Of a stretch of DNA of 39,077 nucleotides, positions 1 to 39,077 are shown one piece after another. Origin of the DNA: Nitrobacter sp. 62-13 (GTDB lineage: Bacteria > Pseudomonadota > Alphaproteobacteria > Rhizobiales > Xanthobacteraceae); NCBI RefSeq assembly GCF_001896955.1, contig NZ_MKRN01000199.1, positions 1-39,077 on the forward strand. Reading direction: 5' to 3'. The notes under the pieces were generated by a model, which was not told the origin of the DNA, did no database searches, and saw only the letters and a program-made list of their open reading frames with translations. A program made the translations under genes and the position numbers. Position 1 is the first letter of the stretch. The number at the start of each line of letters is the position of its first letter.

Positions 1-333
1 CAGGATGCTCATGACCTGCGGCATGAAAATCCACGCCACGACGAGCAGAACGACCTGGGACAGGAACAGCAGCGTGAAGATGCGATTGGCGAACAGTCGC
101 GCCGAGGCATCGCCACCCTCGCCATGAACGTGCGCGTAGGCCGGAACGAATGCCGCGTTGAAGGCTCCCTCGGCGAAAATCGCGCGGAAATGATTGGGCA
201 GCCGCAACGCGACGAAGAAGGCATCCGCGACCGGCCCGGCGCCGAGAACCGCGGCAAGCACGATGTCGCGCGCAAACCCCGTCAGCCGCGAGAGCAGCGT
301 ATATCCGCCGACGGTGAAAATGCGTCCAAGCAT
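1..333 (-). CDS. murJ: MurJ lipid II flippase, N-terminal part (gene runs off the left edge)
   Basis: The reverse strand from an ATG at 333 reads without a stop to the window edge (111 codons), starting MLGRIFTVGGYTLLSRLTGF and continuing with ARDIVLAAVLGAGPVADAFF and FRAIFAEGAFNAAFVPAYA. These are the hallmark first two membrane segments of MurJ/MviN, with the conserved RLPN and AEGAFN stretches. The family moves lipid-linked peptidoglycan precursor across the inner membrane. The ORF track missed it and lists only a shadow here (9..275). No strong ribosome site is visible before the ATG. It follows the aminotransferase gene by 43 bases in the same direction. Only the first fifth of the usual length of about 510 residues is present because of the window edge. 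Confidence 0.93.
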   Translation of the reverse strand, partial: MLGRIFTVGGYTLLSRLTGFARDIVLAAVLGAGPVADAFFVALRLPNHFRAIFAEGAFNAAFVPAYAHVHGEGGDASARLFANRIFTLLFLSQVVLLVVAWIFMPQVMSIL

Positions 334-376
334 GCGGCGTTTCTACAGGATCGCCTCCCGGCGCAAAATGGCGAAA

Positions 377-1525
377 TCAGTTCGCAAGCACGGCGCGCAC
401 AGCCTCGATGATCCGCTCCTGGGTCAATTCATCGAGATAGGCATGCATCGGCAGGCTGATGACCTCGCGCGACAGCCTTTCGCTGACGGCAAGACCTGCG
501 GCGGCGATCGGGAAACTCCGGTACGCGGTCTGCTGATGCAGCGACTTCGGGTAGTAGATCGCCGTCGGAATGCCTTGCGCCTTCAGCGCGGAGGCCAGCG
601 CCTCGCGGCCTCCGTCCGGGAGGCGGATGGTGTACTGCGCCCATACCGACGTGCAATCCGCCGCCACGCGGGGCACGATCGCAACGTCCCCGAGAGCTTC
701 GTTGTAACGCCGCGCCGCCGTGTCCCGCGCTGCGATCTCGTCGGGAAAGACCTCGAGCTTCTCGATCAGAATCGCGGCCTGAATCGTATCGAGGCGCCCG
801 GTCAGGCCCAGCCGTACGTTGTCGTACCGATCAGACCCCTGCCCGTGCACGCGCACGCTGCGCAGCGTGTCCGCCAGTTCGTCATCGTCGGTGAAGATCG
901 CGCCGCCGTCGCCGTAGCAGCCGAGCGGCTTGGCGGGGAAGAAGCTGGTCGCGGTCGCAAGGCCGAACGTGCCCAGCCGTTTCCCCTTGTAGGTCGCGCC
1001 GAATCCTTGCGCGGCGTCATCGAGAACGAACATGCCCTCGGTCGCGGCCACCGCTGCGATCGCATCGTGATCGGCGGGCTGACCGAACAGGTCGACGGGA
1101 ATGATGGCCCTCGGCCTGAGGCCCTGCGTTTTCGCGACCGCGATGCCGCTCTTCAGCGAGTCCACATCGATATTGAATGTCGTCTCATCGACATCGACAA
1201 ACACCGGCGTGGCGCCGAGCAGCGCCACGACCTCGCCGGTCGCGCAGAATGTGAACGTCGGACAGATCACCGCGTCGCCGGGTCCGACGTTTTTCGCCAG
1301 CAGCACCATCAGCAGCGCGTCGGTGCCGCTGGCGCAGGCTACCACATGCTTCGCGCCGCTGAACGTGGCCAGATCGGCTTCCAGGCGCGCGACTTCGGGA
1401 CCGTTGATGAACTGGCAATGCGTCAGAACCCGCGCAACCGCATCGTCGATACGCTTGCCGAGACGACGGCGCTGTTCGACGATATCAATAAATGGAATCG
1501 CCTTTGCAGGCATGTGCTGCTGCAT
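377..1525 (-). CDS. DegT/DnrJ/EryC1 sugar-nucleotide aminotransferase (GnnB- or WbpE-like)
   Basis: A 382-residue PLP enzyme of the DegT/DnrJ/EryC1/StrS family, which transaminates keto-sugar nucleotides. Visible motifs are ASGTDAL (about 65-71, cofactor phosphate), VLDDAAQ (about 167-173, Asp to the pyridine nitrogen) and SFFPAKPLGCYGDGG with the Schiff-base lysine near 199. The start is well supported: AGAGGA lies just upstream of the ATG. The gene begins 16 bases after the Gfo/Idh oxidoreductase, so the two are probably one transcript. That pairing is known for GnnA/GnnB (UDP-GlcNAc to UDP-GlcNAc3N for amide-rich lipid A) and for WbpB/WbpE (diacetyl-mannuronate pathway). Lipid A of Bradyrhizobium, Rhodopseudomonas and Nitrobacter is known to contain 2,3-diamino-2,3-dideoxyglucose, so I favour the GnnB role. 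The fold is certain; the substrate is inferred. Confidence 0.9.
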   Translation of the reverse strand: MQQHMPAKAIPFIDIVEQRRRLGKRIDDAVARVLTHCQFINGPEVARLEADLATFSGAKHVVACASGTDALLMVLLAKNVGPGDAVICPTFTFCATGEVVALLGATPVFVDVDETTFNIDVDSLKSGIAVAKTQGLRPRAIIPVDLFGQPADHDAIAAVAATEGMFVLDDAAQGFGATYKGKRLGTFGLATATSFFPAKPLGCYGDGGAIFTDDDELADTLRSVRVHGQGSDRYDNVRLGLTGRLDTIQAAILIEKLEVFPDEIAARDTAARRYNEALGDVAIVPRVAADCTSVWAQYTIRLPDGGREALASALKAQGIPTAIYYPKSLHQQTAYRSFPIAAAGLAVSERLSREVISLPMHAYLDELTQERIIEAVRAVLAN

Positions 1526-1541
1526 TCAGTCCTCTGGACGA

Positions 1542-2552
1542 TCAGCCGGCGACGCGGCGCGGGGCCGGCCGCACCGGCGGCGCGACGGAAGACGGCGCTT
1601 CAAGGCACTTGATCGCGATCTCGAGGCTGGCGACGCCTTCGCCGCCGCTCACCGCCGGAGCCTTACCCGAGCGCACCGCATCGACAAACGCAATCAGTTC
1701 GGCGCGCAGGGGCTCATCATGGCCGACCGGAAGGTGGCGCATGGAGTAACTGCCGTCCGGCTGGAATCCGAAGCATTCGGTGACCTGGCGGGTCAGCAGA
1801 TCGCCCATGATGTATTTGCCGCGGGTGGCGACCGTGACGTTGCGGGCCTTGAACGGCGTCAGCCAGTTCGTATTGATATGCGCGAGCACACCCGATGCGG
1901 TCCGGAACTGAAGCAGCGCGATATCCTCGCGCTCGGCGACGGCGCTGGAAAGCTGGGGCTGCACGTCGATGATTTCGGATCCGGTAAACCAGCGGATCAG
2001 GTCGATGTCATGCACGGCGAGGTCGATCACGACGCCGACATTCGACATGCGCGGCGGGAATGGACCGACGCGCGTGATCGCGATCGAGAGAATATCCTCG
2101 CCCCGGATCGCCTGCTTGATGGCGGCGACCGCCGGATTGAAGCGTTCGACATGCCCGACCATCAGGGTCAGGCCGGCGCGTTGAGCGGCGGTGACGATCT
2201 TGCAGCCTTCCTCCACCGTCGAGGCGATCGGCTTCTCGACCAGAACGTGAACGCCGCGCTCGATGCAGGCCAGCGCCAGCTCGCAATGAAGGTGTGTCGG
2301 CGCGGCGATGGTAACCGCGTCGACGCCGGCCGCCATCAGTTCGTCGAACGTCCCGAACGTCCGGCACCCGATCAGTTCGCTCGCACGAGCGCGGTGCGCG
2401 GGCAAGGGATCAACGATGCCGGCGAGCCTGACGCCGGCGAGGCCGGCCAGTACGCGACCGTGATTGCTGCCCATGATACCGGCGCCTATCACGCCGACAC
2501 GCAGCACACGCTCCGACCCTGCAGTTTTCAATGCAGATGGCTTCGAACTCAT
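1542..2552 (-). CDS. Gfo/Idh/MocA family sugar-nucleotide oxidoreductase (GnnA- or WbpB-like)
   Basis: A 336-residue NAD(P)-dependent oxidoreductase. It has the N-terminal Rossmann motif VGVIGAGIMGSNHGR (about 19-33), the family EKP motif (LVEKPIAS, about 104-111), and the C-terminal alpha/beta domain that includes VVIDLAVHDIDLIRWF with the active-site histidine. Such enzymes oxidise a sugar hydroxyl, in the GnnA and WbpB/WlbA branches the 3-OH of a UDP-HexNAc. The downstream aminotransferase, 16 bases away, would then place an amino group at that carbon. No UDP-GlcNAc 6-dehydrogenase or other Wbp-type partner adjoins the pair, which slightly favours a GnnA role in lipid A over an O-antigen uronate pathway. 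The first 15 residues precede the Rossmann fold, so a slightly later start is possible. Confidence 0.88.
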   Translation of the reverse strand: MSSKPSALKTAGSERVLRVGVIGAGIMGSNHGRVLAGLAGVRLAGIVDPLPAHRARASELIGCRTFGTFDELMAAGVDAVTIAAPTHLHCELALACIERGVHVLVEKPIASTVEEGCKIVTAAQRAGLTLMVGHVERFNPAVAAIKQAIRGEDILSIAITRVGPFPPRMSNVGVVIDLAVHDIDLIRWFTGSEIIDVQPQLSSAVAEREDIALLQFRTASGVLAHINTNWLTPFKARNVTVATRGKYIMGDLLTRQVTECFGFQPDGSYSMRHLPVGHDEPLRAELIAFVDAVRSGKAPAVSGGEGVASLEIAIKCLEAPSSVAPPVRPAPRRVAG

Positions 2553-2775
2553 CAGATACCCCGAAATCGACTGGCCCAGGCGCCCCCCGAAGCCCGACCG
2601 TGCGCTCTCACTAGCACGCCATAACGAAAGTGGCGATTAGAGGAATAACAATCCCAACACGTTTTGATTCAAAGAATTACATGATACTTAAACTTGTAGG
2701 ACCTATGACGGCATCGCTGGAACAGGCTTGAACAGTGTTTCCACAGATTAGCTGATTCGCTCCTCGCGCGGCAGC

Positions 2776-4188
2776 TCAGCTTCGCTGATAGTCATCCTCG
2801 ATCCGGATGATGTCGTCCTCGCCGAGATAACTGCCGGTCTGCACTTCGATCAGTTCCAGAGGAATCTTGCCGGGGTTTTCCAGGCGGTGGGTAGCTCCGA
2901 TCGGAATATAGATCGATTCGTTCTCATGCACGGTCTTGACCAGATCATCGACCGTCACTCGCGCGGCACCCCGGACCACGATCCAGTGCTCCGAGCGATG
3001 ATGATGTTTTTGCAGCGACAACCGCTCGCCGGCCTTCACGGTGATGTGCTTGACCTGGTGCCGCTCGCCCCTGTCGATCGACTGATAGGCTCCCCACGGC
3101 CGATGGACCCGAAGATGGTCTTCGGTAACCTGCGGCGCGACAGTCTTCAACTTCGCGACCAGACGTTTCAGCCCGTTGGCGTCCTTCTGGCGTGACACCA
3201 GCACGGCGTCCGGCGTCGCCACCACCACGAGATCGTCGACGCCTTCCAGCGCGACCAGCGCTCTGTCGGTCGAGATGTTGCAGTTGCGGGAATTCTCGAA
3301 CACGGCGGGGCCTTGCGCCGCGTTGCCCTCGCCATCCTTGTCCGACAATTCCCACACTGCGTGCCACGATCCGACATCCGACCAGCCGCAATCGACGGGC
3401 ACCACGGCGGCAAGTGCGGTCTTTTCCATCACCGCGTAATCGATGGAAGTCGCCTGCGCCTTCGCGAAGGCATCGGAGTCGAGCGTGACGAAGCCAAGAT
3501 CCCGTCCGGCATGGGACACGGCATCCGACACCGCTCGAACGCTGTCGGGATCGACGCTGCGATATTCATCGAGCAGCACCGCCGCGCGAAACATGAAGTT
3601 GCCGCTGTTCCAGAGATATCCCGCCTCGACATATCCCGCAGCGGTCTGCGGGTCCGGCTTCTCGACGAACGTCGTCACCGCGCGCACCTCGCCCGCGATC
3701 GCTGCGCCGGGGCTGATATAGCCGTACTCGGTCGCCGCCCGCTCCGGCCGGACGCCGAAGGTCACGATGCGTCCGGCATTCGCGGCGGCGAGGCCCTGGC
3801 GGCAGGCTGAGACGAACGCTTCGGTATCACACACCACATGATCCGCAGCCAGCGCGAGCACGACGGCGGCGTTGTCGCGCGTCTGCGCGAAAATGGCTCC
3901 CGCGGCGATCGCCGGTCCGGAATCGCGCCGCGCCGGCTCCAACAGGATGTCCGCCTCAAGCTCGATCTCCGCGAGTTGTTCCAGCACCATGAAACGGTAA
4001 GCGGCGTTGGTGATCACGATCGGCCGCTCGAACAGCGCCGGATCGGAAACCCGCCTCAGCGTATCCTGAAACGTCGAACGCACCCCGAACAACGGCAGAA
4101 ACTGTTTCGGACGGCCTTCCCGCGAGGCCGGCCATAGCCTGGTTCCCGCGCCGCCGCACATGACCAGAGGGATGATACGCTCACTCAC
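2776..4188 (-). CDS. manC: Mannose-1-phosphate guanylyltransferase / mannose-6-phosphate isomerase
   Basis: A bifunctional type II enzyme making mannose-6-P from fructose-6-P and GDP-mannose from mannose-1-P and GTP, for LPS or exopolysaccharide. The N-terminal nucleotidyltransferase shows CGGAGTRLWPASREGRPKQF, then TTFVEKPD and DCGWSDVGSW. The C-terminal cupin isomerase shows LQKHHHRSEHWIVVRG with its metal-binding histidines. The ORF track starts at an ATG at 4218 (480 residues), but no ribosome site precedes it. A GTG at 4188 has GGAGA eight bases upstream and gives 470 residues starting VSERIIPLVMCGG, close to the family norm, so I choose it. The gene stands alone between two intergenic gaps, one of which (4219-4458) is repeat-rich. 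Confidence 0.95.
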   Translation of the reverse strand: MSERIIPLVMCGGAGTRLWPASREGRPKQFLPLFGVRSTFQDTLRRVSDPALFERPIVITNAAYRFMVLEQLAEIELEADILLEPARRDSGPAIAAGAIFAQTRDNAAVVLALAADHVVCDTEAFVSACRQGLAAANAGRIVTFGVRPERAATEYGYISPGAAIAGEVRAVTTFVEKPDPQTAAGYVEAGYLWNSGNFMFRAAVLLDEYRSVDPDSVRAVSDAVSHAGRDLGFVTLDSDAFAKAQATSIDYAVMEKTALAAVVPVDCGWSDVGSWHAVWELSDKDGEGNAAQGPAVFENSRNCNISTDRALVALEGVDDLVVVATPDAVLVSRQKDANGLKRLVAKLKTVAPQVTEDHLRVHRPWGAYQSIDRGERHQVKHITVKAGERLSLQKHHHRSEHWIVVRGAARVTVDDLVKTVHENESIYIPIGATHRLENPGKIPLELIEVQTGSYLGEDDIIRIEDDYQRS

Positions 4189-4220
4189 AACACCATCTCC
4201 ACGTTCTGATGTGTCCATGA

Positions 4221-4278
4221 AAGCGGGACGAGGAAAAGTGTATAGCGGTTTTCCGCCCGCGATCCCGCTCTAAAACAT
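4221..4278. repeat. Dispersed intergenic repeat, 'aaaccgc' family
   Basis: A segment with the string GGAAAAGTGTATAGCGGTTT and partly self-complementary ends (GCGGGAC / GATCCCGC). I recognise it as a variant of a very common alphaproteobacterial intergenic repeat. A diverged relative lies at 24424-24480. It abuts the 5' side of manC. Confidence 0.5.
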
Positions 4279-4363
4279 TGGAATGGATAACCGTCCGTTC
4301 GGGCGTTCGCCCGGCGGCGCTGGATCGGCGGCATGACGCGAGCCGCAGCCACATTCGTTGAGC

Positions 4364-4432
4364 GAATTTGACATTCGCTACCCACGTTGCAGCCAATCCG
4401 GCAAGCGAAGACCAAATTCAAAACTCCACTGG
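4364..4432. repeat. Palindromic repeat family E, copy 2 (left arm truncated)
   Basis: The right arm carries CAAATTCAAAACTCCACTGG, whose reverse complement occurs exactly at 11433-11452. The left arm keeps GAATTTGACATTCGC, identical to 11446-11460. The copy at 11433-11506 has both arms complete, so this one has lost the outer part of its left arm. It fills most of the gap between manC and the downstream epimerase gene. Confidence 0.8.
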
Positions 4433-4458
4433 AAACAGGATACAAAAAATTAGAACCA

Positions 4459-5469
4459 TTATCCGACCCGATGATAACGAGAATACCAGGCGGCAAAACG
4501 ATGGATGCCGTCTTCAAGCGATGTCGAAGGACGGAAACCGACGTCGCGCGTGAGATCGTCGATATCTGCGAACGTGGCTTGCACATCGCCAGGCTGCATG
4601 GGGAGCATCTCCTTTTGCACCGTCCGTCCAAATTCCTTCTCCAGGAGCGTCACGACGCTCGTCAGTTCCGCCGGCTTGTTGTTGCCGATGTTGTAGATTC
4701 GCCATGGAGCTGAACTCGTTCCCGGATCCCGAGCGCCGGTCGGTTCGCCGCGCGGAACATGATCGATCAGGCGGATAACGGCTTCAACGACATCGTCGAC
4801 ATAGGTGAAATCCCGCCGCATGTTGCCGTGATTGAACAGCCTGATCGGCTGCCCGCCGACGATCGCGTCAGCGAACCTGTAGAGCGCCATGTCAGGCCGG
4901 TACCACGGACCATAGACCGTGAAGAAGCGCAGTCCCGTCATCGGCGTGCGATAAAGGTGGCTGTAGGCATGCGCCATCAGTTCGTTTGATTTCTTCGTGG
5001 CCGCATAAAGGCTGACCGGATGGTCGACGTTGTCGTGAACCGAAAACGGAAGCTTTGTGTTCGCGCCATAAACGGAGGAGGACGAAGCAAACAGCAGATG
5101 AGGACACTCGGCGTGCCGGCATCCTTCGAGGACATTGGCGAAAGCCGTGAGGTTTGAATCGACGTAGGCGTCCGGATTTTGCAACGAATAGCGCACGCCC
5201 GCCTGAGCTGCGAGATGGAGCACGACCGACAGGCGGTGTTCCGCGAACAGGGAAGCCGTTGCCGCGCGGTCGGCAAGATCGGCCTTGACGAACCGGAACC
5301 GCGGGTCCTTGCGCAGGATGTCGAGCCGGGCCTCCTTGAGCGCCGGATCGTAGTAGCTGTTGAGATTGTCGATTCCGACAACCCGGCTTCCCTCTTTCAG
5401 AAGCCGGCCGACGACATGGAATCCGATGAACCCCGCAGCGCCAGTAACCAGTATCGGGCGATCCGACAT
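4459..5469 (-). CDS. NAD-dependent epimerase, UDP-glucuronate 4-epimerase type (LspL/CapI-like)
   Basis: A 336-residue extended short-chain dehydrogenase. The NAD motif TGAAGFIGFHV is at about 9-19, the serine sits in FASSSSVYGAN, and the catalytic pair is in SLYAATKKSNE (YxxxK). The insert RFFTVYGPWYRPDMALYRF and the acidic-sugar-type sequence MRRDFTYVDDVVEAV match the UDP-glucuronate epimerases that make UDP-galacturonate for LPS core or capsule in rhizobia. The start is supported by GAGGAG four bases upstream of the ATG, and that site is duplicated (see findings). The gene diverges from the flippase-like gene to its right. Substrate choice between UDP-GlcA and related sugars cannot be settled from sequence. 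Confidence 0.88.
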   Translation of the reverse strand: MSDRPILVTGAAGFIGFHVVGRLLKEGSRVVGIDNLNSYYDPALKEARLDILRKDPRFRFVKADLADRAATASLFAEHRLSVVLHLAAQAGVRYSLQNPDAYVDSNLTAFANVLEGCRHAECPHLLFASSSSVYGANTKLPFSVHDNVDHPVSLYAATKKSNELMAHAYSHLYRTPMTGLRFFTVYGPWYRPDMALYRFADAIVGGQPIRLFNHGNMRRDFTYVDDVVEAVIRLIDHVPRGEPTGARDPGTSSAPWRIYNIGNNKPAELTSVVTLLEKEFGRTVQKEMLPMQPGDVQATFADIDDLTRDVGFRPSTSLEDGIHRFAAWYSRYHRVG

Positions 5470-5500
5470 TTCTCTCCTCAGGGCGTTCCCTCCTCAGGGT
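5470..5500 (-). promoter_or_regulatory. Tandemly duplicated ribosome binding site of the epimerase gene
   Basis: Read on the minus strand, CCCTGAGGAG occurs twice with eight bases between copies, and the second copy leads directly into AGAAATG. The proximal copy is at normal spacing; the distal copy is too far to position this ATG. Confidence 0.6.
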
Positions 5501-5702
5501 ATACGGGTCATGCCGGCCGCACAGCCCCGGCATAGGGGGTAGCCCGGGTTACTTTAACAAATGGCGTAGAAGGAGATCGCAGGGCGCCCTTGTCGCGCGA
5601 CTATTGCCAGACGCCGTCCAAAACCATACCAAGGCAGCAGGGCCACCGATTATCGTCCGAAAGGTTCCGGCGGCCAGCTTAATCCCGGCATATGCAAGCG
5701 CA

Positions 5703-6662
5703 ATGCGCCAGATCCTGCTTTCAACGGCAAAAATCCTGGTCTCGGCTGCCCTGCTCTACCTTGCGCTCCGCAAGGTCGATTTCTCGGACCTCGTCTCGCG
5801 CCTCGGCTTCGATGGCACAGGATGGATCGCGCTCGCCGTCGCCGTGACATTGCTGCAGGTCCTTGTCAGCGCCCTGCGCTGGCGGGAAATCAGCGCGGAC
5901 TGCGGTGCCCCGCTCTCGGTCGCGCGCGCGCTGCGCTATTGCATGATCGGCTCGTTCTTCAACCAGACGCTGCCCTCATCGATCGGCGGCGACGCCATGC
6001 GGCTGTGGCTGGTCGGACAGGGCCCGGCGGGCTGGCGGGCGGCGGCTTATTCGGTCTTCGTCGACCGCGCGATCGGCCTGATCGCGCTGGCCGTGCTGAT
6101 CTGCGTCAGTCTGCCATGGAGCTACCAGTTGATCGGCAATCCCCAGGGCCGGCTTGCGCTGCTGTTCGTCGATTGCGCCGCGCTGGCGGCCGGGGGCGGA
6201 TTCCTGCTTCTCGGCCGGCTGAACTGGCCCTGGCTCGGAACAATGAGAGCCCTGAACCATCTTCGCGCCTGTTCGCTCATCACCGGCCGAGCCATCTTCG
6301 GCCGCGAGCACCGGCTGAAGATTGCGTTTCTCTCGCTGTTCATCCATGTCCAGGCCGTCGTGATCGCATGGTGCGTCGTGCGGGCGATCGAGGCGCCGAT
6401 TCATTTCGGCGATCTCTTTTTGCTGGTTCCACCGGTCATGCTGATTACGATGATGCCGATTTCGATCGCCGGCTGGGGCGTGCGCGAGGCTTCCATGGCG
6501 CTGATCTTCGGATACGCCGGACTGGCGACCGGTGAAGGCGTCAATATCTCGCTGTTGTTCGGCGCGGTGTTTTTCCTCGTCGGCGTGCTCGGGGGACTCG
6601 TCTGGATCGTCAGCGTCGAAAGGGCCGAGAAGAAACCGGCGCCGATCGAACTGACGGAGTGA
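5703..6662 (+). CDS. Flippase-like integral membrane protein (lysylphosphatidylglycerol synthase TM / AglD family)
   Basis: About 319 residues with roughly eight hydrophobic segments and the family's signature stretches: QTLPSSIGGDAMRLW (about 100-114) and PVMLITMMPISIAGWGVREA near 270. The family (UPF0104, AglD/MprF membrane domain) is widespread in glycolipid and polysaccharide loci. Its biochemical activity is mostly unproven, with lipid flipping or glycosyl-lipid handling proposed. The ORF opens at 5604, but 33 residues without membrane character precede the ATG at 5703, where the first hydrophobic helix begins (MRQILLSTAKILVSAALLYL). I therefore choose the later start. It is convergent with the dehydratase gene, leaving only 27 bases between their stops. 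Confidence 0.85.
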   Translation: MRQILLSTAKILVSAALLYLALRKVDFSDLVSRLGFDGTGWIALAVAVTLLQVLVSALRWREISADCGAPLSVARALRYCMIGSFFNQTLPSSIGGDAMRLWLVGQGPAGWRAAAYSVFVDRAIGLIALAVLICVSLPWSYQLIGNPQGRLALLFVDCAALAAGGGFLLLGRLNWPWLGTMRALNHLRACSLITGRAIFGREHRLKIAFLSLFIHVQAVVIAWCVVRAIEAPIHFGDLFLLVPPVMLITMMPISIAGWGVREASMALIFGYAGLATGEGVNISLLFGAVFFLVGVLGGLVWIVSVERAEKKPAPIELTE

Positions 6663-6689
6663 TCTGTGGCGTTTTCGAGCAAGAGCCTG

Positions 6690-8597
6690 TCAGGGATGGG
6701 CCCCGAATTCGGGCACGGCATCCTTTAGCACCGAGCGGATCTTCGACTTGTCCTCGTTGGCAACGGCTTCTGCAAGAACCGCGATCCACCTGTGCAGCAC
6801 GTCCATCGGCGGCTCGTTCGGCTTTGCCGCCAGGATTCCCGGCAGGCCGATCTCGATCGTCGGCTCCTCGCTTGCGAACAGAATTTCATTCAACCGCTCG
6901 CCCGGCCGCACGCCGGTAAAGACGATTTCGATGTCGTGGTTGGGCTGCAGGCCGGACAGGCTGATCATGCGTTCGGCGAGATCGACGATCTTCACCGGCT
7001 GTCCCATGTTCAGGACGTACACCGATACGTCGTGCCGTTCCGGCATCGCCGCATGGCTCGCGGCGGTGATGACGAGATCGCAGGCTTCGCGAATCGTCAT
7101 GAAATAGCGAACCATGTCTGGATGCGTGACGGTCACCGGGCCGCCGGCCTCGATCTGCGCCTTGAATTTCGGCACCACCGACCCGTTCGAGGCCAGCACG
7201 TTGCCGAAGCGAACCGAAATCAGCCGCATCGGAATCTTGCCGTCGGTACGCTGGGCGAGTTCGCGGTCGAGCGCCTGGCAGTACATCTCGGCAAAACGCT
7301 TGGTCAGCCCGAGCATCGAGACCGGCTCGATCGCCTTGTCGGTCGAGATCATCACCATGGCTTCGGCGCCCGCCTCCAGCGCCGCATCGGCGACGTTGAC
7401 CGAGCCGAAGATGTTGGTCTTGACGCCTTCGCTCCAGTCCCGCTCGAGAATGGGCACGTGTTTGAGCGCCGCCGCATGAAACACGATGTCGGGCTTGAAT
7501 TCGCTCATCAGGCGTATCAGCCGCTCGCGGTCGCGGATGTCGGCGATGCGGCCTTCCACCACGGCGCCCCGGCTTCTGGTACCCAGCTCCTCCATGATCG
7601 CGTAGAGCGCGGGCTCCGAATTTTCGATGATCAGCAGCCGGCTCGCACCAAACGTCACGACACGTTTGCAGATTTCGGATCCGATCGACCCGCCGCCGCC
7701 GGTCACCACGACCGACTTGTCCTTGATCAGTCCGCCGAGCCGTTCATAGTCGATGGTACGGCTCGGGCGAAGCAGGAGATCTTCGACGGCGACGGGCGTC
7801 AGGCGCGGAATATCGCCTTCCTCGCCAAGCGACGGCAACCGGCTGACCTTGAGGCCGAGCTTGCGGCCCCGCGCCAGAACAGCCTCCGGCTGGGCTTCGG
7901 GCTCGAACGCCGAGGGCGTCATGATGATGCGCTCGATCGGGCTGCGCCGCTCGGCAAAGTCCTTGATCACGTCCTCGAGTTTGTCTACTGCGCCAAGGAC
8001 CGGAACCCCGCGTATCGTCTGGCCGATGTCGGCCGCCGACGGCGACAGCAGGCCGACCGGCCGCAAGCGCTTGACCGCCCCGCTCTCGACCGAGCGCAAG
8101 AGAATTTCGGCATCGGCTGCGCGGCCGACCACGATGGCAGGCGTCGCGTCGTCGGCCTTGACGTGAACAAGGGTCCGCTTGTAGCGGAAATACCGATAGG
8201 TAAAGCGTGTGGCCGCGAGCAGGAATATCTGCAACAGCCAGTACAGTATGATCGTCTTCTTTCCAAGAAAGAACGTGCCGTAGAAATTGGGCGCGATGAC
8301 AACGTAGTCGAAGACGAGAACGACAAATCCCAGAATCGAGGATGCCTTGACGATGTTGAGGGCGTCCACAAGGGAAATGAACCGCCATTTCGTCGTCGTC
8401 AGGTTGAAGACATGAAAGACGACGAAACTGATGACCAGGAAGTAGGGCAGCGCCTTCAGGAGCAACGGCAGGCGCAGCGCAAGTTCTCGATCGTCAAAAC
8501 GGAAATAGCAGCTCACCAGCAGCGCTGCCACGACCGTCATCAGGTCATGCAGCGCGATCAGGATATTTCGCGAGGTAAACTTTCGACGCGGAGTCAT
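6690..8597 (-). CDS. Membrane-bound nucleoside-diphosphate-sugar 4,6-dehydratase (WbpM/CapD/FlaA1-like)
   Basis: A 635-residue protein. Four N-terminal membrane segments lie within about residues 10-135, followed by a CoA-binding-like Rossmann domain. The C-terminal extended SDR has VVTGGGGSIGSEICKRV (near 298), HAAALKHVPILE and STDKAIEPVSMLGLTKR. This layout is that of WbpM/CapD, inner-membrane UDP-GlcNAc 4,6-dehydratases that start QuiNAc, FucNAc or bacillosamine synthesis for O-antigen or capsule. In classical members Tyr (PseB/FlaA1) or Met (WbpM) stands four residues before the active-site lysine; here that place is Leu and a Met lies one residue earlier. Full length for the long form of the family. 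No other O-antigen genes adjoin it. Confidence 0.92.
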   Translation of the reverse strand: MTPRRKFTSRNILIALHDLMTVVAALLVSCYFRFDDRELALRLPLLLKALPYFLVISFVVFHVFNLTTTKWRFISLVDALNIVKASSILGFVVLVFDYVVIAPNFYGTFFLGKKTIILYWLLQIFLLAATRFTYRYFRYKRTLVHVKADDATPAIVVGRAADAEILLRSVESGAVKRLRPVGLLSPSAADIGQTIRGVPVLGAVDKLEDVIKDFAERRSPIERIIMTPSAFEPEAQPEAVLARGRKLGLKVSRLPSLGEEGDIPRLTPVAVEDLLLRPSRTIDYERLGGLIKDKSVVVTGGGGSIGSEICKRVVTFGASRLLIIENSEPALYAIMEELGTRSRGAVVEGRIADIRDRERLIRLMSEFKPDIVFHAAALKHVPILERDWSEGVKTNIFGSVNVADAALEAGAEAMVMISTDKAIEPVSMLGLTKRFAEMYCQALDRELAQRTDGKIPMRLISVRFGNVLASNGSVVPKFKAQIEAGGPVTVTHPDMVRYFMTIREACDLVITAASHAAMPERHDVSVYVLNMGQPVKIVDLAERMISLSGLQPNHDIEIVFTGVRPGERLNEILFASEEPTIEIGLPGILAAKPNEPPMDVLHRWIAVLAEAVANEDKSKIRSVLKDAVPEFGAHP

Positions 8598-8658
8598 GAG
8601 ACGATGGCCGGGACAACATGGGAAGCGGAGATGCGCCGGCCGCTGCGCAGCACGGCTC

Positions 8659-10128
8659 TCATGCCTTGCCTCCCGCGCGCTTCACGAGCGACGTCGTGCT
8701 GAACCCCCGCAGAATATCGATCAGCACGACCTCGCCGCCCCGCGCGGTAACGAACTCCTGACCGACGACCTGCTCAAGGGAATAATCCCCGCCCTTGACG
8801 AGCACGTTCGGCTCGGTCCGCTCGATCAGCTTCAACGGCGTGTCCTCTTCGAAAATCACCACAAGGTCGACGGCCTCAAGCGCAGCCAGCACCTCCGCTC
8901 GCGCCTGCTCATTCTGGATCGGCCGCCCCTCTCCCTTGAGCCGGGCTACCGATGCGTCGCTGTTCAATCCGACGATCAGCCGGTCGCACGTCGCGCGCGC
9001 TCCGGTCAGCACCTTGACGTGACCCGGATGCAGGATGTCGAAGCAGCCGTTGGTGAAGCCGATCCGCAAGCCCTGTTCACGCCACACCGCCAGCCGCGCG
9101 CCGAGATCGGCCGCCGATCGCGCGATTTTCTCTTCGGCCGCCAGAGAGGCCGGCGGCAGAATATTGCGGCGGAGCTCGGCGAGGGTGACAATCGCGGTGC
9201 CGCTCTTGCCCACCGCCACCGCCGCGGCGGCGCTTGCCGTCCGCAACGCCGTTTCCCAATCGGCCCCCGCCGCAAGCGAAACCGCCAGCGTGGCGACGAC
9301 GGTGTCGCCGGCGCCGGTCACGTCGCGAACCTTGACGGTGTGGGCGGGAACGTGAATGACCTCGCCCTCGCCCGGCACGAGCGTCATGCCGTGCTCGCTC
9401 TGCGTCACCAGCAAGGCTTCGCAATCCGCGAGCCGCATCACCTCGCGCGCCGCTTTCGCAATGCCCGCCTGATCGTCGGCCCGGCTACGCGTGGCATCCG
9501 CAAATTCCTTCCTGTTCGGCGTCAGCAGCGTCGCGCCCCGATAGATGCCGAAATTGGCGCTCTTCGGATCGACGATGACGCGCTTGCCAAGCCCGCGCGC
9601 CGCATCGATCACGGTGCGGATCACCCGCGCCGTCAGCACTCCCTTGGCATAGTCCGACAACAAAACGATGTCGACGCGCGGCAGTTGCGGCAAAATGGCA
9701 TCGATCAGAGCCTGCTCCACCGCTCCGGACGCCGGAGCAGGCGTTTCCCAATCGGCGCGCAGCATGTGGGTCGAAAAATGCTCCGAAACGAAGCGCACCT
9801 TGCGCGTCGTCGGCCGCGCCGGATCCGAAATCAATAATGGCTCGATCAGGGTTTCGCGCGAGAGCGTAGCGCGAAGCCTGCCGCCCGCCTCATCCTCGCC
9901 CGCCAATCCGACAAAGACGCAGCGTGCGCCGAGCGCGGCGATGTTGCGCGCCACGTTGCCGGCGCCGCCGACATTGGTTTCGCTCCGCTGAACCGCGATC
10001 ACCGGCGCCGGAGCCTCCGGCGAAATCCGCGAAATCTCGCCGTACACGAACTCGTCGAGCATCAGGTCGCCGACGCAGAGCACCGTCTGGCGGGAAAACG
10101 CATTCGACAAGTCGTCAAAATCGATCAT
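8659..10128 (-). CDS. hldE: Bifunctional heptose-7-phosphate kinase / heptose-1-phosphate adenylyltransferase
   Basis: The enzyme phosphorylates D-glycero-beta-D-manno-heptose-7-P at C1 and later couples heptose-1-P to AMP, two steps of ADP-heptose synthesis. The N-terminal ribokinase-like domain shows [25 protein letters not shown] and the catalytic [11 protein letters not shown]. The C-terminal cytidylyltransferase-like domain shows [14 protein letters not shown] near residue 353 and a late [14 protein letters not shown]. It is full length for fused HldE. The ORF track starts at a GTG at 10140. The ATG at 10128 has AGGTGAAG upstream at good spacing and begins [11 protein letters not shown], so I prefer it. 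It lies 47 bases after hldD on the same strand, probably co-transcribed. Confidence 0.96.
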
Positions 10129-10175
10129 CAAGCACTTCACCTGCTGCCGCAGTTCGATCCAATTTGCATAGCGCG

Positions 10176-11156
10176 TCAGCGAAAGCGATCGTCGCGGTCG
10201 AGGTAGCCTTTGACATAGGCATCGACCGCTTCCTCCAGCGGCGTGAATCCCCCATTATAGCCTGCGCGCTGCAAGCGCTCGACCTCGCCTTGCGTGAAAT
10301 ACTGATAGGCTCCGCGAATCTGCTCAGGCATATCGACGTATTCGATGTTCGGCTTCGCGCCAAGCGAGACATAGGCCGCCGTCATCAAATCACGAAAGCT
10401 GCGCGCCTTCCCTGTTCCCACGTTAAAGAGACCGCTGACCGCGGGCGTCGCCAGCAGCCACATCATCACGCGGACCACGTCGTCGACATAGATGAAGTCG
10501 CGGCGCTGGTCGCCATCGGCGATGCCCTGCCGGTGCGATTTGAACAACTGCACCGGACGGCCGGCCTTCACATCACCGAAACGGCGCGCCAGCACGCTCA
10601 TCATGGCGCCCTTGTGGTATTCGTTGGGACCGAACACGTTGAAGAACTTCAGGCCGGCCCATTGCGGAGGCAGCGCGCCGCCATTCGCGGCGCGGCCGGC
10701 GACCGCCATATCGAACAGGTGCTTGCTCCAGCCGTAGAGATTCATCGGCCGAAGCGCCCGCAGGGAGGCCAACGATTGATCGTCGCGAAAGCCCTGCCGG
10801 CCATCGCCATAGGTCGACGCCGACGAGGCGTAGATGAAAGGCGTCGCGGTCGCGGTGCACCAGTCGAGCAAACGCAGCGACAGGCGGAAGTTGGTCTCGA
10901 TGACGAGATCGCCGTCGGTCGCGGTGGTCTCGGAGATCGCGCCGAGATGGACGACCGCGTCGAGACGGCGGCCCTCCAGCCAGGCCGCCAGTTCTGCGGG
11001 AGGAACGATGTCCGCAAGCTGCCGCTTGGCGAGGTTGCGCCATTTGCCGTCGTGGCCCAGCGTATCGCAGACCGCCACATCGCCGCGGCCGGCGTCGTTC
11101 AACGCGGCAACGAGATTCGATCCGATAAAACCGGCGCCCCCGGTCACCAGCAGCAT
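10176..11156 (-). CDS. hldD: ADP-L-glycero-D-manno-heptose 6-epimerase
   Basis: Last step of ADP-heptose synthesis: epimerisation at C6 of ADP-D-glycero-D-manno-heptose. The NAD motif [10 protein letters not shown] is at the N-terminus, SSASTYGDG carries the serine, [11 protein letters not shown] gives YxxxK, and the family-specific [19 protein letters not shown] is present. The ORF track opens eight codons earlier at 11180. The ATG at 11156, preceded by ACGGGGAC, gives the normal start [12 protein letters not shown] directly at the Rossmann strand, so I choose it. Length is about 326 residues, normal for the family. It is transcribed with hldE downstream. Upstream lies a 500-base repeat-filled gap that separates it from the divergent waaF. 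Confidence 0.96.
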
Positions 11157-11250
11157 GATGTCCCCGTCATGGATGTGCAATTCCTAGTCCGGTTCCACCA
11201 TTGCATCCGGTGCGGCAGGCGTTCTTGCAAATGTCAGAATCAAAGGACCA

Positions 11251-11326
11251 CCAGTGTCCCGATTCCGACGTCCGCATACCCTTGCAGCAACCTTTGATGC
11301 GAACTTCGGAATCAAAGGGACACTAG
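11251..11326. repeat. Palindromic repeat family D, copy 2 (variant arm)
   Basis: The left arm carries CAGTGTCCCGATTCCGACGT and the right arm GAACTTCGGAATCAAAGGGA ending in CACTAG. The arms are inverted and imperfect. The loop-side string GCAACCTTTGATGCGAACTT recurs exactly in the copy next to bamD (about 23421-23440). Confidence 0.75.
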
Positions 11327-11339
11327 CACCTCTATCATT

Positions 11340-11417
11340 CTAGTGTGGTTTAGGTTCAGAAGTTCGCTTGGCGGACTCGCTGGACACTGAAAGCGAACTT
11401 CTGAACCACCGCACTAG
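11340..11417. repeat. Palindromic repeat family D, copy 1
   Basis: A 78-base inverted repeat beginning CTAGTGTGG and ending CCGCACTAG, with GTTCAGAAGTTCGC in the left arm answered by GCGAACTTCTGAAC in the right. The loop is about 25 bases. The right arm matches the copy abutting bamD almost base for base. Confidence 0.85.
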
Positions 11418-11432
11418 CAACCATAAGGTTTT

Positions 11433-11506
11433 CCAGTGGAGTTTTGAATTTGACATTCGCCCGCCGGGTTTGCAGTGGGTGGCGAATGCCAAATTCACTC
11501 CAGTGG
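11433..11506. repeat. Palindromic repeat family E, copy 1 (complete)
   Basis: The arms are CCAGTGGAGTTTTGAATTTG running into ACATTCGC, and GCGAATGCCAAATTCACTCC running into AGTGG. They form an imperfect 74-base palindrome. A second, truncated copy lies at 4364-4432 in opposite orientation. Confidence 0.85.
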
Positions 11507-11656
11507 TTTGCCCCACTCCCGCCTGCGAGGCAACTTGGATGGCGTGAGACGACGAAATCACTCGCGAAAGGCGTCGCGCGAGATAACTTTACCTCAGCGC
11601 CGGGAGCGGATAGGGAGGATTTTTCATCCGCCCCAGCGTTACTCGTTCGTTAAATT

Positions 11657-12730
11657 ATGAAACATGATTCACCAGAAAAGCTGGAGACTGTCGGCGATCC
11701 CAGCGACTCGCGGCCGGTTCTGATCGTTCCTTACATGTGGATCGGCGACTTCGTCCGCGGCCATACGGTGGTGCGGGTGCTCAAGCAGCGCTGGCCTAAT
11801 CGGCCGGTGGATATGCTGGTGACGACGCTCTGCGCCCCGCTGGTCGATTACATGCCCGGCGTGCGTTCCGGAGTGGTCTGGGACCTGCCTCGCAGCCGGC
11901 TGGCGCTGAGGCAACAGTGGAATCTCGCCCGGCAGTTGCGCGCCCGGGGATACGGAACCGTCCTCATCATGCCGCGCACCTGGAAATCAGCCATCGCGCC
12001 CGCGCTGGCCGGCATTCCGGAACGGGTCGGCTTTGTCGGCGAGGCGCGATTCGGGCTGCTCAACCGCTGGCGCTGGGGCGAGCGAGCCCTGCCCCGCATG
12101 ATCGACAGGAAGGCATCGCTGGCGCTTCCGGCCAATGCGGCGCGGCCGCCCGAGTGGCCCGTGCCGCAGCTTCACGTTCCCGGCGAGGACGTCATCCGCT
12201 GGCGGCAGGCGCAGGGATTGGGCTCCGGACCGGCGGTGGCGCTCGCTCCCGGAGCGGTCGGCCCCAGCAAACGCTGGACTTATTACGCGGAGGCCGCGCG
12301 GATGCTGACCGAGCGCGGAATCGACGTCTGGGTGATCGGCGGCCCGAACGAAAAGGCGATCGCGGCCGAAATCGTGGCAACCGGCGGCTCGCGGGTCCGG
12401 GATCTCACAGGGCACGACTTGCGAAACGGCATTCTGGCGATGGCGGCCGCGACCCTTGCGATTTCGAACGACTCCGGCCTGCTGCACGTCGCGGCCGCGA
12501 TCGGAACGCCTACGATGGGAATTTTCGGCCCGACCAGTCCCTATCATTGGGCGCCTTTGAACGGGCTCGCGGCGACGATCCAGACCAAGACGCCACTGCC
12601 GTGCCAGCCGTGCCATCGTCCGGTCTGCACCAGGAACGATCATCGCTGCATGAGGGACATCCCGGCGGCCGAAGTGCTGGCCATCGCGGAACGGGTGCTT
12701 GCGAAGGCCGGCGAGCGCGCCGCGCCTTGA
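11657..12730 (+). CDS. waaF: LPS heptosyltransferase II
   Basis: A 357-residue GT9-family glycosyltransferase that adds the second L,D-heptose to the inner LPS core at the cytoplasmic face. Features are PVLIVPYMWIGDFVRG at the N-terminus, VALAPGAVGPSKRW in the middle (the WaaF-type APGA(x)GPxKRW motif) and the donor-binding ISNDSGLLHVAAAIGTPTMG with IFGPTSPYHWAPL. A cysteine-rich tail follows (CQPCHRPVCTRNDHRC), as seen in many WaaF proteins. No clear ribosome site precedes the first ATG, so the exact start, within the non-conserved first 20 residues, is uncertain. The gmhA and gmhB genes of the same pathway follow on the same strand. Confidence 0.94.
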   Translation: MKHDSPEKLETVGDPSDSRPVLIVPYMWIGDFVRGHTVVRVLKQRWPNRPVDMLVTTLCAPLVDYMPGVRSGVVWDLPRSRLALRQQWNLARQLRARGYGTVLIMPRTWKSAIAPALAGIPERVGFVGEARFGLLNRWRWGERALPRMIDRKASLALPANAARPPEWPVPQLHVPGEDVIRWRQAQGLGSGPAVALAPGAVGPSKRWTYYAEAARMLTERGIDVWVIGGPNEKAIAAEIVATGGSRVRDLTGHDLRNGILAMAAATLAISNDSGLLHVAAAIGTPTMGIFGPTSPYHWAPLNGLAATIQTKTPLPCQPCHRPVCTRNDHRCMRDIPAAEVLAIAERVLAKAGERAAP

Positions 12731-12800
12731 TACGACCATGCTTGCGCGGGCATGACGCGCTCAGTACCACTGCTATCCATTACGGCGACAAAGGTGCGTC

Positions 12801-13388
12801 TTGAGCCAGAACCAGATCGCGACCCATTTTCAGCAATCGCTTGCGGCGCTTGAGCGCGCGGCCGGCGACGCGGCGCTGCTCGCGGTGGCTGGCGATATCG
12901 CCATCGCGATCGTCGGCGCGCTCCGTTCGGGGCACAAGGTGCTCCTGATCGGCAACGGCGGAAGCGCCGCGGACGCGCAGCACATCGCCTCGGAAATCGT
13001 CGGACGCTACCGGAAAGAGCGGCCGGGCTTCGCCGCCATCGCACTGACCACCGACACATCAGCCCTCACCGCCATCTCAAACGATTACGGCTTCGAGCAG
13101 ATTTTCGCGCGGCAGGTCGAGAGCCTCGGCCGCCAAGGCGACGTGCTGCTGGCGCTGTCGACCTCCGGCCGGTCGCCGAACATCCTCGCCGCGCTCGCCG
13201 CCGCGCGCCGGCGCGGCCTGGTCACGGTCGGTTTCACCGGCCTCAAGGGCTCGAGCCTGCGGGAGTTCTGCGACCACCTGTTCATTGCACCGAGCGACGA
13301 CACCCCTGTCATCCAGCAGATCCACATGACGGCAAGTCACGCGATCTGCGACAGCGTCGAGCACGCGATGGCGGACGGCTGCACGTGA
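12801..13388 (+). CDS. gmhA: Sedoheptulose-7-phosphate isomerase
   Basis: A 195-residue SIS-domain protein that turns sedoheptulose-7-P into D-glycero-D-manno-heptose-7-P, the first step of ADP-heptose synthesis. Typical motifs are LLIGNGGSAADAQHIASEIVGRY, ALSTSGRSPNILAAL, GLVTVGFTG and IQQIHMTASHAICDSVE. The start codon is TTG at 12801, preceded by AAAGGTG at six bases, which supports this rare initiator. It follows waaF by 70 bases and overlaps gmhB by four bases (GTGA), so the last two genes are translationally coupled. Confidence 0.96.
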   Translation: MSQNQIATHFQQSLAALERAAGDAALLAVAGDIAIAIVGALRSGHKVLLIGNGGSAADAQHIASEIVGRYRKERPGFAAIALTTDTSALTAISNDYGFEQIFARQVESLGRQGDVLLALSTSGRSPNILAALAAARRRGLVTVGFTGLKGSSLREFCDHLFIAPSDDTPVIQQIHMTASHAICDSVEHAMADGCT

Positions 13389-13936
13389 GCGGCGACAAGA
13401 TCGCTCCCGCTTCCCAGCCCGCTGCGTTCCTCGATCGCGACGGCGTCGTCAATCACGACGACTGCTACATGGGCACGCGCGATCGCATCCGCTGGATGCC
13501 CGGCGTCGCCAACGCGATCCGGCGGCTGAACGAGGCCGGATATTTCGTTTTCGTCTTCACCAATCAATCAGGCGTCGCGCGCGGCTTTTTCAGCGAAGAC
13601 GACGTTCGCAATCTGCACCTGTGGATGCAGTCGCATCTCGCATCGCAGGGCGCGCGGATCGACGACTTCAGATATTGCCCGCACCATCCCGACGGCAGCG
13701 TCGCCGGATATCTGGAAGATCATCTCTGGCGCAAGCCAAAGCCCGGCATGATCCTCGACCTGATGAAGCACTGGCCGGTGCGGCGCGAAGGCAGCTTCGC
13801 CATCGGCGACCGCGACAGCGATCTCAAAGCTGCGGCAGGCGCAGGCATTCCCGGATTCCTGTTTGACGGCGGCGATCTCGACCCGTTCGTCGCGCGCGTG
13901 CTTGCCGAGATGTCGGGCGTGAAGTCCAAGAGCTAG
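13385..13936 (+). CDS. gmhB: D-glycero-beta-D-manno-heptose-1,7-bisphosphate 7-phosphatase
   Basis: A 183-residue HAD-superfamily phosphatase that removes the C7 phosphate in ADP-heptose synthesis. Motif I is FLDRDGVVN, motif II TNQSG, motif III RKPKPGM and motif IV IGDRDSDLKAA. The start is GTG inside the gmhA stop overlap. In E. coli GmhB a loop binds zinc through Cys-x-His and Cys-x-Cys; here the first half is kept (YCPHHPDG) but the second is EDHLWRKP, so the two cysteines are His and Trp. The last bases CTAG serve as the stop of this gene and, on the other strand, of waaC. Confidence 0.94.
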   Translation: MSGDKIAPASQPAAFLDRDGVVNHDDCYMGTRDRIRWMPGVANAIRRLNEAGYFVFVFTNQSGVARGFFSEDDVRNLHLWMQSHLASQGARIDDFRYCPHHPDGSVAGYLEDHLWRKPKPGMILDLMKHWPVRREGSFAIGDRDSDLKAAAGAGIPGFLFDGGDLDPFVARVLAEMSGVKSKS

Positions 13937-14880
13937 CTAATCAGCAACCGCTCCGCCGCCTCGATCGCCTGCCGCGCCGCCGGCGGACCGTTCCTGCCGC
14001 CGAGCACCGCCATGCAGCCGCTGCCGACAGGTCCCGTCAGGCCAGGATCGGTGCTGACGTAGATGCCGACGAGCGGCACGCGATACGCCGCGGCGAGATG
14101 CATCAGGCCGGTATCGACGCCGATCACCAGCGCCGCATTGCCGATCACCTGCGCGGTCAGATCGAGGCTTTGGCGCGGCAGAACGCGACTGCCCGCGATG
14201 TCCCGCGACAGCCGTTCCGACAGCAGCCGTTCGGCCTCGGTGCCCCACGGCAACACGATCTGCAATCCCTTGGCTTGAAGCCAGCGCCCGGTTTCGATCC
14301 AGTCCTCGGCCCGCCACTCCTTCGCGGATCGTGACGTGCCATGAAGCAGCACGGCATAGCGCTGGCTATCCGTCCGCGGGGAACGGATCAAACCGTAGTC
14401 CACCTCCTCCGGCGGCCGATAGCCGAGCGAGAGACCGGTCAGCATCCGGTTGCGCGTCACGGCGTGCAGGTCGCGCCTCACCGCATGCGTGACGTCGTAG
14501 AATCGCGCGGCGAAAGGTTCGCGAATGCTGCGGCCATCGTAGCCGTGGCGCTCGCCGCGCGCGAGGCGCGCCATGATCGCGGAGCGGATCAGGCCCTGGG
14601 TATCGATTACTTTGTCGAACCCCCGCTCGCGCAGAAGCGCGCGGAACCGGCCGATCTCGCGCCACGTCGCGCCAGTGGCGAGTTGCGAGCGCCAGCGCCG
14701 CGTCGCAACGGTGATGACCTCGGCGACCAGAGGGTGCAATCGCACCAGCGGCGCGAACGCCTCTTCCACCAGCCATGTGATGCGCAGTTCCGGACGCGCA
14801 CGCGACGCGTCGACGATCGCAGGCATCTGATGCACGACGTCGCCGAGCGAGGAGGTCTTGATGATGAGAATGTCGGTCAT
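13933..14880 (-). CDS. waaC: LPS heptosyltransferase I
   Basis: A 315-residue GT9 enzyme that adds the first heptose to Kdo of the LPS inner core. The N-terminus ILIIKTSSLGDVVHQMPAI is the WaaC signature, followed by KVIDTQGLIRSA and, near the C-terminus, VIGVDTGLMHLAAAYRVPLVGIY with STDPGLTGP for donor binding. Length is normal for WaaC. It is convergent with gmhB, with which it shares four bases including the stop codons, and divergent from galE across a 190-base gap. Upstream at 14881 no ribosome site stands out. Confidence 0.95.
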   Translation of the reverse strand: MTDILIIKTSSLGDVVHQMPAIVDASRARPELRITWLVEEAFAPLVRLHPLVAEVITVATRRWRSQLATGATWREIGRFRALLRERGFDKVIDTQGLIRSAIMARLARGERHGYDGRSIREPFAARFYDVTHAVRRDLHAVTRNRMLTGLSLGYRPPEEVDYGLIRSPRTDSQRYAVLLHGTSRSAKEWRAEDWIETGRWLQAKGLQIVLPWGTEAERLLSERLSRDIAGSRVLPRQSLDLTAQVIGNAALVIGVDTGLMHLAAAYRVPLVGIYVSTDPGLTGPVGSGCMAVLGGRNGPPAARQAIEAAERLLIS

Positions 14881-15070
14881 CGACGCGCAAGGCCGCTCAG
14901 GAACATTCGGCTCTCGTTACAGTTTGGCAACCATAATGTCGATTCCCCGGCGCGAAGGGCGGGAAAATCGAACCGATCGGCGTCATGCTATACGGCAACT
15001 CGACCGGTTTGTGCGAGATATCGGCAACCGCGGGCGAGCCCGCAGCGAGCCTTCGCACAGAGGAGCAGAT

Positions 15071-16081
15071 ATGACCGTGCTCGTTACCGGTGGCGCCGGC
15101 TATATCGGCAGTCATATGGTTCTCGCGCTGGCCGAGGCCGGCGAAAACGTCGTCGTGATCGACAATCTCTCCACGGGATTCTCGTCGGCGCTGCCGGACG
15201 GCGTGCCGCTGTTCATCGGCGACGCGGGAGACGAGAGTCTCGTGGAGAACGTCATCGCCCAGCACGGCGTCGAAAGCATCATTCACTTCGCGGGGTCCGT
15301 GGTGGTGCCGGACTCGATGCGCGACCCGCTCGCCTACTACCGCAACAACACGATGACGACGCGCAATCTGCTCAATGCCGCCGTCCGATGCGGGATCGGC
15401 CGCTTCATCTTTTCGTCGACCGCCGCCGTCTACGGCAATCCGGAGCGGATGCCGGTTCCGGAAGATGCGCCGACACGGCCGCTCTCCCCTTACGGATCGT
15501 CGAAGCTGATGACCGAGATCATGCTGCACGACGTCGCGACCGCCCACGGCATGAATTACGTCGTGCTGCGCTACTTCAACGTCGCGGGCGCCGATCCGCT
15601 GGCGCGGATCGGTCTTTCAACCGAGGGCGCGACGCACCTGTTGAAAATCGCGGTCGAAGCCGCGACCGGGCAGCGCAGCAAGATCGACGTGTTCGGCACC
15701 GACTATCCGACGCCGGACGGAAGCTGCATCCGCGATTTCATCCATGTCAGCGATCTTGCGCAGGCGCATCGCGCCGCGCTGATGTACCTGCGAACCGGCG
15801 GGCGTTCGACGACGCTGAACTGCGGATACGGACGCGGCTACTCCGTGCTGGAAACCATCGAGGCGGTGCGGCGGGTCTGCGGTCGCAACTTCGCGGTTCA
15901 TTATGCCGATCGCCGTCCCGGCGACATCATGACCATGATCGCCGACACCGGCCGGATTCGCGCGGTACTCGACTGGACGCCGCAATACGACGACCTCGCG
16001 ACCATCGCCGCGCATGCGCTGGCGTGGGAGGAAAAGCTGGCGCGGCGGCACGTCTCGGAGGCGCTCGCGGCCTCGGCCTGA
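15071..16081 (+). CDS. galE: UDP-glucose 4-epimerase
   Basis: Interconverts UDP-glucose and UDP-galactose for core and exopolysaccharide synthesis. It has NAD motif VTGGAGYIGSH at the N-terminus, FSSTAAVYGNP, YxxxK in LSPYGSSKLMTE, the sugar-binding YFNVAGADP and the C-terminal RRPGDIMTMIADT. The ORF track begins at 14858, adding 71 residues that match nothing. The ATG at 15071, with GAGGAG six bases upstream, gives 336 residues starting MTVLVTGGAGYIG, the normal GalE start. Seventeen bases after the stop region a short GC stem with TTTT may end the transcript. Confidence 0.95.
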   Translation: MTVLVTGGAGYIGSHMVLALAEAGENVVVIDNLSTGFSSALPDGVPLFIGDAGDESLVENVIAQHGVESIIHFAGSVVVPDSMRDPLAYYRNNTMTTRNLLNAAVRCGIGRFIFSSTAAVYGNPERMPVPEDAPTRPLSPYGSSKLMTEIMLHDVATAHGMNYVVLRYFNVAGADPLARIGLSTEGATHLLKIAVEAATGQRSKIDVFGTDYPTPDGSCIRDFIHVSDLAQAHRAALMYLRTGGRSTTLNCGYGRGYSVLETIEAVRRVCGRNFAVHYADRRPGDIMTMIADTGRIRAVLDWTPQYDDLATIAAHALAWEEKLARRHVSEALAASA

Positions 16082-16085
16082 TGAG

Positions 16086-16104
16086 CCGGGGGAGGCCCGG
16101 TTTT
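16086..16104 (+). terminator. Possible intrinsic terminator after galE
   Basis: CCGGG-GGAGG-CCCGG forms a five-pair GC stem followed at once by TTTT. It sits five bases after the galE stop. The stem is short, so this is only a candidate. Confidence 0.4.
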
Positions 16105-16202
16105 GGCTTGAAAAAGGCCGCTATTGCGGGCATTGAGTCGGACGCTTTCGCAACAACCCTGGCGCGCGGGCGACAGCCCCTTCACGGCGTCAATGGAACG
16201 CG

Positions 16203-18005
16203 ATGACCGAGCTTCCGAAGAAAATCACCGACGATCCCTACGGCGCGGCGATCCTGATCCGCCGCCTGATCACCGAACAGGGCATGACCTATTGGCGGCG
16301 CTACCTCGCCGCATTCGCACTGATGGCAGTCTCCGCGGCCGCGACGGCGTTCTCCGCCTACCTGCTCGGCGAAGTCATCAATCAGGCCTATGTCGACAAG
16401 GACGTGCGTGGCATCTTCATTCTGTCGCTGGTGACGGTCGTCATTTTTACGATCAAGGGCGCGGCGACCTATGGCCACTCGGTGATCCTCTCGCAGATCA
16501 GCAACGCGATCCTCGCCAACAACCAGCGCCGCCTGTTCGCCAAGCTGATGAGCGAAAGCATCGGCTTCTTCTCGGAGCGGCATTCGTCGGAGTTTCTCGC
16601 GCGGCTGACCGCCGGCGCCACGTCGGTCACGCAGGTGCTCAGCCTGCTCATCAACGCCGTCGGCCGCGACCTGCTCTCGCTGATCGGACTGGTCATCGTG
16701 ATGGTGACGCAGGATCCCTACATGGCGCTGTTCGGCCTGCTGGTGGCGCCGCCGGCGATGCTGGTGCTGCGCAAGCTGGTGAAGCGCGTCAAGCGGCTCG
16801 CCCACAACCAGTTCAGCGGCACCACTGATATCATGGAGATCATGCAGGAATCGCTGCAAGGCATCCGTACCGTGAAGGCGTTCACGCTCGAACGGACCAT
16901 GCGCGAGCGGATCGACGCCAGCATCGCAGCCGTCGAGCAGACCAACAACAAGATGGCGCGGGTCTCGAACCGCGCCAGTCCGCTGATGGAAACGCTTGGC
17001 GGCTTCGCCATCGCGGGCGGGCTGATGTATGGCGGCTATCGCGTCGTCGCCATGGGCGCGACGCCCGGCCAGTTCTTTTCGTTCCTCACCGCCTTCCTGC
17101 TGGCCTATGAGCCGGCCAAGCGGTTGGCGCGCCTCAACATCGAGCTCAACAGCAGCCTGATCGGCGCGCGCAAGCTTCTGGAGATCGTCGACAGCCCCGC
17201 CAGCGAGCCCGACGACAGCGACAAGCCGGCGCTGAAACTGACGACCGCCCGCGTCGAGCTGCGCGACGTCACTTTCGCCTATCGGCCGGGCGAGCCCGTG
17301 CTCAACCGCATGAGTTTCGTTGCCGAGCCCGGCAGGATGACCGCGCTGGTCGGTCCATCCGGCGGCGGCAAATCCACCGTGCTGGCGCTGCTGCTGCGAT
17401 TGTACGAGGTGAGCGACGGAGCGATCCTGATCGACGATCAGGCCATCTCCGCCGTGTCGCGAGCATCGCTGCGTCAGCAGACCGCCTATGTCGGACAGGA
17501 CGTGTACCTGTTCCGCGCGACCATCCGCGAGAACATCGCGTTCGGCCGCCCCGGCGCGACCGAGGACGAGATCATCGCCGCGGCGAAAGCCGCCTGCGCT
17601 CATGATTTCATCATGAACTTTCCGTTCGGCTATGACACGCCCGTGGGCGAGCACGGCACGCAGCTCTCCGGCGGGCAGCGCCAGCGGATCGCCGTGGCGC
17701 GCGCGCTGATCAAGGACGCACCGATCATCCTGCTCGACGAGGCCACCGCCGCGCTCGATTCCGAATCCGAGAAGCAGGTGCAGGAAGCGATCGGGCATCT
17801 CTGCCAAAACCGCACCACCATCGTGATCGCGCACCGCCTGCACACCATCATGCATGCCGACGCGATCCTCGTGGTCGAAGGCGGCGAGATCGTCGAGCGC
17901 GGCCGCCACGACGAGCTGCTGCGGAGTGCCGGACGCTACGCGTCGTTCTTTCGCCTGCAGCATCGCGACGCGCCGGCTCTGGCTCCCCTCGGCGCATCGG
18001 CGTAA
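16203..18005 (+). CDS. MsbA-like ABC exporter (lipid A / lipid transport)
   Basis: A 600-residue half-transporter. The membrane domain covers about residues 1-330, including coupling-helix-like TDIMEIMQESLQGIRTVKAF, and is followed by the ATPase. The ATPase has Walker A (GPSGGGKST), Q-loop (AYVGQDVYLF), signature LSGGQRQRIAVARAL, Walker B (IILLDEATAALD) and H-loop (IVIAHRL). The family exports lipids, with MsbA flipping lipid A-core across the inner membrane using ATP. Length and the neighbouring heptose and galE genes suit an MsbA role, but rhizobia carry several paralogues of this subfamily, so lipid A as substrate is inferred. The gene stands alone, 121 bases after galE. Confidence 0.88.
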   Translation: MTELPKKITDDPYGAAILIRRLITEQGMTYWRRYLAAFALMAVSAAATAFSAYLLGEVINQAYVDKDVRGIFILSLVTVVIFTIKGAATYGHSVILSQISNAILANNQRRLFAKLMSESIGFFSERHSSEFLARLTAGATSVTQVLSLLINAVGRDLLSLIGLVIVMVTQDPYMALFGLLVAPPAMLVLRKLVKRVKRLAHNQFSGTTDIMEIMQESLQGIRTVKAFTLERTMRERIDASIAAVEQTNNKMARVSNRASPLMETLGGFAIAGGLMYGGYRVVAMGATPGQFFSFLTAFLLAYEPAKRLARLNIELNSSLIGARKLLEIVDSPASEPDDSDKPALKLTTARVELRDVTFAYRPGEPVLNRMSFVAEPGRMTALVGPSGGGKSTVLALLLRLYEVSDGAILIDDQAISAVSRASLRQQTAYVGQDVYLFRATIRENIAFGRPGATEDEIIAAAKAACAHDFIMNFPFGYDTPVGEHGTQLSGGQRQRIAVARALIKDAPIILLDEATAALDSESEKQVQEAIGHLCQNRTTIVIAHRLHTIMHADAILVVEGGEIVERGRHDELLRSAGRYASFFRLQHRDAPALAPLGASA

Positions 18006-18073
18006 GCTGTACCTGTTGGCCGTATCCAGGCGATCCCGCCGCATTGCCTGCAAACCAGCGCGGAGAGAGCCGC

Positions 18074-18775
18074 ATGAGCGCAGCATCTTTTGTGATCCCG
18101 CAGCCGCCGCAAGCGGCCGTCGCCGTCGCGGGCGTAAGCGGATTTTTCCCGGTCCGCCGCATCTGGTGCGTCGGCCGCAACTATCTCGACCACGTCCGCG
18201 AGATGGGCAACGACGAGCGCGCGCCGCCGTTCTTCTTCGCCAAACATGCCGACATGATCGAGGCCGACGGCGCGGTCATCCCCTATCCGCCGCTGACCAG
18301 CGACCTGCATCACGAGGTCGAATTGGTGGTTGCGATGAAAAGCGGGGCCTTGCGCATCCCCGCCGACAGGGCGCTCGACCACGTCTACGGCTACGCCGTC
18401 GGCATCGACCTCACGCGGCGCGACCTGCAGAACGCGGCGCGCAAGAAGGAGCAGCCCTGGGAGATCGCAAAATCGTTCGACCACTCCGCGCCCTGCGGCG
18501 CGCTGCAACCCGCGGCGAGGATCGGCCACCCGTCGAAGGGCCGCATCTGGCTTTCGGTCAACGGAAAGCAAGCCCAGTCCGGCGATCTCGCGCAGATGAT
18601 CTGGAACGTGCCCGAGATCGTCGCGCAGCTTTCGCAGCAGGTCGCGCTTGACGCCGGCGACATCATCATGACCGGAACGCCCGCCGGCGTCTCCCGGCTT
18701 CAGCCGGGCGACAGGATCGAATGCGGCTGCGACGGCGTCGGCACGCTGAAGGTAACGATCGGCCCGCCGGCCTGA
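18074..18775 (+). CDS. Fumarylacetoacetate hydrolase family protein
   Basis: A 233-residue metal-dependent hydrolase/isomerase of the FAH family. VRRIWCVGRNYLDHVREMGN opens the domain, HHEVELVVAMKSG gives the metal-binding acidic residues, and DIIMTGTPAGVSRLQPGD is the conserved C-terminal motif. The fumarylpyruvate hydrolase / acylpyruvase branch (NagK, FAHD1-like) has this length and start. Members split acylpyruvates or decarboxylate oxaloacetate, and the true substrate here cannot be told. The chosen ATG has GGAGAGAG a few bases upstream; the track adds ten residues before it. Nothing nearby belongs to an aromatic degradation pathway, so context gives no help. Confidence 0.9.
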   Translation: MSAASFVIPQPPQAAVAVAGVSGFFPVRRIWCVGRNYLDHVREMGNDERAPPFFFAKHADMIEADGAVIPYPPLTSDLHHEVELVVAMKSGALRIPADRALDHVYGYAVGIDLTRRDLQNAARKKEQPWEIAKSFDHSAPCGALQPAARIGHPSKGRIWLSVNGKQAQSGDLAQMIWNVPEIVAQLSQQVALDAGDIIMTGTPAGVSRLQPGDRIECGCDGVGTLKVTIGPPA

Positions 18776-18778
18776 CGC

Positions 18779-18795
18779 GTCCGCCTGCGGCGGAC
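18779..18795. other. Perfect short hairpin after the FAH-family gene
   Basis: GTCCGCC-TGC-GGCGGAC is a perfect seven-pair stem with a three-base loop, three bases after the stop codon. No T-run follows, so a classical terminator is not supported. It may be a repeat fragment or an mRNA 3' end protector. Confidence 0.4.
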
Positions 18796-18874
18796 ATCCC
18801 CGAATGACGGTTTCTTCGTCCGGCCAGTGTCGTTCACCATTCCAAGGAAACGGTGGACGACTTCAGCCTCCTGA

Positions 18875-18930
18875 TTTTGACGCGTTTTCTTCACGCGAAC
18901 CGGAGTCCACGTCGCTCGAAAACGCTATAG
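18875..18930. repeat. Dispersed repeat family C, copy 1
   Basis: Contains TTTTGACGCGTTTTCTTCAC and GCTCGAAAACGCT, the two ends of a repeat common in rhizobial genomes. An inverted copy lies at 21103-21154, so the pair brackets ligA. Confidence 0.85.
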
Positions 18931-18934
18931 GTCC

Positions 18935-21203
<2,269 letters not shown>

Positions 21204-21208
21204 TCTTA

Positions 21209-21584
21209 GTCATTCCGGGGCGCGAGCGGAAGCGCGCGAGCCCGGAATCCAGTCAAGGGCAATGGATGTTCTACGTGTATCTTCTGGCGAGCCGCAAACA
21301 GGGAACGCTCTACCTTGGGTAACGAAGGACCTGGTCCGTCGAACCCATCAACACAGGGAGAAACTGCTTCCAGGGTTCTCGTCGCGTTATGATATTCGCA
21401 GACTGGTCTGGTTCGAGACGTACGATGATCCCGTCACCGCAATCGAACAAGAAATGGCGGCGCGCTTGGAAGACCGGCTTGATTGAGAAGGATAATCCCG
21501 ACTGGAGAGACCTTTATCCTGAAATTGCTCGTTGATGTTATGGCCGGATTCCGGGTTCGCGTCTGCGACGCGCCCCGGAATGAC
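21209..21584 (+). mobile_element. Decayed GIY-YIG element, family B hairpin ends
   Basis: A 376-base unit in the ligA-recN gap. The left end 21209-21250 and right end 21546-21584 are inverted copies sharing GTCATTCCGGGGCGCG and CCCGGAATCC, with a changed loop between. Between them lies only a broken GIY-YIG nuclease ORF. The left arm ends 15 bases before its ATG and the right arm starts 10 bases after its stop. The design equals the intact element at 32611-32987 but uses another hairpin family. Confidence 0.7.
21266..21535 (+). pseudogene. GIY-YIG nuclease-domain protein, frameshifted remnant
   Basis: Three reading-frame pieces line up into one small GIY-YIG protein. From the ATG at 21266, MFYVYLLASRKQGTLYLG runs into a stop. 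One frame over it continues VTKDLVRRTHQHREKLLPGF and on to VWFETYDDPVTAIEQE. A third frame gives KWRRAWKTGLIEKDNPDWRD and LYPEIAR before a TGA at 21535. The first shift looks like one lost base in a GGCGTA-like codon pair. The second falls where the family has a 'KRIKKW' type stretch, so about 14 bases appear missing. Intact relatives have about 90-95 residues. The product cannot be made; the remnant marks an old insertion. Confidence 0.85.
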
Positions 21585-21587
21585 ATA

Positions 21588-23273
21588 CTATCCCGCAGCC
21601 TTGAGCAGCCGCTCGGCAGCCGCGCGGGCTTCCGCCGTGATCTCCGCGCCGGCAAGCATCCGCGCGATTTCCTCGCGGCGGTGATCCTCGGCCAGCGTCG
21701 CGACGCGGGTGGCGACGCGCTTGCCGCGATCGAGCGCATCCTTCGAGATGAGCAGATGCTGGTCGGCGCGCACCGCAACCTGCGGCGCGTGGGTCACCGC
21801 CATCACCTGCACTTTGCAGGCCAAGCGCGCCAGCCGCGCACCGATGGCGTCGGCCACCGCGCCTCCGACCCCGGTGTCGATCTCGTCGAACACCAGCGTC
21901 GGCGCCGAGCCTTTATCGGAAAGCACCACCTTCAGCGCCAGCAGGAAGCGCGACAGTTCGCCGCCGGAGGCGACCTTCATCAGCGGCCCCGGCCGCGTGC
22001 CGGGATTGGTCTGCACCCAGAACTCGACGCGATCGAAGCCTTGCGGTCCCACCGATGCCGGATCCGACTCGATCTGGGTGGAGAACATCGCGCGCTCCAG
22101 CTTCAGCGGCGCAAGCTCGGCATTGACCGCCTTGTCGAGTTTTTCCGCGGCCTTGATGCGCGCGGCGGATAATTTCGCGGCGGCGGCCGCATAGCGCCTG
22201 TCGGCCTCGGCAACCTGCTTCTCCAGCACGACCAGCCGCTCCGCGCCGGCGTCGATCAGTGCGACGTCATTCACGAACTTGGCGGCGAGCGCAGCGAGTC
22301 CATCCACCGGGGTCGCATATTTGCGCGACGCCGCGCGCAGCGCGAACAGCCGTTCCTCGATGCGCTCCAATTCAGCCGGATCGAAATCGGCGGCGGCGAG
22401 CGCTGCGGCGAGATGCTGGTCGGCCTCCTCCAGCGCGTTGATCGCCGCGTCGATGGACCTGACCGCCGGCTCGACCAGGCTCGGCGAACTCGCGGCCCGG
22501 CGTTCCAGCCGCCGCACCGCCGCCGCCAGCACGCTCACCGGCGAACGATTGCCGCTGACGGCGTCCTGCGCCTCGCGCAGGTCGGCCGCGATCTTTTCGC
22601 CGGCCATCATCGTCGCGCGGCGCTCGGCCAGCGCGGTTTCCTCGCCGTCCTGCGGCGCGAGTTGCCTTAGCTCGTCGGATGCATGGCGCAGATAATCAGC
22701 CTCGCGCGCCGCGCGCTCCACGCCGGCGCGGTGATCGTCGAGCGCGGCGCGGGCAGCGCGACGGGCCTCCCATAGCACCGCTAGCGCGGCGGCATCGGTC
22801 TCCAGCCCGGCAAAGGCATCGAGCAGCCGCCGATGAGAGGAGGCATCGACCAGCGCCCGCTCGTCGTGCTGGCCGTGAATTTCCACCAGCGCCGCGCCCA
22901 CCGCTTTCAGGGTCTGCACGCTGATGGCCTGATCGTTGATGAAAGCGCGGGTGCGGCCGTCGGCGAGTTGCACCCGGCGCAGGATCATCTCGCCCGAATC
23001 TTCGGACACTGAGCCGTCGATGCCGTTGGCGGCGAGGATCGCGGCCGCCGGGTGGTTTTTCGGAATATCGAAGGTCGCGGTCACCTGTCCCTGCTCCGCG
23101 CCGTGGCGGACCAGTCCGGCGTCGCCGCGACCGCCGAGCGCCAGCGCGAAGGCATCGAGCAGAATGGATTTTCCCGCGCCGGTTTCGCCGGTCAACACCG
23201 CAAGGCCGGAGGCGAACTCGATATCGAGCCGCTCGATCAGGACGATGTCGCGGATCGAAAGACGCGCAAGCAT
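21588..23273 (-). CDS. recN: DNA repair protein RecN
   Basis: A 561-residue SMC-like ATPase that acts early in double-strand break repair. Walker A is TGETGAGKSILLDAFALALG (near 29-48), the central part is coiled-coil-like with many Ala, Glu and Arg heptads, and the C-terminal head has SGGELSRFLLALKVVL (signature), LVFDEIDTGVGG (Walker B) and VMAVTHAPQVAVRAD. Length is normal. No strong ribosome site precedes the ATG, which starts MLARLSIRDIVLIERL as usual. It lies between bamD and ligA on the same strand, separated from both by repeats. Confidence 0.96.
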   Translation of the reverse strand: MLARLSIRDIVLIERLDIEFASGLAVLTGETGAGKSILLDAFALALGGRGDAGLVRHGAEQGQVTATFDIPKNHPAAAILAANGIDGSVSEDSGEMILRRVQLADGRTRAFINDQAISVQTLKAVGAALVEIHGQHDERALVDASSHRRLLDAFAGLETDAAALAVLWEARRAARAALDDHRAGVERAAREADYLRHASDELRQLAPQDGEETALAERRATMMAGEKIAADLREAQDAVSGNRSPVSVLAAAVRRLERRAASSPSLVEPAVRSIDAAINALEEADQHLAAALAAADFDPAELERIEERLFALRAASRKYATPVDGLAALAAKFVNDVALIDAGAERLVVLEKQVAEADRRYAAAAAKLSAARIKAAEKLDKAVNAELAPLKLERAMFSTQIESDPASVGPQGFDRVEFWVQTNPGTRPGPLMKVASGGELSRFLLALKVVLSDKGSAPTLVFDEIDTGVGGAVADAIGARLARLACKVQVMAVTHAPQVAVRADQHLLISKDALDRGKRVATRVATLAEDHRREEIARMLAGAEITAEARAAAERLLKAAG

Positions 23274-23390
23274 CTGAGGCTGGTTCCTGCCATGGGTGTC
23301 GCGGACGGGCTCGCAGAGACGCGTGACGGGGAGTCTAACGAAGTTCTGACCAGGACACTAGATCGCGATGATCTTGGATCGATTCGATCC

Positions 23391-23457
23391 GTGACGATTC
23401 CGAAATTCGCATGCTTTGCGGCAACCTTTGATGCGAACTTCTGAACCACTACACTAG
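23391..23457. repeat. Palindromic repeat family D, copy 3, abutting bamD
   Basis: The right arm ends GAACTTCTGAACCACTACAC followed by TAG, matching the arm at 11393-11417. The left arm reads GATTCCGAAATTCGCAT, the variant arm of copy 2. A further arm-like fragment (GAAGTTCTGACCAGGACACT) lies just left at 23340-23361. The terminal CTAG supplies the bamD stop codon. Confidence 0.82.
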
Positions 23458-24353
23458 CCGAGCCCCATCTTCTTGAACGCCTTGCTGATCCACGAGCCCC
23501 GATTCTCGCTTGGCTCGGCCCCGCCCGACTTCACGAGGTTATAGGCGTCCTTGTACCAGCGGCTGTCGGGAAAGTTGTGGCCGAGCACGGCGGCGGCGGT
23601 CTGCGCCTCGCCGACGATGCCGATCGCCATGTAGGCTTCGGTCAACCGCGCCAGCGCCTCCTCGACGTGCCGCGTGGTCTGGTAGCGGGTCACCACGGTC
23701 TTGAAGCGGTTGATGGCGCCGGTGTAGTCGCGCCGCTCCATGTAGTAGCGGCCGATCGCCATTTCCTTGCCGGCGAGCTGATCGCGCGCACCCTCGAGCT
23801 TCTTCTTGGCTTCGCCGGCATATTCGGACGTCGGATATTTGCGGATGACCTCCTCGAGCGAGTTCATCGCCTTTTCGGTCCGGGCCTGATCGCGCGAGAT
23901 ATCCGGAATCTGATCGTAGTTCGAGGCGGCGATCAGGTATTGCGCATAGGCGGCGTCCGGGCTGCCGGGATGCAGCGTGACGTAGCGCGAGGCGGAGCCG
24001 ATGCAGGTGTCGTAGTCGCCGGCCTGATAAGAGGCGTAGGCCGACATTAGCAGCGATTTCCGCGCCCATTCCGAATAGGGGTGTTCACGGTCGACCTCGT
24101 CGAACTTCTTCGTCGCCGCCTTGAGATCCTTGCTGTTGTTCATCAGGAACAAGCCCTCGTTGTAGAGCTTGTCCGCCGGTTCATCGCTGAAGGTCTGCTC
24201 GTCCTTCGCCATGAACTTGTCCCACAGCGCGCCTGTTCCGCAGCCGCTCAGGGTCGCCCCCAAAATCACCACACCGGCGACGAGCCGCAATAGCCGGCCG
24301 AGCCGATCGAGATGAATTGTGCGAGCCCTCAACGCGATCCGTCCGAGCGCCAT
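23454..24353 (-). CDS. bamD: Outer membrane protein assembly factor BamD (lipoprotein)
   Basis: Essential lipoprotein of the BAM complex that folds beta-barrel proteins into the outer membrane. The signal peptide ends in a lipobox, LVAGVVILGATLSGCG, with the acylated cysteine. Tetratricopeptide-like repeats follow (DKLYNEGLFLMNNSKDLKAA, EWARKSLLMSAYASYQAGDY, EVIRKYPTSEYAGEAKKK). The ORF track adds about 45 residues in front (from MVFPSKCKPL), which read through repeat DNA. The start is the ATG at 24353 or 24368, giving about 299-304 residues. The TAG stop is formed by the end of a family D repeat, so the last codons could have been altered by that insertion. Confidence 0.92.
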   Translation of the reverse strand: MALGRIALRARTIHLDRLGRLLRLVAGVVILGATLSGCGTGALWDKFMAKDEQTFSDEPADKLYNEGLFLMNNSKDLKAATKKFDEVDREHPYSEWARKSLLMSAYASYQAGDYDTCIGSASRYVTLHPGSPDAAYAQYLIAASNYDQIPDISRDQARTEKAMNSLEEVIRKYPTSEYAGEAKKKLEGARDQLAGKEMAIGRYYMERRDYTGAINRFKTVVTRYQTTRHVEEALARLTEAYMAIGIVGEAQTAAAVLGHNFPDSRWYKDAYNLVKSGGAEPSENRGSWISKAFKKMGLG

Positions 24354-24423
24354 ACGCTTAGCCAACATCGATGAAAACCTGACGTCCGTGATGCGGTGAT
24401 CCGGGCACCACCCGGAACAGGCG

Positions 24424-24480
24424 GTAAACCGGTTCCCAATTTTCGGGATCATGCTCCAGAGCGGTTTGCATTTTGAGGGA
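24424..24480. repeat. Dispersed intergenic repeat, 'aaaccgc' family, second copy
   Basis: Carries CCCAATTTTCGGGATCATGC and AGAGCGGTTTGCA, a form of an intergenic repeat common in this group and distantly like the copy at 4221-4278. Its translation gives part of the false N-terminus of the bamD ORF. Confidence 0.5.
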
Positions 24481-24491
24481 AACACCATGTT

Positions 24492-24584
24492 CTGTCATGG
24501 CCGGGCTCATCCGGCCATCCACGTCTTTCCATCCACGTCTTTCTTGAAACTCCAAAGACATGGATGCCCAAAGCCGGGCACGAC
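24492..24584. mobile_element. Two-armed family A palindromic element without ORF
   Basis: The left arm has GTCATGGCCGGG, CCGGCCATCCACGTCTT and then a small duplication of CCATCCACGTCTTT. The inverted right arm is a diverged form, AAAGACATGGATGCCC with GCCGGGCACGAC. Arm orientation and total length of about 93 bases match the element at 37071-37161. Confidence 0.7.
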
Positions 24585-24772
24585 CGCCGCTGATTCCGTC
24601 TAAAAGCAAATCTTCTCTCATCAACCGCGTACGCAGCTATTTCGCCCGGATTAAGGCGAAACGCCGGGCCACACAAGGCTTCCGGGCCTGCGAGACGGCA
24701 ACTCAAGCAACTCACGGAGCGACAGAACAGAGGCGAGGCACATGGACAGGGCAGAACGCTGCGTCCTGTCGA

Positions 24773-25729
24773 TCAGGACACGTTGGGACCGTAGGCCGCA
24801 GCCATGCCGCCCACCATTCCGCCGACCGCTTCGCTCTGACTGCGCGGGCGCGAGGCCGGCTGGCCTTCGACGACCCGCCACGCGGTCCGATCGGCCATCA
24901 TGGCCGTAAGCACCGCATGGTTGAGCTTGTGCCCGCCGCGCACCGAGCGATAGCCACCGATCAACGGCAATCCCGCCAACGCAAGATCGCCGATCACATC
25001 GAGAACCTTATGCCGCGCGCACTCGTCGGCGTAGCGCAGGCCTTCGGTATTCAGCAGCCGCTCGTCGTCGAACACCATGGAGTTTTCGAAGGACGCGCCG
25101 CGAGCGAAGCCCGCGCTCCAGAGTTTTTCGACATCGTTCATGCAGCCGAAGGTGCGGGCCCGGCTGATTTCACGGCGAAAACTTTCGGGATTGAGGTCGA
25201 GCGCATAATCCTGATGACCGATCACCGGATTGGCGAAATCGATCTCCACCTCGATGCGGAAACCGCGTGCGTGGGGATGCAGTTCGCCGTAGGCGTCGCC
25301 CCTGTTCACCCGCACCGGCTTCAATATCTGAATGAAGCGGCGCGCCGCCGACTGCTCGACAATGCCGGCCTGATCGATCGCGGCGACGAACGCGGCCGAG
25401 CTGCCGTCCATGATCGGCACTTCGGGGCCATCGATTTCGATGGTGGCGTTGTCGACCCCGAGCCCCCGCAGCGCAGCAAGAACGTGTTCGGCGGTGGACA
25501 CCAGAGGACCCTGCTGGTCCCCCAGCACCGTGGCCAGTTCGGTCGAGGTGACGGATTTTGCGACGGCGCGGACGCGCCGGTCGTCTCCGTCAGCGCCGCT
25601 CCTGACAAAAATAAAACCTGCGTCGATCGACGCAGGTCCGAGGGTCAGACTGACCGCTGACCCGGAATGAACGCCGACACCCGTGACGGTGGCTCGCGAA
25701 CGAAGCGTCGTCTGGCGGTTGAATTTCAT
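24773..25729 (-). CDS. lpxC: UDP-3-O-acyl-N-acetylglucosamine deacetylase
   Basis: The committed zinc-dependent step of lipid A synthesis. Zinc ligands are visible as His82 in STAEHVLAAL, His240 and Asp244 in DECARHKVLDVIGDLALAG, with Glu81 as catalytic base and His267 in GGHKLNH. Length (318) is normal. It follows ftsZ in the usual alphaproteobacterial order, but a terminator and a 340-base gap lie between, so it has its own promoter. Three GANTC methylation sites lie within 66 bases of its start. The last 20 residues are variable, as in relatives. Confidence 0.97.
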   Translation of the reverse strand: MKFNRQTTLRSRATVTGVGVHSGSAVSLTLGPASIDAGFIFVRSGADGDDRRVRAVAKSVTSTELATVLGDQQGPLVSTAEHVLAALRGLGVDNATIEIDGPEVPIMDGSSAAFVAAIDQAGIVEQSAARRFIQILKPVRVNRGDAYGELHPHARGFRIEVEIDFANPVIGHQDYALDLNPESFRREISRARTFGCMNDVEKLWSAGFARGASFENSMVFDDERLLNTEGLRYADECARHKVLDVIGDLALAGLPLIGGYRSVRGGHKLNHAVLTAMMADRTAWRVVEGQPASRPRSQSEAVGGMVGGMAAAYGPNVS

Positions 25730-25744
25730 TACCCGTGCCCAAGT

Positions 25745-25794
25745 GACTCATTCGCGAATGCCGAACTCGTGCCTGGAAGGCAGCGAATCGATTC
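25745..25794 (-). promoter_or_regulatory. Cluster of three GANTC (CcrM-type) sites upstream of lpxC
   Basis: GACTC at 25745, and the palindrome GAATCGATTC at 25785-25794, which holds two overlapping-edge GANTC sites. Alphaproteobacteria methylate GANTC with CcrM in a cell-cycle dependent way. The clustering is seen directly; a regulatory effect is inferred. Confidence 0.5.
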
Positions 25795-25943
25795 GTGATC
25801 CCCAAAGTCACCACTAAAACATACCGGTTGCCCCAAAGAGCGCCAATTCACGCTTCTTTACCAATTGTTACCCCATCTCCGCCGCAATCGCGCCGCCGGT
25901 TGACCAAATTTGCTGCTGCCAACACGACCTTGAAGCGGAACAT

Positions 25944-25972
25944 GAAATAGATAATTTTTTGTTAAATTTCAA
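25944..25972 (-). promoter_or_regulatory. Candidate housekeeping promoter for lpxC
   Basis: On the minus strand TTGAAA is followed after exactly 17 bases by TATTTC, in the most AT-rich part of the gap between ftsZ and lpxC. It lies about 215 bases before the lpxC start, which leaves a long leader. Confidence 0.4.
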
Positions 25973-26014
25973 TCCAATGCCGGGAAATGCCGAGATATTC
26001 GATTAAGCAAAGCA

Positions 26015-26046
26015 AGGGGCTTCAACCCTGGTCGGCTGAAGCCCCT
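26015..26046 (-). terminator. Intrinsic-type terminator after ftsZ
   Basis: AGGGGCTTCA and TGAAGCCCCT form a perfect ten-pair stem with a 12-base loop, 23 bases after the ftsZ stop. On the minus strand it is followed by TGCTTTGCTT, only moderately T-rich. It likely separates the ftsQAZ transcript from lpxC. Confidence 0.7.
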
Positions 26047-26069
26047 CGAAGTTCAATTGTTACAGCCCG

Positions 26070-27890
26070 TCAGTTGGCCTGCCGCCGCAGAAAAGCGGGG
26101 ATATCCAGGTGGTCGTCGCCCTGCGGCGCGGGTGCGACAGGTGCCGGACGTCCGTGCGAGTCCAACCCTTGGGGCGCCGAACGCCGAGCGTATTCCGATA
26201 CCGGCTCATTAGCCATCTGCTCGGCAACGCTGCGCTGCGGACGCCGCTCCGGCAAGGGCGGCATCGGCGCCATGGCCGGCCCGGAGGGGCGGGCCGCGAT
26301 CGGCGGCTCGGTATCCTGGTCGCGGCGGCCGAGGCTGACATTGGCCAGACGCTGCAACAGCGACAGCCGGCTCTTCTGCGGATGATCCCCCTCGGTCTCG
26401 CCCCTCGCCTGACGGATCTCGTTTTGCGCGGGCATCGGCAGTTCCTCGATCCTCGGCATCCGCTGCGCGCGCACGGGGGCGCGTTCGGCCGGCTGCGGGA
26501 TGAAGTTCTCCGGGGGCGGCGGCTCGTGGTTCTCGCGCGGGGCCGGATCGTGATCCGGAAACAGCGTCGGCTTTTGCGCGATCGGCCGAACGGTGACGTC
26601 GCCGTAGGACGCCGGTTGCATCGCAGCCGGAGCGGCCGGCTGCACCGGCTCGGCGACGGCCGCGGCAATGGCCTCAAGCGCCGCACGCTCGACGGTGGCA
26701 CCGGAGATAGCGGGCTGTGCCGCCGGAGGTGCGGCCTGGACCACCGGGCGCGGCGGCTCGGCGGCCTTCTGCGCCTGAGCGGCAGCCAGAGCGGCCTGGC
26801 GCTTCTGGTCCTCGCGCAGCTTCGCGCTCAGGTCAGCGATACGGGTGTCGTTTGCGGTCGTCGTCGGCGGAGTAGGCGAAATCGGTTTCGCGGCCGGGGT
26901 CGTGCCTGCGGTCCGCGCGATCGTGCTCTGGTCGATGCCGGTCGCCACCACCGACACGCGGATGATGCCGTCAAGGCTCTCGTCGAAGGTCGCGCCGACG
27001 ATGATGTTCGCGTCCTGATCGACCTCCTCGCGGATGCGGGTGGCGGCCTCGTCGACCTCGAACAGCGTCAGGTCCTTGCCGCCGGTGATCGAGATCAAAA
27101 GGCCGCGCGCGCCCTTCATCGATGAGTCGTCGATCAGCGGGTTGGCGATCGCGGCTTCGGCGGCGGTGAGCGCCCGCTTCTCGCCCGAGGCCTCGCCGGT
27201 GCCCATCATCGCCTTGCCCATCTCGCGCATCACCGCGCGGACGTCGGCGAAGTCGAGATTGATCAGCCCTTCCTTCACCATCAGGTCGGTGATGCAGGCG
27301 ACGCCCGAATAGAGCACCTGGTCGGCCATCGCGAACGCGTCGGCGAAGGTGGTCTTTTCGTTGGCGACCCGGAACAGATTCTGGTTCGGGATGATCAGCA
27401 GCGTATCGACCACCTTGTGCAGCTCGCCGATTCCTGAATCGGCGGTGCGCATGCGGCGCTGGCCCTCGAAGTGGAACGGCTTGGTGACGACGCCGACGGT
27501 CAGGATTCCCATCTCGCGCGCGGCCTTGGCGATCACCGGCGCGGCTCCGGTGCCGGTGCCGCCGCCCATTCCCGCGGTGACAAACACCATGTTCGCACCC
27601 GAGAGATGATCGCGGATCTCGTCGATGACCTCCTGCGCCGCCGCCGCGCCGACGTCCGGCTGCGAGCCGGCGCCGAGCCCCTGGGTGACCTGCGTGCCCA
27701 TCTGGATGATGCGCTGCGCCTTCGACATGGTCAGCGCCTGCGCATCGGTGTTGGCAACCACGAAATCGACACCCTGCAATCCGGCGGTGATCATGTTGTT
27801 GACCGCGTTGCCGCCAGCACCGCCGACTCCGAATACGGTGATCCGCGGCTTCAGCTCGTGAATGTCGGGAACGTTGAGATTGATGGTCAT
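26070..27890 (-). CDS. ftsZ: Cell division GTPase FtsZ (long form)
   Basis: Tubulin homologue that forms the Z-ring. The GTPase core includes [14 protein letters not shown] (about 20-33), the tubulin signature [12 protein letters not shown] (about 107-118) and [17 protein letters not shown]. After about residue 320 comes a very long linker rich in Pro, Ala, Gln and Arg (about 270 residues), ending in the conserved tail DIPAFLRRQ that binds FtsA and other partners. At 606 residues it is far longer than the E. coli form (383) but normal for Bradyrhizobium relatives. GAGAGG directly upstream supports the ATG. It follows ftsA by 90 bases; a stem-loop terminator lies downstream. Confidence 0.97.
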
Positions 27891-27980
27891 GGTTGCCTCT
27901 CGATTACGCGCGCGGTGTCGCTGTGCCAGCGGTCGTCGACCGTGGGAGTTGATGGAATCTGCAAAGCGGCGGAAAATTCA

Positions 27981-29303
27981 TCAGAAGCCCTCCCGGAGCC
28001 ATCGTCCGACCTTTCCAAAATATCCGTTGGTCCCTGTGCGAAGCTCCCGCGTGTGCCGCGGTTCGACATGTTCGAGATGAGCATATTGCGGATACACCAG
28101 CAGGCCGGTGGGAACCGCGAAGGACGCGCTCTTGGCTTCGTGGGGCAGCCGGCCGAAGCCGAGCGGGCGGCCGATGCGGACCGGACGGCGGAGGATGCGC
28201 GTCGCGAGTTCGGGAACGCCGGTGAGCTGCGATGCGCCGCCGCTCAGCACCACCCGCGCCCGCGGCTCGGCGGCAAAGGGGGAATCCGCGAGCCGGTCCC
28301 TGACCATCTCAAAAATCTCCTCGACGCGCTGACGAACGATGTTGGCGATTGTCGCGCGCGATACGACCTGAGGCGCGTCGCTGTCGCTGTCTCCGGCTGC
28401 CGGAACCGTCATCAGTTCGCGAACGTCGGAACCACCCGTCAGCACCGTGCCATATAACGTCTTGATTCGCTCGGCATCCGCAATGCACGCGCCGAGCCCG
28501 CGGGCAAGATCCATCGTGACGTGATGCCCGCCGATGGCGAAACCGCTCGCGTGAACGAAGCGGCCGGCCGAATAAATCGCGATCGTGGTCGTTCCGGCCC
28601 CCATCTCCACCACCGCGGCGCCGAGATCGGCTTCGTCGTCGGTCAGAACTGACAGCCCCGCCACATAGGGGCTCGCCGCCATGGCCTCCACGGTAAGGTG
28701 ACAGCGCTCGACCGCCAGCATCAGGTTTTTCGCGACCGTCGCCTCCGCGGTCACCACGTTCATGTCGACGCCGAACCGGCGCGCCACCATGCCGCGGGGA
28801 TCGCGGATCCCCTTGACGCCGTCGAGCGAATAACCGACCGGCAGCGCATGGAGCACGGTGCGTCCGGGGGCGGTGGCATGGCGCATGCCGGTCGAGGTGA
28901 CGCGGCTGACGTCGGATGACGTCACCGCGCCGCCCTGAATGTGAGACGCGGCTTCGATCAACTGGCCCTGCAGCCGTCCGGCCGAGACCGGCAAGAGCAC
29001 CGATTCGACCCGGACCTTGGCCATCTGCTCGGCGAGCGACACCGCCTGGCGCACCGCCTGTTCGCATTGGGCGAGATCGGCCACCGCGCCGGCCTTCATG
29101 CCGCGCGACTGGATCTGGCTGTAGCCGATCAACTCGACCGAATGGGTCCGTCCGCGCAGCGCTTCGTTTGGCGCGCTCGGCTTCAGCCGCGCGATCAGGC
29201 AGGCGATCTTGCTGGTGCCGATGTCCAGCGAGGCCACCAGCGCGCTGCGATTGTGCGGCATCGGCCGCGTCTTCGGGGTCTGGTTGCGGTCGAGGCCGGT
29301 CAT
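27981..29303 (-). CDS. ftsA: Cell division protein FtsA
   Basis: Actin-like ATPase that tethers FtsZ to the membrane. Phosphate-binding SLDIGTSKIACLIA is near 24-37, then VEMGAGTTTIAIY and VVLSGGASQLTGVPELA. The extreme C-terminus GYFGKVGRWLREGF is the amphipathic membrane-targeting helix. The ATG overlaps the ftsQ stop by four bases (ATGA), which fixes the start and suggests coupling. About 20 residues precede the first beta strand, a common N-terminal extension in this group. Confidence 0.97.
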   Translation of the reverse strand: MTGLDRNQTPKTRPMPHNRSALVASLDIGTSKIACLIARLKPSAPNEALRGRTHSVELIGYSQIQSRGMKAGAVADLAQCEQAVRQAVSLAEQMAKVRVESVLLPVSAGRLQGQLIEAASHIQGGAVTSSDVSRVTSTGMRHATAPGRTVLHALPVGYSLDGVKGIRDPRGMVARRFGVDMNVVTAEATVAKNLMLAVERCHLTVEAMAASPYVAGLSVLTDDEADLGAAVVEMGAGTTTIAIYSAGRFVHASGFAIGGHHVTMDLARGLGACIADAERIKTLYGTVLTGGSDVRELMTVPAAGDSDSDAPQVVSRATIANIVRQRVEEIFEMVRDRLADSPFAAEPRARVVLSGGASQLTGVPELATRILRRPVRIGRPLGFGRLPHEAKSASFAVPTGLLVYPQYAHLEHVEPRHTRELRTGTNGYFGKVGRWLREGF

Positions 29304-30319
29304 GCGCTGCCGGCCTTCTTGCTGGATTTCTTGAACTGCTCTTCGCGCGCCTTGGCGGCCTCTTCCGAAAGCCGCACGGTCACGCGGTCGGGCAGCCGCA
29401 TGTCGATGGCGGTGATGTCGCGCGACAGCAGCTTGTCTTCCATGTCGTATTTCACCAGCGCAGCGAGCGCGCGGCCGACGTCGGTCTCCGGAAGGCGGAT
29501 ATCGAGGCCGTCCTTGAGACGCAGATTCCAGCGCCGTTCGCCGACCAGGATCGCAGCCTTGAGCTGGTTGTTCACCACCGGGTATCGCGCGACCAGGGCG
29601 AGGAAATCCTTGGCGCGGGTTTCGGCTCCCTTCCCGACCACGAGCGGCAGCGAAGCGAAGCGGCGGGTGACGTAAGGCTCGAGCACGACACCGTCATCCG
29701 CGATCACCGACAGCTTGCCGTCCTCCTGCCACAACGCGAAGGGTCGGCGCTCGGTGATGTCGATCTGCAACGCGCCGGGATAAAGTTTCAGCACGGTCGC
29801 GTCCGCGATCCACGGATCGCCTTTGAGACTGTCGCGCACGCCGGCCGCATCGAGGAACAACAGCGAGGAACGGCCATTGACGCCGCCGACCGCCAACACC
29901 TCGTCCTGGGTCAACTGCTTGCGGCCGTTGACGATGACCGAGCTGATGCGGAAGCCCGCGGCGTTGGCGAGCGCATTGCGCGCGTCGCTCAAAGCCCCGA
30001 TCGCCGCATCGACGTGTCCGCCCGTGATGACGCCGAGCGCTGCGCCGCCGCCGAGGACGATCACGGTCAGCGCCATGCCGAGCCGGCGCGGAACGTAGCG
30101 CTCCAGAAGGGCGATCGCGCGGTTGGGGTTCCTGGCACGCGCATCGAGGCGGTCCGCCCGGGCGCGCTTCAGCTTCGTGACCTGCTCGCGCAGCAAGATG
30201 CCCGCGCCGCTGGCGGCGAGCCTGATCAGGTCGGCCTGCTTCAGCAGGCCGGACCCCGTCAGGTCAGACATGGACCCCGGCGATCTCAACGACCGATCGA
30301 GACGTCCTCCACCCTTCAT
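29300..30319 (-). CDS. ftsQ: Cell division protein FtsQ
   Basis: Bitopic divisome protein linking early and late division proteins. A cytoplasmic Arg-rich N-terminus of about 75 residues is followed by one membrane helix (GMALTVIVLGGGAALGVI), a POTRA domain starting FRISSVIVNGRKQLTQDEVL with the typical DPWIADATVLKLYPGALQI, and the beta domain up to residue 320, ending in a Lys-rich tail. Two starts are possible: the ATG at 30319 and an ATG 16 codons later (MSDLTGSG); neither has a strong ribosome site. Stop overlaps ftsA. Upstream is a 364-base gap instead of the usual tight junction with ddl. Confidence 0.93.
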   Translation of the reverse strand: MKGGGRLDRSLRSPGSMSDLTGSGLLKQADLIRLAASGAGILLREQVTKLKRARADRLDARARNPNRAIALLERYVPRRLGMALTVIVLGGGAALGVITGGHVDAAIGALSDARNALANAAGFRISSVIVNGRKQLTQDEVLAVGGVNGRSSLLFLDAAGVRDSLKGDPWIADATVLKLYPGALQIDITERRPFALWQEDGKLSVIADDGVVLEPYVTRRFASLPLVVGKGAETRAKDFLALVARYPVVNNQLKAAILVGERRWNLRLKDGLDIRLPETDVGRALAALVKYDMEDKLLSRDITAIDMRLPDRVTVRLSEEAAKAREEQFKKSSKKAGSA

Positions 30320-30331
30320 CGCGCGCGCTCG

Positions 30332-30517
30332 TCAACGTTTTGCCCCGCACTGCTTGTCGAATTCAGTGCCGAGGCAGGAACTCCCATCGGAGACACGCGC
30401 GACCACCTGGCAATGCCGGACGGGGGCGCCGACCTCGCGGCAGGTCCGCAACTCCCTCGATGCGATCGTCGAAGCGGAAAATCCGCAACAGCTCGCGCCC
30501 CGGCAGCCTCGCGTCAC
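30332..30517 (-). CDS. Possible small cysteine-containing protein, doubtful
   Basis: Part of the 142-residue ORF 30332..30760, whose first portion overlaps ddl and is not credible. The last 60 residues, from a possible GTG at 30517, contain TCREVGAPVRHCQVVARVSD and SSCLGTEFDKQCG, with evenly placed cysteines and mostly G/C third bases. No signal peptide or convincing ribosome site is visible. I do not recognise a family. It may be chance. Confidence 0.2.
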   Translation of the reverse strand: MTRGCRGASCCGFSASTIASRELRTCREVGAPVRHCQVVARVSDGSSCLGTEFDKQCGAKR

Positions 30518-30530
30518 ATGAGCCGCCAGC

Positions 30531-30556
30531 GTTAACCTTCGGACGTCCTGGTAAAC
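30531..30556. promoter_or_regulatory. GTTAACC / GGTAAAC dyad upstream of ftsQ
   Basis: GTTAACC and GGTAAAC face each other across 12 bases (six of seven pairs), with a GGACGTCC palindrome in the spacer and a direct repeat GGTAAAA following. TTAACC resembles a CtrA half-site, but the TTAA-N7-TTAA full form is absent. It could be an operator or part of the ftsQ promoter. Confidence 0.3.
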
Positions 30557-30683
30557 AAAAGGTAAAACTGGTCCGGGCAGGCCGTGTTTTGGTGCGATAA
30601 AAGAATGCCTTGCGGCTTTTTGGACGATTGGCGCTCCAGCGGCCGAAAATACCTCCGGCGGTTCCTCGCCGGCCGGCAAACCT

Positions 30684-31673
30684 TCAAGCCGGGCGGATGG
30701 CTTTTTCCGCAAGCACGATCTGATCGCGCAGGAAATCCGAAAATCCGATCCCCTGCGCATGAAGCGCCTTCGGATAGAGGGAGGCCGCAGTCAGGCCCGG
30801 CAGGGTATTGGTCTCGAGATAGACCGGCTTTTCGCCGGTCACGATGAAATCGGTGCGGGAATAACCGCGGCAGGACAACGCCCGGTGCGCCCGCAGCGCA
30901 TCATCCATGATCCGCGCGGCGATGGCCGGCGAGAACCTCCCGGGGCAGATCTCCTGCGTCGTCTTCGCCAGATATTTCGACGCGTAGTCGAACCGGCCCT
31001 CCGCCGGCACGATCTCGACCGGCGGAAGCGCGATGACCGTGCCGTCGGCGCGCTCCAGCACGCCGCAGGTCGCCTCGACGCCCGGCACGAACGGCTCGAT
31101 CACATATTCTTCGGCCCTCGCCGCCTCACGCACGGCGACGAGGTCCTGCATCGCGTTGACGAAGATCAGACCGTAGCTCGATCCGTCGCGCGCCGGTTTT
31201 GCGATCAGCCGGCCATGCTCGGCCAAGGCACGATCGATGTCCTGCAGCGGCACGCCGGGAGGCACGTTGACGCCCGCCAGCGCCGCGAACCGCTTCGCCG
31301 CGACCTTGTCGAACGCAAGATGCGAGGCGGCCGAGCCGGAGCCCGTAAAAGGAATGCCGCGCAGTTCGCACATCGCCTGCAATTCGCCGTTCTCGGCGCG
31401 GCCGCCATGAAGGCCAAGCACCAGCAGGCGATCCTCAGCCTTCGCCGCATCGAGCGCCCGTTCAAGCGGCACGCCGGCGCCGCCGGGGACAAACTCGTCC
31501 TCGAAAGGCCGCGCGTGACCGAGCAGCGCCTCGGAGCGCACACTATGAACATCGTCGCGCACATCCCAGAACCACAGCTCCGCATCCGGCAAAGCGCGGC
31601 GCAGCGCCTGCGCGCTCGCCACCGAGACGAGGCGCTCCTTGTTGCTGCCGCCGAAAAGGATGGTGATGCGCAT
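30684..31673 (-). CDS. ddl: D-alanine--D-alanine ligase
   Basis: Makes the D-Ala-D-Ala dipeptide for peptidoglycan by ATP-grasp chemistry. The N-terminal ILFGGSNKERLVSVASA is followed by FTGSGSAASHLAFDKVAAKR, the ATP-binding LIAKPARDGSSYGLIFV, DYASKYLAKTTQEICP, GYSRTDFIV and the metal and substrate site LETNTLPGLT. Some motifs depart from the E. coli pattern: HGGRAENG replaces the usual HGxxGEDG, and SSYG replaces SSVG. Length (329) and place between murB and ftsQ fit DdlB. It starts four bases after the murB stop, so they are coupled. Confidence 0.92.
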   Translation of the reverse strand: MRITILFGGSNKERLVSVASAQALRRALPDAELWFWDVRDDVHSVRSEALLGHARPFEDEFVPGGAGVPLERALDAAKAEDRLLVLGLHGGRAENGELQAMCELRGIPFTGSGSAASHLAFDKVAAKRFAALAGVNVPPGVPLQDIDRALAEHGRLIAKPARDGSSYGLIFVNAMQDLVAVREAARAEEYVIEPFVPGVEATCGVLERADGTVIALPPVEIVPAEGRFDYASKYLAKTTQEICPGRFSPAIAARIMDDALRAHRALSCRGYSRTDFIVTGEKPVYLETNTLPGLTAASLYPKALHAQGIGFSDFLRDQIVLAEKAIRPA

Positions 31674-31677
31674 AAGC

Positions 31678-32595
31678 CTATTCCAATCCGATCCGCTTGA
31701 TTTCCCATTGCAGGTCGACGCCCGACTGCTTCTTCACCTGCGCGCGCACGAAATCCCCCAGCGTCTCGATCTCGCGCGCGGTCGCCTCGCCGGTATTGAT
31801 GAGGAAGTTGCAATGCATCTCCGAGACCTGCGCGCCGCCGACGCGATGGCCGCGCATCCCGGCGGCATCGATCAGTTTCCACGCGCTCTGCCCCGGCGGA
31901 TTCTTGAAGGTCGAGCCGCCGGTCTTCTCGCGGATCGGCTGCACCGTCTCGCGATGGCTCTGCACCTCGTCCATGCGCGCGCGGATCGCTTCCGGCGTGG
32001 CCTTGCGTCCGCGAAACGTCGCGCCGGTGAAGATGACGGAGGGATAGATCGCGCTGTTGCGATATTCGAACTTCATGCCGGCATTGTCGAACGTCATCTT
32101 GTCGCCGCGGCGGCTGACGGCGCGCGCCTGGACCAGAACATCTTTCGTCTCGCTGCCGTTGGCGCCCGCATTCATGCGCAGCGCGCCGCCGATGGTGCCG
32201 GGGATGCCGAAATAGAATTCGAGGCCGCCGAGACCCGCCGCGACCGCAGCTTCGGCGACCCGCTTGTCGAGCGCGGCGGCGCCGGCGCGCAACGTTTCGC
32301 CGTCGGTCGCGATCTCCCCGAAGCCGCGCGCCGACAGGCGGATCACCACGCCCGGCAGGCCGCGGTCGCGCACGATGAGGTTGGAGCCGACGCCGATGCA
32401 GTAGATCGGAATCTCCTCCGGCAGATGCCGCAGGAAGTAAGCGAGATCGTTTTCATCCGCCGGCGTGAACAGCACCTGCGCCGGACCGCCGACGCGAAAC
32501 CATGTCAGCGGCGCCAGCGGTTCGTTCGCCAGCATTCGCCCGCGCAGCTCCGGCATCTGCGATTTCAGTTTTGTCGTGATGTCCGGGAAGGTCAC
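31678..32595 (-). CDS. murB: UDP-N-acetylenolpyruvoylglucosamine reductase
   Basis: FAD enzyme that reduces UDP-GlcNAc-enolpyruvate to UDP-MurNAc using NADPH. FAD-binding motifs are [14 protein letters not shown] and [12 protein letters not shown], then [26 protein letters not shown] and the catalytic serine in [10 protein letters not shown]. The 305-residue length and motif set fit the type IIa/short rhizobial form. The start is GTG at 32595, only 15 bases from the end of the GIY-YIG element, so the ribosome-binding context of this essential gene borders inserted DNA. Confidence 0.96.
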
Positions 32596-32610
32596 GAGAA
32601 GCTACTCTTT

Positions 32611-32987
32611 TCGTCATGGCCGGGCTTGTCCCGGCCATCCACGTCTTGCAGAATTTCCACATGGCTGGTGGATGGATCTATATTCTTACCGATCGTCCGA
32701 ATGGAATTCTCTACGTCGGCGTCACGAATGATCTTGTCCGCCGCATCTATGAGCATCGATCCGAATTCGTAGAGGGCTTCACCAAGCGGTATGGACTGAA
32801 GCGATTGGTCTATTTCGAGCAGTTTGACGATATCCGCGCCGCCATCCAACGAGAGCACAATATCAAACATTGGCCTCGTGCCTGGAAAGTCCGAAAAATT
32901 GTCGCGCGCAATCCCGATTGGGACGACCTTTTTGAAACAATTGCCAAGTGAAGACGTGGATGGCCGGGACAAGCCCGGCCATGACGA
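32611..32987 (+). mobile_element. GIY-YIG element with perfect 37-bp inverted hairpin ends (family A)
   Basis: A 377-base unit in the murC-murB gap. Positions 32611-32647 and 32951-32987 are perfect inverted copies of 37 bases. Each copy is itself a hairpin, ATGGCCGGG-CTTGT-CCCGGCCAT, with the tail CCACGTCTT pointing inwards. The space between is filled by one small GIY-YIG nuclease ORF. No target duplication is visible at the borders (left flank CTCTTT, right flank CCATGG). ORF-less copies of the same ends lie at 24492, 35670 and 37071. Confidence 0.8.
32661..32951 (+). CDS. Small GIY-YIG nuclease-domain protein, intact
   Basis: About 96 residues, almost only the GIY-YIG domain of the YhbQ/UPF0213-like family. 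The two core strands are GGWIYILTD and ILYVGVTNDL, the conserved arginine is in DLVRRIYEHR, and the metal-binding glutamate is in AAIQREHNIKHWPRAWK. The end is the usual NPDWDDLF. The ORF opens at 32616 inside the left repeat arm, adding MAGLVPAIHVLQNFH; that part is repeat translation. The ATG at 32661 (MAGGWIYIL) matches the family start, though no ribosome site is clear. It opposes all neighbouring genes. The lone domain could nick or cut DNA; cutting the flanking hairpins is my inference. Confidence 0.9.
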   Translation: MAGGWIYILTDRPNGILYVGVTNDLVRRIYEHRSEFVEGFTKRYGLKRLVYFEQFDDIRAAIQREHNIKHWPRAWKVRKIVARNPDWDDLFETIAK

Positions 32988-33013
32988 CCATGGCTGATGC
33001 GTTCGCATCGCAC

Positions 33014-34417
33014 TCATCCCAGCGCCTTGAGTTCGCCCGGCAGCGCGTAGGCCCACTGCGTGATGTTGCCGGCGCCGAGGCACACCACATAATCGCCGGG
33101 CTTCGCGAGCCCCGCAACGACGCCCGGCAGCGCCGCCGACTCCTGCAACGGCACCACCTGGCGGTGACCGTGGGCGCGCAGGCCAAGCACGAAGTGGTCG
33201 CGGTCGATGCCCTCGATCGGCGGCTCGCCCGCCGGATAGACCTCGGCGACGATGACGGTATCGGCATCGTTGAAGCAGGTGCAGAATTCCTCGAAAAGCG
33301 ATTGCAGGCGGGTGTAGCGATGCGGCTGCACCACGGCGATGACCCGGCCGGCGGTGGATTCACGCGCCGCCTTCAGCACCGCTGCGATCTCGACCGGATG
33401 ATGGCCGTAGTCGTCGATGACGGTGACTCCGTTCCATTCGCCGGTCTTGGTAAAGCGCCGCTTGACGCCGCCGAACCCTGCGATGGCGCTGCGGATCGTT
33501 GCGTCGGGAATGCCGAGTTCATGCGCCACCGCGATCGCCGCCGTGGCGTTGAGCGCGTTGTGGCGGCCGGGCATCGGCAGCACGAGATCGGAAATCTCGT
33601 GGGCGGCGTCGGTCTTGCGGTTGCGGAACACGACGCGGAATCGCGAGCCGCCGCCGTTCGGCGCGAGGTCGACCAGCCGGGCGTCGGCCTGCGGGTTCTC
33701 GCCGTAGGTGATGATACGGCGGTCCTCGATCTTGCCCACCATGCTTTGCACGACGGCATGATCGATGCACATCACCGCGAAGCCGTAAAACGGCACGTTC
33801 TCCACGAACGAACGGAATGCGTCCTGCACGGCGTCGAAGGTCTTGAAGTGATCGAGATGCTCGGGATCGACATTGGTGACGATGGCGACGTCGGTCGGCA
33901 GCTTCAGGAACGTGCCGTCGCTTTCGTCGGCTTCCACCACCATCCACTCGCCCGCCCCCAGCCGCGCATTGGTGCCGTAGGCATTGATGATGCCGCCGTT
34001 GATGACGGTGGGATCGAAATCGCCGGCGTCGAGCAGTGCGGCGACCATCGACGTGGTCGTGGTCTTGCCGTGGGTGCCGGCGATGGCGACGCAGCTTTTC
34101 AGCCGCATCAGCTCGGCGAGCATCTCGGCGCGACGCACGACGGGAATGCGCTGCGCGCGCGCCGCCATCAATTCGGGATTGTCGCGCTTGATCGCGGTGG
34201 AAACAACGAGCACGTCCGCGCCGTTCACGTTGCCGGCCTTGTGGCCGACCGTGACATTGATCCCCTTCTCGCGCAGGCGGCTGACATTGGCGCCCTCGGA
34301 CGCGTCCGAACCCTGCACGGTGTAGCCGAGATTGCACAGCACCTCGGCGATGCCGCTCATGCCGATGCCGCCGATGCCGACGAAGTGGATGGGGCCGATT
34401 TCGCGCGGCAGTCTCAT
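33014..34417 (-). CDS. murC: UDP-N-acetylmuramate--L-alanine ligase
   Basis: Adds L-Ala to UDP-MurNAc using ATP in the cytoplasm. The N-terminal Rossmann domain shows [17 protein letters not shown], the P-loop [14 protein letters not shown] sits near 112-125, and [21 protein letters not shown] and the C-terminal [14 protein letters not shown] follow. The 467-residue length is typical. AAGGAAC upstream supports the ATG. The normal direct junction with murB is interrupted by the GIY-YIG element, whose hairpins would be transcribed through if both genes share an mRNA. Confidence 0.97.
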
Positions 34418-34431
34418 GTCTGTTCCTTGCC

Positions 34432-34524
34432 GTCATCGTCCGGAGGGACGATCCAGGAGTCCGCGACACCGATTCACAGCGGCCCGCATGGCGTACTGGA
34501 TGCCCCGCTTTCGCGGGGCATGAC
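34432..34524. mobile_element. Two-armed palindromic element without ORF, family G
   Basis: The left arm GTCATCGTCCGG ... GACGATCCAG and the right arm CTGGATGCCCCGCTTTCGCG followed by GGGCATGAC are inverted relatives. Each is a hairpin with the GTCAT end outermost. Total length is 93 bases. It lies between murC and murG. Confidence 0.65.
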
Positions 34525-34537
34525 AAGCCCGAATCAA

Positions 34538-35641
34538 CTAGATTCCGGCCACTTTAACGACCAGATCCGCGAGCCGCTCCGCCGCGTCGAGGCGGCCCAC
34601 GGTGCGCGCTGCCGCCGCCATGGCCGCAAGCCGCGCCGGATCGTCGGCCAACGCGGACAGGTCGGCCGCAAGGCGCTCCGGCGTGAAGTCCGCCTGCACG
34701 ATGCGGATCGCGCCGCCGGCATCCGCCAGCACGCCGGCATTGGCGAACTGGTCCTGATCGAGCGCGCCGGGCAGCGGCACCAGGATCGAGGGGCGTCCGA
34801 TCGCGCCAAGCTCGGCCACCGTGCCCGCGCCAGAGCGGGAGACGATAATGTGGCTCGACGCCAGCCGCGCCGGCAGGTCGGCGAAGAACGGCGCCAGCTC
34901 GGCATTGATCCCGAGCCGATCATAAACCGCGCGGACCCGCGCCATGTCTTCGCCGCGCACCTGCTGGGTCAGCACCAGCCGCCGCCGCAGCGCGGCTTCG
35001 AGCTGCTCGATCGCCTCCGGCACGATGTCGCTCATGACGCGCGCGCCCTGGCTGCCGCCGACGACGAGTACGCGCAAGGGATCGTCCCGACCAGGCACGG
35101 CAAAGGGAGCGGCGGCGGCCGCGAGAATCGCCGGCCGCATCGGCGTGCCGGTCGTCGTGGTCTTGCCGATCAGCGAGGGCTCCTTGGCGAGCACGCCGGG
35201 CAGCGAGGTGGCGATGGCGCTGACACGGCGCGACAGGAAGCGGTTAGCGCGGCCCATCACCGCGTTGGCATCGTGGATCAGGGTCGGAATTCCGGCGAGC
35301 CGCGCCGCGAGCAGCGGCGGCAAGGTCGGATAGCCGCCGAAGCCGATCACGGCGGCGGGCTTCAACCGGTGCATCAGCTTGAACGCGACGGCGGCGCCGG
35401 CCGCAAGCGTCAGGCCGGTGCGCGCCAGCGCCAATGGCGAGCGGCCACGCACGGTCTCGCTCGGCACCACGTCGGTCATGTCCTTCGAGAACAGCCCGCT
35501 ATAGCGCAGCGCGCGCGAGTCCGTCACCAGCCGCACCCGCAGACCGCGCTTCATCAGCTCGACGCCGAGCGCCTCCGCTGGAAACAGGTGTCCCCCGGTG
35601 CCCCCGGCCGCGAGCAGGATGAGAGGTTGTTGTTCAGTCAC
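34538..35641 (-). CDS. murG: Lipid II synthase (UDP-GlcNAc:undecaprenyl-PP-MurNAc-peptide GlcNAc transferase)
   Basis: Membrane-associated GT28 enzyme that adds GlcNAc to lipid I. The N-terminal glycine-rich loop is LAAGGTGGHLFPAEALG, followed by AVIGFGGYPTLPPLLAARL, VVGGSQGARVMSDIVP, the donor motif ISRSGAGTVAELGAIGRPSI and LPGALDQDQFANA. The ORF track begins at 35698 with MAGTKPGHDD, which is translated repeat arm. A GTG at 35641, with GGGTGACG upstream, starts VTEQQPLILLAAGGTGG and gives 367 residues, the normal size, so I choose it. It stands between two ORF-less palindromic elements. Confidence 0.96.
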   Translation of the reverse strand: MTEQQPLILLAAGGTGGHLFPAEALGVELMKRGLRVRLVTDSRALRYSGLFSKDMTDVVPSETVRGRSPLALARTGLTLAAGAAVAFKLMHRLKPAAVIGFGGYPTLPPLLAARLAGIPTLIHDANAVMGRANRFLSRRVSAIATSLPGVLAKEPSLIGKTTTTGTPMRPAILAAAAAPFAVPGRDDPLRVLVVGGSQGARVMSDIVPEAIEQLEAALRRRLVLTQQVRGEDMARVRAVYDRLGINAELAPFFADLPARLASSHIIVSRSGAGTVAELGAIGRPSILVPLPGALDQDQFANAGVLADAGGAIRIVQADFTPERLAADLSALADDPARLAAMAAAARTVGRLDAAERLADLVVKVAGI

Positions 35642-35669
35642 AAGATTCGTCACCCGATCCCAATCACCA

Positions 35670-35743
35670 TCGTCATGGCCGGGCTTCGTCCCGGCCATCC
35701 ACGCCTTTTCCTATCACACGCTTGCAAAACGTGGATGCCCGGC
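35670..35743. mobile_element. Two-armed family A palindromic element without ORF
   Basis: The left arm 35670-35707 carries TCGTCATGGCCGGGCTTCGT and CCCGGCCATCCACGCCTT, near identical to the intact GIY-YIG element's end. After about 18 bases comes an inverted partial arm AAAACGTGGATGCCCGGCA. More repeat-like DNA with a GCCGTTCTTCGAACGGC hairpin continues to about 35815. Its left arm makes the false MurG N-terminus. Confidence 0.7.
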
Positions 35744-35821
35744 ACCACAGGGGCGGAGCAAAGGACGCCGTTCTTCGAACGGCTATGGCCGGGGCACGAG
35801 GGTCAGGCCGCGAACATCCAT

Positions 35822-36973
35822 CTACGCATAGCTCGCGGCGGCGGTCGCCTCGCTGATCGATTCCATTTCCGTGCGCGGCCTCTGCCGCGTCAGCGCCAGC
35901 ATCAGGCCGACGCCGTAAGCGAGCGAGACCATCGACGAGCCGCCATAGGAAATGAACGGCAGCGTCATGCCCTTGGCGGGGATCAGATGCAGGTTGACCG
36001 CCATGTTGATGGCGGCCTGCACGCCGAACATGATCGCGAGCCCGGATGCCGCAAAGCGCGAGAACAGATCCTCCGACGCATAGGCGCGCGACAGGGTGCG
36101 CATGACGATGAAGGTGAACAGCGCCAGCAGCGCCAGGCACATGATGATGCCGAATTCCTCGGCGCCGACCGCGAACACGAAATCGGTGTGACTGTCCGGA
36201 AGACTCCGCTTGGCGATGCCCTCGCCCGGACCGAGCCCGAACCAGCCGCCGTTGGCGAAAGCATCCATGGCGGTATCGACTTGGAATGTATCGCCGGAAG
36301 CCGGATCCATGAATCGCTGGATGCGGACGGCGACGTGAGGGACCAGCATATAGGCGGCGAACAATCCGGCGATCGCGGTGCCTGCGAGACCGAACACCCA
36401 GACGATGCGCATGCCGGCGATGAAAAACAGCGCACCCCACACCATCAGGATCAGCATGGTCTGGCCGAAGTCAGGCTCCATCACCAGCAGCGTGACCAGT
36501 CCCAGCAACAGCGTCAGCGCCATCGAGGTCGCCGGCATCTCGGGCTTGCGCGCGGATTCCGAAAAGAGCCACGCCGCCAGCACGACGAAAGCGGGCTTTG
36601 CGGATTCCGAGGCCTGGATGTTGACGCCAAGGATCGTAATCCAGCGTTTCGCGCCCTTGACCTCCGGGCCGAACGCGAGCGTGGCCACGATCAGCACGAT
36701 GCTGAGCCCGAACACGATCAGCGCCGAGCGGCGGATCTGGCGCGGCGACAGGAACGACACGCCGACCATCACGACGATCGACGGCACCAGAAACAGCACA
36801 TGGCGGTGAAAGAAATGAAACGGATCGAGCCCGATCCGGGTCGCGACCGAGGGGCTGGCCGCCAGCGACAGCACCACGCCGGTCAGCATCAGAAGGATCA
36901 TGGCCGCCAGCAACAACCGGTCCACGGTCCACCACCATTCCGAGAGCGGCGTACGTTGTTCACGTGAAATCAT
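35822..36973 (-). CDS. ftsW: Septal peptidoglycan polymerase FtsW
   Basis: SEDS-family glycosyltransferase that polymerises lipid II at the septum with its partner penicillin-binding protein. About ten membrane helices are seen. Motifs include FGPEVKGAKRWITI, QASESAKPAFVVLAAW, MEPDFGQTMLI, and the long periplasmic loop with SHTDFVFAVGAEEFG. The C-terminal part has PAKGMTLPFISYGGSSMV. The aspartate essential in SEDS proteins fits the KRWI / SHTDF region. Length (383) is normal. GCAGGA upstream supports the ATG. Gap to murD holds a palindromic element. Confidence 0.96.
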   Translation of the reverse strand: MISREQRTPLSEWWWTVDRLLLAAMILLMLTGVVLSLAASPSVATRIGLDPFHFFHRHVLFLVPSIVVMVGVSFLSPRQIRRSALIVFGLSIVLIVATLAFGPEVKGAKRWITILGVNIQASESAKPAFVVLAAWLFSESARKPEMPATSMALTLLLGLVTLLVMEPDFGQTMLILMVWGALFFIAGMRIVWVFGLAGTAIAGLFAAYMLVPHVAVRIQRFMDPASGDTFQVDTAMDAFANGGWFGLGPGEGIAKRSLPDSHTDFVFAVGAEEFGIIMCLALLALFTFIVMRTLSRAYASEDLFSRFAASGLAIMFGVQAAINMAVNLHLIPAKGMTLPFISYGGSSMVSLAYGVGLMLALTRQRPRTEMESISEATAAASYA

Positions 36974-37070
36974 GGCGGATCCTGCAGGCGGAGATCACGC
37001 CATTGGTCCCCGATCGTGATTACCGGGAGGTTAAGGAAACCGGACAAGTTTTCGGGAGCGACCATTCCGC

Positions 37071-37161
37071 TCGTCATGTCCACACGTGTTGCGGGCATCC
37101 ACGTCTTAGGAATTTGAGCGAAAAAAGGCGTGAATGGCCGGAATAAATCCGGCCATGCCGA
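37071..37161. mobile_element. Two-armed family A palindromic element without ORF (91 bp, both arms complete)
   Basis: Left arm 37071-37107 and right arm 37125-37161 are each exactly 37 bases and align in inverted orientation with the ends of the GIY-YIG element. The right arm is a good hairpin (ATGGCCGGA / TCCGGCCAT); the left has a changed stem (TCGTCATGTCCACACG). The spacer is 17 bases. This looks like a GIY-YIG element with the gene removed. Confidence 0.78.
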
Positions 37162-37173
37162 AAGTCGGTTCGG

Positions 37174-38574
37174 CTACGCCACCGGCTTGACGCCGGGCAG
37201 CGCCTGCACCAGTTCGCGGAAGCGGTCGCCCCGGACTTCGAAATTGCGGAACTGATCGAACGAGGCGCAGGCCGGCGACAGCAGCACCACGGCGTCCGCA
37301 AGGCCCGACGCCTCGGCATCGCGCGCGGCGACGGGCACCGCCGTTTCCAGCGTCCCGGTGATCTCGTACGGCACCTTGTCCTCAAGCGTGGCCGCGAAGT
37401 CCTGCGCCGCCTCCCCGATCAGATAGACCTTGCGGACGCGCGGGAACAATTCGGCAAGCGATGCGATGCCGCCGCTCTTCGGCTTGCCGCCGGCGATCCA
37501 GAAAATATCGGTGAAGGACGACAGCGCCTTTTCGGTCGCGTCGGCATTGGTGCCCTTGGAGTCGTTGACGAAGAGCACGTTGGCCTTGCGTCCGACCTGC
37601 TCCATGCGGTGCGCGAGGCCGGGAAAGCTGCGCAGGCCATCTTGCAGGATGTGCCTGGTCACGCCGAGCGCGAGCGCCGCCGCCGAGGCGCAGGCGGCGT
37701 TCTGCGCGTTGTGCCGTCCGCGCAGCGAGCCGATGCCGCCGATATCGGCTATCTCGCTGCGGGCGCCGCCCGACGCGCGAACGATCCTGCCATGATCGAC
37801 CCAGATGCCATCCGCGAGCGGCCGCTTCACCGAGACGCGCACCACGTCCTTGCCGGCCTGTTCGATGCGATCCGCGGCGGCGCGGCTCCAGATATCGTCG
37901 ACACCGATGACAGCCGTTCCTTGCGGCTGCACGCTTGCAACCAGCCTCTCCTTCACCGCCGCATAGTGCTCGATGGTGCCGTGGCGATCGAGATGATCGG
38001 GACTGACGTTGAGCAGGATGCCGACGGTCGGATCGAGCGAAGGCGTCAGGTCGATCTGATACGACGACATCTCGATGACATGCACGCGCCCCTTGCGCGG
38101 CGGCTCCAGCGACAGGATCGCGGTGCCGATGTTGCCGCCCATCTGCACATCGTGACCGGCCTCGCGCATCAGATGCGCGACCAGCGCCGTGGTGGTCGAC
38201 TTGCCGTTGGTGCCGGTAATGGCAACGAAGGGCGCGTCCGGCACATGACGACGCCGCTCGCGGCAGAACAGTTCGATGTCGCCGATCACCTCGACGCCGG
38301 CCTCGCGCGCCGCCAGCACGCTCCAGTGCGGCGTCGGATGAGTCAGCGGCACGCCGGGCGCAAGCACCAGCGCGGCGAAATTGGTCCACGCCACCGTGCG
38401 CAGGTCCGCGGTCATGAAGCCGGCCTGCGCCGCCTTCGCGAGATTGTCGGCGCTGTCGTCGCCTGCGATGACTTCCGCGCCGCCCGCCTTCAGCGCGTGA
38501 CAACTCGCAAGGCCGGAGCCGCCGAGGCCGAACACCGCGACCATCTTGCCGGCGAAGGAGGTGACGGGGATCAT
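37174..38574 (-). CDS. murD: UDP-N-acetylmuramoylalanine--D-glutamate ligase
   Basis: Adds D-Glu to UDP-MurNAc-L-Ala. The N-terminal Rossmann domain shows [18 protein letters not shown], the P-loop is [18 protein letters not shown] near 118-135, then [26 protein letters not shown], the linker GLAHRMEQV and [17 protein letters not shown]. Residues and length (466) are typical. The ATG at 38574 has AAGG nine bases upstream. A repeat region separates it from mraY, upstream in transcription. Confidence 0.97.
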
Positions 38575-38618
38575 GGGAAGGCCTTACGCAGGGCGGGCCG
38601 TGACGAACTCTGAGTGTT

Positions 38619-38728
38619 GTCACCTTTCCCCTTGAGGGGGAGGTCGGCGCGCAGCGCCGCGAGGCGGGTATCTGTAAAAACAAGACACCCCCCTCCCCAG
38701 CCCTCCCCATCAAGGGGGGAGGGAGCAG
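38619..38728. repeat. G/C-run palindromic repeat between mraY and murD (family F)
   Basis: CCCCTTGAGGGGGAGG near 38628-38643 is answered by CCCTCCCCATCAAGGGGGGA near 38701-38720. A short hairpin GGCGCGCAGCGCC lies between. It looks like a further dispersed family of this genome group. No matching second copy was found in the window. Confidence 0.55.
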
Positions 38729-38782
38729 GAAGAGCAGCGCCGCGAGGGAATCCGGCAACGAGATGCGGCATATTCCAGACCG

Positions 38783-39077
38783 TCACCGCAGCTTCAACGT
38801 CGAAAGACCGGCCAGCGCCAGCATCACCGAGATGATCCAGAACCGGATCACGATCTGCGGCTCGGTCCAGCCGAGTTGCTCGAAGTGATGGTGGATCGGC
38901 GCCATCTTGAAGATGCGCTTTCCCGTCAGCTTGAACGACGCCACCTGCACGATCACCGACACCGCTTCCAGCACGAACAGGCCACCGATGACCGCCAGCA
39001 CGATCTCGTGCTTCACCGCGACCGCGATCGAGCCGAGCATGCCGCCGAGCGCCAGCGAACCGGTGTCGCCCATGAAG
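38783..39077 (-). CDS. mraY: Phospho-N-acetylmuramoyl-pentapeptide transferase, C-terminal part (runs off the right edge)
   Basis: The last 97 residues of MraY, which forms lipid I from UDP-MurNAc-pentapeptide and undecaprenyl phosphate. [15 protein letters not shown] carries a catalytic aspartate, [20 protein letters not shown] the conserved histidine motif of the active site, and [19 protein letters not shown] is the last membrane segment. The 5' portion lies outside the window. The TAA/TGA-free frame continues to base 39077. Confidence 0.96.

Follow-up and report, generated by a model that had tools for sequence, protein, structure and literature searches.

The window, that is, the whole stretch of 39,077 nucleotides analysed here, carries between murB and murC a unit of 377 bp in which an intact gene for a GIY-YIG nuclease lies between two palindromic arms. 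The arms are 37 nt long, are exact reverse complements of each other and are spaced 303 nt apart. The sequence-only reading of this DNA had described two perfect 37-base inverted hairpin copies around an intact ORF of about 96 residues in the murC-murB gap, which is confirmed by complementarity, folding and a Pfam match. It had also claimed ORF-less copies elsewhere in the window, and four gene-less dimers are indeed present, of which three show partial degradation. Between recN and ligA lies another GIY-YIG gene, which is broken and absent from that earlier reading, and its palindrome differs from the murC-murB arms. The features are the following:

21209-21250, + strand: left arm of the second element, a type B REP (GTCATTCCGGGGCGCG...CCCGGAATCC)
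21267-21535, + strand: GIY-YIG gene lying between recN and ligA, broken by a frameshift and a stop; limits approximate
21546-21584, - strand: right arm of the second element, a type B REP
24494-24582, no strand given: gene-less type A REP dimer, degraded, upstream of lpxC; right limit approximate
31678-32595, - strand: murB, a flank in the empty-site comparison
32611-32647, + strand: left arm, a type A CGTC-REP with tag CGTC outward, stem ATGGCCGGG, loop CTTGT and tail CCACGTCTT towards the gene
32661-32951, + strand: GIY-YIG nuclease gene, intact, 96 aa, antisense to murC and murB, catalytic-motif residues conserved
32951-32987, - strand: right arm, an inverted copy of the left-arm REP, 100% complementary
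33014-34417, - strand: murC, a flank in the empty-site comparison
34432-34524, no strand given: gene-less tag-outward REP dimer in the murC/murG gap (GTCATCGTCCGG... / ...GCGGGGCATGAC; inner ends CCAGGAGT...GTACTGG)
35672-35755, no strand given: gene-less type A REP dimer, right copy degraded, just upstream of murG; right limit approximate
37085-37160, no strand given: gene-less type A REP dimer, degraded; limits approximate

Each arm, folded by itself, has a stem of 9 bp and a loop of 5 nt, at energies of -13.2 and -14.0 kcal/mol (z near -6), with the layout CGTC - ATGGCCGGG - CTTGT - CCCGGCCAT - CCA. The nuclease gene and the right arm share one base, the last of the stop codon, and the first in-frame ATG, at 32616, lies within the left arm and gives a reading of 111 aa, so that some annotations would begin there. 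The core pattern of the arms occurs three times in the window when at most 3 mismatches are allowed, where shuffled sequence would give 0.06, and 22 sites with at most 1 mismatch are found genome-wide. A third GIY-YIG copy elsewhere in the genome likewise has type B arms. The dimer at 34432-34524 is of a REP type other than that of the unit's arms, with a close likeness on a related contig (L052).

The nuclease protein

The ORF at 32661-32951 belongs to the GIY-YIG superfamily by its match to Pfam PF01541 (E=7e-14), by its conserved catalytic residues and by its fold, which is predicted with confidence (pLDDT 92). A domain search of the 96-aa protein returned the GIY-YIG domain only. Residues Y7, Y18, G20, R28, H32 and E65 are invariant across 57 homologs, and N84 nearly so. 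For most pairs dN/dS lies near 0.03-0.08, and one pair has 0.18; the low values are rough where synonymous distances are saturated, as several are. By this measure the protein is under strong purifying selection. Both in sequence and in structure the best solved match is UPF0213 BH0048 (PDB 1zg2), followed by Slx1, with weak E-values. An anti-phage role or phage origin was rejected as a reading, the protein having no PADLOC or PHROGs match.

The arms as CGTC REPs

CGTC REPs are abundant in Alphaproteobacteria. In the 2013 survey of Di Nocera et al. they are defined by a CGTC tag, an AT-initiated stem of 8-9 bp, a loop of 4-5 nt and a CCA tail, and their predominant form is a dimer with the tags outside, termed HH (PMC3733652). 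The superfamily takes in dRS3 of Neisseria and RPE-4 and RPE-6 of Rickettsia; its members "apparently lack a dedicated transposase" and have no associated transposase gene, and no Y1 genes flanked by CGTC REPs were found (PMC3733652). Both arms of the unit carry the CGTC tag, the stem ATGGCCGGG, the CTTGT loop and the CCA tail, and the repeats are multicopy and mostly arranged as tag-outward dimers. Furthermore, the base preceding GTC is C in 92% of the type A REPs that flank GIY-YIG genes. As judged from these sequence features, both arms are members of the CGTC-tagged REPs, and the unit at 32611-32987 is an HH dimer whose spacer is a gene. The palindromes are thus a published class, the CGTC REPs (PMC3733652), and the type B palindrome at the broken GIY-YIG copy matches the consensus of Br-REP2 of Bradyrhizobium, for which a link to a nuclease gene is unreported (Hahn et al. 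2016, PMC5082802).

Pairing of nuclease genes and REPs in other genomes

We asked how frequently inverted arms accompany such genes in 80 homologous loci from GTDB genomes, which were chosen for encoding the nuclease and not for arms; since the named loci were taken in order of their likeness to the query, distant relatives are under-sampled. A REP detector found both flanks occupied tag-outward at 49 of the 80 loci and at 3 of 350 control ORFs of at least 150 aa from the same contigs (Fisher p=2e-39). An alignment-based test that is independent of the REP pattern (score of at least 38; top random score 34) gave inverted arms at 62/76 GTDB loci and at 0/808 random intervals. The enrichment of arms at GIY-YIG genes over other sites, on which the earlier reading had staked its case, is thus borne out. 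Arms were also present at 79 of 91 loci in a sample of 61 genomes of the same family, and at 15/27 loci in a phylum-wide sample, compared with 0/226 control intervals. REPs are intergenic and abundant, and a gene might come to lie in REP-rich intergenic space by chance, or be surrounded by REPs that are merely its terminators. This explanation is refuted by the random-interval and ORF controls, it would leave unexplained both the orientation bias and the within-genome co-variation described below, and we regard it as hardly credible.

The architecture is found in annotated records of Neisseria gonorrhoeae (with dRS3), Aeromonas caviae, Azospirillum lipoferum, Novosphingobium, Sphingobium, Rhizobium sp. 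CIAT894, Sinorhizobium meliloti (with a CCTC-tag variant), Spirosoma (Bacteroidota) and Planktothrix (Cyanobacteria), and was seen by eye in one contig of Dehalococcoidia (Chloroflexota) and one of Patescibacteria. The earlier reading had spoken of rhizobia, and the pairing is not restricted to them. The annotated records of Rhizobium tumorigenes and Subdoligranulum did not show the architecture, and a Photobacterium record has a downstream array only. The two N. gonorrhoeae records, NZ_CP119140.1 and NZ_CP119142.1 (L158 and a second record), are PLSDB "plasmids" of chromosome length, about 2.17 Mb.

In the reverse direction, the examined DNA has 45 long REP pairs with tags outward (200-800 bp); 41 of them enclose a GIY-YIG motif recognised by a regular expression, and the other four coincide with GIY-YIG matches or a known remnant (window 21209-21584, L061, L083 and L239, the last from Sphingobium TomMM15). 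Since this DNA was largely chosen for GIY-YIG, the result mainly shows that such pairs contain no other gene. For type C REPs, listed completely in the 61 genomes, all three long tag-outward pairs (G012 C104 and, twice, G056 C1) enclose GIY-YIG genes.

A second GIY-YIG subfamily (L242-L257) has another widespread palindrome, CCTCATCCTGAGGAGC...GCGTCTCGAAGGATG, in inverted orientation, with strong arms at 12/20 loci, a count that has no control intervals of its own. Among the rest of the 20 are two UPF0213-like copies without arms (L259, L261) and two loci apparently mis-aligned by the search. The subfamily was dropped as a negative control because of its own arms, which leaves the two UPF0213-like copies as the only controls of this kind.

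Gene-less dimers and co-variation of arms and protein

Among relatives, dimers outside nuclease genes are tag-outward in 30 cases and inward in 1, with a median spacing of 32 bp. The inner ends of type A dimers, CCACGTCTT...AAGACGTGG, are those of the window arms, and the other type-specific inner ends (CCAGTA...TACTGG and CCATA...TATGG) are likewise found within nuclease-bearing units. Dimers and units having these inner ends in common, the dimers look like internally deleted units, and we infer that the direction of descent would be from the nuclease-bearing unit to the gene-less dimer.

The arms and the protein vary together. In 61 armed loci from 32 genomes, the arms of nuclease paralogs within a genome are dissimilar (median similarity 0.19), and those of the nearest nuclease in another genome are similar (median 0.74). 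Arm similarity follows protein similarity, and in a permutation that shuffled arms only among same-genome paralogs the observed correlation was never reached (p=0.0005). When only pairs with non-homologous flanks were considered (78 loci, 42 genomes), the effect was retained, with p=0.001 in the correlation test and p=0.003 in the nearest-neighbour test. This pattern argues for recognition of the arms by the protein, or at least for their joint movement, and against simple inheritance at one locus; joint movement alone would give the same signal, so that co-variation is by itself no proof of recognition.

REP copy number and the matching nuclease

For three REP types in the 61 genomes, REP counts, which leave out the copies flanking a nuclease, were higher where the matching nuclease type was present. 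Median counts for genomes with the matching nuclease, with other types only and with none were 30, 19 and 5 for type A (p=0.03, matching against other types), 37, 9 and 0 for type B (p=0.008) and 6, 0 and 0 for type C (p=0.003); against genomes with no nuclease, the matching type gave p<=4e-4. These tests treat genomes as independent and ignore phylogeny, most genomes being one per genus, and roughly ten GIY-YIG matches that were weak or lay at contig edges were left out, so some genomes may be mis-typed. In the same genomes, any nuclease compared with none gave p=0.0003 and the rank correlation p=0.0002. As exceptions, some genomes, among them G004 and G039 for type A, hold many REPs with no detected matching GIY-YIG gene. 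With genomes classed by best match, the excess of type A REPs in carriers of the window's subfamily over other GIY-YIG carriers did not reach significance (p=0.054, 61 genomes).

Y1 (RAYT-type) transposases could in principle mobilise these REPs, with the GIY-YIG gene a passenger between two of them. Y1 genes are present in 19 of the 61 family genomes, where counts of type A and B REPs are somewhat higher (a weak correlation, p=0.03 and 0.02), and inverted repeats of some kind occur at 18/21 Y1 loci with full flanks in relatives. However, CGTC REPs flank none of these 21 loci, in line with the earlier survey (PMC3733652), no Y1 gene (PF01797) was found in the window's own genome (G000, a MAG 89.8% complete), and in genomes lacking Y1 the REP counts still track GIY-YIG (p=0.006 and 0.0009). 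A Y1 driver is thus strongly disfavoured, and we consider it very improbable. Orientation, inner ends, co-variation and the copy-number correlation together lend support to what had been suggested for this locus, a REPIN-like unit whose ORF-less copies would be served in trans.

Empty and filled sites

The murC-murB gap measures 2-46 bp and is free of REPs in 15 distinct cases among relatives; in other relatives, gaps of at least 355 bp hold the nuclease and REPs. One relative has a gene-less dimer at this place (L146) and another what appears to be a decayed dimer (L148), and some longer gaps have no detected REPs. Bradyrhizobium, Rhodopseudomonas and Nitrobacter all have copies at this site, and the copies therefore look long resident. 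In A. lipoferum 4B the unit fills the sufB-sufC gap, and it is absent from this gap in three Azospirillum species that are 92-94% identical over the region. This copy (L164), within the suf operon, has a full REP dimer on each side.

The earlier expectation that relatives would have clean empty murC-murB sites is borne out, the sites being too diverged for base-exact limits to be read. Neither a target-site duplication nor a base-exact border was found at the compared empty and filled sites, and strain-level comparison of Sphingobium and Azospirillum plasmids gave presence and absence of the unit with no base-exact borders. Closely related Sphingobium strains showed no clean single-step insertion, and no recent near-identical copies of a unit were seen within one genome. 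On this comparative evidence, the murC-murB and sufB-sufC sites establish presence and absence of the unit, without the direction of insertion in each case or its exact borders.

In the fnrL-fixJ gap of Sphingobium some strains have the unit, and others a single palindrome tagged with CGTC at both ends (CCGTCACCCCGGGTCAAGCCCGGGGTGACGG; L170 and L171 compared with L166), which corresponds to the outer halves of both arms joined. We did not use CCGTCACCCCGGGTCAAGCCCGGGGTGACGG as evidence of collapse or excision, as replication slippage between half-stems or a pre-insertion state fits equally.

The three states of the murC-murB site (empty, dimer-only and gene-bearing) are also what might be seen if the nuclease were a homing-type parasite lodged in the spacer of tag-outward dimers, which would cut gene-less dimers and be copied into them by recombination through the arms, the REPs themselves having spread by other means. 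The GIY-YIG domain is a classic one among homing nucleases, the gene lies exactly in the position of the dimer spacer, and the co-variation of arms and protein would fit as well. However, the protein has no extra DNA-binding domain, most empty murC-murB sites have no dimer, related nucleases are often at non-homologous loci, and homing alone does not predict the excess of REPs in genomes with the matching nuclease. Homing remains the main rival, although we consider it unlikely.

The occupied and empty sites bear also on the idea that the nuclease acts on REP hairpins or cruciforms by trimming or resolving them, for the host or the REPs, without moving REPs, its linkage to them being kept for regulation or co-inheritance. 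The presence of the branched-DNA nuclease Slx1 among the nearest solved folds, the strong purifying selection and the long residence of copies at murC-murB are in keeping with such a function, which would however explain neither the presence and absence of the unit at these sites nor a gene bounded, in the same orientation, by the ends of dispersed dimers. We regard a managing enzyme of this kind as decidedly improbable.

Discussion

These results lead us to the view that the unit is probably an autonomous REP element, comparable to RAYT/REPIN systems and based on a GIY-YIG nuclease, from which the REP dimers would derive as non-autonomous forms. The comparisons made here support well both the unit and its specificity, and we infer that movement is caused by the nuclease. 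The enzyme would recognise REPs of its own type as a hairpin or cruciform and would cut there, and through this cutting the unit, like the gene-less tag-outward dimers with the same ends, would be gained, lost and copied. The chemistry of GIY-YIG enzymes is hydrolysis of DNA, and none is known to join strands; any movement would thus need host functions, and joining would be done by host repair or replication. By analogy, the nuclease may have a role like the one that RAYT, an unrelated enzyme, has in REPIN/RAYT systems.

A wider proposal sees in the CGTC REPs the ends of mobile elements of a new class, which would spread by a lone GIY-YIG nuclease in place of a transposase, by hairpin-specific cutting and by host repair, and supposes that several GIY-YIG subfamilies have independently become partners of different palindromes, CCTCATCCTGAGG...TCGAAGGATG included. 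We hold this to be a serious possibility that falls a little short of being probable.

We found no paper linking GIY-YIG to REPs, dRS3, RPE or CGTC repeats in the open-access PMC literature, a scope that does not establish priority. The 2006 GIY-YIG survey does not mention palindromes, nor do the later REP papers examined for it mention GIY-YIG or a nuclease. The GIY-YIG nuclease would be the first candidate driver for CGTC REPs. With a candidate enzyme that is matched to repeat type within single genomes and whose active site can be tested, the question of the missing transposase (PMC3733652) can be reduced to a cleavage assay. If true, the proposal would give a function to a very common and mostly unnamed GIY-YIG family, and would mean that the REP/REPIN way of life has been reached with two unrelated enzymes.

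Comparison with known systems

The window's nuclease has the same fold as UPF0213 BH0048 (PDB 1zg2) and Slx1. Slx1 is a branched-DNA nuclease of eukaryotic repair that depends on Slx4. Unlike the window's nuclease, the two UPF0213-like copies from this family of genomes have no arms. With GIY-YIG homing endonucleases of the I-TevI type the likeness is that of a GIY-YIG domain in selfish genes, but here there is no NUMOD or other DNA-binding domain and no intron or intein. The described CGTC REPs share tag, stem, loop, tail and HH dimers with the window arms; no enzyme was reported for them, whereas here a GIY-YIG gene lies within the dimer (PMC3733652). REPIN/RAYT systems differ in their GTAG tag and their Y1/HUH transposase, where we find the tag CGTC, no Y1 gene in this genome, none flanked by CGTC REPs among the Y1 loci of relatives, and an enzyme of unrelated fold and chemistry. 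They are alike in having inverted REPs around an enzyme gene, gene-less dimers elsewhere and co-variation of enzyme and REP. Finally, as in insertion sequences with MITE derivatives, terminal inverted repeats are common to the unit and its gene-less derivatives.
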